From Jiangella alkaliphila (GTDB lineage Bacteria > Actinomycetota > Actinomycetes > Jiangellales > Jiangellaceae): 64,000 bases of DNA. The stretch spans positions 1,488,001-1,552,000 of the forward strand of contig NZ_LT629791.1 of the NCBI RefSeq assembly GCF_900105925.1. The letters run 5' to 3'. The position numbers and the translations under genes were made by a program. Positions 1 to 64,000 of this stretch are shown piece by piece. The number at the start of each line of letters is the position of its first letter. The stretch's first letter is position 1. The notes beneath the pieces are model-generated. The model was not told the origin of the DNA and made no database searches. It saw only the letters and a program-made list of their open reading frames with translations.

Positions 1-729
1 GACGTTGGGCTCGACGTAGACCGCGTAGTCGTGCTCGACGCTGCAGTGCACCGGCACCAGCGCCTGCGGGACGACGACGTCGCCGGTCGCGTCGAACGGC
101 AGGCCGGTCCACTCCCGCCAGTCGGCCAGCGTGCCGGCGATGACCATCGACCGCGGCGCGACCTTGACGATCGTCGCGCCGGCCCGCGCGTGCACGCGCA
201 GCCACGGGTCGGCCGGCAGCCCGTCGGGCCGGGTGCGGTACGCGTACTCGCGCATCGGGACGTGCGGCTCGAGGTGCTTCGCGCTCGGCCGGACCGGTGC
301 CACCAGCTCGGTGAAGCCCAGCCGGCGGACGTTCTCGTGCATGGCCGCGAGCAGCACCGAGGCGAGGCCCTCGCCGCGGCGGTCCGGCCGGATGGAGATC
401 TCCAGCGCCGACACCAGCGTCGGCGACGAGTCGCGGTCGCGGTCCTGCGCGGCCCACCGGATGACGCCGTCCCAGCCGTCGTCGGGCAGCTCCCGCCGGT
501 GCTCGCCGCCGAACTCGAACGGCACGGTGTACGCGAGCGCGACGGGGGTGTCCGGCGGCTCGTAGGCGACCAGCACATGCTCGGGGTGGTTGGTCTCGAC
601 GTCCGGGTAGTACAGGCCGGCCGCGGGGTCCTGCTGCATGAACGACGGCCACAGGTTCGGCAGCTGGGACTGCATCGCGGCCAGCTCGGGCCTCCGGTCC
701 AGCGGCTCGACGATGAGGTTGGCGGGCAT
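1..729 (-). CDS. GNAT-family N-acetyltransferase, C-terminus cut by window edge
   Basis: Reading leftward from an ATG at 727-729, the frame stays open to the window edge for 243 codons, so the C-terminus is missing. Residues 116-124 (RRGEGLAS core after a beta-strand ending SIRPD) match the acetyl-CoA-binding motif A (R/Q-x-x-G-x-G/A) of GNAT enzymes. The first 100 residues have no signal peptide or membrane segment, so a cytoplasmic enzyme is likely. The acyl acceptor cannot be told. The next gene, on the same strand, ends 17 bp upstream of this start, so the two may be co-transcribed. Confidence 0.7.
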   Translation of the reverse strand, partial: MPANLIVEPLDRRPELAAMQSQLPNLWPSFMQQDPAAGLYYPDVETNHPEHVLVAYEPPDTPVALAYTVPFEFGGEHRRELPDDGWDGVIRWAAQDRDRDSSPTLVSALEISIRPDRRGEGLASVLLAAMHENVRRLGFTELVAPVRPSAKHLEPHVPMREYAYRTRPDGLPADPWLRVHARAGATIVKVAPRSMVIAGTLADWREWTGLPFDATGDVVVPQALVPVHCSVEHDYAVYVEPNV

Positions 730-746
730 GGGCGGATTGTGCCACC

Positions 747-1118
747 TCACTCGTCGAGCAGGTCCTTCTGCCGGTCGATCGCCTGCCCCAGCAGCGCCGC
801 CACCGCGTCGGGCCGCTCCTGAGCCCGGGCGAACGGCATGCTGCGCAGGTACCGCCCGCTGCCGCCGAGCAGGCTCTCCGGGTCGTCGAGCAGCACGCCC
901 TTGTGGAACATCAGGCCGACGGTGTGCCGCGTAACGGAGACCGCGCACAGCCAGTGGTGCCAGTCGCCGCCCGCGGTGAACGTCAGCCGGTTCCACTTGA
1001 TCGCCTCGTCCAGGTCGCCGGGCGCGCGCTCGCGAACGAGGCCGGCCAGCGCCTCGGCCTCCGCGCGGCGGTCCTCGGGCAGCTGGTCGAGCCAGACGTC
1101 GATCTGGTGGACGGTCAT
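747..1118 (-). CDS. DUF1801 family protein (YdhG-like)
   Basis: A 123-residue soluble protein. The features that point to DUF1801 are an N-terminal helix ending in a LPEDRR-like turn, the core DEAIKWNRLTF, a GGDWHHWLC segment and then LMFHKGVLLDDPESLL. Family members are small alpha/beta proteins without a settled biochemical role. The gene is divergent from the reductase-like gene starting at 1243; the 124 bp between them must hold both promoters. It lies just upstream of the acetyltransferase on the same strand. Family assignment is fairly secure; function is unknown. Confidence 0.65.
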   Translation of the reverse strand: MTVHQIDVWLDQLPEDRRAEAEALAGLVRERAPGDLDEAIKWNRLTFTAGGDWHHWLCAVSVTRHTVGLMFHKGVLLDDPESLLGGSGRYLRSMPFARAQERPDAVAALLGQAIDRQKDLLDE

Positions 1119-1242
1119 GACGATGCACCTCCTGCCTCACGGCGTACCCCGTTCGGCCGCCGCTGAAGCGGACCTGAAGAGAACCGTAAGGCGGGCAGGA
1201 CATCGTGGAGTCATCGAGAACGACACACAACAGGAGGACATC

Positions 1243-1782
1243 ATGCGCAAGCTCATCGAGTCGACCTTCATCACGCTCGACGGCGCCATCGGGGAGCCGC
1301 ACGTCTGGGGCCAGCCCTACTGGGACACGCAGCACAACGAGTACAACGCGAACCTGGCCTACGGCGTCGACGCCATGCTGCTGGGCCGGGCCACTTACGA
1401 GGGGTTCAAGGACGCCTGGACGTCGCGGGCCGGCGACCCGATCGCGGACCGCTTCAACGCGCTGCCGAAGTACGTCGCCTCGCGGACGCTCACCGGCGAG
1501 CTGGAGTGGAACTCGCGGGTCCTCGAGGGCGACGTGGCGCAGGCCGTCGCCGACCTGAAGGCCCAGCCCGGCGAGAGCATCATCAAGTACGGCACCGGCG
1601 AGCTGGACAAGACCCTGCTCGAGCACAAGCTGGTCGACGAGTACCACTTCTGGATGTACCCGGTGCTCTCGGGCGGCGACGGCTACCGCGTGTGGGACGG
1701 CTTCGACACCGTCCACCTGAAGCTCGTCGACCAGACGGTCTTCGAGTCCGGGATCATCGTGGGCGTCTACGCACCCAAGTGA
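1243..1782 (+). CDS. dihydrofolate reductase family protein (RibD C-terminal fold)
   Basis: A 179-residue protein. The ATG at 1243 follows an AGGAGG-type ribosome-binding site at 1232-1237. Typical family landmarks are FITLDGAIGEP at the N-terminus, LLGRATYEGF near residue 50, the SRTL strand, IIKYGTGEL, and the C-terminal YPVLSGGDGYRVW. These belong to the pyrimidine reductase/DHFR-like fold found in many stand-alone actinobacterial proteins, which are probably NADPH-dependent reductases; the substrate is not deducible. Its stop codon lies inside the 3' end of the opposing SARP gene (16 bp tail-to-tail overlap). Confidence 0.75.
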   Translation: MRKLIESTFITLDGAIGEPHVWGQPYWDTQHNEYNANLAYGVDAMLLGRATYEGFKDAWTSRAGDPIADRFNALPKYVASRTLTGELEWNSRVLEGDVAQAVADLKAQPGESIIKYGTGELDKTLLEHKLVDEYHFWMYPVLSGGDGYRVWDGFDTVHLKLVDQTVFESGIIVGVYAPK

Positions 1783-4700
1783 TCGACCCGACCCATGCGC
1801 GGCCGCCCGGCGAGTTCCCGGGCGGCCGCGCACGTCAGCTGTGCGCCGTCGGCGTGGGCCCCCTCGAACGCGGCGTCGTCCTGCACAGACCGGACCAGCG
1901 CCACGATGCGGTCCGCTTCCCGCTGCTCGGCCGGCGAGAGCGGGAGACCGACGGCGTCGCGTGCGGCATGCGCGGCGCCGAGCACGGCGGCGGCGTCGTG
2001 AGCCATCCCGCCCAGCGCCAGGGCGGCCGCCGCGCCCTCCAGCGCGAACGTCTGATCGCGGCCGGCGGCGATCTCGAGGCCGCTGTCGTGGGCGCGTAGG
2101 TGCAGGTCGAGCGCGGCGGCCGCGTCGCCTCGTTCGGCGGCGAGCAGGCCGAGCTCGTTGAGCACCATCGGCGCGTGGAAGGCGGTCCCGGCCGTCTCGG
2201 CCTGCTGCTCCGCGGCCCTGATCAGCTGCGTCAGCAGGTCCTCGGCGGCGTCCAGGTCGCCGGCCCGGCGGGCGGCGAAGGCCAGTCCGATCGACGCGAA
2301 CACCTGCGCGGCCTGCGTGCCGTGCTCCTTCGCCAGGTGCAGCGCCCGTTCGCCGTGCGCGCGGGCGGCCGCGTTGTCGCCGGTCTGCACTCCGAGCCAG
2401 GCCAGCCACGACAGCATCCCGGCGACGTCCGGCCACAGGCCGAGCTCCTCCGCCCGCGGCAGCGCGTCGGCGCACAGCCGCAGGCCACGCTCGTAGTCGC
2501 CGGTGAGATCCGACTGCCCGATCAGCCAGTCGGTCGCCTGCAGCACGCCCCAGCCGTCACCGAGCTCGGTGAAGATCCGCACCGCCTCCGACGCCGTCTC
2601 CTCCATCGCGGCGGGGTCGCCGCCGACGTGTGCCAGCCGCGCCCGCAGGACGAGCGCGGCCGCCTGGCCCCACCGGTCGCCGGCGGCCGCGAACCCCGAC
2701 GTGGCGCGGTCGAGCAGCCGGCCGGTGACAGCGGCGTCGCCGAGGTCGAACGTCGCGTGACAGAGGAACCACTCCGCGCGGGCCCGGGCGGCGGCCTCGT
2801 CCGCCTCCTCGAACGGGCGCAACGCCGCCGCGCAGCGCTGCTCCCAGTCCTGCTGGTCGCCCTGCATGACCGCGATGCCGGTGTGCCAGGTGAGTGCCTG
2901 TCCGCGGACCGCGGGCGGCGCGTCGCCGGGGATCGCCAGCGCCGTCTCCAGCGCCCGGCGGGCCTCCGTGAGCCGGCCGCGCAGCAGCCGGTACCACGTC
3001 AGCGAGCCGGTGAGCCGCAGCGCCAACTCGGCGTCGCCCAGCCGCTCGGCGGTGTCCAGCGCCGCGCGCAGGTTGGCCGACTCGACGTCCAGCGTGTGCA
3101 GCCACGCGCCCTGACCGGAGCCGCGCAGCTCGGCGTCGGCCCGCTCGGCCAGCACGGCGTAGTGGCGGGCGTGCCGGGCCCGGATCAGGGCGTGCTCGCC
3201 GGTCTCGTGCAGCCGGTTGACGCCGTACGCCGCGACGGACTCCAGCAGCCGGTAGCGCGGCCCGCCGGCCCGCTCGTCGACCACGACCAGCGACCGGTCC
3301 ACCAGCCGGGCCAGCAGGTCCAGCACGTCGAGGGCACCCTCGGCGCACACGGCCTCCGCTGCCGCCAGCGTGCAGCCGTCGGCGTGCACGGCCAGCCGCC
3401 GGAGCACGACCTGCTCGTCAGGCTCGAGCAGGTTCCAGCTCCAGTCGATGGCGGCGGCGAGCGTGCGCTGCCGGGCCGGCCGGTCGCGCGGCCCGCTGCC
3501 GAGCGCGCGGAACCGGTCGTCCAGGCGGTCCAGCAGCGTGTGCACGCCCAGCGCGCGGACCCGGGTGGCGGCCAGCTCCAGCGCGAGCGGGATGCCGTCG
3601 AGCCGCCGGCACAGCTGGGCGACGACCGGGCCGGTGGACTCGTCCAGCGTGAACCCGCGGGCCGACGCCGCCGCCCGCTCGACGAACAGCCGCACGGCGC
3701 CTGACTCGGCGAGCCGGTCGTCGCCGTCATCGGCGGGCAGGTCCAGCGGCGGGACCTCCCAGAGGACCTCGCCGCTGAGCCCGAGCGGCTCTCGGCTGGT
3801 GGCCAGGACGGTCACGCCGGGCGCGGTGGTCAGCAGCCGGCCGGCGAGCGCGGCGGCGTGCTCGACGAGGTGCTCGCAGTTGTCCAGCACCAGCAGCATC
3901 CGGCGGTCGCGCAGCGCCTCGGCCAGCCGGTCCGACGGGGTGGCCGGCTGCTCGCCCGGGTCGGCGGCGTCGCGGACGCCGAGGGCGGCCATGGCCAGCT
4001 CGGCGATGTCGTCGATGGCGCGGCGCGGGTTCGGCCGCTCCAGCGCGGCCAGCTCGACCAGCCAGCCGCCGTCGTCGTAGCCGTCGGCGAGCGGGTGCGC
4101 GGCCGCCGTCGCGAGCCGGGTCTTGCCGACGCCGCCGGGGCCGGTCAGGGTGACCAGCCGCTCCTTGCCCAGCAGCTCGCGCAGCTCGGCGAGCGCGTCG
4201 TCACGGCCGATCAGCGCGGGCGGCGGCGGCAGGTTGGTGCGCGGCCGCCGTGGCCGTGCCGGACCCGGCGCCGGCGTCAGGCCCGGGTCCTGCTCGAGGA
4301 TGGCCTGGTGCAGGGCGGCCAGTTCCGGCCCCGGGTCCAGGCCCAGCTCGTCGGCGAGGCCGCTGCGGAACGTCTCGTAGCCGTCGAGCGCCTCGCTCTG
4401 CCGCCCGGCCCGGTAGAGCGCGCGCAGGTGGACGGCGCGCAGCCGCTCGCGCAGCGGGTGGTCGGCGACCGGCGCGGCCAGCTCGGCGGCCAGGACGGTG
4501 TGCTCGCCCAGCTCCAGCCGCGCCTCGGCGAGCAGCTCGACCGCGGCCAGCCGCCGCTCCTCCCAGCCGGCGGCGACGGTGCGGGCGAACTCGTGGTCGG
4601 CGAAGTCGGCGAGGGCCGGGCCGCGCCAGAGGCCGAGCGCCTCCGTCAGCAGGTCCGCGCGCCGCTTCGGGTCGGCGTCGGTCGACTGGGCGTCGGTGAC

Positions 4701-5021
4701 CAGTTGGGCGAACCGGGCGACGTCGACGGCGTCGGTCTCCAGCGCGTAGCCGGGGGCGCGGGAGACGACGAGGTCGCGGGCGCCCGCCTCGGCGTCGTCG
4801 AGCGCCTTGCGCAGCTGCGAGACCCGCACCTGCAGCGCGGCGCCGGGATTGGCCGGCGCGTCGTCGCCCCACACGTCCTCGACCAGCCGGTCGGCGGAGG
4901 CGGCCCGGCCCTGGTGGACGAGCAGGTCCGCCAGCAGCGCCCGGACCTTCACACCGGGGACGGTGACCGGGACGCCGTCGTCGGTCCAGACGGCCAGCGG
5001 GCCGAGGACGCCGAAACGCAT
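1767..5021 (-). CDS. AfsR/SARP-type transcriptional regulator (winged helix, BTAD, NB-ARC, TPR)
   Basis: A 1,084-residue multidomain regulator. Residues 1-90 form an OmpR-like winged-helix DNA-binding domain (start MRFGVLGPLAVW). Residues about 95-243 are the bacterial transcriptional activation domain, ending DELGLDPGPEL. An ATPase domain follows with Walker A GPGGVGKT near residue 297 and a Walker B-like LLVLDNCEH near 379. The C-terminal 500 residues are helical, Ala-rich repeats of TPR type. This is the AfsR architecture, which usually activates secondary metabolism or developmental genes. No biosynthetic cluster lies next to it, so its target is unknown. It overlaps the end of the preceding gene by 16 bp. 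Confidence 0.85.
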   Translation of the reverse strand: MRFGVLGPLAVWTDDGVPVTVPGVKVRALLADLLVHQGRAASADRLVEDVWGDDAPANPGAALQVRVSQLRKALDDAEAGARDLVVSRAPGYALETDAVDVARFAQLVTDAQSTDADPKRRADLLTEALGLWRGPALADFADHEFARTVAAGWEERRLAAVELLAEARLELGEHTVLAAELAAPVADHPLRERLRAVHLRALYRAGRQSEALDGYETFRSGLADELGLDPGPELAALHQAILEQDPGLTPAPGPARPRRPRTNLPPPPALIGRDDALAELRELLGKERLVTLTGPGGVGKTRLATAAAHPLADGYDDGGWLVELAALERPNPRRAIDDIAELAMAALGVRDAADPGEQPATPSDRLAEALRDRRMLLVLDNCEHLVEHAAALAGRLLTTAPGVTVLATSREPLGLSGEVLWEVPPLDLPADDGDDRLAESGAVRLFVERAAASARGFTLDESTGPVVAQLCRRLDGIPLALELAATRVRALGVHTLLDRLDDRFRALGSGPRDRPARQRTLAAAIDWSWNLLEPDEQVVLRRLAVHADGCTLAAAEAVCAEGALDVLDLLARLVDRSLVVVDERAGGPRYRLLESVAAYGVNRLHETGEHALIRARHARHYAVLAERADAELRGSGQGAWLHTLDVESANLRAALDTAERLGDAELALRLTGSLTWYRLLRGRLTEARRALETALAIPGDAPPAVRGQALTWHTGIAVMQGDQQDWEQRCAAALRPFEEADEAAARARAEWFLCHATFDLGDAAVTGRLLDRATSGFAAAGDRWGQAAALVLRARLAHVGGDPAAMEETASEAVRIFTELGDGWGVLQATDWLIGQSDLTGDYERGLRLCADALPRAEELGLWPDVAGMLSWLAWLGVQTGDNAAARAHGERALHLAKEHGTQAAQVFASIGLAFAARRAGDLDAAEDLLTQLIRAAEQQAETAGTAFHAPMVLNELGLLAAERGDAAAALDLHLRAHDSGLEIAAGRDQTFALEGAAAALALGGMAHDAAAVLGAAHAARDAVGLPLSPAEQREADRIVALVRSVQDDAAFEGAHADGAQLTCAAARELAGRPRMGRVDHLGA

Positions 5022-5133
5022 GCGCCCACCCTAACCACGGGCCGGGGCCGGCCCGCGCCGGTCGGTCGCGGGCTCCCGCCGATCCCCGTCCGGAAGTAGG
5101 TTTCGCGCGGCCGGTTCGGGGCTACGATCGGGC

Positions 5134-5883
5134 ATGGCCGTGCGCATGGAGGAACGGTTCGACGGCGATCGCCTCGACACCAGCGTCTGGTTTCCCTTTT
5201 ACCTCTCGCACTGGAGTTCACGGGCCGAGTCGGCAGCGACGTACGCCGTGAGCGGTGGCGAGCTGCGGCTCTGGATCCCGCCGACGCAGGCGCTGTGGTC
5301 CGCCGACCGGCACGAGGAGCCGCTGCGGGTGTCGGCGCTGCAGACCGGCGCGTTCTCCGGCCCCGTCGGCAGCACGGTGGGCCAGCAGCCGCTCGCGCCC
5401 GGGATGACGGTGCGCGAGGAGCAGCCGCCGTTCTGGGGGTACACGCCGACCTACGGGCGGTTCGAGGTGCGCATGCGCGGGGTCGTGACCGAGCGGTCGA
5501 TGGTCGCCTTCTGGATGTCCGGCATCGAGGATCGGCCGGAGCGGTCCGGCGAGATCCTGGTCGCGGAGGTCTTCGGGTCCGCGCCGCACAACGTCGGGAT
5601 GGGCATCCGCGAGATCCGCGATCCGCTGCTGCGCGACGACGTCGAGACGCCCTGGCTCGACCTCGAGCTCTCCGAGTTCCACCTCTACGGCGTCGACTGG
5701 CGCCCGGGCCGCGTCACCTTCAGCGTCGACGGCCGGGTCGTGCGGGTGGTGCACCAGGCGCCGGACTACCCGCTGCAGCTGATGCTCGGCGTATTCGACT
5801 TCCCCGCCCGCGGCGGCTCCGACGACGACGTCCCCGAGCTGTTCGTCACGCACGTGACGGGCGAGCCGCTGCATTCCGTCTAG
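5134..5883 (+). CDS. GH16-like concanavalin-fold protein with altered catalytic motif
   Basis: A 249-residue protein with the laminarinase/GH16 beta-sandwich layout: FDGDRLDTSVWFPFY at the start, YGRFEVRMR near residue 110, a catalytic-strand region around 138-146, FHLYGVDWRPGRVTFSVDG near 186, and a C-terminal PLQLMLGVFDFP strand. The usual catalytic motif ExDxxE reads EILVAE, so both glutamates remain but the central aspartate is leucine. There is no signal peptide at this start, which is odd for a polysaccharide hydrolase. It may be a cytoplasmic or non-catalytic relative. Confidence 0.6.
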   Translation: MAVRMEERFDGDRLDTSVWFPFYLSHWSSRAESAATYAVSGGELRLWIPPTQALWSADRHEEPLRVSALQTGAFSGPVGSTVGQQPLAPGMTVREEQPPFWGYTPTYGRFEVRMRGVVTERSMVAFWMSGIEDRPERSGEILVAEVFGSAPHNVGMGIREIRDPLLRDDVETPWLDLELSEFHLYGVDWRPGRVTFSVDGRVVRVVHQAPDYPLQLMLGVFDFPARGGSDDDVPELFVTHVTGEPLHSV

Positions 5884-5893
5884 GCTCGCGGGC

Positions 5894-6571
5894 GTGCAAC
5901 GGTTGCTCGGTGGCTCGGCCAGTCCGGCCGGCTGGTGGGTGTCCTATCTAGAGGTCCCGTTCGAGCGGGTCGTCGACGCGGTGTGGCGCGGGACGGTGCG
6001 GCGTCGCCGCCCTTGGCAGCAGGCCCTGCCGCGCTACCCGGACTGCCTCGAGACGGTGGAGCCGTTCACTGTGCCGATCACGCGGTACCTCATCATCGGG
6101 TGCGATGGGAACTGGACCGCGCTGGTCGACAACAACGCGCTCGGTGGCGAGCCGTCGGTGGCCGGGCCGCTCGAGGCCGCGATCCCCGGCGTTTGCCGTG
6201 TGACGGCTCTGCACGCGCCGCGGCACGGACCCGGGCACGCTGGAACCCAGTTGCGGGTCAGCTGGCATGACGGTACGCCACTGCAGCCGTACCGCCGCGA
6301 ACTCTGCGCGGACTGCGCCGACGGCCGATGGAGCTGGTACGAGCACGGCACGCCAATGCCGTTCGAACGGCCGGAGCTGTACGAGGCACGCATGATCAAG
6401 CGGCGGTTCAACCGCGACATCCTGGTCGAGTACCTGGCGGCCATGGGCATCCGCGCCGACGACGACGCGTTCTATGGCGGGCCGGTCGCGATGGTCGACC
6501 TCCCTCGGTTCGGCAGGGAAGTCGTGCGCAGCCGGGCGGAGGCGCTTGCCTGGCTCGAGGTCCACGACTGA
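5894..6571 (+). CDS. hypothetical protein, 225 aa
   Basis: I do not recognise this protein. The frame opens with GTG at 5894, 10 bp after the previous stop, and runs 225 codons. It is soluble, with no signal or membrane segment. Visible features are a Trp-rich N-terminus (WWVSYLEVPFERVVDAVW), ITRYLIIGCDGNWTALVDNN near residue 60, two closely spaced cysteines (ELCADCADG) near residue 137, and a charged C-terminal half with MIKRRFNRDILVEYLAAMGI. The close spacing suggests co-transcription with the GH16-like gene. Confidence 0.55.
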   Translation: MQRLLGGSASPAGWWVSYLEVPFERVVDAVWRGTVRRRRPWQQALPRYPDCLETVEPFTVPITRYLIIGCDGNWTALVDNNALGGEPSVAGPLEAAIPGVCRVTALHAPRHGPGHAGTQLRVSWHDGTPLQPYRRELCADCADGRWSWYEHGTPMPFERPELYEARMIKRRFNRDILVEYLAAMGIRADDDAFYGGPVAMVDLPRFGREVVRSRAEALAWLEVHD

Positions 6572-6613
6572 CGGCGAGCCGCACGCCGCTCCGTCCCTCC
6601 TTATGCTGACCGG

Positions 6614-6901
6614 GTGGATCTGGAGTTCCGTGGCGAGATCTGGCACTGGCGCGGCCCGTCGCCGTATCACTTCGTCACCGTGCCGGCAGACGAGGCGGCC
6701 GAGCTGGCTGAGGCGGCGGCGATGGTGACGTACGGCTGGGGGATGATCCCGGTCCGCGCCCGCATCGACGGCACCGAATGGACCACGTCGCTCTACCCGA
6801 AAGACGGCGGCTACGTCGTCCCCATCAAGGACGTCGTGCGCCGTGGCGAGAACCTGCAGGTCGGCGAGGTCGTCACGATCAATCTGTTCGTCGACGTCTG
6901 A
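6614..6901 (+). CDS. DUF1905 family protein
   Basis: A 95-residue protein with the whole DUF1905 pattern: LEFRGEIWHWRGPSPYHFVTVP, then YGWGMIPVRARIDGTEWTTS, then YVVPIKDVVRRGENLQVGE and a terminal beta-strand. Family members are small beta-barrels of unknown role, often near DUF1801-type proteins; a DUF1801 gene lies 5.5 kb away here. The start is GTG at 6614. It ends 15 bp before the decayed nitrilase start. Confidence 0.75.
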   Translation: MDLEFRGEIWHWRGPSPYHFVTVPADEAAELAEAAAMVTYGWGMIPVRARIDGTEWTTSLYPKDGGYVVPIKDVVRRGENLQVGEVVTINLFVDV

Positions 6902-6916
6902 TCATCGCGTCGGAGA

Positions 6917-7495
6917 GTGACGTTGCGGGTCGGCGCCTGCCAGACGCCGGAACTCCTGGGCGACGTCGAAGCGGCCCTGGTGTGCCTCCAGGACTTCGCG
7001 ACGCGCGCCGCCGCACAGGGCGTCGATCTGCTGCTGTTCCCGGAGTGCTTCCTGCAGGGCTATCTGGTCGACGAGCAGCAGGCCGCTACCGCAAGACGCA
7101 CCTCGTGGCCGGCGAGTCCCTGTTTCCACCGGGGCGACGCCTATCCGACCTTCGACCTGCGGGGCGTCAGGTTCGGCATCAACATCTGCTACGACACCCG
7201 GTTCGCCGAAGCCGCTGCCGCGGTCGCGGCGCAGGGCGCGCACCTGCTCCTCGTTCCCGCGCAGAACATGATGCGCCGCGAGGCCGCGCACCGGTGGCAG
7301 AACCTGCACCACACGATCCGGGCCGAACGCGTGCGTGAGACCGGGATGTGGCTGGTGTCGGCGGACGTCACCGGCGAACGCGACGAGCACCGCGTAGGCC
7401 TCGGCCCGACCAGTGTCATCGACCCCCGCGCCGAGGTCGTCGCGCAGGTGCCGCCGATGACGACGGGCATGGTGGTCGCGGATATCGGTATCTGA
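6917..7495 (+). pseudogene. carbon-nitrogen hydrolase (nitrilase superfamily), decayed by internal deletion and frameshifts
   Basis: The frame reads through for 192 codons, but only the ends look like a nitrilase. The catalytic glutamate strand (LLLFPECFLQGY) and the nucleophile strand (FGINICYDTRF) are in frame. Between them, 7081-7131 makes sense only in the +2 frame, where it reads GRYRKTHLVAGESLFPPG, the catalytic-lysine segment. The frame is lost where about 40-50 residues normally found between LVDEQ and GRYRK are missing, and is restored near 7131 by an extra C. The product lacks the catalytic lysine, so it is probably inactive. Start GTG at 6917. Confidence 0.7.
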
Positions 7496-7570
7496 GGTCC
7501 GCTATCGTGGCGGTCGCCGCGGCGATCCGGGTGCGCCGACGCGGAGCCGATGGGTGAGGGAGAACGCCAG

Positions 7571-8632
7571 GTGGCTGCAGTACTGACCGCGGCTGTCGTC
7601 GGTCTGGTGGTCTCGATCCTCGGAACCCGGGCAGCCATCTGGGCGCTCGTCCGGCGTGGCTACGGCCAGCCGATCCGCGACGAACTCTCGACGAGTCATC
7701 AGACCAAACGGGGCACGCCCACGATGGGCGGGATGGTGATCATCCTCGCGGCCCTGGCCGGCTACGCGGTGGCCCACCTGACGCGCGCGTCCGAGCCGTC
7801 GGTCTCGGCGCTGCTGGTGCTCGGCCTGATGGTCGGGCTCGGTCTGGTCGGATTCCTCGACGACTACATCAAGATCTTCAAGCAGCGGAGCCTGGGCCTG
7901 CGCAGCCGGGCGAAGATGACCGGGCAGGTGGTCGTCGCGCTCGGGTTCGCGCTGCTCGCGATCCGGTTCGAGGACGACCAGTCGCTGACCCCGGCGTCGC
8001 AGGCCGTGTCGTTCCTGCGCGACACCCCGATCGTCCTGCCGGTCGTGCTGTTCGTGGTCTGGGCGCTGCTGATCATCTCCGGCACCTCGAACGCGGTGAA
8101 CCTGACCGACGGGCTGGACGGCCTGGCCACCGGCGCGTCGGCCATGGTGTTCGGTGCCTACACGCTCATCGGGATCTGGCAGTTCAACCAGAACTGCCAG
8201 ACCGCTCCGGGACCGGCCTGCTACGAGGTGCGCGACCCGCTCGACCTTGCCGTCGTGGCGGCCGCGCTGGTGGGCGCGTGCATCGGGTTCCTGTGGTGGA
8301 ACGCCCACCCCGCCAGGATCATCATGGGCGACACCGGGGCGCTGGCGCTGGGCGGAGCGATGGCCGGCCTGGCCATCACCACCCGCACCGAACTGCTGCT
8401 CATCATCCTCGGCGGCCTGTTCGCGATCGTCACCCTGTCCGTGGTGCTGCAGGTCGGCTACTTCAAGCTGACCGGCGGCCGACGGTTGTTCCGGATGACG
8501 CCGCTGCATCACCACTTCGAGCTCAAGGGCTGGAGCGAGGTCACGATCGTGATCCGCTTCTGGATCATCGCCGGCAGCTGCGTGGCCATGGGGCTCGGCA
8601 TCTTCTACGCGCAGTGGGTGGCCGTGACCTGA
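7571..8632 (+). CDS. mraY: phospho-N-acetylmuramoyl-pentapeptide-transferase (MraY), outside a dcw cluster
   Basis: A polytopic membrane enzyme of 353 residues from the GTG at 7571, which is preceded by GAGGGAGA and gives the family N-terminus ([17 protein letters not shown]). An in-frame ATG at 7550 would add seven residues. Key motifs are intact: [10 protein letters not shown], the aspartate pair in [36 protein letters not shown] and TPLHHHFEL. MraY transfers phospho-MurNAc-pentapeptide to undecaprenyl phosphate to make lipid I. Here it stands alone, with no mur or fts neighbours, directly before a tRNA gene, so it may be a second copy. Confidence 0.9.
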
Positions 8633-8636
8633 GTGG

Positions 8637-8707
8637 AGCGGGTGACGGGAATCGAACCCGCGTTATCAGCTTGGGAAGCTGGAGTTCTACCATTGAACTA
8701 CACCCGC
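8637..8707 (-). tRNA. tRNA-Gly (anticodon CCC)
   Basis: The minus strand folds into a 71-nt cloverleaf. The acceptor GCGGGTG pairs with CACCCGC, the D-arm is GTTC/GAAC, the anticodon loop is TTCCCAA (anticodon CCC, decoding GGG) and the T-arm loop is TTCGATT. The discriminator is U, and the next three bases happen to read CCA (8634-8636). The anticodon stem has one C-A mismatch at position 27-43. It starts right after the mraY stop, on the opposite strand. Confidence 0.92.
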
Positions 8708-8710
8708 AGA

Positions 8711-8730
8711 TGCCGCCCCTAGAGGCGGCA
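8711..8730 (-). terminator. hairpin after the histidine kinase gene
   Basis: A 7-bp perfect stem (TGCCGCC, loop CCTAGA, GGCGGCA) lies between the kinase stop at 8754 and the 5' end of the tRNA at 8707. There is no U-tract, as is common in high-GC actinobacteria. It probably separates the kinase transcript from the tRNA. Confidence 0.5.
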
Positions 8731-8753
8731 CGACGCCGAGCATACCGCACGGC

Positions 8754-10742
8754 TCATGCGGCCGGGACGGCTGCGCGCACCGGCACCCTGATGGTGAACG
8801 TCGACCCGGCGCCGACCATGCTCGACACCGTCACTGTGCCGTCGTGCGCCTCGACCAGGTGCTTGGTGATGGCGAGGCCGAGACCGCTGCCGCCGGTGGC
8901 GCGGGTGCGCGAGGTGTCGGTGCGGTAGAAGCGGTCGAACAGGTGCTCCAGGTGCTCGGGCGCGATGCCGGGCCCGTCGTCGCGGACGGCGAGGACGACC
9001 TCGTCGGTGGCCACGTCGTGCGACACCCGGACGAGCACGGTGCTGCCGGAGCCTGAGTACTGGACGGCGTTGGCCACCAGGTTGCCCAGCGCCTGGCGCA
9101 GCCGCACCGGGTCGGCGTCGGCGACGACGGTCGAGGGCGCGGCGACGACCAGCTCGACCGACGACGCGGACGCGGACGGCTGGTGCGCGGCGACCACCTG
9201 GCGGGCCAGCTCGGCGACGTCGGTGTCCTCGCGGTGGACGCGCAGCATGCCGGCGTCGGCGAGGGCGAGGTCCTGCAGGTCGTCGATCAGACGTTGCAGC
9301 AGCGTGGACTCCTCCAGCAGCGACGTCACCAGCTGCGCGTCCATCGCCACGACGCCGTCCTCGGCCGCCTCGAGATAGCCGCGGACGTTGGCCAGCGGCG
9401 TGCGCAGCTCGTGCGCTATGTCGCTGACCATCGCCTTGCGCTGCCGCTCGTTCGCCTCGATCGAGGATGCCATCGCGTTGAACGCGTGCCCCAGCGCGGC
9501 CACCTCGTCGCGGCCGGTGACCTTGACCCGGGTGCCGCGGGCGCCGGCCGCGAGCCGCTGAGCGGCGTCGGTGAGGGTGCGGATCGGGTGCGACAGGCGC
9601 CGGCCGGCGAAGACGGTGACGCCGGTGGCGGCCGCGAGCACGCCCAGGCCGGTCAGCGCGGTCCGCACCCAGCCGTCGCCGGTGAACGCGTCGAACCGGT
9701 CGGTGGAACCGATGTACAGCAGCGCGGGGTCGGCGAGGAACGGCTCCATCGCCTGCTCGCCGGCCTGGACGGAGCAGTCGGCCAGCGCGGCGAGGGCGGT
9801 CGCGTCGGTGGAGTCGACGGAGAGCTGGATCAGGCCGGTCTCGGGGGAGAACGTGGGTGCCGCGGCGACGCCGGCCGCCGTGAGGCACTCCTCGGTCAGC
9901 CGCGCCTGCTCGCTGTTCAGCGCCTGGCTGGCCTCGCTGGCCAGCGACAGCTCCTTCGGCACGCACTCGCGGACGCTGGTGTCGACGGGTGCGACATCGA
10001 TGGTCTCCTGCGGCTTCTCCAGGACGGTGCCGACCGGGTCCGACGACGTCCGCAGCACCGTGCCGTCGGGGCTGACGAACAACCCGTCGGTCCCGAGCTG
10101 CTGCAGGCAGGCGTTGGCCTCGGCGACCAGCCGCTCGCGGGTCTTGGCCTCCTCCTCGGTCAGCCGCCAGTCCAGCGGCGTCGCCATCGGCCCGCTGACG
10201 ACGCTCAGCTCCGCGCTGGTGCCTTGCAGGCTGATGAGCTCGTCGGGCGGTGCGGTTTCGCTGCCGGGCTCCGGCGAGGCGTCGGCCGACGGCGCGTCCT
10301 CGCGGGCCACCCCGCCGCCACCGGCCCAGCCCTCGATGGCCATCGGCGCCGCGGCCGTCATCGCGAATCCGCCGTCCATGACGGCCAGCGGCGCCATGGG
10401 GTCGATCTCCGCGGTCGGGGTGGACGGCAGCGGCGGGGCGCCGCCGCCGGACGCGGCGGAGTCGGCCAGCACCTCGCCGCCGGGGTCGGTCACCGCGACC
10501 CGGTTCCCCGTCCGCTCGGCCAGCTCGTCGACCAAAGGGCCGACGCCGTCCCACGAGTCGTGGTTCTGTGCGTAGGCGGCCAGCGCCCCGTAGACGTCGG
10601 AGTCGGCCTCGAGGGTGCTCTCGAACTCGCCGCGGAGGCGCTGGCTGGTGCTCTGGGTGGTGAGCCAGGCGGTGCCGGCGATGGAGATGATCGCCACGCC
10701 GAGGAACAGCACGAGCAGGCGGACGAACAGGCTACGACGCAT
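8754..10742 (-). CDS. sensor histidine kinase with large extracytoplasmic domain
   Basis: 662 residues from the ATG at 10742 (MRRSLFVRLLVLF). One membrane helix at about 6-26 and another at 358-382 enclose a 330-residue outer sensor domain, which carries four cysteines (about residues 212, 260, 286, 323). HAMP follows, then the dimerisation/H-box SDIAHELRTPL with the phospho-accepting His near 444, then the ATPase boxes NLVANAVQYSG, DDGPGIAP and GGSGLGLAI. The start overlaps the end of the response-regulator gene by 11 bp, so the two are translationally coupled. It probably senses an envelope signal linked to the divergent export operon. Confidence 0.9.
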   Translation of the reverse strand: MRRSLFVRLLVLFLGVAIISIAGTAWLTTQSTSQRLRGEFESTLEADSDVYGALAAYAQNHDSWDGVGPLVDELAERTGNRVAVTDPGGEVLADSAASGGGAPPLPSTPTAEIDPMAPLAVMDGGFAMTAAAPMAIEGWAGGGGVAREDAPSADASPEPGSETAPPDELISLQGTSAELSVVSGPMATPLDWRLTEEEAKTRERLVAEANACLQQLGTDGLFVSPDGTVLRTSSDPVGTVLEKPQETIDVAPVDTSVRECVPKELSLASEASQALNSEQARLTEECLTAAGVAAAPTFSPETGLIQLSVDSTDATALAALADCSVQAGEQAMEPFLADPALLYIGSTDRFDAFTGDGWVRTALTGLGVLAAATGVTVFAGRRLSHPIRTLTDAAQRLAAGARGTRVKVTGRDEVAALGHAFNAMASSIEANERQRKAMVSDIAHELRTPLANVRGYLEAAEDGVVAMDAQLVTSLLEESTLLQRLIDDLQDLALADAGMLRVHREDTDVAELARQVVAAHQPSASASSVELVVAAPSTVVADADPVRLRQALGNLVANAVQYSGSGSTVLVRVSHDVATDEVVLAVRDDGPGIAPEHLEHLFDRFYRTDTSRTRATGGSGLGLAITKHLVEAHDGTVTVSSMVGAGSTFTIRVPVRAAVPAA

Positions 10743-11436
10743 CGCGCACTCCTGGTTGATCGGCCATCTTGTAGCCGACGCCATACACCGTCAGCAGGAA
10801 CGCCGGCGCCGCCGGATCGGTCTCGATCTTGCGCCGCAGGTTCATGACGTGCACGTCCACGGTTCGGTCCAGCGCATAGTGGTCGAAGCCGAACGCCTGC
10901 TCCAGCAGCTTCTGCCGCGGGAACACCCGGCCGGGCTCCGCGGCCAGGCAGGCCAGGATCTTGAACTCGGCCGGCGTCACGTCGATCTCGCGGCCGTCGA
11001 CGAACACCTGGTGCCGCGCGGTGTCGACCACGAGGTCGCCGATGCGCAGCCGCGAGTCGGCGGTCCGGAGCCGGTCGGCCCGCCGCAGGATGGTGCGGAC
11101 CCGGGCGACCAGCTCGCGCGGGCTGTACGGCTTGGTGAGGTAGTCGTCGGCGCCGAGGTCGAGACCGAGCAGCAGGTCGTCCTCGGTGGACCGCGCGGTC
11201 AGCATGATGATCGGGGTGTCGGACTCGGTGCGCAGGATGCGGCAGACGTCGAGGCCGTCGACGCGCGGCATCATCACGTCGAGCACCAGCAGGTCGGGCT
11301 CACGCCGCCGAGCCTCGTCCAGAGCGGTGCGCCCGTCGTGGGTGATGACGACGGAGTGACCCTCGCGCTCGAGGTAGCGGCGGACGAGCTCGGCCTGTTT
11401 GACGTCGTCCTCGGCCACGAGGATCCGGGCTCCCAT
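10732..11436 (-). CDS. OmpR-family response regulator
   Basis: 234 residues from the ATG at 11436. The receiver domain has the acidic pair at residues 10-11 (VAEDD), the phosphorylatable D53 (LLVLDVMMPRVDG) and the conserved lysine in LTKPYSPREL. The C-terminal winged helix ends RTVDVHVMNLRRKIE and VYGVGYKM, typical of OmpR/PhoB regulators. It is encoded just ahead of its kinase and divergent from the lipoprotein/export operon, whose promoter region carries phased repeats suited to an OmpR dimer. Confidence 0.92.
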   Translation of the reverse strand: MGARILVAEDDVKQAELVRRYLEREGHSVVITHDGRTALDEARRREPDLLVLDVMMPRVDGLDVCRILRTESDTPIIMLTARSTEDDLLLGLDLGADDYLTKPYSPRELVARVRTILRRADRLRTADSRLRIGDLVVDTARHQVFVDGREIDVTPAEFKILACLAAEPGRVFPRQKLLEQAFGFDHYALDRTVDVHVMNLRRKIETDPAAPAFLLTVYGVGYKMADQPGVRDAS

Positions 11437-11451
11437 GACATTCGAGTGTGG

Positions 11452-11515
11452 CAGGAACCTGTCAGGAACCTGTGAAGAGCGCCGATCTGACGGCTCCTTC
11501 ACAGGTTCTTCACAG
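11452..11515. promoter_or_regulatory. phased repeat operator between response regulator and export operon
   Basis: The divergent 100-bp gap holds two sets of repeats at 11-bp spacing, one in each orientation. CAGGAACCTGT occurs at 11452 and again at 11463, extended into CTGTGAAG. The inverted copies CTTCACAG lie at 11497-11504 and 11508-11515. One-turn direct repeats are the usual layout for OmpR-family dimers, so autoregulation plus control of the operon is the simple reading. Confidence 0.55.
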
Positions 11516-11536
11516 TGGACTTCGCACCCTCTAGGC

Positions 11537-12703
11537 ATGACGAATTGGCGAGCACGGGCCCGGCTGCTGGCGTTCGCCTGCGTGGCCGGTCTGGTCCTGA
11601 CCGGCTGTGGCGACGACGACGGCAGCGGCGGGCAGAACGACGGGACGAACGGCGACTCCGCGGACCAGGCCGGCGACGGCGAGGAGCTCAGCCCGCTGGA
11701 GGAGTACATGGGCGAGAACTCCGGCTTCGCCGGCGGCGGCCGGATGACGGTCGCCCTGTCCGCGGGGGACATGGACGAGGAGCAGCGCCAGCAGATGCGC
11801 CAGGTCGAGGAGCTGGTGGCCGCCTGCATGCAGGAGGCCGGCTTCGAGTACGTCCCGGTCGACCCGTTCGGCGGCGACACCGGTGAAGACCCGTTCGCGG
11901 AGGCCTATGCGCTCCCGCCGGACGAGTTCGCCCGCGAGTACGGCTACGGCATGACCACGCTCATGGACCCGAACAAGGGCGACGAGCAGGAGTCCACCGA
12001 CCCGAACGAGGCGATCCGCGAGGGCCTGTCCAAGACGGCCCTCGAGGAGTACTCCCGCACGCTCTGGGGTGACACGGTGCAGATGGCCGAGGGCGGCGGC
12101 GCCGTCTCCGTCGCGCCGGGGCCGGGCGGGACCGGCGCGCCAGTAGAGCCGGAGGACATGGGCTGCCACGGCGAGGCCAGCGCGGAGGTCTTCGGCGAGG
12201 ACGGCGGCATGATGAAGGGCCCGGACTTCAGCGAGTTCGAGGGCCTGTTCGAGGACCTGGAGGCGCTGCGCGAGCGGATCGAGAGCGACCCGCGCATCAT
12301 CGAGGCGACCGAGGCGTGGTCGGCGTGCATGGCCGAGGCCGGCTACAGCGAGTTCGACACGCCGACGGCCGCCGAGGACTCGGTCATGGAGCGGATGAGC
12401 GAGCTCTACGGCTGGGAGGACCAGGGCTCCGGCGACGACACCAGCGAGGACGGCCCGAGCGTCACCATGGGCGGCCCCGACGAGGTCGACGTCGACGAGG
12501 CGGCGCTGGCGGAGCTGCAGGAGTACGAGATCGCGGTCGCGACCGCCGACTACGACTGCGAGGAGCAGGAGTTCGTCGACGTCCAGCAGGAGGTCGCGTG
12601 GGGCTTCGAGGAGGACTTCGTCGAGGAGCACCGGGCCGAGCTGGAGCGCTATCGCGACGCGATGGCGGAGGGCCCGGCGGGTAACGCCGGTGGCGTCGGG
12701 TGA
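11537..12703 (+). CDS. acidic secreted lipoprotein
   Basis: 388 residues from the ATG at 11537. The signal peptide ends in a lipobox LVLTGC (Cys near residue 24), so it should be lipidated and outward facing. The mature protein is very acidic. It carries two copies of a short cysteine motif, ELVAACMQEAGFEY near residue 95 and AWSACMAEAGYSEF near 260, plus two further cysteines (MGCHGEA and YDCEEQEF). No enzyme family is recognisable. It is translationally coupled to the next gene by a GTGA overlap and probably acts with the adaptor and transporter behind it. Confidence 0.8.
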   Translation: MTNWRARARLLAFACVAGLVLTGCGDDDGSGGQNDGTNGDSADQAGDGEELSPLEEYMGENSGFAGGGRMTVALSAGDMDEEQRQQMRQVEELVAACMQEAGFEYVPVDPFGGDTGEDPFAEAYALPPDEFAREYGYGMTTLMDPNKGDEQESTDPNEAIREGLSKTALEEYSRTLWGDTVQMAEGGGAVSVAPGPGGTGAPVEPEDMGCHGEASAEVFGEDGGMMKGPDFSEFEGLFEDLEALRERIESDPRIIEATEAWSACMAEAGYSEFDTPTAAEDSVMERMSELYGWEDQGSGDDTSEDGPSVTMGGPDEVDVDEAALAELQEYEIAVATADYDCEEQEFVDVQQEVAWGFEEDFVEEHRAELERYRDAMAEGPAGNAGGVG

Positions 12704-14040
12704 GCCGAGCGCGCAGCCGGACCCTCCTCATCGTCGGCGGCACTGCCGTCATCGCCCTGGGCGCCGGCATCTTCGCCGGCACCCGCATCACCTCTCCCGC
12801 CGACGCCATCGCGCGGACGGCCGCGCCCGAGGCGTCCGAGGTCACGGTGCCGGTTGAGCTGCGGGCGCTGAACAGCGAGGTGGTGACCCGCGGTGACGTG
12901 ACCGCGGCCGGCGCCGTCGACGTCACGCCGGAGACCGGCGGACTGGAGACGCCGCCGATCGTGACCGGCCAGGTGCCGGAGGTCGGCGCGGAGATCGCGG
13001 AGGGCGCGGCCCTGCTGGAGATCGTCGGCCGGCCGCTGATCGCGCTGGCCGGCGAGTTGCCCATGTACCGGTCGATGCGGCCGGGCATGAGCGGCCCCGA
13101 CGTCGAGCAGCTGGAGATCACGCTGGACCGGCTCGGGCTGGATCCGGGCGAGGTCGACGACGAGTACACCGCGTCGACCGGGGACGCCGTCGAGGAGCTG
13201 TTCGAGCGGATCGGCTACGAGCCGCCGGCGCCGGACCCGCAGGCCGAGGCCGAGCTGGACGCCGCGAACGACGCCGTCGAACAGGCCGAGGACGCGGTCG
13301 AAGACGCCGAGGACGCGCTCGACGCGGCGGCGCCCGGACCGGACGGCGCACCGGCCGACGAGGACGCACTCGAGGACGCGGTGGAGGACGCCCGCGACCA
13401 GCTGGCCGACGCACAGACCGCTCGCGACGAGGCCGCGGCCGCCGCAGGCACGCCGCTGCCCGCGTCCGAGGTGGTGTTCGTGCCGAGCCTGCCGCGGCGC
13501 GTCGACGAGGTGCACGTCCGCCGCGGTGGCCAGATCGACGGCGCCGTCATGTCGGTGAGCGGCGCCTCGCTGGTCGTCACCGCGAACGTGGACGACGCCG
13601 ACCACGAGCTGCTGGCCGTGGAGCAGGCGGTGTCCATCGAGCTGCCCACCGGCGAGCAGGTGCCCGGCACCATCACGGCGATCGCCGAGGCCGAGGGCGA
13701 GGGCGCCACCGGCTGGGACGTCACCGTCACGCCGGGCGAGCTGACGCCGGAGCAGGCCGAGGCGCTGCGCGGCCAGAACGTCCGCATCACGGTGCCGATC
13801 GAGAGCACCGAGGGCGACGTGCTCGCCGTCCCGCTGGCGGCGCTCACCGCCGGGCCGGGCGGCGAGTCGCGGGTCGAGGTCATGCGCGACGGCGTCGCCG
13901 AGCTGGTCGAGGTCGAGGTCGGCCTGACCGCCCAGGGCTTTGCCGAGGTCACGGCCGTCGACGGCACCCTCGCCGAGGGTGACCTGGTGGTCGTCGGCGA
14001 CGGCGGCGACGGCACCGACGACGAGGGTGGTGAGGAGTGA
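12700..14040 (+). CDS. periplasmic adaptor (HlyD/MacA-like) with peptidoglycan-binding-like segment
   Basis: 446 residues, starting with a GTG that overlaps the previous stop. An N-terminal membrane helix (residues 8-27) anchors an outer domain. Residues about 128-170 (SGPDVEQLEITLDRLGLDPG...) resemble a PG_binding_1 repeat. Residues 175-250 are an acidic Ala/Asp/Glu-rich coiled coil. Lipoyl/beta-barrel-like segments follow (VDEVHVRRGGQID, TVTPGELT..., LAVPLAALTAG). The order adaptor, ATPase, permease is that of MacA-MacB-type tripartite export. It overlaps the ATPase start by 4 bp. Confidence 0.8.
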   Translation: MSRARSRTLLIVGGTAVIALGAGIFAGTRITSPADAIARTAAPEASEVTVPVELRALNSEVVTRGDVTAAGAVDVTPETGGLETPPIVTGQVPEVGAEIAEGAALLEIVGRPLIALAGELPMYRSMRPGMSGPDVEQLEITLDRLGLDPGEVDDEYTASTGDAVEELFERIGYEPPAPDPQAEAELDAANDAVEQAEDAVEDAEDALDAAAPGPDGAPADEDALEDAVEDARDQLADAQTARDEAAAAAGTPLPASEVVFVPSLPRRVDEVHVRRGGQIDGAVMSVSGASLVVTANVDDADHELLAVEQAVSIELPTGEQVPGTITAIAEAEGEGATGWDVTVTPGELTPEQAEALRGQNVRITVPIESTEGDVLAVPLAALTAGPGGESRVEVMRDGVAELVEVEVGLTAQGFAEVTAVDGTLAEGDLVVVGDGGDGTDDEGGEE

Positions 14041-14759
14041 CGCCGCCGGTGGTCGAGATGAGCGGCGTGGGCCGGGTGTACCCCGGCCCGCCGCGCGTCG
14101 AGGCCGTCCGCGACGTCGACCTCACCATCGCGTCGGGCGAGTACCTGTCGATCATCGGGCCGTCCGGATCGGGCAAGTCGACGCTGCTGCACCTGCTCGG
14201 GCTGCTGGACCGGCCCTCGCACGGCGTCTACCGGCTGGACGGCGTCGACGTCAGCACGCTGTCCGAGCGGCGCCGCACCCGGGTGCGTGGCGAGCGGATC
14301 GGCTTCGTGTTCCAGGCCTTCCACCTGCTGCCGCACCGCAGCGTGCTGGAGAACGTCGAGCTGGCGATGATCTACCTGCGGGTGCCGCGGCGGGACCGGA
14401 CGGCGCGCGCGACGGCCACGCTGGAACGGGTCGGGCTCGGGCACCGGCTGGACTTCGACCCGATCACGCTGTCCGGCGGCGAGCGGCAGCGGGTGGCCAT
14501 CGCCCGGGCGCTGGTCGCGCAGCCGAGCCTGTTGCTGGCCGACGAGCCGACCGGCAACCTCGACTCGGGCAACGCGGCGTCGGTGCTGGACCTGTTCGAC
14601 GAGCTGCACGCCGAGGGCCTCACGCTCGCCGTCATCACCCACGACGACGGCGTCAGCGCGCGGGCGCAGCGGCGGGTCCGCATCGTCGACGGAACGGTGA
14701 GCCGACAAGCGAGCGCAGCCGTCGGCGCGAGGGACGAGCGCCTGGTGCGGAGCGAGTGA
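14037..14759 (+). CDS. ABC transporter ATP-binding protein (MacB/LolD type)
   Basis: 240 residues from a GTG overlapping the preceding stop. Walker A is GPSGSGKSTLLHLLG, the Q-loop is FVFQAFHLLPHRS, the signature is LSGGERQRVAIARAL and Walker B/D-loop is LLLADEPTGNLDS. The H-loop His is in VITHDD. The family powers export or lipoprotein release by FtsX-like permeases, and such a permease follows 60 bp later. The C-terminus runs into a charged tail. Confidence 0.92.
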   Translation: MTPPVVEMSGVGRVYPGPPRVEAVRDVDLTIASGEYLSIIGPSGSGKSTLLHLLGLLDRPSHGVYRLDGVDVSTLSERRRTRVRGERIGFVFQAFHLLPHRSVLENVELAMIYLRVPRRDRTARATATLERVGLGHRLDFDPITLSGGERQRVAIARALVAQPSLLLADEPTGNLDSGNAASVLDLFDELHAEGLTLAVITHDDGVSARAQRRVRIVDGTVSRQASAAVGARDERLVRSE

Positions 14760-14819
14760 GGAGGCGAACGTGACCATGAAGCACAGCATGTCCGACGTCG
14801 CGGCGGCCGGGGTGGTCGC

Positions 14820-16052
14820 ATGAGACGGCCGCGACAGCGGCTGACCCGCGGCGGGCGCCGGATGACGTTGCGCGATCTGCTCGGCGAGTCGCTCGCCGGG
14901 GTGGCCGCCCGGCCGTCGCGGCTGGCGCTGACGACCTTGGGCACGGTGCTGGGCATCGCGGCGCTGGTGGCGACGATCGGGCTCGGTCAGACCGCGGCCG
15001 GGCAGATCTCCGACCGGTTCGATGCCGTCGCGGCCACCAGGGTCACCGTCGAGCCGGGGGAGACCGACGGGCCGGACGGCGAGGTCGCACTGACCCAGCT
15101 CCCGTGGGACGCGCCGGAGCGGATGAAGCGGCTGACCGGCGTCGCGTCGGCCGGGATCTTCGCGACCGTCGACGTCGGTGGTGACCCGGTCCGCGGCGTG
15201 CCGTACGGGACGCAGGAGCAGACCGTGCCGGTCGCGGCCGCGTCGGCCGGCCTGTTCGAGGCGCTCGGCGCGGACCTCGCCGGTGGCCGGTTCTTCGACG
15301 AGGGGCACGACGAGCGCGGCGACGCCGTCGTCGTCCTCGGCCGGTACGCCGCCGACCGGCTCGGCATCAACCGGGTGGACTCGCAGCCGTCGATCTTCAT
15401 CGGCGACCGCGCGTTCACGGTGATCGGGATCCTGGACGCCGTCGACTACCGGTCAGAGCTGCAGGACTCGGTGATCATGCCGATGACGACCGCCCGGGAG
15501 CTGTACGGGCTGGAGGCGCCCGAGGTGCTGGAGGTCCGGACCGATCTCGGTGCCGCCCAGCTGATCGGCCGGCAGGCGCCGATCGCCGTCGACCCGAACA
15601 ACCCCGACCTGCTCGACGTGTCCGCGCCGCCCGCGCCGGGCTCGCTGCGCGACAACGTGTCGGCCGACGTCAACGGGCTGTTCCTGGCGCTCGGCGGACT
15701 GGCGTTGCTGGTCGGCGGACTGGGCATCGCGAACGTCACGCTGCTGTCGGTGCTGGAGCGGGTGTCCGAGATCGGGCTGCGGCGGGCGGTCGGCGCGGGC
15801 CGGTCGCACGTCGCCGGGCAGTTCCTGATCGAGAGCGGGATCGTCGGGTTCCTCGGTGGGCTGATCGGGTCGACCGTCGGCGTGCTGGCGACGGTCGGCG
15901 TGTCGGTGGTGCGCGACTGGACGCCGCTGCTGGACACCAGGCTCGCGCTGGTGGCGCCGCTGCTCGGCGGCCTGATCGGGCTCGTAGCGGGGGCGTACCC
16001 GGCCTGGCGCGCGTCCGCGGTCGAGCCGATCACGGCGTTGCGCAGTGGCTGA
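14820..16052 (+). CDS. ABC transporter permease (MacB/FtsX type)
   Basis: 410 residues. One membrane helix lies near residues 38-58, a large extracytoplasmic MacB_PCD-like domain covers about 60-280, and three helices follow at about 285-305, 337-357 and 375-395. The segment ANVTLLSVLERVSEIGLRRAVGA is the typical FtsX coupling region, and YPAWRASAVEPITALRSG is the family C-terminus. It completes the adaptor-ATPase-permease operon. The ATG at 14820 overlaps a possible 18-codon leader frame (14770-14823) by four bases; that frame is too short to judge. The 14862 ATG (MTLRDLL) is a possible alternative start. Confidence 0.88.
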   Translation: MRRPRQRLTRGGRRMTLRDLLGESLAGVAARPSRLALTTLGTVLGIAALVATIGLGQTAAGQISDRFDAVAATRVTVEPGETDGPDGEVALTQLPWDAPERMKRLTGVASAGIFATVDVGGDPVRGVPYGTQEQTVPVAAASAGLFEALGADLAGGRFFDEGHDERGDAVVVLGRYAADRLGINRVDSQPSIFIGDRAFTVIGILDAVDYRSELQDSVIMPMTTARELYGLEAPEVLEVRTDLGAAQLIGRQAPIAVDPNNPDLLDVSAPPAPGSLRDNVSADVNGLFLALGGLALLVGGLGIANVTLLSVLERVSEIGLRRAVGAGRSHVAGQFLIESGIVGFLGGLIGSTVGVLATVGVSVVRDWTPLLDTRLALVAPLLGGLIGLVAGAYPAWRASAVEPITALRSG

Positions 16053-16077
16053 CGTTGTGGGTTCGGTGGGGTCCGGC

Positions 16078-16172
16078 GGAGGGGGCGGTGGATGCTGCGC
16101 CGGCTCCGCTTCGCGGCGGTGAAGCATGCCGCGTGCGCTCTTGACGCCGGCTCCGCATCCACCGCCCCCTCC
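16078..16172. repeat. long inverted repeat between convergent genes
   Basis: An 18-bp perfect inverted repeat (left arm 16078-16095, GGAGGGGGCGGTGGATGC; right arm 16155-16172) encloses 59 bp, which itself contains CCGGCTCC twice. It lies between the permease stop and the convergent MarR-type gene. It could act as a bidirectional terminator or be a member of a dispersed palindromic repeat family. Confidence 0.55.
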
Positions 16173-16190
16173 ACCTGGGTGGCCCCCTCC

Positions 16191-16910
16191 CTAGCTCGGG
16201 GCGGCCTTCGTGTGGAGGACCTCGCGGGCCTGCTCGGCGGCGCGGGTGATGCTCTCGGCGACGAAGTCGACGAAGCGGGCGATGTTCTCGAGGCGGATGC
16301 CGGCCGGGGTACCGCGGCCCAGGACGCCGACGCCCTGCCGTGCGGTCTCGGCGAGCAGGATGTTGGTCCGGGCGCTGGCGAGCATGGATTGGTACCAGAC
16401 CTCGTTGTCGGCGACGTAGCGCTCGCGCCGGCCCTCGTCGCGACGGCGGAGCACGAGGCCCTGGTGCTCGAGGAACGTGATCGCCTTCGAGATCGACGCC
16501 GGGCTGACCTGGAGCCGCTGGACCAGCTCGGCCGCGGTGAGGCTGCCGGCGTCGATGGTGAAGAGGCAGGTCAGCACCTGGGCCGAGATGCGCGGCAAGC
16601 CCTGCTGCATGAGGAGGGTGGTGAAGGTCTCCTCGTACTCCCGCACGGCCTCGGCGTCGCGCCCGTGGGCCTGCGGGAGCGCCTGCGGCCCGCGGGGCGC
16701 GGCCGGCCGGCGCCGGTGGGCGCGGCGTTCGGTGGCGCGATGGGCCAGCTCGGCGCGGTAGTCGGCGGGGCCGCCGTTGCGCATGACCTCGCGCGTGATG
16801 GTCGACGTGGGGCGGTCGAGCCGCCGTGCGATCTCCGCGTAGGCGAGGTCGTCGGCCAGGCCCAGCGCGATCTGCTGGCGTTCCCGCTGGGTGAGCCTGC
16901 CTCCCGGCAT
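16191..16910 (-). CDS. MarR/GbsR-type regulator with extra N-terminal helix-turn-helix
   Basis: 239 residues from the ATG at 16910. The first 50 residues (LTQRERQQIALGLADDLAYAEIA, RRLDRPTSTITREVMRNGG) form a helix-turn-helix like that at the head of IS30-family transposases. From about 90 onward there is a MarR/GbsR-type winged helix (LTAAELVQRLQVSPASISKAI, FLEHQGLVLRRRDEGRRERY). No DDE catalytic region is present, so it is a regulator and not a transposase. It is divergent from the DUF4097 gene at 17146, and TTGCAA boxes lie in between. Confidence 0.75.
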   Translation of the reverse strand: MPGGRLTQRERQQIALGLADDLAYAEIARRLDRPTSTITREVMRNGGPADYRAELAHRATERRAHRRRPAAPRGPQALPQAHGRDAEAVREYEETFTTLLMQQGLPRISAQVLTCLFTIDAGSLTAAELVQRLQVSPASISKAITFLEHQGLVLRRRDEGRRERYVADNEVWYQSMLASARTNILLAETARQGVGVLGRGTPAGIRLENIARFVDFVAESITRAAEQAREVLHTKAAPS

Positions 16911-16967
16911 CGTGTGGTCTCCTCACGTGCGTCTCGAATGCCTCCAGCGTAGCCTTCAGCGCTCATC

Positions 16968-17021
16968 CATTGCAACGTCGTCACGGTGGGATGTTGCATT
17001 GAAATCTGCTCCATTGCAATG
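16968..17021. promoter_or_regulatory. three CATTGCAA-type boxes in the divergent promoter
   Basis: CATTGCAAC (16968-16976), GTTGCATTG (16993-17001, opposite orientation) and the perfect palindrome CATTGCAATG (17012-17021) lie in an unusually AT-rich gap between the MarR-type gene and the DUF4097 gene. Boxes one and two form an inverted pair (TGCAAC...GTTGCA). They are plausible operators for the adjacent regulator. Confidence 0.5.
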
Positions 17022-17145
17022 ATTTGGCCGCAGTTACCTGCGATAACGCCGTTCCGGTGCAACGACATGATTGCCAAAACGTCGAACGCAACGTAGCGTT
17101 TCCATCATCAGAAACAACAACACGCGACCACAGGAGCTGAGCACG

Positions 17146-17811
17146 ATGCACACGTTCGACACCCCCACCCCGATCACCGCCGTCCTCGACATCCCCGCCG
17201 GGCGGGTGCAGTTCATCGCCGCCGACCGGGCCGACACCACCGTCGAGGTCCGCCCCGTCGACGCCTCGAAGAGTCGCGACGTCAAGCTGGCCGAGCGGAC
17301 CACCGTCGAGTACAGCGACGGCGTCCTGCGCGTCGAGGCCGTGGCCAAGCACCAGATCCTCGGCAGCTCCGGCTCCATCGAGGTCACGGTGCAGCTGCCG
17401 GCCGGTTCCCGCGTCGAGGCGAAGACGGCCGCCGCCGACTTCCGCGGCGTCGGTCGGCTCGGCGAGGTCACCTTCGAGGGCGCGGCCGCCGACGTCAAGG
17501 TCGACGAGGCCGCGAGCGCCCGGCTCGCCACGCAGGCCGGTGACGTCTCCGTCGGCCGCCTCAACGGCCCGGGGGAGCTCAGCACCTCCAAGGGCGACCT
17601 CAAGGTCGACGAGGCCGTGAGCGGCACTGTCGTGCTGCGCACCCAGGTCGGCGACGTGACGGTCGGCGCCGCCGCCGGCGTGTCCGCCTCGCTGGACGCG
17701 GGCACCACGATCGGCCGCATCAGCAACTCGCTGCGCAACACCGACGGCGTGGCCGAGCTGAACATCCACGCGACCACCATCACCGGTGACATCTCCGCTC
17801 ACAGCCTCTGA
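17146..17811 (+). CDS. DUF4097 family beta-strand repeat protein (first copy)
   Basis: 221 residues from the ATG at 17146, behind an AGGAG at 17132. Repeated short strand-turn units (DIPAGRVQFIAADR, VQLPAGSRVEAKTAAADFRG, ATQAGDVSVGRLNG, RTQVGDVTVGAAAGVSA) predict a beta-helix-like fold of the DUF4097 (adhesin-like) family. No signal peptide or membrane segment is present, so it is probably cytoplasmic. Its function is unknown. The divergent MarR-type regulator probably controls it. A second DUF4097 gene lies at 22079. Confidence 0.75.
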   Translation: MHTFDTPTPITAVLDIPAGRVQFIAADRADTTVEVRPVDASKSRDVKLAERTTVEYSDGVLRVEAVAKHQILGSSGSIEVTVQLPAGSRVEAKTAAADFRGVGRLGEVTFEGAAADVKVDEAASARLATQAGDVSVGRLNGPGELSTSKGDLKVDEAVSGTVVLRTQVGDVTVGAAAGVSASLDAGTTIGRISNSLRNTDGVAELNIHATTITGDISAHSL

Positions 17812-17839
17812 GCGCCGAGGTGGCCGCCGCGGCCGCACC

Positions 17840-17880
17840 CTGAGCGCGTCACGCCGACACGGTCGGCGCGGCGCGCTCAG
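17840..17880. terminator. nested hairpin after the DUF4097 gene
   Basis: A 9-bp outer stem (CTGAGCGCG / CGCGCTCAG) encloses an inner stem CGCCGAC / GTCGGCG. It lies 29 bp past the DUF4097 stop and 28 bp before the channel gene start. There is no U-tract. Confidence 0.5.
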
Positions 17881-17907
17881 TGGCGTCGCAGGCCCGATGC
17901 TGGTCCC

Positions 17908-18546
17908 GTGGAGATCTTCCCGGAACGGACCCAGCTCGTGCTCGACCTCGTCGGAGTGTTCTTCTTCGCGGTCACCGGCGCGCTGCTGGCGGCGCGCAAG
18001 GGGTTCGACGTCGTCGCCAGCGCGTTGCTGGCCGGCATGACGGGGCTGGGCGGCGGCGTCATCCGGGACCTCATCATCGGGGTCCGGCCGTCGGCGCTGG
18101 AGCACCCGATCTACCTGGCGCCCGTGGTGCTCGCCGCCGGCGTCGTCTACCTCTACTACCCGCACGTCCCGCGGTTCAGGCGCACCCTGCTGCTGTTCGA
18201 CGCCGCCGGACTCGGCCTGTTCTGCGTCTCGGGGACGGAGAAGGCGCTGGCCGCGGGCGTGCCGGCGGTGTCGGCGGCGCTACTGGGCGTGACGTCCGCC
18301 GTCGGCGGCGGCCTGCTGCGCGACGTCGTGGCGCGCGAGGTGCCGTCGCTGTTCCGCTACGACGACATCTACGCGCTGCCCGCGATGGCCGGCGCCGCCG
18401 CGACGGCCCTGCTGTGGTGGGTGGACGCGCTGTCGGTATGGACGGGCGTCGCGGCCAGCGTCGTGACGTTCGCCCTGCGCGCCCTCGCCGTCCGGCAGGG
18501 CTGGCGCGCGCCGCTGGCCTACCGCCGTCAGGCCCCGGACGGCTGA
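17908..18546 (+). CDS. TRIC-type cation channel / YadS-YicG (UPF0126) family membrane protein
   Basis: 212 residues from the GTG at 17908. Two homologous halves of three helices are visible. The first carries FFFAVTGALLAARKGFDVVASALLA, with the glycine-rich GMTGLGGGVIRDLI. The second repeats this as LGVTSAVGGGLLRDVVAREVP. The duplicated GGGxxRD motif is diagnostic of the UPF0126/TRIC family, which form trimeric monovalent-cation channels in the membrane. It lies 23 bp before dcd on the same strand. Confidence 0.85.
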   Translation: MEIFPERTQLVLDLVGVFFFAVTGALLAARKGFDVVASALLAGMTGLGGGVIRDLIIGVRPSALEHPIYLAPVVLAAGVVYLYYPHVPRFRRTLLLFDAAGLGLFCVSGTEKALAAGVPAVSAALLGVTSAVGGGLLRDVVAREVPSLFRYDDIYALPAMAGAAATALLWWVDALSVWTGVAASVVTFALRALAVRQGWRAPLAYRRQAPDG

Positions 18547-18568
18547 GCGCGTTCGGTAGTGTCCCCAC

Positions 18569-19153
18569 ATGCTGCTCTCCGACCGCGACATCCGCGCCGC
18601 CGTCGAGTCGAAGCGGGTCGCGCTCGACCCGTTCGACCCTGAGATGGTCCAGCCGTCGAGCATCGACGTCCGCCTCGACCGGTACTTCCGCGTGTTCGAG
18701 AACCACCGCTACCCGCACATCGACCCGGCCGAGGAGCAGCCCGACCTCACCCGCATGGTCGAGCCCCACGGCGGCGAGCCGTTCGTGCTGCACCCGGGTG
18801 AGTTCGTGCTGGCGTCGACGTACGAGACGGTGACGCTCGGCGACGACGTCGCGGCCCGGCTGGAGGGCAAGTCGAGCCTGGGCCGGCTGGGTCTGCTGAC
18901 CCACTCGACCGCCGGGTTCATCGACCCCGGCTTCACCGGGCACGTCACGCTCGAGCTGTCGAACGTCGCGACGCTGCCGATCAAGCTCTGGCCGGGCATG
19001 AAGATCGGCCAGCTGTGCTTCTTCCAGCTGTCGTCGCCGGCCGAGGAACCGTACGGGTCCCAGCGGCACGGCTCGCGCTACCAGGGACAGCGCGGCCCGA
19101 CGCCCAGCCGGTCGTACCTGAACTTCCATCGGACGCGGGTCGACGGCGCCTAA
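18569..19153 (+). CDS. dcd: dCTP deaminase (possibly bifunctional dCTP deaminase/dUTPase)
   Basis: 194 residues from the ATG at 18569 ([14 protein letters not shown]). The whole family pattern is present: [18 protein letters not shown], the phosphate-binding [15 protein letters not shown], the catalytic [18 protein letters not shown], and the C-terminal [20 protein letters not shown] tail. The enzyme deaminates dCTP for dTTP synthesis. Characterised actinobacterial homologues (for example Rv0321) also hydrolyse the dUTP formed, which probably holds here. It is cytoplasmic and trimeric in the family. Confidence 0.95.
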
Positions 19154-19156
19154 TGG

Positions 19157-19170
19157 TTACTCGTGAGTAA
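19157..19170. promoter_or_regulatory. TetR-type palindrome TTACTCGTGAGTAA before the EtfD-like gene
   Basis: An arm-2-arm palindrome (TTACTC, GT, GAGTAA) starts 4 bp after the dcd stop and lies 46 bp upstream of the EtfD-like start. The size and symmetry suit a TetR-family dimer. No regulator gene is adjacent. Confidence 0.5.
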
Positions 19171-19215
19171 TATGAGCCGGGAGACCCGTTCGACCGGCAA
19201 GGAGGCCGAGCCCTC

Positions 19216-21336
19216 ATGCAGTACGTCGCGGTAGTCGTCGCCCTCGGGGTGACGGTGCTGGCGTTGGTGGTGTTCACCGACGCCGTCGTGCGGATGGTGC
19301 GGGTGATCCGGCTCGGCGGGCCGGCGCCGGGCCGCAAGCTGAACCCGTCGGCCCGCACCCGCACGCTGGTGCGCGAGTTCCTCGGGCACACGAGGATGGC
19401 CAAGCGGCCGGTGGTGGCCGCGGCCCACTGGTTCGTGATGATCGGGTTCTTCGCGCTGTTCTTCACGCTGGTCACGGCGTACGGGCAGCTGTTCGACGCG
19501 TACTTCGCGCTGCCGTTGATCGGGCACTGGATTCCGTTCGAGTGGGGCACCGAGGCGATCTCGTGGCTGACGCTGGCCGGCATCGCGACGCTGACGGTCA
19601 TCAGGCAGAAGTCGCACCCGCGCCGGCTGGGCCGCGGGTCGCGGTTCTTCGGGTCGACGTTCTGGCAGGCGTACTACGTGGAGTTCACCATCGCGACCAT
19701 CGCGGTGAGCATCCTGGTGCTGCGCGGGCTGGAGTACCGGCTCTTCGGTGACGTGCTGCACTTCCCGATGACGGCGTTCATCGGGTCCTGGTTCGACGGG
19801 GTCGCGACGGGCGATGTCGAGTTGGCGGTGCACGTGGTCGCGGCGGTGAAGATCACCGTGTCGTGGCTGTTCTTCACCGTCATCGCGTGGAACCTGACCA
19901 TGGGTGTGGCGTGGCATCGGGGGCTGGCGTTCTTCAACATCTGGTTCAAGCGCGACCCCGAGGGCGGCCCGGCGCTGGGCGCGGCCAAGCCGCTCACCGT
20001 CGCCGGTGAGCCGGTGGACTTCGAGGCGCTCGACGACCTCCCCGACGACGCGTCGCTGGGTGTGGGGAAGGTCGAGGACTTCTCCTGGAAGGGTCTGCTC
20101 GACTTCTCGACGTGTACCGAGTGCGGCCGCTGCCAGTCGCAGTGCCCGGCGTGGAACACCGAGAAGCCGCTGTCGCCGAAGCTGTTCGTGACCGCGCTGC
20201 GCGACCACGCCTACGCCAAGGCCCCCTACCTGCTGACCGAGGACGAGTCCGCGCGGGCGGAGGCGGACCGGCCGCTGGTCGGCCCGGTGGACGGTGGCGG
20301 CGTCATCGACCCGGACGTGCTGTGGTCGTGCACCACCTGCGGCGCGTGCGTCGAGCAGTGCCCGGTCGACATCGAGCACGTCGACCACATCCTCGACCTG
20401 CGCCGCTACCAGACGCTCATCGAGTCCGAGTTCCCGTCGGAGCTGAACGGGCTGTTCAAGAACCTGGAGAAGGCCGGCAACCCGTGGGGCGTCAACGCGT
20501 CCAAGCGGCTGGACTGGGCCGACGGGCTGTCGTTCCAGGTGCCGCGGGTCGGGGTCGAGGTCCAGTCGCTGGACGAGGTCGAGTGGCTGTTCTGGGTCGG
20601 CTGCGCCGGCGCGTTCGAGGACCGGGCGAAGAAGACCACCCAAGCGGTCGCGGAACTCCTGCACACCGCCGGAGTCTCGTTCGCGGTGCTCGGCGACGGC
20701 GAGACCTGCACCGGCGACCCGGCCCGCCGGTCGGGCAACGAGTTCCTGTACCAGCAGCTGGCGCTGCAGAACATCGACGTGCTGCGCGAGTCGAAGGCCG
20801 TACGGGTCGTGTCCAGCTGCGCGCACTGCTTCAACACGATCAAGAACGAGTACGCCCAGCTCGGGCTCACCCTCGAGGTCGTGCACCACACCCAGCTGCT
20901 GAACCGGCTGGTCCGTGAGCAGAAGCTGACCCCGGTCGCGCCCGCCGGCGGCACCGTCGCGGGGCGGCCGGTGACCTACCACGACCCCTGCTACCTGGGC
21001 CGGCACAACCAGGTCTACACGCCGCCACGCGAGCTGGTCGGCGCGCTGCCCGGGGTGGAACTGCGCGAGATGCCGCGCAACCAGCAGAACTCGTTCTGCT
21101 GCGGCGCCGGGGGCGCCCGCATGTGGATGGAAGAGCGCATCGGCACCCGCATCAACAGCGCCCGCACCGCCGAGGCGCTGGAGACCGGCGCCGAGGCCAT
21201 CGCCGTGGGCTGCCCGTTCTGCCGGGTCATGCTCTCCGACGGCCTCACCGAGGCCCAAGCCGACGGCCGCGGCGAAGGCGTCGAGGTCCTCGACGTCGCC
21301 CAGCTGCTGCTCGCCGCGGTGCAGCGCGGCTCCTGA
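19216..21336 (+). CDS. membrane Fe-S oxidoreductase, EtfD-like (heterodisulfide-reductase family)
   Basis: 706 residues. Residues 1-230 hold five to six membrane helices of NarI-like type. Two ferredoxin motifs follow: CTECGRCQSQCP near residue 299 and CTTCGACVEQCP near 371. Then come CCG-domain cysteine clusters SSCAHCFNTIKNEY (about 535), DPCYLGRHN (590) and SFCCGAGGARMWMEE (626). This is the layout of mycobacterial EtfD (Rv0338c), which passes electrons from electron-transfer flavoprotein, reduced by acyl-CoA dehydrogenases, to the quinone pool. A role in fatty-acid oxidation is therefore likely. It is a single gene behind a TetR-type palindrome. Confidence 0.82.
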   Translation: MQYVAVVVALGVTVLALVVFTDAVVRMVRVIRLGGPAPGRKLNPSARTRTLVREFLGHTRMAKRPVVAAAHWFVMIGFFALFFTLVTAYGQLFDAYFALPLIGHWIPFEWGTEAISWLTLAGIATLTVIRQKSHPRRLGRGSRFFGSTFWQAYYVEFTIATIAVSILVLRGLEYRLFGDVLHFPMTAFIGSWFDGVATGDVELAVHVVAAVKITVSWLFFTVIAWNLTMGVAWHRGLAFFNIWFKRDPEGGPALGAAKPLTVAGEPVDFEALDDLPDDASLGVGKVEDFSWKGLLDFSTCTECGRCQSQCPAWNTEKPLSPKLFVTALRDHAYAKAPYLLTEDESARAEADRPLVGPVDGGGVIDPDVLWSCTTCGACVEQCPVDIEHVDHILDLRRYQTLIESEFPSELNGLFKNLEKAGNPWGVNASKRLDWADGLSFQVPRVGVEVQSLDEVEWLFWVGCAGAFEDRAKKTTQAVAELLHTAGVSFAVLGDGETCTGDPARRSGNEFLYQQLALQNIDVLRESKAVRVVSSCAHCFNTIKNEYAQLGLTLEVVHHTQLLNRLVREQKLTPVAPAGGTVAGRPVTYHDPCYLGRHNQVYTPPRELVGALPGVELREMPRNQQNSFCCGAGGARMWMEERIGTRINSARTAEALETGAEAIAVGCPFCRVMLSDGLTEAQADGRGEGVEVLDVAQLLLAAVQRGS

Positions 21337-21379
21337 CGCCACGGTGACGTCGTGACGCCGTGAGGCGCACGCTCGTCCG

Positions 21380-21445
21380 CCTTTGCAATGAGCACCTATA
21401 CGCACCATCCCGCCCGGTGGTGCGTGTAGGTGCTCATTGCAAAGG
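21380..21445. repeat. 28-bp inverted repeat (hairpin element A)
   Basis: Arms 21380-21407 and 21418-21445 (beginning CCTTTGCAATGAGCACCT) are complementary with one G-T wobble around a 10-nt loop. It is noncoding, lies between the EtfD-like gene and the ribbon-helix-helix gene, and interrupts a run of TGACGCC boxes. The length and near-perfect symmetry suggest a mobile palindromic element or a strong terminator. Confidence 0.7.
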
Positions 21446-21471
21446 GCTCGTCCGTGCGGTCTGGCCAGGCG

Positions 21472-21557
21472 TGACGCCGGTTGACGCCAGCGCGGCGGCA
21501 CGGTGACGGCATGATGGCGCTTGACGTGACGCCACGATGACGCCATCATGGCGTCAT
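21472..21557 (+). promoter_or_regulatory. TGACGCC box array overlapping the RHH gene start
   Basis: TGACGCC occurs at 21472, 21482, 21527 and 21538, and inverted (GGCGTCA) at 21550, with two more at 21334 and 21353. The 21527/21538 pair is spaced 11 bp. The last two form a palindrome with 10-bp arms at 21537-21557 that covers the start codon. Clustered short boxes are the normal target of ribbon-helix-helix proteins, so autoregulation is likely. Confidence 0.55.
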
Positions 21558-22047
21558 GGAGCTCACTCAGTACGTCGAAGCGTTGCGCGGCTCGCTGGCC
21601 GCGGCCGGGCAGGCCGCCGCTGACGACGTCCGCAGTGCGGCCGAGCGGCTGTCGTACGCCGTCGAGCCGTCGCTGCGCCTGACGCTGCTCGAGGCGCTGG
21701 GCGACGCGGCGGCTGAGATCACCACACAGCTCGACGGCGTCGTCGTCGAGGTCCGGCTGCGTGGGGGCGACCCCGAGATGGTCGCCACCGAGACCGTCGC
21801 CGGCCCGCCGCAGCCGCCCCAGCCGCCCACTCCGCCGGTGCCGCCGCTGCCGCCCGAGGACGAAGGCACGTCGCGCGTGTCGCTCCGGCTGCCCGAGACG
21901 CTCAAGGTCCGGGTCGAGGAGGCGGCCGCCGCCGAGGGGATGTCCGTCAACGCGTGGCTGATCCGCGCGGTGCTGCAGACCCTCGAGCCGCAGCGCTCGT
22001 CCACCCGCATCACCATCGGCCGGAACCTGTCCGGCTGGGTCCGCTGA
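21556..22047 (+). CDS. ribbon-helix-helix DNA-binding protein
   Basis: 163 residues from the ATG at 21556. The N-terminal 75 residues are helical (TQYVEALRGSLAAAGQAAADD...). A proline-rich linker (PQPPQPPTPPVPPLPP) follows. Residues about 110-150 form an Arc/HicB-type ribbon-helix-helix: SRVSLRLPETLKVRVEEAAA, then GMSVNAWLIRAVLQTL. It is probably a dimeric repressor. The start codon sits inside a TGACGCC palindrome. The next two genes follow in the same direction at 31 and 12 bp, so this looks like an autoregulated operon. Confidence 0.8.
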   Translation: MELTQYVEALRGSLAAAGQAAADDVRSAAERLSYAVEPSLRLTLLEALGDAAAEITTQLDGVVVEVRLRGGDPEMVATETVAGPPQPPQPPTPPVPPLPPEDEGTSRVSLRLPETLKVRVEEAAAAEGMSVNAWLIRAVLQTLEPQRSSTRITIGRNLSGWVR

Positions 22048-22078
22048 CCCCCTGACCGTTCGAACCCAGGAGACCGCC

Positions 22079-22924
22079 GTGTCCGACATCATCACGCACC
22101 GCTTCCCCGCCGACGCGCCGATCAGCCTGTCCGTCGGCCAGCGCTCCGGCGACCTCGTCGTCACCGCCACCGACACCACCGAGGTCCTGGTCGAGCTGCG
22201 ACCGGCTGGCCCTGACGGCGACGACGTCGCCCAGCGCACCGAGGTCGACCACCGGCCCGGCGCGCTTCGCATCGAGGTCCCGCGCACGATGTCGATCGTG
22301 GGCCGGTCCGCGTCGGTCGACATCGCCGTCACCGTGCCCACCGGCAGCACCGTCGCCGCCGAGTCAGGCTCCGGCGACATCCGCCTCGACGGCCGCTTCG
22401 CCGACGTCACCGCCAAGTGCGGCTCCGGCGACATCGCCGTCGACACCTGCGACGAGCTGCAGCTCACCACCGGCAGCGGCGACGTCTACGTCACCGAGTC
22501 CGCCGGGGCCAGAGTCCGCACCGGCTCCGGGTCCATTCGGTTCGGCACCGCCGGCGGCACCGTCGAGCTCGAGTCCGGGTCCGGCACCATCGAGATCGAG
22601 CAGCCGCTCAGCAGCGGCCGCATCTCCGCCGCGTCCGGCGACCTCCGCGTCGCCACCGTCGACGGCCGGGTCGAGCTCAAGACCGCGTCGGGCGACATCA
22701 CCGCCCACCGGGCCGTCGAGGGCGAGCTGCGGGCGCGTACCGCCAGCGGCAACGTGTCCGTCGGCATCGTCGCCGGCACCGCCGCCAACCTCGAGGTCTC
22801 GTCGATCTCCGGGTCGATCCACTCCGACCTCGACCACGCCGACGCCCCGGCCGAGACCGACCGCGCCCTGCTGCTGTCCGTCTCCACGGTCAGCGGCTCC
22901 ATCCGCCTGCACCGCACCACCTGA
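22079..22924 (+). CDS. DUF4097 family beta-strand repeat protein (second copy)
   Basis: 281 residues from the GTG at 22079, preceded by CCAGGAGA. Many near-identical turns of the form SGSGDIRLDGRF, CGSGDIAVDTCD, TGSGDVYVTES, TGSGSIRFGTA, SGSGTIEIEQP, TASGDITAHRA and TASGNVSVGIV predict a regular right-handed beta-helix. There is no signal peptide. It is downstream of the ribbon-helix-helix gene and upstream of a basic 65-residue protein. The function is unknown; the pairing with a repressor suggests a regulated stress or envelope role, but this is inference. Confidence 0.8.
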   Translation: MSDIITHRFPADAPISLSVGQRSGDLVVTATDTTEVLVELRPAGPDGDDVAQRTEVDHRPGALRIEVPRTMSIVGRSASVDIAVTVPTGSTVAAESGSGDIRLDGRFADVTAKCGSGDIAVDTCDELQLTTGSGDVYVTESAGARVRTGSGSIRFGTAGGTVELESGSGTIEIEQPLSSGRISAASGDLRVATVDGRVELKTASGDITAHRAVEGELRARTASGNVSVGIVAGTAANLEVSSISGSIHSDLDHADAPAETDRALLLSVSTVSGSIRLHRTT

Positions 22925-22936
22925 GAGGAGGCCACC

Positions 22937-23134
22937 ATGTCGTTCGAGCCCTACACCGACACCCTGCATCGCGTCCGCGCCGCGGAGCTGCAGCAGGAGG
23001 CCGTCGCCGCCGGCGTCGCCCGCCGCGCACGCCGTGCCCGCCGGCTCGAGCTGGCCGCCGGGCTGCTCGACCGCCTGGCCCGCCGGCTCGAAGCCCGCGC
23101 CGGCGCCAGCCGGGCCCGCGCCCGGGCCATCTGA
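22937..23134 (+). CDS. small basic helical protein, 65 aa
   Basis: The ATG at 22937 has a strong GAGAGGAGG site 7 bp upstream and lies 12 bp after the DUF4097 stop, so the frame is probably real. The protein is one long amphipathic Arg/Ala/Leu helix (RAAELQQEAVAAGVARRARR, then LELAAGLLDRLARRLEAR) with no hydrophobic span. No family is recognised. It may bind nucleic acid or the acidic neighbour protein. Confidence 0.6.
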   Translation: MSFEPYTDTLHRVRAAELQQEAVAAGVARRARRARRLELAAGLLDRLARRLEARAGASRARARAI

Positions 23135-23167
23135 ACCCCCACCGCGGCACCACCCGGCCACAAGTGC

Positions 23168-24205
23168 TCAGCCGCGCTGCTCCGGCAGCTCGGTGCTGTC
23201 GCCGCGGGACTGCCGCAGCCGGAGGCCCCGCCGCACCAGCGTCGCCTGTTTCGCGGCGTCCTTCTCGATCTTGCGGGTGTCGCGCGGACGCAGCTGGATC
23301 GCCTCCTCGGCCGGCAGCCCCGCCTGCAACTCCCGGGCCCGTTCGGTCTCGGCGTCGAACTCGGCGCCGAACAGCAGCGCCAGGTTCGTCAGCCAGAGCC
23401 ACAGCAGGAAGATGATCACGCCGGCCAGCGATCCGTACGTGCGGTTGTAGCTGCCGAAGTTCGCCACGTAGAGCCCGAACCCGGCCGAGCCGATCGCCCA
23501 CACGACGATCGCGATGAGGGCGCCCGCGCTGACCCACCGGAACTTCGGCCGGCGCACGTTGGGGGTGCCCCAGTAGAGCATCGCCACGATCATCACGATG
23601 ACGAGCACGAGCACCGGCCACTTGGCGATGTTCCACACCGTCACGGCGGTCGCACCGACCCCGATCGCGTCACCGATCGCGCGGGCCACCGGCCCGCTGA
23701 CCACCAGCAGCACGGCGGCCGCCAGTACCAGGAGCATCGTCAGCAGGGTGAGGGCCAGCTGCTGCGGCCGCAGCTTCCAGAACGGCCGCCCCTCCTCGAC
23801 GTCGTAGATGCGGTTCATCGCCCGGCCGAAGGCGCCGACGTAGCCGGACGCCGACCACAGCGCGGCCAGCAGACCGATGACCAGCGCCGGGCCGGCGCCC
23901 GGGGCATTGGTGAGCTGGTTGATCGGACCCTCGAGGTCCGACGTCACCAGCGACGGCGCGATGTCCTGGACGATGCCCACCAGCTCGTCTGTCGTGCGCT
24001 GGCTGTCCTGCCCGACCAGCGCCGGCAGCGACGCCAGCGCCACGAGCGCCGGGAACAGCGACAGCATCGAGTAGTAGGTCAGCGCCGCCGCCAGGTCCGG
24101 GCACTCGTCGCGGACGAACTCGCGCACCGAGCGCCTGGCGAGGTAGGTCCAGGACGGCCGGGTGAGCTTCGTCGGACCGGACGGCGCCGCCTCGCCTGGC
24201 GTCAT
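23168..24205 (-). CDS. YihY/BrkB-family inner membrane protein
   Basis: 345 residues with about six membrane helices. Family landmarks are CPDLAAALTYYSMLSLFPALVA near residue 35, GLLAALWSASGYVGAFGRAM near 130, NRIYDVEEGRPFWKLRPQQL, YWGTPNVRRPKFRWVSAGAL near 215 and GSYNRTYGSLAGVIIFLLWL near 270. YihY proteins were once annotated as ribonuclease BN; their role in the envelope is unresolved. The C-terminal 70 residues are charged and cytoplasmic. It is followed on the same strand by small envelope-stress-type genes. Confidence 0.9.
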   Translation of the reverse strand: MTPGEAAPSGPTKLTRPSWTYLARRSVREFVRDECPDLAAALTYYSMLSLFPALVALASLPALVGQDSQRTTDELVGIVQDIAPSLVTSDLEGPINQLTNAPGAGPALVIGLLAALWSASGYVGAFGRAMNRIYDVEEGRPFWKLRPQQLALTLLTMLLVLAAAVLLVVSGPVARAIGDAIGVGATAVTVWNIAKWPVLVLVIVMIVAMLYWGTPNVRRPKFRWVSAGALIAIVVWAIGSAGFGLYVANFGSYNRTYGSLAGVIIFLLWLWLTNLALLFGAEFDAETERARELQAGLPAEEAIQLRPRDTRKIEKDAAKQATLVRRGLRLRQSRGDSTELPEQRG

Positions 24206-24218
24206 CGAACGTCGCCCC

Positions 24219-24524
24219 CTAGTGGCGGCGCTTCCAGGCGACCGCGCCGACCACTCCGCCCACGACCACGGTCGCGCCGGCGGCGATCATCGTGGCCGGA
24301 CGGGTGGCCTGCGCCTTGACCGAGGTGGCCATGGAGCCGGCGCGGTCGCGCATGGCGGCCATCCGCTCGCGCGCCTGGCTGCGCACGTCGAGCTTGTGCT
24401 GGAGCGCCTCCACCGTGTCGCCGAGGTCGGCGCGGGTGCGCTCGATGTGCTTCTCGATGTCCTCCGGCTTCGCGCCCTGCGGCGGCTCGCCGGTCGTCCT
24501 GGTGTTCTTCATCGTGGTGCTCAT
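24219..24524 (-). CDS. DUF3618 family protein
   Basis: 101 residues from the ATG at 24524. The N-terminal half has the DUF3618 signature PEDIEKHIERTRADLGDTVE, followed by a charged helix and one C-terminal membrane helix (ATMIAAGATVVVGGVVGAVAW) ending KRRH. The start overlaps the stop of the holin-X-like gene by four bases (ATGA), so it is co-translated with it. These proteins commonly occur next to holin-X/YtxH-like genes in actinobacteria; function unknown. Confidence 0.8.
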   Translation of the reverse strand: MSTTMKNTRTTGEPPQGAKPEDIEKHIERTRADLGDTVEALQHKLDVRSQARERMAAMRDRAGSMATSVKAQATRPATMIAAGATVVVGGVVGAVAWKRRH

Positions 24525-24931
24525 CGGTTCCTGCCTTCCTTGAGCTCCTCGACGTCGCGTTTGACGTTCTCGACGGTGCGTTCGGGCGTGGGCGAGGCCT
24601 GCTTCGTCTCGCCGCGTCCGAGCAGCGCGGCCACACCGGCCAGCGCGAACAAGGCGGCGGCGACGATCAGCGCCGCGGCCCACACGTCCAGGCTGGTCAG
24701 CGCCAGCGCCGCGATGGCGGCCGTCACCAGCGCACCGGTCCCGAAGAACGCGAGCAGCCCCGCGCCGCCGAACAGGCCGAGCCCGATGCCGGCGTGCCGC
24801 GCCTTCTGCGACATCTCCGCCTGGGCCAGCCGCATCTCGTCGCGGATCAGGTGCGACGTCTGTGCCGAGAACTGGCGGACCAGCTCTGCGACGGAGGGGT
24901 CATCCTGGCGGGTTGTGTCCGTTGCGGCCAT
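24521..24931 (-). CDS. actinobacterial holin-X / DUF1469-type membrane protein
   Basis: 136 residues. A short N-terminal helix (PSVAELVRQFSAQTSHLIRD, then EMRLAQAEM) is followed by two hydrophobic helices at about 48-75 and 80-103, then a charged tail. This is the pattern of proteins annotated as phage holin family or Phage_holin_3_6. There is no prophage here. The name reflects fold similarity only, and a chromosomal envelope role is likely. It overlaps the YtxH-like gene upstream and the DUF3618 gene downstream. Confidence 0.78.
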   Translation of the reverse strand: MAATDTTRQDDPSVAELVRQFSAQTSHLIRDEMRLAQAEMSQKARHAGIGLGLFGGAGLLAFFGTGALVTAAIAALALTSLDVWAAALIVAAALFALAGVAALLGRGETKQASPTPERTVENVKRDVEELKEGRNR

Positions 24932-25211
24932 GGGCGCTCACCTCCGGGACGTCCGCGTCGGTGTCGTGCCGCTGCACCGTCGTCCGCACCTTGTCGGTGG
25001 CGCGCGAGGCGGCGTCGGTGAGCTTCTCCTGGAGCTCCGGCGCACGGTCGCGCACGGCCTGCTGCGCGTCGGCGACCTTCTGCTGCACCTTGGGGTCGTG
25101 CCACATCGCGTCGGCGCGGCCCTTGAGCTGCTCGTAGCGCTGCCGCCCGGCCCGTGTGCCGAGGACGTACCCGACCGCGGCGCCGGCAAGAAGGATCAGT
25201 TTGCCCTTCAT
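24900..25211 (-). CDS. YtxH-like small membrane protein
   Basis: 103 residues from the ATG at 25211 (MKGKLILLAGAAVGYVLGTRAGR). One N-terminal helix with the GYVLGTRAGRQRYEQL junction is typical of YtxH-domain proteins. It is followed by an amphipathic helix (KVQQKVADAQQAVRDRAPEL) and a disordered tail. Its 3' end overlaps the start of the holin-X-like gene by 32 bp. It is the first gene of a three-gene cluster, 98 bp downstream of the peptidase gene, which is read in the same direction. Confidence 0.75.
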   Translation of the reverse strand: MKGKLILLAGAAVGYVLGTRAGRQRYEQLKGRADAMWHDPKVQQKVADAQQAVRDRAPELQEKLTDAASRATDKVRTTVQRHDTDADVPEVSAHGRNGHNPPG

Positions 25212-25309
25212 GGTCCCTCCCTGGTTTCTCGCCGTATGACAGCGGCTTACCCGATCGGGACGCGCGTATGCGGGGCGTTCGCGCAGGTCACGAACGTCCA
25301 GAAGGCGAG

Positions 25310-27418
25310 TTATGCGAGGTTCGGCGGCTTCGTGGTGTCGATGATGAACGCCAGCATGAAGGCCTCGTCGCGCCAGGCGTCGTACCGGCCGGACGGCCCG
25401 CCGTGGCCCGCGCCCATCTCGGTCTTGAGCAGCAGCGGACGGTCGCCGTTCGCGGTCGTGCGCAGCCGGGCCACCCACTTCGCCGGCTCGTGGTAGCCGA
25501 CCCGCGGATCGTTGAGTCCGGCCGTCGCCAGGATGGCGGGGTAGGCCCGGGCCGCGACGTTCTCGTAGGGCGAGTACGACTTCATGTAGGCGTACACCTC
25601 GGCCGACTCGACCGGGTTGCCCCACTCCTCCCACTCGACGACGGTGAGCGGCATCGTGGGGTCGAGGATCGTGTTGAGGGCGTCGACGAACGGCACCTCG
25701 CCCACCAGCGTGGCGAACGTGCCGTCGGCAAGGTTGGCGACGGCGCCGATGAGCAGGCCGCCGGCGCTGCCGCCCCGCCCGGCCAGCCGGTCGCTTGACG
25801 TCCAGCCGGCGGAGACCAGGTGCTCGCCGGCGGCGACGAAGTCGGTGAACGTGTGCCGCTTGTGCAGCAGCTTGCCGTCCTCGTACCAGCGCCGGCCCAG
25901 CTCACCGCCGCCGCGGACGTGCGCGATGGCGAACACGTAGCCGCGGTCCAGCAGCGACAGCCGGGCGATCGAGAACCACGGGTCCATCGACGCCTCGTAG
26001 GCGCCGTAGCCGTACAGGACGCACGGCGCGCTGGCGTCGCGCGGGGTGTCGCGCCGCTTGACCAGCGAGATCGGGATGCGGGTGCCGTCGGACGCGGTGG
26101 CCCACTCGCGCACCGACTCGTAGGCGGAGAGGTCGACGCCGCCGAGGACCGGCTGGCGCTTGCGCAGCGTCAACGCCCCGCCCACGACGTCGTAGTCGTA
26201 GACCGAGCTGGGCGTGGTGAGCGACGCGTAGCCGAGCCGGAACACCGTCGTGTCGAACTCAGGGTTGCCGCCCGGGCGGACGGTGCGCACCGGCTCGTCG
26301 AACTCGAGGTCGCGGCCCGGCCCGACGCCGGCGCCGTCGGCCAGCGGCAGGAGGTGCAGCTCGGTGCGGCCGTCGCGGCGCATCGAGACGACGAGGTGGC
26401 CGGCGAACGCGTCGACGCCGGTCACGCGGACGCCGGGGGTGTGCGGCAGCACCGGCCGCCAGTTCTCCCGCCCGGGCGCGTCGGCCGGCGCGACGACCAG
26501 CTCGAAGTCGACGGCGTCCTTGTTGTGCACGATGTAGAAGGAGTCGCCGGTGTGGTCGAGGGAGTACTCGACGCCCTGCTCGCGTGGCTGGACGACGCGG
26601 AACTCGCCCTGCGGGTCGGTGGCTGGCAGCACCCACGTCTCGCTGGTGATCTGGCTGCCCAGCTCGATGACGACGTACTGCTCGCTGCGGGTCAGCCCGA
26701 CGCCGGCGAAGAACCGCTCGTCGTTCTCCTCGTGCACGACGACGTCGGCGGCGGCCTCGGTGCCCAGCAGGTGCCGCCACACGCGGTACGGCCGCATGGC
26801 GTCGTCGACGGTCGTGTAGAACAGCGCGCTGCCGTCGGCCGCCCACGCCGAGCCGTAATAGGTGCCGGGCACCTCGTCGGCCAGGACGGCGCCGGTCTCG
26901 AGGTCCTTGAACCGCAGCGTGTACTTCTCGCCGCCGTCGAAGTCGGTGGAGTACGCCAGCAGCCGGCCGTCGGGGCTGACGTCGAACGTGCCGAGCGCGA
27001 AGTACGGGGAGTCGCCGGCCAGCTCGTTCTGGTCCAGCAGCACCACCTCGTCGGCGGGCGCGACGATCGGCTCGGCCGGGTCGGCGGGCAGCGCCGGCTC
27101 GGTCAGCGAGCGGCAGTGGATCGGGTACTGGCTGCCCTCGAGCGTGCGGGTGTAGTACCACCAGCCGTGGTGGCGCACCGGCACCGAGAGGTCGGTCTCG
27201 AGCGTGCGGCTCTTGATCTCGTCGAAGATCTCGTCCTGCAGCGCCTTCGTGTGCGCAGTCGCCGCCTGCGTGTAGGCGTTCTCGGCCTCGAGGTAGGCGA
27301 CGGTGTCGGGGTCGTCGCGGTCCTTCAGCCAGGCGTACTCGTCGGCGACGGTGTCGCCGTGGACGGCCCGCTCAGAGGGGACCTGCTTCGCCACGGGCGG
27401 CGTGGGGATCTCCGTCAT
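25310..27418 (-). CDS. ptrB: S9 prolyl-oligopeptidase family peptidase, oligopeptidase B type
   Basis: 702 residues without a signal peptide. An N-terminal seven-blade beta-propeller (about 70-400) is followed by the alpha/beta-hydrolase domain. The nucleophile is S551 in GRGGSAGGLL, with acid and base in GLNDPRVGYHEP (about 638) and GAGHGGPSGRYD (about 673). The segment YGYGAYEASMDPWFS, HVRGGGELGRRWYEDGKLLH is typical of oligopeptidase B, which cuts short peptides after Arg/Lys in the cytoplasm. The window's MRDTTWS peptide has an Arg at position 2, but any link is speculation. Confidence 0.88.
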   Translation of the reverse strand: MTEIPTPPVAKQVPSERAVHGDTVADEYAWLKDRDDPDTVAYLEAENAYTQAATAHTKALQDEIFDEIKSRTLETDLSVPVRHHGWWYYTRTLEGSQYPIHCRSLTEPALPADPAEPIVAPADEVVLLDQNELAGDSPYFALGTFDVSPDGRLLAYSTDFDGGEKYTLRFKDLETGAVLADEVPGTYYGSAWAADGSALFYTTVDDAMRPYRVWRHLLGTEAAADVVVHEENDERFFAGVGLTRSEQYVVIELGSQITSETWVLPATDPQGEFRVVQPREQGVEYSLDHTGDSFYIVHNKDAVDFELVVAPADAPGRENWRPVLPHTPGVRVTGVDAFAGHLVVSMRRDGRTELHLLPLADGAGVGPGRDLEFDEPVRTVRPGGNPEFDTTVFRLGYASLTTPSSVYDYDVVGGALTLRKRQPVLGGVDLSAYESVREWATASDGTRIPISLVKRRDTPRDASAPCVLYGYGAYEASMDPWFSIARLSLLDRGYVFAIAHVRGGGELGRRWYEDGKLLHKRHTFTDFVAAGEHLVSAGWTSSDRLAGRGGSAGGLLIGAVANLADGTFATLVGEVPFVDALNTILDPTMPLTVVEWEEWGNPVESAEVYAYMKSYSPYENVAARAYPAILATAGLNDPRVGYHEPAKWVARLRTTANGDRPLLLKTEMGAGHGGPSGRYDAWRDEAFMLAFIIDTTKPPNLA

Positions 27419-27453
27419 GAGCCCGACCGTATCGCACCCGGGCGCCGCTTAAC

Positions 27454-27476
27454 TTGTTCTATTAGAGCTAGAACAA
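27454..27476. promoter_or_regulatory. GntR operator palindrome
   Basis: Perfect 8-bp arms TTGTTCTA (27454-27461) and TAGAACAA (27469-27476) around a 7-bp centre, just upstream of the GntR gene start at 27489 in an AT-rich pocket. The position fits autorepression of the regulator/membrane-protein pair. Confidence 0.65.
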
Positions 27477-27488
27477 TACAATCGAAGA

Positions 27489-27842
27489 ATGCTCATCCGA
27501 CTCGACCCGGCGTCCGCCGAGCCGCTGTTTGCCCAACTGGCCGGAGCGGTCCGCGGCGCCATCGCGCGCGGCGAGCTGACGGCCGGCGAACGGCTGCCCA
27601 GCGCGCGTGAGCTGGCCGAGTCGCTCGGGCTGAACGTCCACACGGTCCTGCACGGCTACCAGCTGCTGCGGGACGAAGGGCTCGTCGAGCTGCGCCGAGG
27701 TCGTGGCGCGGTGGTCACCGAGGCCGGCGCGAGCGGCCTGGCGCGGCTGCGCGAGGCGGTCGCCGGCGTCGTCGCCGAGGCGCGCCGGCTGGGGCTGGGC
27801 GCCGACGAGCTCACCGCATTGATCCGGAGGGAGTTCTCATGA
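27489..27842 (+). CDS. GntR-family regulator, YtrA subfamily
   Basis: 117 residues: a single winged-helix domain (PLFAQLAGAVRGAIARGELT, GERLPSARELAESLGLNVHT, HGYQLLRDEGLVELRRGRG) and only a 40-residue helical tail. This is the short effector-free layout of the YtrA subfamily, which regulates adjacent membrane-protein or ABC genes. The stop overlaps the next start (ATGA), so the two genes are coupled. The TTGTTCTA palindrome sits in its promoter. Confidence 0.88.
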   Translation: MLIRLDPASAEPLFAQLAGAVRGAIARGELTAGERLPSARELAESLGLNVHTVLHGYQLLRDEGLVELRRGRGAVVTEAGASGLARLREAVAGVVAEARRLGLGADELTALIRREFS

Positions 27843-28861
27843 CGGAGCAGACGACGGGTGGCCCGGGCGGTGGCGTCCTGGCACGGGCGGTGCTGGCCGG
27901 CGCCGGGCTGCCGATCGCGATCGGCGCGGTGGGTGTCGCGCTGGTGCTGAGCTGGCGCGACGACCTGCCGGCCCGGGTGGCCAGCCACTGGGGCATCGAC
28001 GGGACGGCCGACGGCTTCAGCTCCGTGTCGGCGGTGGCCTGGCTGATCGGCGGGTTCGCCGCCGGGTTCGCCGTCCTCGGGCTGGCGCTGGTGCTCGCGG
28101 TCCGGGCCGACGCCACCATCACCCGGGTGGTCGCCGCCACGACGGCCGGCACGACGGCGTTCGTCACGGCGCTCGTCGTGCTGCTGACCGAGCGGCAGCG
28201 CGGGCTGGGCGACGCCACGGGCGTCGAGCTGCCCGGCGCCGTCCTGGCCGGCGCGCTGGCCGCCGGTGTCGTCGTCGCGGTCCTCGCGGCCGTGCTGGTG
28301 CCCCGGTGGTCGCCGGGCGCCCGGCCGCTCGGTCCGCTGCCGCCCGGCGCCACCACGGCGCCGCACCTGGACGTCGGCGCCGGCGAGCGCGTGGTCTGGA
28401 CCCGGTCAGCCGCGACCGGCGGCGTGCCCGCGGTCGTCCTCATCGCTGACGTCGGCGTCACCGCGGCCATCGGGATCGTCGGCCGGCAGTGGTGGGTGCT
28501 GGGGCTGAGCGTGGTCCTGGCGTTGCTCGCCGCGGCGATGTTCTCCATCACGGTGACGGTCGACGAGCGCGGGCTGCGGGTCCGCGGCCGGTTCGGCCGG
28601 CCGCGCCTGCACACGTCGCTGGACCGCATCGCGCGGGCGAGCACCGTCACCGTCCGCCCGGTCCGCGACTTCGGCGGCTGGGGCTACCGCGTCTCCGCGG
28701 TCGGCCCGCTCAGAGGCGCCCGGGGGTACGTGCTGCGCGGCGGCGAGGCGCTGCTGGTCGAGCGCACCGACGGCGCCCGCACCGTCGTCACCGTCGATGA
28801 CGCCGTCACCGCGGCCGCGCTGCTCAACGCCCTGCTCGAGCGCCGCTTCGGCGGCGTCTGA
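27839..28861 (+). CDS. DUF1648-containing membrane protein
   Basis: 340 residues with about six membrane helices. Residues 33-60 carry the DUF1648 pattern LPARVASHWGIDGTADGFSS after the first helix. Two further pairs of helices and a C-terminal cytoplasmic domain (RPRLHTSLDRIARASTVTV, FGGWGYRVSAVGPLRG) follow; the latter resembles DUF1648/SdpI-associated PH-like domains. It is co-translated with the YtrA-type repressor, as is common for this family. The substrate or role is unknown. Confidence 0.75.
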   Translation: MTEQTTGGPGGGVLARAVLAGAGLPIAIGAVGVALVLSWRDDLPARVASHWGIDGTADGFSSVSAVAWLIGGFAAGFAVLGLALVLAVRADATITRVVAATTAGTTAFVTALVVLLTERQRGLGDATGVELPGAVLAGALAAGVVVAVLAAVLVPRWSPGARPLGPLPPGATTAPHLDVGAGERVVWTRSAATGGVPAVVLIADVGVTAAIGIVGRQWWVLGLSVVLALLAAAMFSITVTVDERGLRVRGRFGRPRLHTSLDRIARASTVTVRPVRDFGGWGYRVSAVGPLRGARGYVLRGGEALLVERTDGARTVVTVDDAVTAAALLNALLERRFGGV

Positions 28862-28950
28862 GCTCGTGTCCCACAATGACTGGACGACTCGTAGCCGACC
28901 GCAGGGTCTCAAATCAGCGATGAGTCCCACAACGGAGAAGGGGATACAGG

Positions 28951-30492
28951 GTGAAGCAGCGGGTCCTCCTGGGCACCGGCCCGGTGTCCTTCGACGAGGT
29001 CGTGGCGGTGGCGCGCGACGGCGCCGGCGTCGAGCTGGGCGCCGACGCGCAGGCGGCGGTCGCGCGCAGCCGCGAGGTGATCGAGCAGCTGGCGGTCGCC
29101 GACCTGCCGTACTACGGGGTGTCGACGGGGTTCGGTGCGCTGGCCACCAAGCACATCCCGGCGGACAAGCGGGCCGCGCTGCAGCGCAGCCTGATCCGCA
29201 GCCACGCCGCCGGGTCCGGCCCTGAGGTCGAGCGCGAGGTGGTCCGCGCGCTCATGCTGCTGCGGCTGTCGACGCTGGCCACCGGGCGCACCGGCGTCCG
29301 GCCTGCGACGGCGGCGACGTACGCGCGGCTGCTGGACGCCGGCATCACGCCGGTCGTGCACGAGTACGGCAGCCTCGGCTGCTCCGGCGACCTCGCGCCA
29401 CTGGCGCACTGCGCGCTGGCGCTGATGGGCGAGGGGCCGGTGCGCGACGCGTCCGGCGCTCTCGTCGACGCCTCGGCCGCGCTGGCGGCGGCCGGCATCG
29501 AGCCGGTCGCGCTGGCCGAGAAGGAGGGCCTGGCGCTGATCAACGGCACCGACGGCATGCTCGGCATGCTGGTGCTGGCGCTGCACGACCTGGCCGGGCT
29601 GCTCCGGGTGGCCGACGTCGCCGCCGCGATGAGCGTCGAGGCGCTGCTCGGCACCGACCGCGTGTTCGCCGACGACCTGCAGGCGCTGCGGCCGCACCCC
29701 GGCCAGCGGGAGTCGGCGGCCAACCTGCGCGCGCTGCTGGCCGGCTCCGAGGTCGTCGCCAGCCACCGCGGGCCCGACTGCACCCGCGTCCAGGACGCCT
29801 ACTCGCTGCGCTGCTCGCCGCAGGTGCACGGCGCCGTCCGCGACACCGTCGACCACGCGTCGCTCGTGGCGGGGCGCGAGCTGGCCGCGGCCGTCGACAA
29901 CCCCGTCGTCACCGAGGACGGGCGCGTGGAGTCCAACGGCAACTTCCACGGCGCGCCGGTCGCGTACGTGCTCGACTTCCTCGCCATCGCGGCGGCCGAC
30001 CTGGCGTCGATCAGCGAGCGGCGCACCGACCGCTTCCTCGACGTCGCCCGCAGCTCCGGGCTGCCGCCGTTCCTCGCCGACGACCCCGGCGTCGACTCCG
30101 GCCACATGATCGCCCAGTACACCCAGGCCGGCATCGTGTCGGAGCTGAAGCGGCTGGCCGTCCCCGCCTCGGTCGACTCCATCCCGTCCAGCGCCATGCA
30201 GGAGGACCACGTCTCGATGGGCTGGTCGGCCGCCCGCAAGCTGCGCCGCGCCGTCGACGGCGTCGCCCGGGTGCTCGCGGTGGAGCTGCTGACGGCGGCC
30301 CGCGCCCTGGACCTGCGCGCGCCGCTCGCCCCGGCGCCCGGTACCGGCGCCGTCCGCGACCTCGTCCGTCAGCAGGTCGCCGGGCCCGGCCCGGACCGCC
30401 ACCTCGCCCCGGAGATCGAGGCGGTGCTCGGCCTGGTGCGCGACGGCGCCGTCGTCCAGGCCGCGGCCGGTGCCGTCGGCGGGCTGCGGTAA
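28951..30492 (+). CDS. hutH: histidine ammonia-lyase
   Basis: 513 residues from the GTG at 28951, behind GGAGAAGGGG. The family core is complete: YYGVSTGFGALA near residue 53, the MIO tripeptide site with C144-S145-G146 in GSLGCSGDLAPLAH, then EGLALINGTDGMLG, RCSPQVHGAV and SIPSSAMQEDHVSMG. The enzyme removes ammonia from histidine to give urocanate, the first step of histidine degradation. The MIO-forming residue before Ser is Cys instead of Ala. GTCCCACAA occurs twice upstream (28868 and 28924). hutU follows; hutI is 19 kb away. Confidence 0.95.
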   Translation: MKQRVLLGTGPVSFDEVVAVARDGAGVELGADAQAAVARSREVIEQLAVADLPYYGVSTGFGALATKHIPADKRAALQRSLIRSHAAGSGPEVEREVVRALMLLRLSTLATGRTGVRPATAATYARLLDAGITPVVHEYGSLGCSGDLAPLAHCALALMGEGPVRDASGALVDASAALAAAGIEPVALAEKEGLALINGTDGMLGMLVLALHDLAGLLRVADVAAAMSVEALLGTDRVFADDLQALRPHPGQRESAANLRALLAGSEVVASHRGPDCTRVQDAYSLRCSPQVHGAVRDTVDHASLVAGRELAAAVDNPVVTEDGRVESNGNFHGAPVAYVLDFLAIAAADLASISERRTDRFLDVARSSGLPPFLADDPGVDSGHMIAQYTQAGIVSELKRLAVPASVDSIPSSAMQEDHVSMGWSAARKLRRAVDGVARVLAVELLTAARALDLRAPLAPAPGTGAVRDLVRQQVAGPGPDRHLAPEIEAVLGLVRDGAVVQAAAGAVGGLR

Positions 30493-30682
30493 AGGCCGAT
30501 CTTGCGATCGCCGTATTGTTCTGCGAACCTGAGGTTTCGGTAGCTCGCACTGCCGATGGGCCCGCGCGGCCGGCCCGGTCGCCGGGCGACCCGCACCGGC
30601 CTCGGGATCCTTTCCCGGCCGCGTGGTGCCCGCCCCGGCCTGGTCCGACGGCGTGAAATGATCGGCGGCGGAGGTGCTGCCG

Positions 30683-32341
<1,659 letters not shown>

Positions 32342-32345
32342 GCAG

Positions 32346-32948
32346 GTGAGCGACCCGGGGGAGCCGGACCACCTGCGTGTCGGCACCCGCGAGCGCGACG
32401 CCGCCCTCGACCTGCTCAGCGAGCACTTCGCCGCGGGCCGGCTCAGCGCCGACGAGCACGCGCAGCGCACCGGCGCCGCGCTCGGCGCGCAGACCTGGGG
32501 CGAGCTGCGGGCGCTGCTCGCCGACCTGCCTCCGGTCAGCGGGCAGCAGCTCCCGGCCCGAGCCCCCGATGACGTGCAGTGGCGGCTGTCGACGGCGCTG
32601 CGCGACCAGCTGGCCGACGAGGGCATCCTGCTGATCGAGGAGGCCGTGCAGGGCACGATCACCTACCACGACCTGCGCACCGCGCGGCGTGAGCTGGACG
32701 GCCGGCGCCGGGTGTCCGCGACGATCGTCGTGACGGGCCACCGGCTGCTGGTGTGGGCCGCCGGCGCCAAGCAGGTCGACCTGCCGGTCGGCCACCCTGG
32801 ACGCGTCGCCGTCACCATCTCCGTCCACCGGAGGGACTGGCTGCGCATCGAGACCGACGCGGGCCGCTTCGGCACCGCCCTCTCCGGCCGCGTCGACTAC
32901 CGATTCCGGACGACGCAAGCGGCCCGGATCGTCGACCTCGCCGGCTAG
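32346..32948 (+). CDS. DUF1707 (SHOCT-like) domain protein
   Basis: 200 residues from the GTG at 32346. Residues 8-62 are the DUF1707 domain: LRVGTRERDAALDLLSEHFA, then GRLSADEHAQRTGAAL, then TWGELRALLADLPP. The rest is a predicted beta-rich domain without membrane helices; most DUF1707 proteins have one, so this is a soluble variant. It starts 4 bp after the hutU stop and may be co-transcribed, but a metabolic link is not evident. Confidence 0.72.
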   Translation: MSDPGEPDHLRVGTRERDAALDLLSEHFAAGRLSADEHAQRTGAALGAQTWGELRALLADLPPVSGQQLPARAPDDVQWRLSTALRDQLADEGILLIEEAVQGTITYHDLRTARRELDGRRRVSATIVVTGHRLLVWAAGAKQVDLPVGHPGRVAVTISVHRRDWLRIETDAGRFGTALSGRVDYRFRTTQAARIVDLAG

Positions 32949-32996
32949 CGCCCGCCGCTCGCCCCGTCCCCGGCCCCGCGCTGCGCGCCCGCAGAA

Positions 32997-33056
32997 GTTG
33001 ATCATGGAGAAGGGCGGCTGCCGGAGCACGATGGGGCCGACTTCTCCATGATCAAC
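32997..33056. repeat. palindromic repeat element B (GTTGATCATGGAGAAG arms)
   Basis: 16-bp perfect arms at 32997-33012 and 33041-33056 around a 28-nt centre. The arm sequence is nearly that of the element inside the MFS gene at 52181-52258 (GTTGATCTTGGAGAA), so the two are members of one dispersed family. It is intergenic, between the DUF1707 gene and the ArsR promoter. Confidence 0.75.
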
Positions 33057-33087
33057 GTGGTTCGCTGAGGGTGGTGGCGGGACTCGC

Positions 33088-33119
33088 GTAACTTGACAGT
33101 TACGTAACTCGTGAGTTAC
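33088..33119 (+). promoter_or_regulatory. ArsR promoter with four alternating GTAACT/AGTTAC half-sites
   Basis: Half-sites GTAACT (33088), AGTTAC (33098), GTAACT (33104) and AGTTAC (33114) form a nested palindrome series. They straddle a promoter with -35 TTGACA (33093-33098), 17-bp spacer and -10 TTACAA (33116-33121). The transcript would begin about where the ATG at 33129 lies, so a leaderless mRNA is likely. The overlap suits repression by the ArsR protein. Confidence 0.6.
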
Positions 33120-33128
33120 AAATGGCGA

Positions 33129-33449
33129 ATGGCCACTGACGTGTTCGAGGCGCTGGCCGACCCGACGCGCCGCCGGCTGCTCGAGCTGGTGACCAGCCGC
33201 GAGTGCACCGCCGGCGAGCTGGCGGCCGAGTTCGACGTCAGCCGGCCGGCCGTCTCGCGGCACCTGCGGGTGTTGCGAGAGGCCGGGCTGGTCGAGTGGC
33301 GCGGCGCCGGGCAGCGGCGGCTGTACCGGTTGCGACCCGGTGGCCTGGCCGAGGTCGACGGCTGGCTGGAGCGCACGCGGGACAACTGGGCGGCCCGGCT
33401 GGACGCCTTCGAAGCACACCTGGACGAACGATGGAAGGACATCCCATGA
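33129..33449 (+). CDS. ArsR-family transcriptional regulator
   Basis: 106 residues from the ATG at 33129 (an upstream in-frame GTG at 33111 lies within the promoter and is disfavoured). A single winged helix: VFEALADPTRRRLLELV, then CTAGELAAEFDVSRPAVSRH, LRVLREAGLVEWRGAGQRRL. There are no metal-binding cysteine pairs. This subgroup usually pairs with SRPBCC/AHSA1 genes, and one follows with an ATGA overlap. It probably represses its own operon through the GTAACT array. Confidence 0.9.
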   Translation: MATDVFEALADPTRRRLLELVTSRECTAGELAAEFDVSRPAVSRHLRVLREAGLVEWRGAGQRRLYRLRPGGLAEVDGWLERTRDNWAARLDAFEAHLDERWKDIP

Positions 33450-33970
33450 CCACGGCTCCCGACGCTCCGCCGCCCGCCGACGACCGGCGCGGCACGTTCG
33501 GCGTCGACGACGACGGCGCCTGGCAGGTGCGGTTCGAACGCCGCCTCTCCCACCGTCCCGACCGCGTCTGGCAGGCGCTGGTCGACCCGGACCAGCAGGA
33601 CCGCTGGGTTCCGGGCGTCCGCATCGAGGCCGTCGTTGGCGGCGCCGTGCGGTACGACTTCGGCGACGAGGGCGTGGCCGACGGCGTCGTCCTCGCGGTC
33701 GAGCCGCCGGTCGCGCTCGAGCACACCTGGCGCTGGCCGGGCGAGCCTGAGTCGACGGTGCGCTGGGAGCTCAGCCCGGCCGGCGACGGCACCGTCCTCG
33801 TGCTGCTGCACCGGCCGCTGCGCCCCGAGCCGGCCGTCGACTACTGCACCGGCTGGCACACCATGCTCGACGCGCTCGCCATCCACCTCGGCGGCGGCGA
33901 CGTCGCGGCCCTGGAGCCCGACTGGGCCGGCCTCGCGGCGACGTACGGCGAGCTGGCCGGCCGCCGCTGA
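33446..33970 (+). CDS. SRPBCC (AHSA1-like) domain protein
   Basis: 174 residues, starting four bases inside the ArsR gene. The fold signature RRLSHRPDRVWQALVDPDQQ near residue 32 is followed by WVPGVRIEAVVGGAVRYDFG and ALEHTWRWPGEPESTVRWEL, with a helical C-terminus (GWHTMLDALAIHLGGG). These proteins have a large hydrophobic ligand pocket. The ligand is unknown. Its coupling to an ArsR gene is a common actinobacterial arrangement. Confidence 0.85.
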   Translation: MTTAPDAPPPADDRRGTFGVDDDGAWQVRFERRLSHRPDRVWQALVDPDQQDRWVPGVRIEAVVGGAVRYDFGDEGVADGVVLAVEPPVALEHTWRWPGEPESTVRWELSPAGDGTVLVLLHRPLRPEPAVDYCTGWHTMLDALAIHLGGGDVAALEPDWAGLAATYGELAGRR

Positions 33971-33975
33971 CCCGC

Positions 33976-34578
33976 TCAGCCGTCCCAGCGGCCGCGGTGC
34001 ACGACGGCGTCGAGGTCGCGGCGGCCGCGCCTCAGCGACGGCGACAGCCGGTCCGGCGCGCGGTGGCCGATGCTGACCACGCCGATCGGCCTGAACTCGT
34101 CCGGCACGCCGAACGCGGCCCGGAAGTCGGCCATCCGCTCGGGCGGCACGCCGAAGAAGCAGGCGCCCAAGCCCTCGTCGACCACGGTCAGCAGCATGAG
34201 CAGGCTGGCCATGCCGGCGTCGATGTCCCAGTACGGCGCCGTCCAGCGGGACTCGTCGCGGTCCGTCCAGCCCTTGTCGGGTTCGGCGTACCGGTCGAGG
34301 TAGGCGGCCTTCGACGACATCGGCACGATCAGCACGGGCGCCCGGCGCAGCCCGGCGGACCACCCGTCGCTGCCCTTGCCGAGCGGCGTGGCCGCGGCCC
34401 AGAAGCGGGCGACGTCGGCGGGGGTGTCCAGGCGCAGGAACGCCCAGCCCTGGCTGAACCCGGCGCTGGGCGCGCGCAGCGCGTTGCCGACGATGCGGTC
34501 GACCACCACCGGGTCGACCGGGTCGTCGGTGTAGTTGCGGACCATGCGGCGGCGGCTGACGACGTCGGCGAACTCCAT
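33976..34578 (-). CDS. nitroreductase family protein (flavin-dependent)
   Basis: 200 residues from the ATG at 34578 (MEFADVVSRRRMVRNY, the family start); ATGs at 34590 and 34587 are in-frame alternatives. FMN-phosphate-binding Arg residues are in SRRRMVRNY, with APSAGFSQGWAFLRL near residue 37, GMASLLMLLTVVDEGLGACF near 122, FFGVPPERM, and the C-terminal PIGVVSIGHRAPD. The enzyme probably reduces nitro or quinone-like compounds with NAD(P)H or F420. It ends convergent with the SRPBCC gene, 5 bp apart. Confidence 0.85.
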   Translation of the reverse strand: MEFADVVSRRRMVRNYTDDPVDPVVVDRIVGNALRAPSAGFSQGWAFLRLDTPADVARFWAAATPLGKGSDGWSAGLRRAPVLIVPMSSKAAYLDRYAEPDKGWTDRDESRWTAPYWDIDAGMASLLMLLTVVDEGLGACFFGVPPERMADFRAAFGVPDEFRPIGVVSIGHRAPDRLSPSLRRGRRDLDAVVHRGRWDG

Positions 34579-34657
34579 GGCCGCCATCATGGCCGAGCGG
34601 TGCCCGGGCGACGGCGCGCGGGATCGGGGAAGGGCGCCGCCGCCCGAGGTCCGTTGT

Positions 34658-35086
34658 TCAGGAGCGCGTCCGGCGCATGCCGCCGGACATCATGGCGAGG
34701 GCGCACAACACGATGACGGCGCCGGCGATGATGTTGCTCACGATGGCCGCGTTCTCCGGGGTGCCGCCGTCGACGGCCCAGGGCGCCACGATGGCCCATA
34801 CGCCCATGATGGGCGCGACCCAGGCGATGCCGTGCAGGTGGCCGTAGGCGGCCACGAACCCGGCCGCCAGCAGGGCGACGGCGATGCCGGTGAACAGGTT
34901 GGTCATGGTGAGCGCGGAGTGGCCGGAGAAACCGACCACCCATGGCGACATCGCCAGATAGAGGCCGGCCAGGAACGTCAGGCCGTCGGCGGACTGCGCC
35001 ACCGGGGTCTCGGCGATCTGGTCGTACCTGTGCCTCATGACGGCGACGTCGGGGTGCTGTTCGATGTCGGGAGTCGGCATGGTCAT
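34658..35086 (-). CDS. SPW repeat membrane protein
   Basis: 142 residues from the ATG at 35086, which has GGAGG 8 bp upstream. After a 35-residue polar N-terminus come four membrane helices. Two SPW-type motifs, LAMSPWVVGF near residue 50 and AIVAPWAVDGG near 103, identify the SPW repeat family. Function unknown. Confidence 0.8.
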   Translation of the reverse strand: MTMPTPDIEQHPDVAVMRHRYDQIAETPVAQSADGLTFLAGLYLAMSPWVVGFSGHSALTMTNLFTGIAVALLAAGFVAAYGHLHGIAWVAPIMGVWAIVAPWAVDGGTPENAAIVSNIIAGAVIVLCALAMMSGGMRRTRS

Positions 35087-35195
35087 GACCCCCACCTCCT
35101 TCGGAGGACACCGGGTCGATCCCGCACTCCTTATGATGCTCCTCTCGACCCGTGATCGTCGACGCGATCAGCCGCCGCCGTAGAGACGAGCCAAG

Positions 35196-36233
35196 ATGGC
35201 GATCTTCCGCCGCAAGACCAAGGTGCCGGACGACCCCCGGCCGGCGATCGCCCAGTTCTGGGCATGGTGGTCCGAGCATCGCGACGACGTCATCGCGGCG
35301 TTCGACGAGAAGCGCTCCGACGACCTCATCGAGCTGCTCCGCCCGCCGGTCGCCGCCATCGACCCGTCCCTCAACTGGGAGCTGTCGCCGAGCTCGGCGA
35401 AGGCGTTCATGTTGGTGGTCTCCAGCGGCGGCAAGGCCGAGCTGCGCGGGCTGGCCGAGCGCTGGGTGCTGGCGGCGCCCGACGACCCCGACGTCGAGTT
35501 CGCGCCGGTGCGGCGGGCCGACCCGGCCCTGTTCGACTCCGTCGTCATGAAGGTCGACGACTACGACATCGACCTGCGCGAGCTGGTGGCCGGCACCCGC
35601 GTCGACCCGCAGCGCAGCCGGCTCGACGTCGTCATCCACCACCCGCTGTTCCCGCTGCTGGACAAGGAGCACCGGCTCTCGGTCGCGTTCCACGGCCTCG
35701 ACGCCGCGCTCGGCGAGGACGAGGCGGAGCGGTGGATCGGCGAGGTCGAGGTCTCCGCCGACCCGCCGATGGACGCCATCGCGGTGTCGATGCTGGGGAC
35801 GGTCGTCGACCAGCTGCGCCCGTCCGACGACGTCTGGGCGCTGCTGCGCGGCAGCGGGCGCAAGGGCCCCATCGTCGCGCTGGTGCGCCGTCCGCTCGAC
35901 CGCGTGGAGCGGCCGCTGGCCGACACCCACGTCGCGATCGTGCTCGACTACTCGCCCGGCCCCGACGGCATGCCGCCGCAGGAGGGGCTGCTCGACGACG
36001 CCGAGCGGCTGGTCGAGCGGGTCATCACCGAGCTCGGCGGCGAGGGGCCGCAGGTCGTGCACGTCGGCCGGGTCACCGGCGAGGGCAAGATCATCGTGCA
36101 CCTCTACGTCGACGGGCTCGAGATCGACCCCGCGCCGGTCGGCGCGGTGCTGCAGCAGTGGACGCACGGCACCGCCGCCGTCCAGAGCCGGCCCGACCCC
36201 GGCTGGAAGGCCGTCGCGCCGCTGCTGCGCTGA
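35196..36233 (+). CDS. conserved hypothetical protein, possible DUF695-like C-terminus
   Basis: 345 residues, soluble. It begins MAIFRRKTK, then FWAWWSEHRDDVIAAFDEKR near residue 20. The middle has paired acidic strands (VMKVDDYDIDLRELVAG). The last 110 residues (VAIVLDYSPGPDGMPPQEGL, LVERVITELGGEGPQVVHVG, KIIVHLYVDG) look like the DUF695 fold. No catalytic motif stands out. It is separated by about 140 bp from the exporter downstream. Confidence 0.6.
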   Translation: MAIFRRKTKVPDDPRPAIAQFWAWWSEHRDDVIAAFDEKRSDDLIELLRPPVAAIDPSLNWELSPSSAKAFMLVVSSGGKAELRGLAERWVLAAPDDPDVEFAPVRRADPALFDSVVMKVDDYDIDLRELVAGTRVDPQRSRLDVVIHHPLFPLLDKEHRLSVAFHGLDAALGEDEAERWIGEVEVSADPPMDAIAVSMLGTVVDQLRPSDDVWALLRGSGRKGPIVALVRRPLDRVERPLADTHVAIVLDYSPGPDGMPPQEGLLDDAERLVERVITELGGEGPQVVHVGRVTGEGKIIVHLYVDGLEIDPAPVGAVLQQWTHGTAAVQSRPDPGWKAVAPLLR

Positions 36234-36376
36234 CGCTGGGGCTGTACGCCGCGTCACAGAAAACGCACTGTCGGAATGTCAGGCGCCTCTGGCACAGTTG
36301 TGCATGTCGGTGTCCGCGCCGCAGCAGTCGCGCGCCGTATCCCCCTTTGCGTTCTACCTCTGGAAGAGGCTTGCCC

Positions 36377-37825
36377 TTGTCTGCGCGCACCAGCGCCGTG
36401 CCGGACGCCGACGGCGCCACCGGCCTGTCCCGCGGCACGATGATCCGCCGGATCCTCGTGCTCGGAGCGCTCACCGCACTCGGACCGCTGACCATCGACC
36501 TCTACCTCCCCGCGTTCCCCGACATCGCGGGCGACCTGAGCGCCACCGAGGCCCAGGTCCAGCTCACGCTCACCGGAACGCTGCTCGGGTTCGCCGTCGG
36601 CCAGCTCATCCTCGGGCCGTGGTCCGACGCCGTCGGCCGCCGCCGTCCGCTCATCGCCGCCACCCTGACGCACGTCGTGGCGTCGCTGCTGTGCGCCGTC
36701 GCACCCTCCATCGAGGTGCTCGGCGTCTTCCGCGTCCTGCAGGGCATGGCGGCCGCGGCCGGCGCCGTCGTGTCGATGGCCGTCGTCCGCGACCTCTACA
36801 CCGGGATGCCGGCCATCCGGCTGCTGTCGCGGCTGATGCTGGTCACCGGCGTCGCGCCGGTGCTGGCGCCGACGCTCGGCGGCCAGGTGCTGCAGTTCAC
36901 CGACTGGCGCGGCGTCTTCTGGGTGCTCGCCGCTCTCGGCCTGGGTCTGGTCGCCGTCGTCGTGTTCGGCCTGCAGGAGACGCTGCCCGAGGAGCGGCGC
37001 CGCTCCGGCGGAGTGTCCGACACCCTGCGCACGTACGGCTCGATCCTGCGTGAGCGCACGTTCGTCGGCCTCATGCTGACCGGCGGGCTGATGATGGCGT
37101 CGCTGTTCGGCTACATCGCCGGCTCGTCGTTCGTGTTCCAGGACGTCTTCGGGCTGTCCGAGCAGGCCTACGGCATCGTGTTCGGCATCAACTCGCTCGG
37201 CCTGATCGTCGCGACGCAGCTGAACGCCCGGCTGGTCCGCCGGGTCCGGCCACAGTGGATCGTGGCCGGCGCGCTGGTCGTCGCCTCCGTGGCGGCCGCG
37301 CTGATGGTGGCGTTCGCGGTCAGCGGGCTGCTGGGCATCTGGGGCATCGCGGTGCCGCTGTTCGTCATCCTCACCACGGTCGGCTTCACCATGCCGAACA
37401 TCCCGGTGCTGGCGCTGGCCGGCCACAGCCGGTCGGCGGGGACCGCGGCCGCGCTGCTCGGCGCCATGAACTTCGCCGTCGGTGCGGTCAGCGCACCGCT
37501 GGTCGGGGCGTTCGGCACCGGTTCCGCGGTGCCGATGGCGGCCGTCATGTTCGCGATGTCCGTGCTCGCCGTCGGCGCGATGTTCGTCGTCGCCCGGCCG
37601 AAGCACATCTCCGGCCTCGAACCCGACCCGCCGATCACCGGCGAGACCCCGCCGCCCGTCGTCGAGGCGCACGTCGCGCCCGAGACGGCTGCTCCCGGGC
37701 GCCGGCGCCGGCTCGCGCCCGGCCGGCACCGTCCGGCCGTCGGGCACGACACCGTGCCCGGAGCCGCCCGGCCGGCCACCCTCATGGGCGCCCGGCGGGC
37801 GCGGCGGCAGCGCTCCCGGTCCTGA
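36377..37825 (+). CDS. MFS multidrug exporter, Bcr/CflA family
   Basis: 482 residues from a TTG at 36377 with GAAGAGG 7 bp upstream; a GTG at 36398 or the ATG at 36440 are alternatives. Twelve membrane helices are predicted. The Bcr/CflA N-terminal motif LTALGPLTIDLYLPAFPDIA, the A-like motif GPWSDAVGRRRPL and the antiporter motif VLQGMAAAAGAVVSMAVVRD are present. The last 75 residues are a basic, proline-rich cytoplasmic tail, which is longer than usual. A proton-driven drug exporter is likely; substrate unknown. Confidence 0.88.
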   Translation: MSARTSAVPDADGATGLSRGTMIRRILVLGALTALGPLTIDLYLPAFPDIAGDLSATEAQVQLTLTGTLLGFAVGQLILGPWSDAVGRRRPLIAATLTHVVASLLCAVAPSIEVLGVFRVLQGMAAAAGAVVSMAVVRDLYTGMPAIRLLSRLMLVTGVAPVLAPTLGGQVLQFTDWRGVFWVLAALGLGLVAVVVFGLQETLPEERRRSGGVSDTLRTYGSILRERTFVGLMLTGGLMMASLFGYIAGSSFVFQDVFGLSEQAYGIVFGINSLGLIVATQLNARLVRRVRPQWIVAGALVVASVAAALMVAFAVSGLLGIWGIAVPLFVILTTVGFTMPNIPVLALAGHSRSAGTAAALLGAMNFAVGAVSAPLVGAFGTGSAVPMAAVMFAMSVLAVGAMFVVARPKHISGLEPDPPITGETPPPVVEAHVAPETAAPGRRRRLAPGRHRPAVGHDTVPGAARPATLMGARRARRQRSRS

Positions 37826-37838
37826 GCACTCAGCCCGG

Positions 37839-38861
37839 TCAGCCGAACAGGATGCTGGCCGGGCTCGGCGTGCTCAGCACGTGTCCGGTCGGCTCCGGCA
37901 CCCCGGTGCGCTCGTCGACGCGGAACGACACCAGCTGGTCGGAGAACTGGTTCGCGACGTACAGGTATCGGCCGTCCGGGTCCAGCTCCAGGTCGCGCGG
38001 GTGACTGCCGCCGCACGGCACGGTCGCGACCAGCGCGACGTCCGGACCGTCGACGGACAGCACGGCGATGTCGTCGACGAACCGGTTGGCCACGTACAGG
38101 AACCGGCCGTCGGCGCCGAGCCGGATGGCCGACGGGTAGCTCGGCCCGCGCCCGTCGTCGACGTGCGTCGCGACGTCGGTGATCACCTCCGGCGTATCCA
38201 GGTCGATGACCGTGACGGTCGAGGCCAGCTCGGTGACGACGTACGCGTACCGGTCGCGGACCACCAGGTGCCGCGGCCCGGAGCCGGGCGCGACCGCGAT
38301 CTCGTCCGCGAGCGACAGCCGGCCGGTGGCGTCGTCGAGGACGTACCGGTAGACGGTGTCGGTGCCGAGGTCGGCGGCCAGGACGTGGCCGCGGACCGGG
38401 TCGGTGACGATCATGTGCGCGTGTGGGCCGCCCTGCCGCTGCTGGTCGGGGCCGCTGCCCTCGTGCTGGACGACGTGCGTCGCCTCGCCCAGCGCCCCGT
38501 CGGCGCCGATCGGGTGCACGCTCAGCGAGCCGGACCCGTAGTCGGCCGTCAGCAGGAACCGTCCGCTCGGATGCAGGGAGAGATGGCACGGCCCGTCGCC
38601 GCCGGTCGAGCGCGGTTCGCTCAGCGGCCGCGGCACCGCGCCGTCGACCGCCCAGGCGCTGACGGCGCCGGCACCGACCTCGTGGATCGCGTAGAGCACC
38701 CGGCCGTCCCGCGACAACGCCAGGTACATGGGGTTGCCGACACCGCTGAGCGCGGGCTCGCCGACCGGCGTCACCACGCCCTTCTCGATGTCGGCGACGG
38801 TGATGCCGGACGCCGGACCGCCCTGGCCGCCCGAGGTGGCGGCCCCGATGAATGCGCGCAT
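37839..38861 (-). CDS. lactonase family protein (6-phosphogluconolactonase type, YbhE-like)
   Basis: 340 residues forming a seven-blade propeller. Repeated blade motifs are LSRDGRVLYAIHEVG, LHPSGRFLLTADYGSGSLSV, HAHMIVTDPVRGHVLAADLG, LGADGRFLYVANRFVDDIAV and LDPDGRYLYVANQFSDQLVS. The family includes cycloisomerases and the YbhE type of 6-phosphogluconolactonase. No pentose-phosphate gene is next to it, so the substrate is uncertain. It ends 13 bp from the convergent exporter stop. Confidence 0.82.
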   Translation of the reverse strand: MRAFIGAATSGGQGGPASGITVADIEKGVVTPVGEPALSGVGNPMYLALSRDGRVLYAIHEVGAGAVSAWAVDGAVPRPLSEPRSTGGDGPCHLSLHPSGRFLLTADYGSGSLSVHPIGADGALGEATHVVQHEGSGPDQQRQGGPHAHMIVTDPVRGHVLAADLGTDTVYRYVLDDATGRLSLADEIAVAPGSGPRHLVVRDRYAYVVTELASTVTVIDLDTPEVITDVATHVDDGRGPSYPSAIRLGADGRFLYVANRFVDDIAVLSVDGPDVALVATVPCGGSHPRDLELDPDGRYLYVANQFSDQLVSFRVDERTGVPEPTGHVLSTPSPASILFG

Positions 38862-38903
38862 CGGCCCATCATCCCGGAGCGCCGCCCGGGCGCCGGCCCG
38901 GGG

Positions 38904-40268
38904 TCAGGCGCCGGCGGTCGGCGGCTCGGCCTGCTGCGGCAGTGCCCGCCGTACCGGCATCGTGGGCGCACCGGCTCCGTTGAGGCGGACGGTGTTGCGG
39001 CCGCCGTTCTTGGCCGCGTACAGCGCGGTGTCGGCCGCCAGCAGCAATTCGTCGAGGCTGCTGATGCCCTCGGCCGGGAAGATCGCCCCGCCGACCGACG
39101 CGGTGATGGTGACGACGTCGGCCGAGTCGTCGTTCCCGGGCGGGTCGAGCACCACCGACTGGATGCGGCGGCGGATGCGCTCGGCCACGCGCTGGACGTT
39201 GTGCTCGTTGCCGACCTCGGGCAACGCGATGACGAACTCCTCGCCGCCCCACCGGCCGCAGGCGTCCTCGTCGCGCACCTCGGCGAGCAGCTCCTTGGCC
39301 ACGGACCGCAGGACGCGGTCGCCGAACGGATGACCGTAGGTGTCGTTGATCGCCTTGAAGTGGTCGAGGTCGACGATCAGCAGGCCCATCGTCCGGCCCC
39401 GGTTGCGGGACTGGGTGAACGCCTGCTCGGCGTACTCGTGCCACCACTTCGCCGTGGTGAGGCCGGTCTTGGCGTCGAACCGGGACGCCTGTTGGTACTG
39501 GTGCACGAGCAGGCCACGGTGCAGCGCGACCATCGCGACGACGACGCCCGGCAGCACGAACGGGTTGTTCACGACGACGGCGGCGGTGACGAGACCGAGG
39601 CCGAGGGCGCCCGCCTCGAGGACCTGTTCGCCGATGTTCGAGAAGAGGTCCCGCGCCCGGGCGGTCGGGCTGGCCAGCGCGATGGCGACCAGGACCAGGC
39701 CGAGGTTGATGGCCCACCGGAGGACGCCGGCGGCGGCGATGACGCCGAACTCGGCCAGCCCTTCCATGCTCGCCGCGCCCGGAGCGCCGGGGTAGCTCGC
39801 CATGCCGACCTCGAGGACGACGACGGCCGCCTGGGTTCCGCACAGCACGGTGGCGCAGGAGAACACCCAGCGGTGCGGCAGCCCGGGTCGCGCGTGTGGC
39901 TTGATGCGCCACCAGGCGAGGGTGTACGTCAGCACGACCATCAGCGAGGCGAGCAGCGGCGGCAGCACGATGACGGCGGCGAAACTCCACACGGACTTCG
40001 TGTCGATGTAACCCGATGTCGGACTTCGCCAATATTCCCGTTTACGCTCGATATGCCGCGTCAGCTCGATAGCGATCCAGGAGCAGCCCAACAGCACGCC
40101 GAACCGAACGAGGTCGCGGTCGTCGATCGGCACGAGCGTGGCCGTCGCTGAGCTCGCGAGGACCGAGGCCGCCACGATCACGACGATCAGGACGACGAGA
40201 GGCCTCGGCAGCTGCCACAGCGACCAGCTGCGACACCATCGCCAGAGTCTTCGAGTCAAGCCGTGCAC
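38904..40268 (-). CDS. membrane-bound diguanylate cyclase (GGDEF)
   Basis: 454 residues from a GTG at 40268. Six to eight membrane helices fill residues 20-250 in a MASE-like sensor region. The GGDEF domain follows: DAKTGLTTAKWWHEY, LLIVDLDHFKAINDTYGHPF, and the active site GRWGGEEF. An RDED lies five residues before the signature, matching the RxxD inhibitory I-site. It should make c-di-GMP from GTP with product inhibition. It starts 152 bp from the first unit of the micro-ORF array and points away from it. Confidence 0.9.
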   Translation of the reverse strand: MHGLTRRLWRWCRSWSLWQLPRPLVVLIVVIVAASVLASSATATLVPIDDRDLVRFGVLLGCSWIAIELTRHIERKREYWRSPTSGYIDTKSVWSFAAVIVLPPLLASLMVVLTYTLAWWRIKPHARPGLPHRWVFSCATVLCGTQAAVVVLEVGMASYPGAPGAASMEGLAEFGVIAAAGVLRWAINLGLVLVAIALASPTARARDLFSNIGEQVLEAGALGLGLVTAAVVVNNPFVLPGVVVAMVALHRGLLVHQYQQASRFDAKTGLTTAKWWHEYAEQAFTQSRNRGRTMGLLIVDLDHFKAINDTYGHPFGDRVLRSVAKELLAEVRDEDACGRWGGEEFVIALPEVGNEHNVQRVAERIRRRIQSVVLDPPGNDDSADVVTITASVGGAIFPAEGISSLDELLLAADTALYAAKNGGRNTVRLNGAGAPTMPVRRALPQQAEPPTAGA

Positions 40269-40420
40269 CCGCCCTTAGCTGTGCAGACTGCCGTACTTGC
40301 TGATCTTGCGCCACATCCTAACCCGAAGTGTCCACATCTGTCCCAACCCGGATGGGGACAATGAATCCGAAGTGGGACGATCCGGTTGGTTCTCGCGGCA
40401 CGAGTGGAGGGACGGTTTCG

Positions 40421-40444
40421 ATGCGTGACACGACGTGGCGTTGA
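40421..40444 (+). CDS. micro-ORF 1, heptapeptide MRDTTWR
   Basis: The only variant peptide: the last codon is CGT (Arg) where the others have AGC (Ser), and the second Thr is ACG. GGAGG at 40406-40410. It is also in frame with upstream ATGs at 40352 and 40361, so unit 1 could be the tail of a 27-30 residue peptide. Confidence 0.55.
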   Translation: MRDTTWR

Positions 40445-40490
40445 GCTGCTGGTGATGGCCGAGACGAGGCCCGGGAAGGAGGCGGTTGAG

Positions 40491-40514
40491 ATGCGCGACA
40501 CGACCTGGAGCTGA
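40491..40514 (+). CDS. micro-ORF 2, heptapeptide MRDTTWS
   Basis: AAGGAGG at 40476-40482, 8-nt spacer, ATG start. Arg is CGC, not CGT. The spacer sequence before it is unlike those of units 4-12. Confidence 0.6.
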   Translation: MRDTTWS

Positions 40515-40564
40515 AGTAGCCCCCGTGATCGAGGAGACGAGCTGTGGGAATGGAGGCGATCGCG

Positions 40565-40588
40565 GTGCGCGACACGACGTGGAGCTGA
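40565..40588 (+). CDS. micro-ORF 3, heptapeptide MRDTTWS, GTG start
   Basis: GGAGG at 40552-40556, 8-nt spacer, GTG start. Synonymous changes: Arg CGC and second Thr ACG. The swap of one bacterial start codon for another is strong support for translation. Confidence 0.62.
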   Translation: MRDTTWS

Positions 40589-40642
40589 AGCGGACCCGAC
40601 CTGGTGACGGAGGTGCCTAGGTGCTGGAAGGAGGGACTCGCG

Positions 40643-40666
40643 ATGCGTGACACGACCTGGAGCTGA
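40643..40666 (+). CDS. micro-ORF 4, heptapeptide MRDTTWS
   Basis: AAGGAGG at 40628-40634 and 8-nt spacer GACTCGCG, the form shared by units 4-8 and 10-12. Followed by the AGCGGACCCGACCTG-type spacer. Confidence 0.6.
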   Translation: MRDTTWS

Positions 40667-40720
40667 AGCGGACCCGACCTGATGACGGACGTACCGAGGT
40701 GCCGGAAGGAGGGACTCGCG

Positions 40721-40744
40721 ATGCGTGACACGACCTGGAGCTGA
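40721..40744 (+). CDS. micro-ORF 5, heptapeptide MRDTTWS
   Basis: First unit of the first four-unit block. Same ribosome-binding site and spacer as unit 4, followed by a type-A spacer (CCCGGAGCCCGTGGACCAG...). Confidence 0.6.
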   Translation: MRDTTWS

Positions 40745-40798
40745 CCCGGAGCCCGTGGACCAGATGACGACGAGCAGGTGTGGAAGGAGGGACTCGCG

Positions 40799-40822
40799 AT
40801 GCGTGACACGACCTGGAGCTGA
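40799..40822 (+). CDS. micro-ORF 6, heptapeptide MRDTTWS
   Basis: Second unit of block one; 78-bp period and identical sequence to unit 5, followed by a type-A spacer. Confidence 0.6.
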   Translation: MRDTTWS

Positions 40823-40876
40823 CCCGGAGCCCGTGGACCAGATGACGACGAGCAGGTGTGGAAGGAGGGACTCGCG

Positions 40877-40900
40877 ATGCGTGACACGACCTGGAGCTGA
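40877..40900 (+). CDS. micro-ORF 7, heptapeptide MRDTTWS
   Basis: Third unit of block one; identical to units 5 and 6, followed by a type-A spacer. Confidence 0.6.
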   Translation: MRDTTWS

Positions 40901-40954
40901 CCCGGAGCCCGTGGACCAGATGACGACGAGCAGGTGTGGAAGGAGGGACTCGCG

Positions 40955-40978
40955 ATGCGTGACACGACCTGGAGCTGA
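40955..40978 (+). CDS. micro-ORF 8, heptapeptide MRDTTWS
   Basis: Fourth unit of block one, followed by a type-B spacer (CGTGATCCCGGATGGACGAG...) that makes the period 79 bp and shifts every long frame across the array. Confidence 0.6.
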   Translation: MRDTTWS

Positions 40979-41033
40979 CGTGATCCCGGATGGACGAGGC
41001 GACGACGAGCAGGTGTGGGAGGAGGGACTCGCG

Positions 41034-41057
41034 ATGCGTGACACGACCTGGAGCTGA
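41034..41057 (+). CDS. micro-ORF 9, heptapeptide MRDTTWS
   Basis: First unit of block two. The ribosome-binding site reads GGGAGGAGG, 8 nt before the ATG; a type-A spacer follows. Confidence 0.6.
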   Translation: MRDTTWS

Positions 41058-41111
41058 CCCGGAGCCCGTGGACCAGATGACGACGAGCAGGTGTGGAAGG
41101 AGGGACTCGCG

Positions 41112-41135
41112 ATGCGTGACACGACCTGGAGCTGA
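41112..41135 (+). CDS. micro-ORF 10, heptapeptide MRDTTWS
   Basis: Second unit of block two, identical to unit 6, followed by a type-A spacer. Confidence 0.6.
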   Translation: MRDTTWS

Positions 41136-41189
41136 CCCGGAGCCCGTGGACCAGATGACGACGAGCAGGTGTGGAAGGAGGGACTCGCG

Positions 41190-41213
41190 ATGCGTGACAC
41201 GACCTGGAGCTGA
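41190..41213 (+). CDS. micro-ORF 11, heptapeptide MRDTTWS
   Basis: Third unit of block two, identical to unit 7, followed by a type-A spacer. Confidence 0.6.
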   Translation: MRDTTWS

Positions 41214-41267
41214 CCCGGAGCCCGTGGACCAGATGACGACGAGCAGGTGTGGAAGGAGGGACTCGCG

Positions 41268-41291
41268 ATGCGCGACACGACCTGGAGCTGA
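41268..41291 (+). CDS. micro-ORF 12, heptapeptide MRDTTWS
   Basis: Fourth unit of block two. It has the synonymous Arg codon CGC and is followed by a type-B spacer, giving an 81-bp step to the last unit. Confidence 0.6.
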   Translation: MRDTTWS

Positions 41292-41348
41292 CGTGATCCC
41301 GGATGGACGAGGCGACGACGAGCAGATGTGGGAAGGGAGGCGGTTGCG

Positions 41349-41372
41349 GTGCGTGACACGACCTGGAGCTGA
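41349..41372 (+). CDS. micro-ORF 13, heptapeptide MRDTTWS, GTG start
   Basis: Last unit. GGGAGG at 41335-41340, 8-nt spacer CGGTTGCG like that of unit 2, GTG start. After the stop there is no further unit; the convergent MFS gene ends 50 bp on. Confidence 0.62.
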   Translation: MRDTTWS

Positions 41373-41422
41373 CGCGACGCCGGGTGCCGGTTCGACCGAG
41401 CGCGCCCGGTGAGCTGGTGTCG

Positions 41423-42667
41423 TCATTGGTTCGGTCCTGGTGCGTGGTGGTGCGCGTGGGCAGGCCCCATGCGGGCCCATCGCACGGCTGCGGTGGTCGC
41501 GACCAGCGTGCCCAGGACCGCTGCAACGGCGATCACCGTCGACGGTGGGACGAGTTGGGCGAAGAGACCTGCTACGACGATGGCGAAGCCTTGCGCCGCA
41601 CGCAGCGCGGCGATGGCCAGGCCGACGGCCTGGCCACGCAGATGCGGCGGCACCGCCTCGACGTAGGTGGCTTGAGTGATCATGTCGTGCGCGGAGAACA
41701 CTCCGCTGAGCGTCCACAGCACCACCGAGGCGGCCAGGACTGGTGTCCACGGGGTCGGGATGAGGATCGCGCTGCTCGCGACGGCGAGCGGGCCCATGAG
41801 CGCGAGTCTGCGGTCCGGCCGCACCCGTCGTAGGAGGAGCATGCCCAGGAACGTGCCAACGGGATTGGCCGCGAGCAGCCAGCCGACCGCCGCGGCGTCG
41901 GAGCCGAGCTCGGCGGCGTACGGAACGGCGAGACCCTCGGGCACGACATAGAAACCGGAGCAACAGGCGATCGCGAGCAGCGTGAGCAGTCGCGAGTCGC
42001 GTGCCACGACCTGCCAGCCGGCCCGGATGGTCGCCCACTGGCCGGGACGCTCCGCGCGGTCATTCTCCGCGGGAGGAGTCGGCCGGTGCGGCCGCATGCC
42101 CCGCGCGATCAGCACGGCAGATACGGCGAACGTCACGGCGTTGATAAGCAGCGCCGCGTGCACGCCCAGTTCGGCCACCAGCGCCGCGCCGGCGCCGAAC
42201 CCGACGACGAGGGCGGCCTGGTACGTCATCGAGATGATCCCCAGCCCCAGCATCAGCCGGTCGCCTTGCAGGAGGTCGGGCAGCGCGGCCTGGCGCGCGG
42301 CCGAGAACGGCGCCGCCAGCAGTTGCACGACGGCCAGCAGGCAGATCTGGCCGGCCAGCGGCACGCCGGGCACCGCCATCACGGCCACCAGCAGCGCCCG
42401 GGCGAGGTCGGTCGCCACCATGACGTCGCGGCGCGAGAACCGATCGGCCAGCCCGGCCAGTGCGGCGCCGCCGACGAGGTCGGGGATGTACGTCAGCGCG
42501 TAGGTGAGCGCGGCCAGCCCGGCGGACTCCGTCCGATCGAACACCAGGAGCGTGAGCGCCACGCGGGCGAACTGGTCGCCGATCACGGAGAGTAGGTGCG
42601 CCAGCCACAGCCAGCGGAACTCCGTCGCGGCGAAGACGTCACGGTAGGAAGCCGGGGATCCAGACAT
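41423..42667 (-). CDS. MFS transporter (MFS_3/enterobactin-exporter-like)
   Basis: 414 residues with twelve predicted helices. The N-terminus VFAATEFRWLWLAHLLSVIG and DQFARVALTLLVFDRT, then LAGLADRFSRRDVMVATDLA near residue 75, are typical of actinobacterial MFS_3 exporters. The C-terminus is His-rich (HAHHHAPGPNQ). Transporters of this group export siderophores, peptides or drugs. It ends 50 bp from the last micro-ORF, convergent with the array, so it is a possible exporter of the array peptide, but the opposite strand argues against simple co-expression. Confidence 0.85.
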   Translation of the reverse strand: MSGSPASYRDVFAATEFRWLWLAHLLSVIGDQFARVALTLLVFDRTESAGLAALTYALTYIPDLVGGAALAGLADRFSRRDVMVATDLARALLVAVMAVPGVPLAGQICLLAVVQLLAAPFSAARQAALPDLLQGDRLMLGLGIISMTYQAALVVGFGAGAALVAELGVHAALLINAVTFAVSAVLIARGMRPHRPTPPAENDRAERPGQWATIRAGWQVVARDSRLLTLLAIACCSGFYVVPEGLAVPYAAELGSDAAAVGWLLAANPVGTFLGMLLLRRVRPDRRLALMGPLAVASSAILIPTPWTPVLAASVVLWTLSGVFSAHDMITQATYVEAVPPHLRGQAVGLAIAALRAAQGFAIVVAGLFAQLVPPSTVIAVAAVLGTLVATTAAVRWARMGPAHAHHHAPGPNQ

Positions 42668-43103
42668 TTCCGATGAATTCTTACCGGTCTCATGACGCGC
42701 GGCAAGGTGCTGTTCACCGGTCGGTTCAGGGCTGCCCAGCGCCGGCCCACTCGCGGATGTGTACGACGTCGTGCCCGGTAGGCCCGGTCCGGGCCGGCGA
42801 CTCGTGCCTTGCGACGAAGTCCGGAGGGCAATTGGCGGGCGGCCGGAGCGTCGCCCGGAATTGCGTCGCGGATCAGGGAGAGAATCGCGCGTTCCACTTT
42901 TCCGGCGGGCGTGTGCGCGCTATTGTCCGGTGTCGCGACGGGGTGTGGGAAGGTCCGTGGCGGGGTGCTCCGGTGACCGGCTGTGACGGCGCTGAGCTGC
43001 TGCTCAGCCCGTAACCGAGAGTGAGTTCTTGATCACTGAGCGTCACCCTGGGCCAAGATCGATCCCGCTACTCTCCGTCACTTTTTGTTACGCAAAGTAG
43101 TTG
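42668..43103. other. noncoding gap upstream of the acyltransferase promoter
   Basis: I see no credible gene here. The frames that cross it are Arg/Cys-rich and lack ribosome-binding sites. One imperfect inverted element, AGTGA (43020-43024), 8 bp, TCACT (43033-43037), resembles the BldD box pattern AGTGA-n-TCAC, which is notable because bldD is 5.8 kb downstream. Confidence 0.4.
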
Positions 43104-43132
43104 TTGCGAGATCTGTTTGCGCTGTCTATTCT
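43104..43132 (+). promoter_or_regulatory. candidate sigma-70-type promoter for the acyltransferase/moeY-like/GGDEF-EAL operon
   Basis: -35 TTGCGA (43104-43109), 17-bp spacer, -10 TATTCT (43127-43132) in the most AT-rich part of the gap. It would give a 5' leader of about 400 nt before the start at 43547. Confidence 0.45.
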
Positions 43133-43162
43133 TTTCAACATCCGCACCGGCAAATAGGTGCT

Positions 43163-43358
43163 CCAGTCCATTAAGTTGGATTGGCCGCGAGGGACCGGGG
43201 ATGTCACGAAAGTGACGCCTCGCGGCCGGGAGCATCGGAGGTGCGATTCACGGCTTCGGGGCCGTGACCTTGGACCGGTACGGCCCTCCGCCCTGCACAG
43301 GCCGTGCCGTGAAAAGGGGACGTGGTGCGCGCGTCCGGGGACGTTCGCACCACGTCCC
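43163..43358 (+). ncRNA. candidate structured RNA leader with four hairpins
   Basis: Four stems lie in order within the predicted leader. Stem 1 is 43163-43184 (8 bp, loop TTAAGT, one G-T pair). Stem 2 is 43184-43226, a 9-bp outer stem GCCGCGAGG/CCTCGCGGC with an inner GTCAC-GAAA-GTGAC tetraloop hairpin and a one-sided 10-nt bulge. Stem 3 is 43249-43266 (CACGGC, TTCGGG, GCCGTG). Stem 4 is 43317-43358, a 13-bp perfect stem GGGACGTGGTGCG/CGCACCACGTCCC. It matches no riboswitch class that I can recognise. It could be a cis-regulatory leader or a separate small RNA. Confidence 0.5.
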
Positions 43359-43546
43359 AAACGGGGCGGTGGCAGGTTTCCGCGGGCTGGTCCTGCTACC
43401 GCAAGGTGGAGACGCGGCGGGTCTGTTGGGGGGCAGGCACCCGTCGCGTTCTCCATTCCGGCGTTACCCTCGCGCCGAGTCGGGCACTATGGCATCTATA
43501 GCGTGAACGGCGCAAACGGTACAGATACAGCAGACCGGACGGAGCC

Positions 43547-44284
43547 GTGAAGCCAGGTGTGGATGCCATGACCCCCAGCCCCCGCCGCATCAAGCACCCC
43601 GCCACGCCGATCGAGGAGCTCTACGGCTTCCGCGACCAGGTCACGGGAATGCGGCTGTGCTTCTTCACGCCGTCACGCCGGTTCGACCTCTGGCAGGACT
43701 ACGTCGCCGGGGCCCGGCGGACCTATCAGCGGTACCACGTCGAGAACGCCCTCCGCATCCCGGACACGACGTCCGAGTCCAGCACCCCGTTCTTCGCCGT
43801 TGCGATCGACGACCACGACGTCGTCCGGGCCGGCTGGTACACGAACGGCCGGCTCGAGGCCGTGAGCGGCGCCCATGCGCCGTCCGAGTTCGCCAGTGAG
43901 CCGTACTCCGCCGCGTTGGTCGCCGAGTGGATCGACAGCGTCCTGGCGGACGGCGTCATGGAGATGAAGGGCGCCTGGGTCGACCCCGAGTCGGAGCAGA
44001 AGTCCGGCCTGGCCGACCTGCTGGCCCGGTCGTACCTGCACGCCATGCACGTGGTGGGCGTCCCGTACGCGTTCGGCACGGCGGCCGAGCATGCCACCCC
44101 CCGCTGGGCGCAGTCCGGAGCGCAGTCGCTGCCCGGCATCGTCCTGGCCGCCTACCCCGACGCGCGCTACCGCACGACGTTCCTCTGGTGGCATGTCTCG
44201 GGTTCGCCTGAGCGCTGCGCGCCGGACCAGCTGGCCCTCTACCTGGACGAACGGCGGCAGGCGGGCGATGACACACGCCACTGA
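43547..44284 (+). CDS. GNAT-like acyltransferase, possibly N-acyl amino acid synthase type
   Basis: 245 residues from GTG 43547 (an ATG at 43568 is an alternative; neither has a strong ribosome-binding site). Features are LCFFTPSRRFDLWQDYVAGA near residue 40, RRTYQRYHVENALRIPDTTS, a central strand FFAVAIDDHDVVRAGWYTNG and the helical SGLADLLARSYLHAMHVVGV. The layout recalls FeeM/thermostable-hemolysin acyltransferases of the GNAT superfamily, but the match is only by eye. It overlaps the ThiF/nitroreductase gene by 17 bp, so the two should act together. Confidence 0.5.
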   Translation: MKPGVDAMTPSPRRIKHPATPIEELYGFRDQVTGMRLCFFTPSRRFDLWQDYVAGARRTYQRYHVENALRIPDTTSESSTPFFAVAIDDHDVVRAGWYTNGRLEAVSGAHAPSEFASEPYSAALVAEWIDSVLADGVMEMKGAWVDPESEQKSGLADLLARSYLHAMHVVGVPYAFGTAAEHATPRWAQSGAQSLPGIVLAAYPDARYRTTFLWWHVSGSPERCAPDQLALYLDERRQAGDDTRH

Positions 44285-46385
44285 CGAGGCTTGGCGGCCG
44301 ATCCACGTCGAGGATCGGCAACGTCTGGCCGCCTTGACCGGCGACCCCGCGATCGAGGTGATCGACACCATCGAGCGGCAGCGCGGCGACCTCGCCCGGC
44401 TTCGTCCGAGCCCGGACGCCGCGCACCTGGACGAGCCCACCCGCTGGTACTACTACCCGTGGCGACGGGCCCTCGTACACCTGCTGGGGCCCGGCGGCTT
44501 CCAGGCCCTGAGGTCGGACCGCAACCGCAACAAGATCACCGCCGAGGAACAGCGCAGGCTCAGGCGGCTCTCCGTCGGGGTGGTCGGGCTCAGCGTCGGG
44601 CACGCCATCGCGTACACCTTGGCGCTCGAGAGCATCTGCGGACGGATCCGGCTCGCCGACTTCGACCACATCGAGCTGTCGAACCTGAACCGGATCCCCG
44701 GCACGGTCTTCGATCTGGGCGTGAACAAGGCGGTCGTGCTGGCGCGCCGGATCGCCGAGCTCGATCCCTACCTCGACGTGCAGATTGAACCGGCCGGCCT
44801 CGACGTAAGCGCCACCGACGCTTTCATGGAAGGTCTCGACCTCGTGGTCGAGGAGTGTGACTCGTTCGATCTCAAGCTCGCCGTGCGCGAGGCCGCTCGC
44901 CGCCGCCGGATCCCGCTGATCATGGAGTCCAACGAGCGGGGAATGCTCGACATCGAGCGGTACGACGTCGAACCGGACCGGCCGCTGTTCCACGGGCTCC
45001 TCGGTGATGTCCGGCCCGCCGATCTGATGGGACTGTCGACCCACGACAAGATCCCCTACGTCCTGCGCGTCCTGGAGCCGGACGAACTGTCGGCCGTGAT
45101 GGCCGCGTCGATGACCGAGGTCGACGAGACGCTGAGCACCTGGCCGCAGCTGGGCGGTGACGTCAGCCTGGGCGCCGCCACGGTCGCCGTGGCTGTGCGC
45201 AAGCTCGGGCTCGGCGAGCCGCTGCCGTCGGGCCGGATCCGGGTCGATCTCGAGGCGATGCTCGCCAAGATCGCAGCGCCACAGCCCCCTGGCGACCCGG
45301 TGCCGGCGGCCGGCGGCGACCCCGCGCCGGAGCCCGCTCCGCCCGAGGCTCCGGCCGCGGTCGTGCACGCCGCCAGGCTGGCCCCTTCGGGCGGCAACAC
45401 CCAGCCCTGGCGGTTCGTCCTCGATGCGGCCGGCCTGGAGCTCCAGCTCGATCACGCGCAGACCTCGACGCTGGACGTCGCGCACCGCGGTAGTCACGTG
45501 GCGCTCGGTGCGGCCCTGTTCAACGCACGCGTCGCCGCCGCCAGGCATGGGATCCTCGGCGTCGTCGACCTGTTCCCGGATGGTTCCGGCTCAGACGCGG
45601 TGGCCAGGTTGCGGTTCGGCCAGGGCGGTCCCGCCGAGCTCGCCGCCCTCTACGAGCCGATGCTGGACCGCGTCTCCAACCGGCACCTCACCGAGCCCAC
45701 GCAGCTGCCGGGCGACATCGTGCCGGCGCTGCGCCAGGCCGCCCTGGACGAACGCGCCGAGGCCGAGATCGTCACCGACCGGTCCCGCCTGCGCGAGCTG
45801 GCCGAGCTGCTGGGCGAGTCGGACCGGCTGCGCTACCTCACCGAGCACCTGCATCGGGAGATGATGCGCGAGCTGCGCTGGCCCGGTGTCGACCCGCTCG
45901 ACTGGGGGCTGGACGTCCGTACGCTGGAGCTGGACGACTCCGACCTTGCCAAGCTCGCCGTCGCCAGGCGGGCCGACGTCATGGCCGTTCTCGCCCGGCA
46001 GGATCTCGGCCGGGCTCTGGGCGAGCCCACCCGCGACCGCGTCGAGACGACGTCCGGCCTGGTGGTCGTCACGGTCGGTGCCGCGACACCCGGCGACTAC
46101 GTCCGCGGTGGCCAGGCGGCCGAGCGGGTGTGGATCGAGGCGCAGCGGCGCGGGCTGGCCGTGCAGGCGATGTCGCCGGTCTTCATCTTCGCCGTCGACG
46201 AGGCGGACTATGTGGAGCTCTCGCCGCGCTACGCACCGCGGCTGCAGGCGCTGCACCGTGATTTCGGCGCTCTGACCAGCACCGGGGACCGACCCATCGC
46301 TCTCGTCATGCGGATCGGATACGCTCCAACGATCAGCGTTCGGAGCCGCCGCCTGCCCGCCGATCGTAACGTCCGAACGCGCTGA
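44268..46385 (+). CDS. Rv1355c/MoeY-type fusion of ThiF-like adenylyltransferase and nitroreductase
   Basis: 705 residues from the ATG at 44268. Residues 95-330 are an E1/ThiF-like domain: VGVVGLSVGHAIAYTLALES, then LADFDHIELSNLNR and NKAVVLARRIAELDPYLDV. Its glycine motif is weak (GLSVGHA) and no zinc cysteine pairs are seen. A linker near residues 340-362 (proline/alanine-rich) leads into a nitroreductase-like flavin domain (AARLAPSGGNTQPWRF near 366). The same fusion occurs in mycobacteria as Rv1355c, next to the GGDEF-EAL gene Rv1354c. The reaction is unknown; adenylation followed by reduction is a reasonable guess. Confidence 0.75.
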   Translation: MTHATDEAWRPIHVEDRQRLAALTGDPAIEVIDTIERQRGDLARLRPSPDAAHLDEPTRWYYYPWRRALVHLLGPGGFQALRSDRNRNKITAEEQRRLRRLSVGVVGLSVGHAIAYTLALESICGRIRLADFDHIELSNLNRIPGTVFDLGVNKAVVLARRIAELDPYLDVQIEPAGLDVSATDAFMEGLDLVVEECDSFDLKLAVREAARRRRIPLIMESNERGMLDIERYDVEPDRPLFHGLLGDVRPADLMGLSTHDKIPYVLRVLEPDELSAVMAASMTEVDETLSTWPQLGGDVSLGAATVAVAVRKLGLGEPLPSGRIRVDLEAMLAKIAAPQPPGDPVPAAGGDPAPEPAPPEAPAAVVHAARLAPSGGNTQPWRFVLDAAGLELQLDHAQTSTLDVAHRGSHVALGAALFNARVAAARHGILGVVDLFPDGSGSDAVARLRFGQGGPAELAALYEPMLDRVSNRHLTEPTQLPGDIVPALRQAALDERAEAEIVTDRSRLRELAELLGESDRLRYLTEHLHREMMRELRWPGVDPLDWGLDVRTLELDDSDLAKLAVARRADVMAVLARQDLGRALGEPTRDRVETTSGLVVVTVGAATPGDYVRGGQAAERVWIEAQRRGLAVQAMSPVFIFAVDEADYVELSPRYAPRLQALHRDFGALTSTGDRPIALVMRIGYAPTISVRSRRLPADRNVRTR

Positions 46386-46401
46386 CGGCACGGGGAGACC
46401 T

Positions 46402-48636
46402 ATGAAGATGGACCCGGAGACCATGCAGCCGCTGCTCCAGTCGCTGGCCGAGGCGACCGAGAGCATCTCCGCAGACATCCTGGCGGTCGAGGGCGGCATG
46501 CCGATCGTGTCATGGGGCAGCGCCGCGGCCGCGGGTGTCGGCGGTGCGGGCATCTCGGCGATGCGCGACGCCATCCGTGAGCTCACCGCGCTGGTCGTTC
46601 AGCAGGCGGGCGACGGCACGGTCGAGTCGTCCGCGATCCCGGGTTACCAGTTGCTCGGGACCGCGCTGACTCACCACGACTTCCGCGGCAGCGTCTGCCT
46701 GGTCCGCGCGGGCACCCGTGAGTGGTCCGAGGAGGATCGCCGGCTGCTGGGAATGGCGGGGTCGCTGTGCGCGGCGGTCATGGAGACCAGCGAGATGCCC
46801 AGCCAGCACGGGCGGCTCGACGCGCTGGTCAGCTATGTCGCATCGGAGCTGATGGCCGTCACGGCCACCGACCTCGCCGAGACGACGTACCGCGTGCTGG
46901 GCGAGCTCGGCCGGTACTTCGAGGCCGACACCTGTCTTCTACGGCACAACGACCCGTCGCTGAAGGCCAGCGTGCTGGTCGACGAGTGGCCGCGCCGCGA
47001 GAACGTGCCCGACCCCGACCCTCTGGGCGTGGTCCCGTGGGACACCGACGACCCCATCTTCGCGATGATCAAGGACCTGCGCGATCCGTTCATCCTGCGG
47101 CCGGGTGACGGCCAGCAGGACTATCAGGACCGCGTCGAGGCAGGCTCAGGCATCCCGCAGGTGTCCATGGCCACCGTCCCCCTGATCCAGGGCGAGACCA
47201 CCCGCGGCGTCCTCGGGCTCATCCACTTCGGCGACCGCATCTGGACTCGGGCCGAGGTGCGGGCGCTGCGCGCCATCGCCTCGTTATTGGTGCAGCTCGA
47301 CGCCCGGGTCGCGGCCGAGGAGAGCCTGCACCACCATGCGTACCACGACGAGCTGACCGGGCTGTGGAACCGCCGGGCGTTCGTCGAAGATCTCAACGAG
47401 GTGCTGGCGGCCGATCCCCGGGCCCCGCTCGCCGTGCTCTTCGCCGACATGGATCGGCTGAAGACGGTCAACGACGTGCTGGGCCACACCGTCGGTGACC
47501 ACTTCATCCAAGGCGTGGCGCAACGGCTGCGCGACTCCGTCCGGCCCAACGACGTCGTCGCGCGGCTGGCCGGCGACGAGTTCGTCATCGTGCTGCACGA
47601 CATCGCGTCGACGTCGGCCGCCGAGCGGGCCGCCCGGCGCATCCTCGATCGTGTCGCCGTGCCGCTCGAAGTGGGTGGTCACGCCATCAGCCGCAGTGCC
47701 AGCATCGGCGTCGTGGTCAACGGGGACATGCCCAGCACGGTCGACGAGCTGCTCGGCAACGCCGATGTCGCGCTGCTCGAGGCCAAAGAGCGCGGTGGAG
47801 ACTCCGTAGTGGTGTTCAACGACGACCTCCGATCCAAGATCCTCGTGCGCGCCGACCTCGAGCTGCGGCTGCGCTCGGCCATCAGCAACAACGAGATGCG
47901 GCTGTACTTCCAGCCCGAGTTCGACCTCCGCGACGGCCGCATGACCGGCGTCGAGGCGCTGGTGCGCTGGCAGCACCCCGAGCGCGGGCTGCTCGCGGCC
48001 GAGGCCTTCATCTCCGTCATCGAGGAGATCAACCTGTCGGCCGAGCTGGGCCGCTGGGTGCTCGAGGAGGCCTGCCGGCAGCTGGCGGCGTGGAAGCGCA
48101 CGTCGCCGGTGCCGCCGCCGCTGGTCCGGGTGAACATCTCCGCCGGCGAGCTGATCAGCGCCGACTTCGTCGGCTTCGTCGCCACGCTGCTGGGCCGCTA
48201 CGGCCTGGCGCCGGCCGAGCTGGGCATCGAGATCACCGAGAGCACGGTCATGCGCGACATCGACGACGTGCAGGCCACCCTCAACGGGCTGCGCGGCCTG
48301 GGCGTCACACTGGCCATCGACGACTTCGGCACCGGGTACAGCTCGCTGGCTCAGTTGAAACAGCTCCCGGTCGACATCCTCAAGATCGACCGCAGCTTCG
48401 TCTCGGCACTGGCCGAGAGCAGTGGCGATCGCGCCATCGTCGCCGCGATCGTCCGGCTCGCCGAGGCCTTCAACCTGACCACGGTTGCCGAGGGTGTCGA
48501 GGACCCGGCGGCGGTCACGACCCTGCTCGACCTCGGTTGTTACCGCGCGCAGGGGTTCTTCATGTCCAAACCACTGCCTGCCCAGGTGGTACTGGAGCAG
48601 GCCCGCAACCCAGGAGTCCCGCTGCGTATGGTGTGA
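46402..48636 (+). CDS. GAF-GGDEF-EAL dual c-di-GMP enzyme (Rv1354c-like)
   Basis: 744 residues, soluble. A GAF-like sensor region spans about 140-310. The GGDEF domain has HDELTGLWNRRAFVEDL, and the active site is RLAGDEFVIVL with RPND five residues upstream as the RxxD inhibitory site. The EAL domain is complete: GVEALVRWQHP, DDFGTGYSSLAQLKQLPVDI, LKIDRSFV, VAEGVED and QGFFMSKPLP. Both synthesis and hydrolysis of c-di-GMP are possible. It starts 16 bp after the moeY-like stop, and bldD, a c-di-GMP effector, follows 212 bp downstream. Confidence 0.92.
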   Translation: MKMDPETMQPLLQSLAEATESISADILAVEGGMPIVSWGSAAAAGVGGAGISAMRDAIRELTALVVQQAGDGTVESSAIPGYQLLGTALTHHDFRGSVCLVRAGTREWSEEDRRLLGMAGSLCAAVMETSEMPSQHGRLDALVSYVASELMAVTATDLAETTYRVLGELGRYFEADTCLLRHNDPSLKASVLVDEWPRRENVPDPDPLGVVPWDTDDPIFAMIKDLRDPFILRPGDGQQDYQDRVEAGSGIPQVSMATVPLIQGETTRGVLGLIHFGDRIWTRAEVRALRAIASLLVQLDARVAAEESLHHHAYHDELTGLWNRRAFVEDLNEVLAADPRAPLAVLFADMDRLKTVNDVLGHTVGDHFIQGVAQRLRDSVRPNDVVARLAGDEFVIVLHDIASTSAAERAARRILDRVAVPLEVGGHAISRSASIGVVVNGDMPSTVDELLGNADVALLEAKERGGDSVVVFNDDLRSKILVRADLELRLRSAISNNEMRLYFQPEFDLRDGRMTGVEALVRWQHPERGLLAAEAFISVIEEINLSAELGRWVLEEACRQLAAWKRTSPVPPPLVRVNISAGELISADFVGFVATLLGRYGLAPAELGIEITESTVMRDIDDVQATLNGLRGLGVTLAIDDFGTGYSSLAQLKQLPVDILKIDRSFVSALAESSGDRAIVAAIVRLAEAFNLTTVAEGVEDPAAVTTLLDLGCYRAQGFFMSKPLPAQVVLEQARNPGVPLRMV

Positions 48637-48848
48637 CGTGGAACACGTGTCATTGGCGTGTGCTCGTCTCACCTCTTAGCATGCCAGCTGAACAAAGTCG
48701 CGGACGGCCGGTGATCAATCGGCCACGAATGCCCGGTATTCTCTGATCTGTCCCGGGCGTTGTCCGGGACCCTGCCAGGGGGGCGGCGCAGGCGTGCTGG
48801 TGCGGGCGGATCAGTACGGAGGACGAGGCACCTTTGGGGAGCTCGACG

Positions 48849-49346
48849 ATGAACGACGGCAGTCCGGACTCGACTGAGGAGGACTTCGCGAAGGTCGTGG
48901 GTGCACGGTTGCGCGCGCTGCGCAAGCGTCGCCGGCTCTCGCTCCAAGCCGTCGAGGAGAAGTCTGGTGGCCGGCTGCGCGCTGTCGTGGTCGGCTCCTA
49001 CGAACGCGGTGACCGCGTGGCGTCGATCCGGCGCATCGCTGAGCTCGCCGAGTTCTACGGCGTCCCGATCGACACCCTGGTGTCCGACGGCGCCCGGTCC
49101 CGTATCCCCGCGCAGGAGGGCAAGGTGGTCCTCGACCTCGACGCGCTGCGCAACGCACCGCCCGAGGCCGAACGACTCGCCACCTTCATCGCATCCATCC
49201 AACGGCAGCGCAACGACTTCGGCAGCCCGGTGCTCACCATCCGGGCCGAGGACATCTCGCTCGCCGCCCTCCTCTACGAGATCCCGCCGGCCGAGCTTCG
49301 CGAGAAGCTCGTCACGTGGGGCGTTCTGGCCTCCAGCACCACCTGA
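48849..49346 (+). CDS. bldD: BldD developmental regulator, c-di-GMP effector
   Basis: 165 residues from the ATG at 48849. Residues 12-80 are the XRE-type helix-turn-helix of BldD (VGARLRALRKRRRLSLQAVE, SYERGDRVASIRRIAELAEF). The C-terminal domain keeps the c-di-GMP-binding pattern RGD-X8-RXXD with one change: R121-N-D123, eight residues, then R132-A-E-D135. It ends EKLVTWGVL as in Streptomyces BldD. With c-di-GMP, BldD dimerises and represses developmental genes. Its place next to a GGDEF-EAL gene is telling. An upstream TTG at 48834 would add five residues. Confidence 0.88.
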   Translation: MNDGSPDSTEEDFAKVVGARLRALRKRRRLSLQAVEEKSGGRLRAVVVGSYERGDRVASIRRIAELAEFYGVPIDTLVSDGARSRIPAQEGKVVLDLDALRNAPPEAERLATFIASIQRQRNDFGSPVLTIRAEDISLAALLYEIPPAELREKLVTWGVLASSTT

Positions 49347-49369
49347 GCCGCTCGGTCTAGGCTCCCGTC

Positions 49370-50542
49370 GTGGCGACGACACTCCTCGACGGCATCGGTC
49401 TGCTGGTCACGAACGACCCCGCACTCGGCGACGGGTCGCCGCTCGGCGAGATCTCCGGCGCCGCCATGATCGCCGACTCCGGCGGCCAGGTGCTCTGGGT
49501 GGGCCCAGCCCCCGCCGCACCCAGCGCCGACTCCCGTATCGACCTCGACGGCCGCTGTGTCGTGCCCGGCTTCGTCGACAGCCACGCCCACCTCGTGTTC
49601 GCCGGCGACCGCTCGGGCGAGTTCGCCGCGCGCATGGCGGGCACGCCGTACGCCGCCGGCGGCATCCGCACCACCGTGGCGGCCACCCGGGCCGCGCCCG
49701 ACGAACTCCTCGGCCTCAACCTCGCCCGGCTCGTGCGCGAGCTGCGCCGGCAGGGCACCACCACCGTCGAGATCAAGAGCGGCTACGGCCTGACGGTGAC
49801 CGACGAGGCCCGCGCGCTGGCGCTGGCCGCCGAGCACACCGACGAGACGACCTACCTCGGGGCGCACGTCGTGCCGGCCGAGTACGAGTCCGACCCGGCC
49901 GCGTACGTCGACCTCGTCACCGGCCCGATGCTCGACGCCTGCGCGCCGTACGCCCGGTGGATCGACGTGTTCTGCGAGACCGGCGCGTTCGACGCCGACG
50001 CCGCCCGCGCGGTGCTGACGGCAGGCCTCGGCCGCGGGCTGGGTGCTCGCGTGCACGCGAACCAGCTCGGCCCCGGGCCGGGCGTCCAGCTGGCCTGCGA
50101 GCTCGGCGCCGCCAGCGCCGACCACTGCACGTTCCTCGACGACGCCGACGTCGCCGCGCTGGCCGGCTCCGGCACCGTGGCGACGCTACTGCCGGGCGTG
50201 GAGTTCTCCACCCGCTCGCCCTACCCGGACGCCCGCCGGCTGCTGGCCGCCGGCGTCACCGTCGCGCTGGCCACCGACTGCAACCCCGGCTCCAGCTTCA
50301 CGTCGTCGATGCCGTTCTGCGTCGCGCTGGCGGTCCGCGAGATGCGCATGACGCCGGCCGAGGCGCTCTGGGCGGCGACGGCCGGCGGCGCTGCGGCGCT
50401 GCGGCGCACCGACGTCGGACGGCTGTCGCCCGGCGCGCGCGCCGACCTCGCCGTCCTCGAGGCCCCGTCGTATGTCCACCTCGCCTACCGCCCCGGCGTC
50501 CCGCTGGTCGCCGACACCTGGATCGGCGGGGGCCCGTTCTAG
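49370..50542 (+). CDS. hutI: imidazolonepropionase
   Basis: 390 residues from the GTG at 49370. An amidohydrolase barrel with metal ligands in [15 protein letters not shown], the substrate Arg/Tyr segment [22 protein letters not shown], the His ligand in [16 protein letters not shown], and the catalytic Asp in ATDCNPG. It hydrolyses imidazolone propionate to formiminoglutamate, the third step after hutH and hutU, which lie 17-20 kb away on the same strand. It overlaps the LysR-type gene stop-to-stop. No hutG or hutF is seen in the window. Confidence 0.93.
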
Positions 50543-51498
50543 CGGTCGATGGCCGGCAACCAGGCGCCGGCCGGCGGGTCGAGCCAGCCCTCGGCCGGCA
50601 TCAGCCGGTCCAGCGCCCGGTGGAGGGCGTCGACGCCGGGATGGCGCAGCGTGTCGCGGTGCGCCATGGTCCACGGGTAGAGCGGGACGGGATCGGTCAG
50701 CGGCCGCACGACGGTGCCGGGGATCGGCGCCGCGTCGGTCTTGGCGAGCACCGGCCAGCCCGTGCTGCGGATGTGGTGGGCGGTCTCCTCCGGCGGGGCG
50801 GCGGCGACGGCGGCCATGCCGGGGTGGTGGTCCGGAGCGACGGTGCCGCCGTGCTCGCCGACCAGCTCCGCGCCGAGGCCGGTCCACTCCGGCGCCTCGG
50901 GGTTGCCGCCGCTGGTGTCGATGGTGCGGCCCCGGATCAGGGCCATAGGGATGGTGTCGTGGCGTGCGAGCGGGTCGTCGTCGAGCACCATCAGGCCCAG
51001 CGGCTCCAGCCGGACCGGCCGGCGGGTGAGGTCCGCGGGCAGCGTGGCCCGGACCCCGCTCAGCCGGCCGAACACGACGTCGACGCGGTGCGCCAGCAGG
51101 GCGCGCACCGCGGCGTCGCAACCGCCGTGGAACCGCGCCTCCAGCTCCGCGCCGGGCGCCAGCGGCCGGGCCGCGTCGAGCACCCGCTGCGCGGTCGAGC
51201 GGTCGTGCATGACGTCGACCAGCAGCGGCCGCGTGGTGTCGCGCAGCTCCGCGAGCATGGCGTCGTGCCGCGCCAGCAGCTCGGTGGCGTGGGCGAGCAG
51301 CCGTTCGCCCGGCGCCGTCAGCGTCACCCGGCGGGTGGTGCGGTCGAACAGCCGGACGCCGAGCTCGCGCTCGAGGCGGGCGACATCGCGGCTGAGCGCC
51401 TGCTGCGCCACGAAGAGCCGGGCGGCGGCGCGGCCGAAGTGCAGCTCCTGGGCCACCGCGACGAAGTGCCGCAGCAACCGGGTGTCGATGTCGGACAC
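50539..51498 (-). CDS. LysR-family transcriptional regulator
   Basis: 319 residues from the GTG at 51498 ([20 protein letters not shown]); GTGs at 51504 and 51513 and an ATG at 51528 are upstream in-frame alternatives. The winged helix reads [40 protein letters not shown]. The effector domain follows with the usual two-lobe layout. It is divergent from the MFS gene at 51597, with an inverted repeat between them, so it probably controls that transporter. Confidence 0.88.
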
Positions 51499-51514
51499 GG
51501 CCACCAGACACACC

Positions 51515-51541
51515 CTACCGATTGACAACGCATGGCGGTAG
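51515..51541. promoter_or_regulatory. LysR operator candidate
   Basis: Perfect arms CTACCG (51515-51520) and CGGTAG (51536-51541) around 15 bp, in the gap between the divergent LysR-type and MFS genes. A TTGACA lies inside it at 51522-51527. The symmetry and spacing suit a LysR recognition site. Confidence 0.55.
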
Positions 51542-51596
51542 ATGCCGCTCGAACAGGTGTTGGACGCCTCTGGGTGACGGCGCCGATCGTGGGGAC

Positions 51597-52832
51597 ATGA
51601 CGATCACCACGGATTCGATGCCCACCACCCGCACGCGGCTGGCGCTGCTGACCGCCGCCACCGCCGTCGGCAGCATCGGCCTGGCCGCCGGCGGCCTCGC
51701 CGGTCCGCTGCTGGCCGTCGACCTCACCGGCGACCCGGCGACGGCCGGCCTGCCCATCGGCGTGCACGTCGCCGGTTCCGCCGTCGGCGCCGTCCTGGTC
51801 TCGCGGGTCAGCGCCCGCGCGGGCCGGCCCGCTGGGCTCGCCCTCGGCTACCTCCTCGGCGTGGCCGGCGCCGTGATCGTCGTGGCGGCGGCCGCCTGGG
51901 CCGGGCTCGGCCTGCTGCTGGCCGGCAGCGCGGTGTTCGGGGTCGGCAACGCGTCGGTGTTCCTGGCCCGCTACGCCGCGGCGGAGACCGGCGGACCGGC
52001 GACCCGCGGCCGGGCGCTGGGCATCGTGCTGTTCGCGGTGGCGGCCGGCGCGGTGGCCGGGCCGAACCTGCTGGCCGCCAGCGGCCGGCTCGCGTCCGCC
52101 CTCGGCCTGCCGGACCTGACCGGGCTGTACCTGATCTCCGTCGTCGCCTTCCTCGCCGCCGCCGCCCTCCTCGCCCCCCTCACGTTGATCTTGGAGAAAG
52201 GCGGCCATCTATCGGGCATATCGCCCAGCATTCGGCGAACTTCTCCAAGATCAACGTGGGGGAGAGCGGTGGTGCCGTGGCGGGCGGTCGCGCTGCTGGC
52301 CGTCACCAACCTGGTGATGGTCGGTGTCATGGCGGTGGCGCCGGTGCACCTCGTCGGGCACGGTCACGGCCCGGCGGTGGTCGGCGGCATCGTCAGCGTG
52401 CACGCGCTGTGCATGTTCGTCCCGTCGATCGTCTCCGGCCGGCTGCTCGACCGCGCCGGCCCGGCCATCGTGACGACCGCGGCTGCGCTGCTGCTGGTGG
52501 CGTCTGGCGTGGTCGGCGCCGCCGGTGCCGACGACGGGCTGACGCTGCTCGTCTCGCTGGGCCTGCTCGGGCTGGGCTGGAACGCGGGCGTGCTGGCCGG
52601 GAGCGCGCTGCTGACCGCGGGCGTGCCGCGGCGGGACCGGCTGCGGGCGGAGGGCCTGGGCGAGGTGGCGATGGGGCTGGCCGCCGGCGGCGGCGCGCCG
52701 GTGGCAGGGCTGGTCGTGGCGTCCGGCGGCTTCACGGCGCTGGTGATCGGCGCGGCGATCGTCATGCTGGTCGTCGCGATCCCGGTCGCCGTCACACTGG
52801 GGGAGAGGTTCGGCGAACCTTTCCAAGGGTAG
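51597..52832 (+). CDS. MFS transporter carrying an in-frame palindromic insertion
   Basis: 411 residues from the ATG at 51597; twelve helices. N-half features are LLTAATAVGSIGLAAGGLAG and FGVGNASVFLARYAAAETGG; the C-half has WRAVALLAVTNLVMVGVMAV and GLGWNAGVLAGSALL. Between helices 6 and 7, residues about 196-221 (LILEKGGHLSGISPSIRRTS...) are encoded by a 78-bp palindromic repeat (52181-52258) that keeps the frame. This is the cytoplasmic middle loop, a site that tolerates insertions, so the protein may still work. It is divergent from the LysR gene. Substrate unknown. Confidence 0.85.
   Translation: MTITTDSMPTTRTRLALLTAATAVGSIGLAAGGLAGPLLAVDLTGDPATAGLPIGVHVAGSAVGAVLVSRVSARAGRPAGLALGYLLGVAGAVIVVAAAAWAGLGLLLAGSAVFGVGNASVFLARYAAAETGGPATRGRALGIVLFAVAAGAVAGPNLLAASGRLASALGLPDLTGLYLISVVAFLAAAALLAPLTLILEKGGHLSGISPSIRRTSPRSTWGRAVVPWRAVALLAVTNLVMVGVMAVAPVHLVGHGHGPAVVGGIVSVHALCMFVPSIVSGRLLDRAGPAIVTTAAALLLVASGVVGAAGADDGLTLLVSLGLLGLGWNAGVLAGSALLTAGVPRRDRLRAEGLGEVAMGLAAGGGAPVAGLVVASGGFTALVIGAAIVMLVVAIPVAVTLGERFGEPFQG
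52181..52258. repeat. palindromic repeat element C inside the MFS gene
   Basis: Perfect 18-bp arms CACGTTGATCTTGGAGAA and its complement, at 52181-52198 and 52241-52258, around 42 nt. Total 78 bp, exactly 26 codons, with no stop in the reading frame. The arms match element B at 32997-33056 at all but one position over the shared core. Confidence 0.85.
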
Positions 52833-52879
52833 GCACGACTTCGTGGAAATGTGCTCTGAGCTGCGTTAACGTCGTCCTC

Positions 52880-53386
52880 ATGAAGCTCAACGACACGCTT
52901 GCCAAGGCATTCTCCGAGCAGATCACCCTCGAGATCGAGTCGTCGATCGCGTACCTCCAGCTGGCCATCGCGCTCGAGGACGCCAATCTGCCGGGCATGG
53001 CGTCGTGGATGCGCATCCAGTCCGACGAGGAGCGCGTGCACGCGGCCAAGTTCATCCAGCACGTCACCGACCGCGGCAACCGTCCGCAGATCGGCGACAT
53101 CCCGGCGCCGAAGGACCCCGGCTCCGCGGTGGTCACCGCGTTCGAGGCGTCGCTGGCGCACGAGCAGAACGTCTCCGAGTCCATCCGCGCGCTGTACCGG
53201 CTGTCCCAGGCCGAGGGCGACATCGACAGCCTGCCGCTGCTGAGCTGGTTCATCGAGGAGCAGATCGAGGAGGAGTCGACGGTCTCGGAGATCCTCGGCC
53301 GGCTGCACCTCATCGGCGACGACGGCCCCGGCCTGCTGCGGCTCGACGGAGAGCTCGGCGCCCGCGCGCCCGGCACGGACGAGTAG
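52880..53386 (+). CDS. ferritin (non-haem)
   Basis: 168 residues from the ATG at 52880. A four-helix bundle with ferroxidase ligands: glutamates in ITLEIESS (about E18), E50/E51 and H54 in SDEERVHAAKF, and E95 in HEQNVSE. The length and the GDIPAPKDPGS loop fit bacterial ferritins of the Ftn/BfrB type, without the haem methionine of bacterioferritin. It stores iron in the cytoplasm. It is a single gene, closed by a strong hairpin shared with the convergent carboxypeptidase. Confidence 0.92.
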   Translation: MKLNDTLAKAFSEQITLEIESSIAYLQLAIALEDANLPGMASWMRIQSDEERVHAAKFIQHVTDRGNRPQIGDIPAPKDPGSAVVTAFEASLAHEQNVSESIRALYRLSQAEGDIDSLPLLSWFIEEQIEEESTVSEILGRLHLIGDDGPGLLRLDGELGARAPGTDE

Positions 53387-53396
53387 GCGACCCGAA

Positions 53397-53434
53397 CCGC
53401 CCCCGCGGTCCGGGTGACGGACCACGGGGGGCGG
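53397..53434. terminator. bidirectional terminator between ferritin and carboxypeptidase genes
   Basis: Arms 53397-53412 and 53418-53434 (CCGCCCCCGCGGTCCG against CGGACC...GGGGGGCGG) form a stem of about 15 bp with a 5-nt loop, lying between two convergent stops. Confidence 0.7.
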
Positions 53435-53448
53435 GACGAGCGGAGCGC

Positions 53449-56079
53449 CTAGCGGCCGGTGACCCGGGCCGCCAGCTCGGCCGCCGGCACCGCGGTGCCG
53501 GGGCCGTTGTACAGCGCGTTGGACACGATCGTCCACGCCGCCCGCGGCCAGCTGCGGAACGTGATGTCCGCGCTCGCCACGGTCGCCTCACCGGCGCCGA
53601 CCGGCACGGTCACGACGTTCGCCAGGCCGCTCAGCGCCGCCTGGCCGTGTGCGTACCCGCTGGCCAGCAGCTCGCCAGAGGTCGGGTACGTCGCGCCGAC
53701 GGTGGCGCCGGAGCCGGCCGTCACCCGGTACGCCGGGCTGTTGTAGTACCAGACCGGCCAGTTCGCCGGCATGCCCCACGTAGCCGGGACGGCCGGGTCG
53801 AACTGCGCATTGAGCAGCGTGCCCGGTGCGTTGAACGCCGCCCGGTCGGCGGGGGTGGCGTTGGTGATCGGCAGCGCCAGCAGCTCGCGTGCCGTCTCCG
53901 CCGCCGCGCCGACGGCCACCAGGTTGCCGCCATCGCGCACCCACGTCGCCAGCGCCTGCCAGCCGGCCTCGCCGACGCCGCGGGCCCAGTGGAACTCCTC
54001 CTGGACCACCGCCGGGTTGAGACCGGTGACGATGCGGGCCTTGGTGATGCCCGGCGCGACGAGGATGGTGTCGAACTGCGCGAGGTTCGCGTAGTCGTCG
54101 GCCTCGACCACCTCGTAGTTCAGGCCGTAGGTGTCGGCCAGCCACATCAGCCAGCCGCCCGGCATGTTGTTCGCGCCGCGGATCAGGCCGATCTTGGTGT
54201 TCGGCTTCAGCTCCAGCGCGTTCACCGCGGGCACCTGCGGCGCCGTCGTCACCGGCAGCGCGGTGAGCTGCGACACCTCGGTCAGCGTGGCACGCGCGGC
54301 CGCCGTCGCCGGGACGATCAGCGTGCCGGGCTCGTACGCCGCGTTCCCGGCCTGGAAGGCCGCCGCCGCCCGGAACACCGGGACGCCGTCCTCCTGCAGC
54401 CGGGCGATCGCGTGCGTCAGCCCGTACGACGTCGGCCGCACCAGGTAGGCGCCGTTCGCCGGCGGGTTCGGTACCGCCGGCGCGGTGACGTCCTCGGCGG
54501 TGATCCGCTCGGTGCGGGCCACCCGTGCGTCGTCCACCGGCTGCACCGTCAGGCCGAGCAGCATGCCGAGATTGTCGGTGGTCTCGCTGTACGGCATGAT
54601 CAGCGGGCAGGCGGCGCACTTGCGCGCCTCGTCGGGGTACTGGTCCACCTCGAGCACCTGGTCGACCCAGCTGCCCATCGGCTGCTGCGACTGGATCAGC
54701 AGCGTGCCCGCCGGGTACGTCGTCCGGTCCACCCGTACCGTCGACAGCGCGCGGTCGACCTCGACGCCGGCGAGGTCGAAGATCTCGACCAGCTGCTTGA
54801 CGGCGAAGGGGTCACGCTGGCCGGCCGGAACGAGGTACGTCTCGGGGCCGCCGTCGGGCTCCATGTTCTTCCGGTTGAGCTGGTAGAGGTTGTTGAACAG
54901 CCAGTCGTCGGCGTCCTCGGCCACCGTGTCCAGCGCGGTGTACATCGACAGCGTCGCGTACTCGACGATCTGCTCCAACGTCCATGTCGGCCCGGTGTAC
55001 GGGTCGAACGTGCGCATCGTGCGGTCGGTGGCGCCGGGCGGGGTGCCGTCGGGATTCGAGTACGGCAGCGCAAGGTCGCGCGCGGCGGCGAGCTCGTGGA
55101 GGAACAGCGACGCCCCGCGGTGCGGGCCGGTGCCGAACACGTCGGCGTTCCAGAAGATGCCGTACGCGTCGTCGCTGCTCACGCCGGTCAGCCCGGCCTC
55201 CGCCGCGGCGTTCGCGACCTCGGCCCCGACGGCGTTGGACGCGGAGATCGCGATGGAGTCGACGTTCGGCCCGAGCGGCTCGTCGAACGGTGGTACCCAC
55301 ATGCGCGGGCTGTTGGTGCCGGACTGGTGCATGAGATGCAGGAACACCGGCCGGTACTGCTGCTCCAGCTGCAGCCGAATGCGCGATTCCACTTGGGTGT
55401 GGAAGATCCAGTCGCGGTTGTTGTCGTGCCCGGTGTACTTGTGGTACAGGTCCGGGTACGTGCGCGCGTAGCTCGTTCCCTCGGTCTCGTTGAAGTAGTC
55501 GACCATCAGGTGCTGGCCGTCCGGGTTCGCCGACGGCACCACCAGGATCACCAGGTTGTCGAGGATGTTCTGGACGTACTCCGACCGCTCGGTCGACAGC
55601 CGGTGGATCACGTCGACCAGCGCCGGCAGGTTGCCGACCTCGACGGAGTGCAGCGTCGCCTCGAGGTAGTAGACCGGGACGCTCTGCTCGGCCAGCGCGC
55701 GGGCCTCGCTCTCGCTCAGGTCCGCCCGCGGGTCGGCCAGCCGCTCGTTGGCGGCCAGGATCTCGTCGATCCGGGCGAGGTTCTCCGCGGAGCTCACCCG
55801 CATGATCGGGTATTCGTTGCCCATCGTGGTCGTGCCCACGACTTCGTACTCGACGCTGTCCGATTCCTCGGCGACCAGTTCGAAGTAGTCCTTGATCTGC
55901 TCGAAAGGCGCGAGCTTTCCGGTGGTGCCCATGGCGAATCCGAAGAATTCCGTGGGCGTGGGTATGTCGTCAGCAGCGGCATCCGCGGTGCTTGATCCTC
56001 GCTCGCCTGGCACGACGACCAGCACTGTTGCGGCGAGGGTGGCTGCGGCCGCACCCGTCAGGGCGCGTTTCACTGACAT
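53449..56079 (-). CDS. secreted M14-family zinc carboxypeptidase
   Basis: 876 residues from the ATG at 56079. A Sec signal peptide covers residues 1-36 (AAATLAATVLVVVPG core, then ADAAADD). Zinc ligands are H144 and E147 (ATLHSVEVGN) and a His near 251 (FLHLMHQSG); N221-R222 (HDNNRDW) are the substrate-binding pair. After the peptidase domain, about 400 residues form a further alpha/beta region resembling a glutamine-amidotransferase-like fold (IGLIRGANNMPGGWLMWLAD, FDTILVAPGITKARI), as in many large actinobacterial M14 proteins. It probably digests extracellular peptides or cell-wall material. Confidence 0.88.
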   Translation of the reverse strand: MSVKRALTGAAAATLAATVLVVVPGERGSSTADAAADDIPTPTEFFGFAMGTTGKLAPFEQIKDYFELVAEESDSVEYEVVGTTTMGNEYPIMRVSSAENLARIDEILAANERLADPRADLSESEARALAEQSVPVYYLEATLHSVEVGNLPALVDVIHRLSTERSEYVQNILDNLVILVVPSANPDGQHLMVDYFNETEGTSYARTYPDLYHKYTGHDNNRDWIFHTQVESRIRLQLEQQYRPVFLHLMHQSGTNSPRMWVPPFDEPLGPNVDSIAISASNAVGAEVANAAAEAGLTGVSSDDAYGIFWNADVFGTGPHRGASLFLHELAAARDLALPYSNPDGTPPGATDRTMRTFDPYTGPTWTLEQIVEYATLSMYTALDTVAEDADDWLFNNLYQLNRKNMEPDGGPETYLVPAGQRDPFAVKQLVEIFDLAGVEVDRALSTVRVDRTTYPAGTLLIQSQQPMGSWVDQVLEVDQYPDEARKCAACPLIMPYSETTDNLGMLLGLTVQPVDDARVARTERITAEDVTAPAVPNPPANGAYLVRPTSYGLTHAIARLQEDGVPVFRAAAAFQAGNAAYEPGTLIVPATAAARATLTEVSQLTALPVTTAPQVPAVNALELKPNTKIGLIRGANNMPGGWLMWLADTYGLNYEVVEADDYANLAQFDTILVAPGITKARIVTGLNPAVVQEEFHWARGVGEAGWQALATWVRDGGNLVAVGAAAETARELLALPITNATPADRAAFNAPGTLLNAQFDPAVPATWGMPANWPVWYYNSPAYRVTAGSGATVGATYPTSGELLASGYAHGQAALSGLANVVTVPVGAGEATVASADITFRSWPRAAWTIVSNALYNGPGTAVPAAELAARVTGR

Positions 56080-56321
56080 GGGGCCTCCGTGAGTCGTGCC
56101 CGGCGGGGCGGCGCTCACTGTGACACTCGCCGGACGATTTGGGCGAAGAGTGTCACACACACTAGTGGCGGCAATCGGGCCGGTCAATGCTCATGACGGA
56201 ACACAAGACGCCATTGACTGGCTCGATAACGAAGGCGTAAATTGGGGCCGTTTTCCGTGGATTCCCCGCGGGCTGCGACCATTTCGGGACGGACGGCCGT
56301 CGGCGAGGGAGCGAACGAGCA

Positions 56322-58337
56322 GTGAGCCCACGACCCTGGCATGCGAAGATCACCGGCATCGCCTTCGGCGGTGACTACAACCCCGAGCAGTGGCCCGAGG
56401 AGGTATGGGCCGACGACGTCCGGCTGATGAAGGCGGCCGGCGTGACCATGGTCAGCGTCGGCATCTTCTCCTGGGCGGTCGTTCAGCCCGAGCCTGATCG
56501 GTTCGACTTCGGCCGGTTCGACCGCGTCCTCGACACCCTGGCCGGCGCCGGCGTCGCCGTCGGGCTGGCGACGATGACCGCGTCGCCGCCCCCGTGGCTG
56601 GCCCGGCTGCACCCGGAGACGCTGCCCGTCACCGCCGACGGCACCACGCTGTGGCCCGGCGCACGGCAGCACTACTGCCCGTCCAGCCCGGTCTACCGGC
56701 GCTATGCGGCCGACCTGGTCGAGCGGCTGGCGCAGCGCTACGGCGACCATCCGGCGATCGCCGAGTGGCACATCGGCAACGAGTACGGCTGCCACGTGTC
56801 GCGCTGCTGGTGCGACGTGTCGGCGGCGGACTTCCGGGTGTGGCTGCGCGACCGCTACGGCGACGTCGACGGGCTGAACGAGGCGTGGTCCACCACCTTC
56901 TGGTCGCAGCGGTACTCGTCGTTCGACGAGGTGCTGCCGCCGCGGTCCGCTCCCACCATCCCGAACCCGGCGCAGGAGATCGACTTCACCGAGTTCGGCT
57001 CCGACGCGCTGCTCGCCTGCTTCCTGATGGAGAAGGAGATCGTCAACCGGATCACGCCGGACGTCCCGGTGACGACGAACCTCATCCCGATGCCGCGCGG
57101 CACCGACCCGTTCGCCTGGGCGCCGCACCAGGACGTCGTCAGCTACGACTCCTACCCCGACCCGTACGAGCCGGACGCGCACGTGCTCGCCGGCTTCGGC
57201 TACGACCTCATGCGGTCGCTGCGGCACGGTCAGCCGTGGATGCTGATGGAGCAGGCGCCCAGTGCGGTGAACTGGCGGCAGCGCAACAGCCCGAAGCCGC
57301 CCGGCCTGATGCGGCTGTGGTCGTGGCAGGCCGTGGCGCAGGGCGCCGACGCCGTCCTGTACTTCCAGTGGCGGCAGTCACGCGGCGGCGCGGAGAAGTT
57401 CCACTCGGCGATGGTCCCGCACGGCGGCGAGCACACCCGGACCTTCCGCGAGGTCCGCGAGCTGGGCACTGAGCTGGGCGCGGCCGCCGACGTCGCAGGC
57501 GGGCGCAGCACGGCCGACGTCGCGCTGGTCATGGACTGGCGCAGCTGGTGGGGGTTGCAGCGCAGCTCGCACCCGGCGGTGCTGGAGCAGTTCGACGCGG
57601 TCACGGCGCACTACGCGCCGCTGTTCGCGCGGTCGGTGGCCGTCGATGTCGTGTCGCCGTCGCGCGACCTGTCCGCCTACAAGCTGGTCGTGGTGCCCAA
57701 TCTCTACCTGGTGTCCGAGGCCGACGCGGCCCGGCTGACGGCCTACGTCGAGGGCGGCGGGCACCTGCTGATGTCGTTCTTCTCCGGCATCGTCGACGAG
57801 TACGACCGCGTGCACCTGGGCGGCTACCCGGCGCCGTTCCGCGACGTCCTCGGCCTGCGCATCGAGGAGTTCTGGCCGCTGGACGACGCCGGCACCGTCG
57901 ACGTCGAGCTGGCCGGCACCGTCACGCCGGCCACCGTCTGGTCCGAGGTCATCCAGCCGGACGGCGCCGAGGTCGTCGCGACGTTCGCCTCGTCCGAGCT
58001 GGCCGGCAGGCCTGCGGTCACCCGCAACGGCCACGGCGCCGGCGTCGCCTGGTACGCCGGCACCCGGCTCGCCGACGACGCCATGGACGCGCTGGTCGGC
58101 CGGGTCCTGGCCGACGCCGGTGTGGCGCCGGTGCTGCCCGGTCTGCCGGCCGGCGTGCAGGCGACGGTGCGGGCGAACGACTCCGGGCGGTACGCGTTCC
58201 TGCTCAACCACGGCGGTTCGGCGGCGTCCGTCCCGGTGCCCGCCGCGACGGCGCTGGTCGGACCGGCGCCGGCGGACGGCCGGGTCGCGCTGCCGCCCCG
58301 CGGCGTCGCCGTCCTGCGGCTGGCGGGCGAGGGCTGA
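56322..58337 (+). CDS. beta-galactosidase, glycoside hydrolase family 42
   Basis: 671 residues from the GTG at 56322; no signal peptide. The barrel begins FGGDYNPEQWPEEVWADDV. The acid/base is E154 in HIGNEYG, the nucleophile E310 in LMEQAPS. Four cysteines (C119, C157, C162, C164) match the GH42 zinc cluster. A trimerisation domain (YKLVVVPNLYLVSEADA, GGHLLMSFFSGIVDEYDR) and a C-terminal beta-domain follow. It hydrolyses beta-galactosides in the cytoplasm. No sugar ABC transporter or LacI regulator adjoins it. The 242-bp gap before it shows nothing clear beyond its promoter. Confidence 0.94.
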   Translation: MSPRPWHAKITGIAFGGDYNPEQWPEEVWADDVRLMKAAGVTMVSVGIFSWAVVQPEPDRFDFGRFDRVLDTLAGAGVAVGLATMTASPPPWLARLHPETLPVTADGTTLWPGARQHYCPSSPVYRRYAADLVERLAQRYGDHPAIAEWHIGNEYGCHVSRCWCDVSAADFRVWLRDRYGDVDGLNEAWSTTFWSQRYSSFDEVLPPRSAPTIPNPAQEIDFTEFGSDALLACFLMEKEIVNRITPDVPVTTNLIPMPRGTDPFAWAPHQDVVSYDSYPDPYEPDAHVLAGFGYDLMRSLRHGQPWMLMEQAPSAVNWRQRNSPKPPGLMRLWSWQAVAQGADAVLYFQWRQSRGGAEKFHSAMVPHGGEHTRTFREVRELGTELGAAADVAGGRSTADVALVMDWRSWWGLQRSSHPAVLEQFDAVTAHYAPLFARSVAVDVVSPSRDLSAYKLVVVPNLYLVSEADAARLTAYVEGGGHLLMSFFSGIVDEYDRVHLGGYPAPFRDVLGLRIEEFWPLDDAGTVDVELAGTVTPATVWSEVIQPDGAEVVATFASSELAGRPAVTRNGHGAGVAWYAGTRLADDAMDALVGRVLADAGVAPVLPGLPAGVQATVRANDSGRYAFLLNHGGSAASVPVPAATALVGPAPADGRVALPPRGVAVLRLAGEG

Positions 58338-58475
58338 CGGCTCGGAAACCGCTTGCCGCACCGGGCCGGCCGTTCGCCGCATCGCTCCTGGCGGGTCGCC
58401 GGCGCCCGGATCTAGCGTCACGAGTGCCGCGCCCGGCCACCCCCTGCCGGGCGCGGCCGACCCGAGGAGACGCCG

Positions 58476-59789
58476 ATGCCGCTGTCCCGTTCGCTGCCGA
58501 CCTCCCTCCGACGCTGGGCCGGGCCACTGGCCGCGGCCGCCGCGGGCGCCGTGCTCGTGGCCGGCGCGACGACTGCCACGACCGCCGCGCCGTCCGCCGG
58601 CACCGTCCCGCCGAACCCGGACCAGACCGCCGTCGCGCCCGCCGCGACCGGCGACTGGGTGGGCACCTGGGCCACCGCGGTGGCCCGGCCGCAGAACGGC
58701 CAGGCGCTGACCGGGTTCACCGACACCACGCTGCGCCAGCGGCTGCACGTGTCGGTGGGCGGCTCGCAGGTCCGGCTGCGGGTGACCAACGTGTACGGGA
58801 CGCAGCCGCTGGTCGTCCAGGCGGCGACGCTCGGGCTGCCGGGCGCGGCGCCCGGCGACGTCGACCCGGCGACACTGCGGCCGGTGACGTTCTCCGGCGA
58901 TGCCGGCGTGACGATCCCGGCGGGCGCCGAGCTGGTCTCCGACCCCGTCGTGCTGCGGATCGCCGACGACAGCGACGTCCTCGTCAGCCTGTACGTGCCC
59001 GGCCCGACCGGCCCGGCGACGTACCACTCGGCGGCGTACTCGACCGGCTGGGTCGCGACCGGCGACCAGACCACCGCGCCGTCGGTGTCGTCGTTCCCGC
59101 AGGCCACGTCCTCGTTCTGGTTCCTCGACGGGCTGGACGTGCGCGGCGCGGCGCCGAGCGCGGTGGTGTTCCTGGGCGACTCGATCACCGACGGCGCCGG
59201 CTCGACCCGCGACGCGAACCGGCGCTGGCCCGACTACCTCGCCGACCGCATGCTCGAGCAGCCGCGGCCGCTGCGGTTCGGTGTGCTCAACGCCGGCATC
59301 GGCGGCAACCGGCTGCTGCTCGACGCCAACAGCCCCGGCCAGGGCGACAACGCGCTGGCCCGGTTCGACCGCGACGCGCTGACGCAGACCGGCGCCGGCA
59401 CCGTCGTCGTCTTCGAGGGCGTCAACGACATCCAGCAGCCGAACTCGCAGTACGACCCGCAGCGGCTGATCGCGGCGTACGAGCAGATCATCCAGCGCGC
59501 CCACGACCAGGGCATGCGGGCGGTCGGCGCGACCATCGGGCCGTTCCAGGGCTGGGGCTCGTGGACGCCGGAGCGCGAGGCCGTGCGGTCCGCCGTCAAC
59601 GAGTGGATCCGCGAGTCCGGCGCGTTCGACGCGGTGCTCGACTTCGACGCCGTCCTGCGCGACCCGGAGGAGCCGCTGCGGATGCGCGCCGAGTACGACT
59701 CCGGCGACCACCTGCACCCGGGCGACGCCGGCTACCAGGCCATGGCCGACGCGGTCGACCTGTCAGAGCTGTCGCCGCGACGACGGTGA
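58476..59789 (+). CDS. secreted SGNH/GDSL hydrolase
   Basis: 437 residues with a signal peptide (LRRWAGPLAAAAAGAVLVAG, cleavage near residue 38). An N-terminal jelly-roll-like domain (residues about 60-215) precedes the SGNH domain. The nucleophile is S236 in FLGDSITDGAG, with block II GIGGN, block III GVNDI and the catalytic Asp/His in DHLHPGDAGY. It is likely an extracellular esterase or carbohydrate deacetylase. It starts 138 bp after the GH42 gene and could be co-expressed. Its 3' end overlaps the convergent DUF418-type gene by 27 bp. Confidence 0.9.
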   Translation: MPLSRSLPTSLRRWAGPLAAAAAGAVLVAGATTATTAAPSAGTVPPNPDQTAVAPAATGDWVGTWATAVARPQNGQALTGFTDTTLRQRLHVSVGGSQVRLRVTNVYGTQPLVVQAATLGLPGAAPGDVDPATLRPVTFSGDAGVTIPAGAELVSDPVVLRIADDSDVLVSLYVPGPTGPATYHSAAYSTGWVATGDQTTAPSVSSFPQATSSFWFLDGLDVRGAAPSAVVFLGDSITDGAGSTRDANRRWPDYLADRMLEQPRPLRFGVLNAGIGGNRLLLDANSPGQGDNALARFDRDALTQTGAGTVVVFEGVNDIQQPNSQYDPQRLIAAYEQIIQRAHDQGMRAVGATIGPFQGWGSWTPEREAVRSAVNEWIRESGAFDAVLDFDAVLRDPEEPLRMRAEYDSGDHLHPGDAGYQAMADAVDLSELSPRRR

Positions 59790-60956
59790 CAGCACGGACT
59801 CGCGCCCGGCGCGGCCCATGGAGGCCGCCACAGCCTCCAGCGGGCCGCGGCCGATGAACGCCCGCCACGGCATCGCGACGGCGAACATGATCGCGACGTG
59901 CACCAGGTAGGTGGACAGGTCGTGGCCCTGGATCGGCCCGGACAGCAGCACGACGTGCAGGGTGTAGAGCGTGAACGTCATGCCGCCGATCGCCGCCAGC
60001 GGCCAGACCAGGAGCCGGACGCGCGACGCGAGCAACAGCATCAGCCCGAGCACCGCCGCGCCGGTGCCGATGGTGTGCAGCAGGTCGAACGGCGTCGCGG
60101 AGTGCGGCGACGCGACGATCAGCCACCACCAGCTGGTCGCCGGCGTGGTGCCGTAGAAGGAGGTGTTGTTCACCGCGGCGGTGAAGTCGAACGGGCTGGC
60201 CGGGTGCCCGCCCAGTCCGGCGGTGACCAGGTGCTCCAGCCCGCCGTTGTCGAGCAGCATGGTCGACGTCACCCAGGCGGCCACCGCCAGCGCGGCGCCG
60301 CCGGCCAGTAGCGCCGTCGCGACCCGGGTCGACGACAGCGCCAGCCGGCCGATGCCCAGGCCGACGAGCACGTAGGCCAGCCAGGGGAACACCGGGTAGT
60401 AGCCGGTGACCAGTACCTCGCGCAGCAGGTCCACCGGGTGCTCGAGCGACTCGAAGCTGGGGCTGTCGTACGACGCCAGCGGCTCGCCGATGCGCCAGTA
60501 GTGATTCAGCAGCGGCGCGCCGACGGCCCAGACGAGGCCAAGCGGGATCAGGAGGCGCGGCCCGAGCCCGAGGAACGGGATGGCCAGCAGGAACAGCACC
60601 CCGTAGTAGGCCAGGATGACCGCCACGCCGGAGTCGAACGCGCCGAGGCACAGGCCGACCAGGAAGATCACCAGGGCCCGCAGGGCGACGCCGACGCCGG
60701 CCGCCGCCAGCGGGCGCCCCCGCGGTGGCGTGCGCCCGCCGGTGGCCAGCGCCAGGCCGACACCGGCCAGCAGCGCGAACAGCGCCGACGACCGGCCGCT
60801 GGCGATCAGCCGCGAGACCGTCGCGCCGCCGTCGTCGCCCATCGCGGGCAGGATGTGCACCGACATCATGCCCAGCAGCGCGATGCCGCGGGCCGCGTCG
60901 ACGCCCAGCAGCCGGCTGCGCACCGCGACGGGGCGGGCGTCCTCCTGAACGGCCAT
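59763..60956 (-). CDS. DUF418/YeiB-type membrane protein (acyltransferase_3-like)
   Basis: 397 residues from the ATG at 60956. The start (RLLGVDAARGIALLGMMSVH) is the heparan-N-acetyltransferase/YeiB motif. About ten membrane helices follow, with FPWLAYVLVGLGIGRL near residue 195 and a C-terminal FTLYTLHVVLLS helix, as in DUF418 proteins. Members probably move acyl groups across the membrane, but the activity is unproven. The 42-residue membrane protein upstream lies 5 bp away and is probably co-transcribed. Confidence 0.8.
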   Translation of the reverse strand: MAVQEDARPVAVRSRLLGVDAARGIALLGMMSVHILPAMGDDGGATVSRLIASGRSSALFALLAGVGLALATGGRTPPRGRPLAAAGVGVALRALVIFLVGLCLGAFDSGVAVILAYYGVLFLLAIPFLGLGPRLLIPLGLVWAVGAPLLNHYWRIGEPLASYDSPSFESLEHPVDLLREVLVTGYYPVFPWLAYVLVGLGIGRLALSSTRVATALLAGGAALAVAAWVTSTMLLDNGGLEHLVTAGLGGHPASPFDFTAAVNNTSFYGTTPATSWWWLIVASPHSATPFDLLHTIGTGAAVLGLMLLLASRVRLLVWPLAAIGGMTFTLYTLHVVLLSGPIQGHDLSTYLVHVAIMFAVAMPWRAFIGRGPLEAVAASMGRAGRESVLSPSSRRQL

Positions 60957-60961
60957 CGTGT

Positions 60962-61090
60962 CTAGAAGAACAACGCGGCGAGGAACGGCGCGACGCCGGC
61001 GACGAGGCAGAGGATGAGCACCGCGGCCACGATTTTCGTGCGCAGGTCCGTGCGGCGGGGTGCGTCGTCGTCCTGGAACTCCGGGAACAT
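60962..61090 (-). CDS. small single-pass membrane protein, 42 aa
   Basis: From the ATG at 61090: a charged N-terminus (FPEFQDDDAPRRTDLRTK) and one C-terminal helix (IVAAVLILCLVAGVAPFLAA) ending in LFF. It ends 5 bp before the DUF418-type start. Such tail-anchored mini-proteins are often missed; the close spacing and helix make it credible. An upstream GTG at 61168 would extend it but runs into the dnaK promoter. Confidence 0.55.
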   Translation of the reverse strand: MFPEFQDDDAPRRTDLRTKIVAAVLILCLVAGVAPFLAALFF

Positions 61091-61159
61091 GGCCGCCAGC
61101 GTACGCGGAGAAACTGAGGGAATCCTCAGAGCCGGTCGCTCGTTGTGCGGGGAGTGAAG

Positions 61160-61205
61160 TTGAGCCACCCGGGCTCAAGGTTATAGTTGAGCGATACTGA
61201 CTCAA
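61160..61205 (+). promoter_or_regulatory. dnaK: dnaK promoter with two HAIR-type HspR operators
   Basis: TTGAG-N9-CTCAA occurs twice, at 61160-61178 and 61187-61205, matching the HspR inverted repeat (CTTGAGT-N7-ACTCAAG) core. The -35 TTGAGC (61160-61165) lies in the first and the -10 TATAGT (61182-61187) between them, so HspR binding would block RNA polymerase. This predicts heat-inducible dnaK expression. Confidence 0.8.
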
Positions 61206-61237
61206 CACTGCTGAGAAACACACTGGAGGTAACTGCC

Positions 61238-63133
61238 ATGGCTCGAGCCGTCGGCATCGACCTGGGCACGACAAACTCCGTCGTGGCCGTTCTCGAAGGT
61301 GGCGAGGCCACCGTCATCGCCAACGCCGAGGGGTCGCGCACCACCCCGTCCGTCGTGGCCTTCGCCAAGAACGGCGAGGTCCTGGTCGGTGAGGTGGCCA
61401 AGCGCCAGGCCGTCACCAACGTCGACCGCACCATCCGCTCGGTCAAGCGGCACATGGGCACCGACTGGTCGCAGAAGATCGACGACAAGAACTTCACGCC
61501 GCAGCAGATCTCGGCGTTCGTCCTGCAGAAGCTGAAGCGCGACGCCGAGGCGTACCTGGGCGAGACCATCACCGACGCCGTGGTCACCGTGCCGGCGTAC
61601 TTCAACGACTCCCAGCGCCAGGCCACCAAGGAGGCCGGCGAGATCGCGGGCCTCAACGTCCTGCGCATCGTCAACGAGCCCACGGCGGCCGCGCTCGCGT
61701 ACGGCCTCGACAAGGGCGAGCACGACCAGACCATCCTCGTCTTCGACCTCGGCGGCGGCACCTTCGACGTGTCCCTCCTCGAGATCGGCGAGGGCGTCGT
61801 CGAGGTCAAGGCCACCAGCGGCGACAACCACCTCGGTGGTGACGACTGGGACCAGAAGGTCGCCGAGTGGCTGATCGGCCAGGTCAAGTCCGCGCACGGC
61901 ATCGACCTCTCCAAGGACAAGATCGCCATGCAGCGCGTCCGCGAGGCCGCCGAGCGGGCGAAGATCGAGCTGTCGTCCAGCACCCAGACGTCCATCTCGC
62001 TGCCGTACATCGCCCAGGACCCCGAGAAGAACCCCGTCCACGTCGACGAGACCCTCTCGCGCGCGCAGTTCGAGCAGATGACGGCCGACCTGCTGGCCCG
62101 CACCAAGTCGCCGTTCCAGAACGTCGTCCGTGACGCCGGCATCTCCGTCGACCAGATCGACCACGTGGTCCTGGTCGGCGGCTCCACCCGCATGCCCGCC
62201 GTCGTCGACCTCGTGAAGGAGCTGACCGGCGGCAAGGAGCCCAACAAGGGCGTCAACCCGGACGAGGTCGTCGCCGTCGGCGCCAGCCTCCAGGCCGGTG
62301 TCCTGAAGGGCGAGGTCAAGGACGTCCTGCTGCTCGACGTCACCCCGCTGTCCCTTGGCATCGAGACCAAGGGCGGCGTCATGACGAAGCTGATCGAGCG
62401 CAACACGACCATCCCGACGAAGCGCTCGGAGATCTTCACCACGGCCGACGACAACCAGCCGACGGTGGGCATCCAGGTCTACCAGGGCGAGCGCGAGATC
62501 GCGGCGTACAACAAGAAGCTCGGCACGTTCGACCTCACCGGCCTGCCGCCGGCGCCGCGCGGCGTCCCGCAGATCGAGGTCACGTTCGACATCGACGCCA
62601 ACGGCATCGTGCACGTGTCCGCCAAGGACCTCGGCACCGGCCGCGAGCAGTCCATGACCATCACCGGCGGGTCGTCGCTGCCCAAGGACGACATCGAGCG
62701 CATGGTCCGCGAGGCCGAGCAGTACGCCGAGGAGGACGCCAAGCGCCGCGAGGCCGCCGAGAACCGCAACCAGGCCGAGTCGCTGGTCTACCAGACGGAG
62801 AAGTTCCTCGCCGACAACACCGAGAAGGTCGGCACCCTCTCCCAGGAGGTCCGCGACGACGTCGACACCGCCCTCGCCGAGGCCAAGAAGGCGCTCGAGG
62901 GCAATGACGAGGCGGCCATCAAGTCGGCCACCGAGCGGCTGCAGACGGCGTTCCAGGCGCTCGGCGCGGCCATCTACGCCACCGCCCAGGCCCCGTCCGG
63001 CGACGCCGAGGGCGCCCAGGCCGGCGCCGCCGGCGCCGACGGCGACGACGCGTCGTCCTCGACCACGAGCGACACCGCCGAGGAGGACGTCGTCGAGGCC
63101 GAGATCGTCGACGACGAGAAGGACACCAAGTGA
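61238..63133 (+). CDS. dnaK: molecular chaperone DnaK (Hsp70)
   Basis: 631 residues from the ATG at 61238 (GGAGGT upstream). Nucleotide-binding motifs are [29 protein letters not shown] and [11 protein letters not shown]. The linker [15 protein letters not shown] leads to the substrate-binding domain. The C-terminus is an acidic Ala/Gly/Asp-rich tail ending [12 protein letters not shown], as in other actinobacterial DnaK. It refolds proteins in the cytoplasm with GrpE and DnaJ, whose genes follow directly. Expression is probably under HspR through the two HAIR boxes. Confidence 0.98.
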
Positions 63134-63810
63134 CCGATGCGCAGCGACCCGAGGGTCTCGAGGACCCCGAAGAGCTGAAGCCCGTCGTCCGCGACCGGCG
63201 CCGCATCGATCCCGAGACCGGCGAGGCGCGCGTGCCCGAGACCGGCGACGGCACCGACGCGGGGGCCTCGGCTCCCGCGTCGGGCGCAGCGGCGGCCGCG
63301 TCCGACGAGGAGCTGGCCGCGGCCCGCTCCGAGGCGGCTGAGCGGCTCGACGACCTGCGGCGGCTGCAGGCCGAGTACGTCAACTACCGCCGCCGGGTCG
63401 AGCGCGACCGCGAGGCCAACCGCGAGGCGGCCAAGGCCGAGGTGCTCGCCGAGCTGCTCGGCGTGCTCGACGACATCGGCCGGGCCCGCGAGCACGGCGA
63501 CCTCACCGGCGCGTTCCGATCGGTCGGCGAGGCGCTGGAGTCGGTCACGACGAAGGCCGGCCTGGTCCGCTACGGCGAGCCGGGCGACGCCTTCGACCCG
63601 ATGATCCACGAGGCGCTCATGCACGGTTACGCCGACGACGTCGAGGTGCCCACGGCCACGCAGATCCTGCAGCCGGGGTACCGCATCGGCGAGCGGGTCA
63701 TCCGGCCCGCGCGGGTCGCGGTGGCCGAGCCGACGGAGGCGCTGCCGGAGACTCCCGCCGAGTCGCCGGCGGCGGACGAACCGGCGGAGAATAAGGACGA
63801 CCAGAGCTGA
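63130..63810 (+). CDS. grpE: nucleotide exchange factor GrpE
   Basis: 226 residues; the GTG at 63130 overlaps the dnaK stop (GTGA), so translation is coupled. A disordered acidic N-terminus precedes the long dimerisation helix ([20 protein letters not shown] near residue 76). The beta-wing follows, with [20 protein letters not shown] and [20 protein letters not shown]. It releases ADP from DnaK. Confidence 0.96.
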
Positions 63811-63841
63811 CGTTCCACAGACGGAGAGGAGGGGTGAGCCC

Positions 63842-64000
63842 GTGAGCACGAAGGACTGGATCGAGAAGGACTACTACAAGATCCTCGGCGTCGCGAAGGA
63901 CGCCGACGCGGCCACGGTCAAGAAGGCCTACCGCACCCTTGCTCGCGAGCTCCACCCCGACCGCAACAAGGACGACAAGGCGGCGGAGGAACGCTTCAAG
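63842..64000 (+). CDS. dnaJ: chaperone DnaJ, N-terminal part (cut by window edge)
   Basis: The GTG at 63842 begins 53 visible codons: [20 protein letters not shown], then [20 protein letters not shown]. This is a J-domain with its HPD motif. It lies 31 bp after grpE, behind GGAGAGGAGG. The rest, including the zinc-finger and G/F regions, is outside the window. It stimulates the DnaK ATPase. Confidence 0.95.

Follow-up and report, generated by a model that had tools for sequence, protein, structure and literature searches.

The window analysed here, a stretch of 64,000 nucleotides from the soil actinobacterium Jiangella alkaliphila, contains a tandem array of thirteen micro-ORFs, each led by its own SD sequence, which is located between a divergently oriented gene for a membrane-bound GGDEF protein and a convergent gene for an MFS transporter (Table 1). 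The array had been described in a first-pass annotation made from the DNA alone, and an ORF pattern scan of the window confirmed the positions of its thirteen heptapeptide ORFs, twelve encoding MRDTTWS and one MRDTTWR, all on the forward strand with none on the reverse. The two flanking genes were absent from that annotation, since comparison was needed to bring them into view. Each micro-ORF comprises 24 nt (a start codon, six further codons and a stop), with ATG used as start codon in eleven units and GTG in two, while TGA serves as stop codon in 13/13. The units differ by synonymous exchanges (CGT/CGC and ACC/ACG) and by a single serine to arginine substitution at residue 7 of unit 1, and follow one another at steps of 70, 74, 78 (eight times), 79 and 81 nt. 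Tandem Repeats Finder places the array at 40490-41373 with a period of 78. When the complete genome of 7,716,500 bases was searched with a degenerate version of the ORF pattern, all 13 matches fell within the array, and the reversed control gave 0. Upstream of the first unit a hexamer resembling a -10 element is present, of which ACAAT is conserved, as judged by eye, in 11/12 Jiangella alignments. Scans around the array for a sigma-70 consensus promoter and for a terminator found nothing, and as the former gave no promoter, the hexamer is considered only tentatively as a promoter element.

Table 1. Features of the micro-ORF array and its flanking genes (positions within the window).
Feature	Position	Strand	Remarks
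Membrane-bound GGDEF protein	38904..40268	-	454 aa; active site GGEEF; divergent from array; constant partner, proposed receptor
GACAAT hexamer	40357..40362	+	-10-like, tentative; upstream of array
Whole array	40406..41372	+	13 SD-led micro-ORFs; first ORF starts at 40421
Unit 1	40421..40444	+	MRDTTWR
Unit 2	40491..40514	+	MRDTTWS
Unit 3	40565..40588	+	MRDTTWS; GTG start
Unit 4	40643..40666	+	MRDTTWS
Unit 5	40721..40744	+	MRDTTWS
Unit 6	40799..40822	+	MRDTTWS
Unit 7	40877..40900	+	MRDTTWS
Unit 8	40955..40978	+	MRDTTWS
Unit 9	41034..41057	+	MRDTTWS
Unit 10	41112..41135	+	MRDTTWS
Unit 11	41190..41213	+	MRDTTWS
Unit 12	41268..41291	+	MRDTTWS
Unit 13	41349..41372	+	MRDTTWS; GTG start
MFS transporter	41423..42667	-	414 aa; convergent with array; proposed exporter

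The pattern of change between units makes it almost certain that they represent peptide genes. Across 32 multi-unit loci, 42 synonymous and 10 non-synonymous codon variants were counted between units, where ~81 % non-synonymous changes would be expected without selection, with the proviso that the associated p value should not be taken literally, as some of the 52 variants are common to related species and thus partly dependent by ancestry. Where ORF lengths differ within a locus, only units of the most frequent length were counted (3/5 in G006a and 3/4 in G015_3). Eight of the non-synonymous variants affect residue 7 or later positions and two affect residue 4, while residues 2, 3, 5 and 6 have none. 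ATG and GTG starts are exchanged between units, and serine codons switch between AGC and TCC in paralogous arrays. The predicted SD pairing is strong, with energies between -9.3 and -12.8 kcal/mol for each unit of the window and a median of -11.1 kcal/mol for 156 units from many loci, against a background of -2.8 kcal/mol, 1 % of which is as strong. The comparison between units shows that selection acts on the peptide. The initial proposal that these are real micro-genes, which was based on synonymous change, start codon swaps and SD sequences that are conserved while the spacers drift, is thereby upheld, and the scoring of synonymous against non-synonymous change which it had put forward favours coding.

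It is highly improbable that no peptide gene exists and that the array instead constitutes a structural or protein-binding RNA, a series of DNA-binding repeats or the antisense of a gene for a repetitive protein. The recurrence of the GGAGG motifs and the minus strand, which is free of stops in at least one frame in 19/19 arrays tested, would accord with such an element. However, the length of 43/88 unit steps, measured at 19 loci, is not divisible by three, and the synonymous bias resides in the plus frame. A structured RNA element was rejected, as an Rfam search of the array yielded no match up to E 1 and seven folded units were no more stable than shuffled sequences, several being less stable (z -0.53 to 2.09). 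A repeat protein on the minus strand was likewise rejected; long antisense ORFs are present, but composition suffices to account for them. Triplets that would form antisense stops number 8, compared with 10.9 in shuffled sequences, 45/200 of which were equally low, and the antisense openness can be attributed to the T-poor spacers.

The array and both flanking genes are found in the same arrangement in 12/12 Jiangella genomes, with between four and thirteen SD-led units in each. The first-pass annotation had considered that relatives might retain the DNA and lose the frame; in these genomes the frames are intact and it is the peptide sequence that evolves. MRDTTWS is encoded in three of the genomes and MRDNTWT in five, while the remaining four encode, respectively, MRDNTWS, MRDNNWN, MRDVNWT with MRDSNWT, and MRDSNWT with MRDTNWNG and MRDTNWSE. 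Six of the twelve genomes also carry a second, paralogous GGDEF-array-MFS locus with two to six units of MRGNSWD, where the cyclases are about 50 % and the MFS proteins 60-65 % identical to those of the window. In four genomes (G002, G011, G001 and G010; loci L086, L087, L088 and L089, respectively) an SD-led, in-frame extension beginning MCD[GD]A lies upstream of unit 1 and reads into it, resulting in an ORF of ~26 aa that ends in MRDNTWT. The extension may be a unit that has decayed, or the whole may form a longer precursor. A further protein with GAF, GGDEF and EAL domains is encoded in the window at 46402-48636 on the forward strand, ~4 kb past the MFS gene, and a large ORF of 750-786 aa that contains a GGDEF domain occurs at most ~7 kb from the array locus in 12/12 Jiangella genomes, the domain composition being taken from the window copy.

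A search for the tandem pattern in actinobacterial genomes, as suggested in the first-pass annotation, gave matches in 18/393 genomes of the class, while in a sample of the phylum the window's own genome was the only one of 396 with a match. The strict single-unit pattern was found in 18 stretches of genome contigs, of which ten were inspected. Two of these are real, namely L038 of Jiangella muralis DSM 45357, with six pattern matches, and L022 of an Acidothermus MAG, where MRDTTWI is encoded beside a GGDEF gene; the other eight lack an SD sequence and appear to be chance matches. A phage origin was also rejected, the five tandem-pattern matches in viral contigs being without SD sequences by eye and likewise chance-like.

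The GGDEF protein of the window matches PF00990 (E 2.1e-38), and as the GGEEF motif was observed by eye in 27/27 of the cyclases inspected, the partner cyclase is probably enzymatically active. A profile of its membrane domain, built from 19 sequences, identified relatives in 93/393 genomes of the class, including 18/18 of those with the tandem pattern. The 1.3 kb upstream of the cyclase gene was scanned at 98 loci, leaving out three fragments and most matches weaker than ~E 1e-15, for SD-led micro-ORFs of 6-16 residues with a tryptophan within the final three. Such a micro-ORF was found on the divergent strand at 63/98 loci, compared to 1/98 on the opposite strand, and after exclusion of the 28 loci which were found through the peptide or used in setting up the search, the figures were 35/70 and 1/70. 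The peptides encoded beside the cyclases include MLRGVTWI, MSSGVQWV, MYNSVHWT, MRSIIWT and MRDTTWI. Multiple units were scored at 34 loci, one of which (G290) is a false pair, and among the 179 units counted, five peptides are out of place (G003a, four; G290, one) and one unit in G021 overlaps Ns. In other actinobacterial families there is often one unit per locus. At 35/98 loci the rule yielded no micro-ORF, although several weak cyclase matches begin inside the domain, so that the upstream region is possibly misplaced, and all of these scored negative. About four of the 35 loci have a variant form outside the rule, the variants observed being MAAGIQWV, MRNTHWTRA, MREIRWTREIRWTRA and MRDTQWTKR, and MRGVSWI is encoded upstream of the cyclase of G376, which lies outside the 98-locus count. 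Comparison thus shows a partnership of the micro-genes with one family of membrane GGDEF proteins that is frequent, but not universal, and the loci without a micro-ORF suggest that the cyclase can act without one or is otherwise paired. On a cyclase tree of 72/98 loci, with unit labels set by hand (four of them for variant forms outside the rule), the labels single, multi and none require 16 changes, so that units have been gained or lost repeatedly.

The membrane domain profile gave no match in the PDB up to E 10, and an AlphaFold2 model of the cyclase, made from three sequences, was of low confidence, with a mean pLDDT of 58.5 and the membrane part mostly below 50. The N-termini of the cyclases open this domain with W-x-L-W-x-x-P, often as RGWALW, with a faint likeness to the peptides (RGxxW) that could hint at mimicry. 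A single ORF contains the core twice at L171 and at L214 (MRDTNWVLRDTNWSW and MREIRWTREIRWTRA, respectively), as if RxxxW were a functional unit. An ABC-F ATPase resembling EttA is encoded beside or near the cyclase gene at 7/21 loci (L174, L176, L180, L188, L191, L194 and L198), the L188 copy having been named as EttA and the other six recognised by eye.

Where a genome contains two or more peptide loci, a different peptide is encoded at each (13/13 genomes), while the units within a locus are mostly identical. For example, the five loci of G030 encode MRGNNWT, MRSVQWA, MRGVNWV, MRGVKWA and MRGADWA/C, and three different peptides each are present in G015 and G017. In the linkage of the peptide gene to that of a putative receptor, and in a peptide private to each locus, these loci share the gene arrangement of peptide quorum sensing. 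The private peptides would fit ligand-receptor pairs that avoid cross-talk, with the cognate cyclase as the proposed receptor of each peptide.

The gene that follows the micro-ORF is convergent with it at 18/20 single- and double-unit loci, with gene calls made by a GC3 heuristic, and likewise in the window, which indicates that the micro-ORF is a gene of its own and not a leader. A function in translation, whether as leader peptides or attenuators, a sensor of tRNA-Trp, or an array of minigenes that sequester ribosomes or peptidyl-tRNA, is accordingly very unlikely, even if short ORFs with very strong SD sequences and tryptophan as the most constant residue might bring such devices to mind. 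A leader peptide would be followed by a co-oriented gene under its control, and no such gene lies downstream at 18/20 of these loci or in the window; furthermore, the other residues are selected within loci and distinct between paralogues. The sequestering minigene suggested in the first-pass annotation finds no support, as several other families retain just one unit.

A gene of one MFS family adjoins 28/30 multi-unit loci, compared with 1/27 single-unit loci and 0/16 loci without a unit, a count that excludes the window, four loci whose flanks were short and those with flanks of 1.5 kb, and in which the association is inflated by kinship, 17 of the 28 being Jiangella loci. The association is seen in the actinobacterial families labelled f1, f10 and f28, and in f7, which has one unit. 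Among the exceptional loci, the match at L128 is partial, the gene at L129 lies behind the cyclase, and L130 and L132 have multiple units without an MFS gene. Copy number is thus associated by comparison with the presence of the MFS gene, and this neighbour is suggestive of peptide secretion. Pfam and NCBIfam assign the MFS protein of the window to general drug and siderophore efflux groups, in all cases below the equivalog cut-offs, and a weak match to the peptide-export model NF041056 (E 9.6e-6) is far below its cut-off. Among the genes located at 28-54 kb in the window, only those for the GGDEF and MFS proteins were encountered again in other genera, if matches to the second GGDEF protein are set aside.

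The heptapeptide might also be the minimal precursor of a peptide natural product, such as a RiPP, that is modified at the tryptophan and exported by the MFS protein, with the cyclase merely regulating its production. Its size and MR start recall the precursors of the biarylitides (PMC13417212), and the MFS gene with its faint resemblance to a peptide exporter would suit this role. We nevertheless consider it unlikely, as no modifying enzyme recurs beside the arrays, judging by the recurrence of neighbouring genes in other genera. The residues before the tryptophan also differ freely between species while the cyclase remains constant, and single units are present without an exporter.

The simplest account of the copy number, the MFS neighbour, the private peptides and the apparently intact cyclase is that of a peptide signal which is read as c-di-GMP. 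The array would be a free-standing peptide gene of thirteen micro-cistrons, transcribed as a single plus-strand mRNA on which ribosome entry at every SD sequence would yield many copies of linear (formyl-)MRDTTWS. This heptapeptide would be exported by the convergent MFS protein and act as private ligand of the divergently encoded cyclase, whose membrane domain would sense the peptide level and change c-di-GMP accordingly. In the low-dose case of other families, one micro-gene would suffice and no MFS gene would be needed. From the gene content we infer that the array is transcribed and translated in the cell, that the cyclase binds the peptide, and that the peptide is exported and alters c-di-GMP; for the whole chain, from a short linear signal peptide through MFS export to recognition by its own membrane cyclase, we see about an even chance. 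Its main rival is an intracellular effector, where the peptide would bind the cyclase or its membrane domain in the producing cell and set its activity or stability, the MFS protein being unrelated. While this accords with the 26/27 single-unit loci that have the peptide-cyclase pair without an MFS neighbour, and with peptides that lack an export signal, it explains neither the presence of the same MFS family beside nearly all multi-unit loci nor the need for a dose of up to thirteen copies, and we regard it as less likely, though a serious alternative.

The first-pass annotation thus stands as regards peptide genes, and of the two functions it suggested, that of a precursor or signal peptide made in many copies is to be preferred, while the sequestering minigene and a kinship with the biarylitides are not supported and the partner genes had not been seen. 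More generally, the loci may represent an undescribed class of actinobacterial cell-cell signalling, in which leaderless hepta- to nonapeptides from free-standing micro-genes, in tandem with one SD sequence each where exported, are each read by their own membrane diguanylate cyclase as c-di-GMP, a proposal we make tentatively and rate at a little short of even. If true, this would add a family of peptide signals with genes of 24-30 bases, which escape annotation because of this short length, and would provide ligands for orphan membrane diguanylate cyclases, the signals of which are, to our knowledge, mostly unknown. The tandem array would represent an unusual route to a higher peptide dose, through many ribosome entry sites per mRNA. 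As cyclase, peptide and exporter adjoin one another, each step can be tested directly with cheap synthetic heptapeptides.

No such peptide-cyclase system was found in the open-access literature, outside of which most subscription papers fall. The pheromones of RRNPP and arbitrium systems arise by cleavage of longer pre-peptides that are exported, and cytosolic TPR regulators read them. The micro-genes resemble these in that a short, apparently unmodified peptide is private to the adjoining receptor gene and diverse between paralogues, but differ in that their ORF is leaderless and encodes nothing beyond the peptide, and in their pairing with a membrane diguanylate cyclase. Micro-genes for biarylitide precursors occur mostly in actinobacteria. 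The precursors consist of five residues encoded by 18-bp genes (PMC13417212), and bytA, like the units described here, is a tiny gene missed by annotation, with a precursor that often starts with MR and has an aromatic residue near its end. However, bytA adjoins a dedicated P450, while in the comparison of recurring neighbours no modifying gene accompanies the arrays, which is why the supposed kinship is left without support. Cross-linking in the P450-modified biarylitides further involves five residues with aromatics at positions 3 and 5, while MRDTTWS has seven with a single aromatic, and the array differs in having many identical copies that are each led by a separate SD sequence, and in the diguanylate cyclase as constant partner. 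In RpfR/BDSF quorum sensing, the PAS-GGDEF-EAL protein RpfR responds to the fatty-acid signal BDSF and no peptide gene is described (PMC13220807); what it would share with the loci described here is a cell-cell signal that is read directly by a c-di-GMP enzyme.
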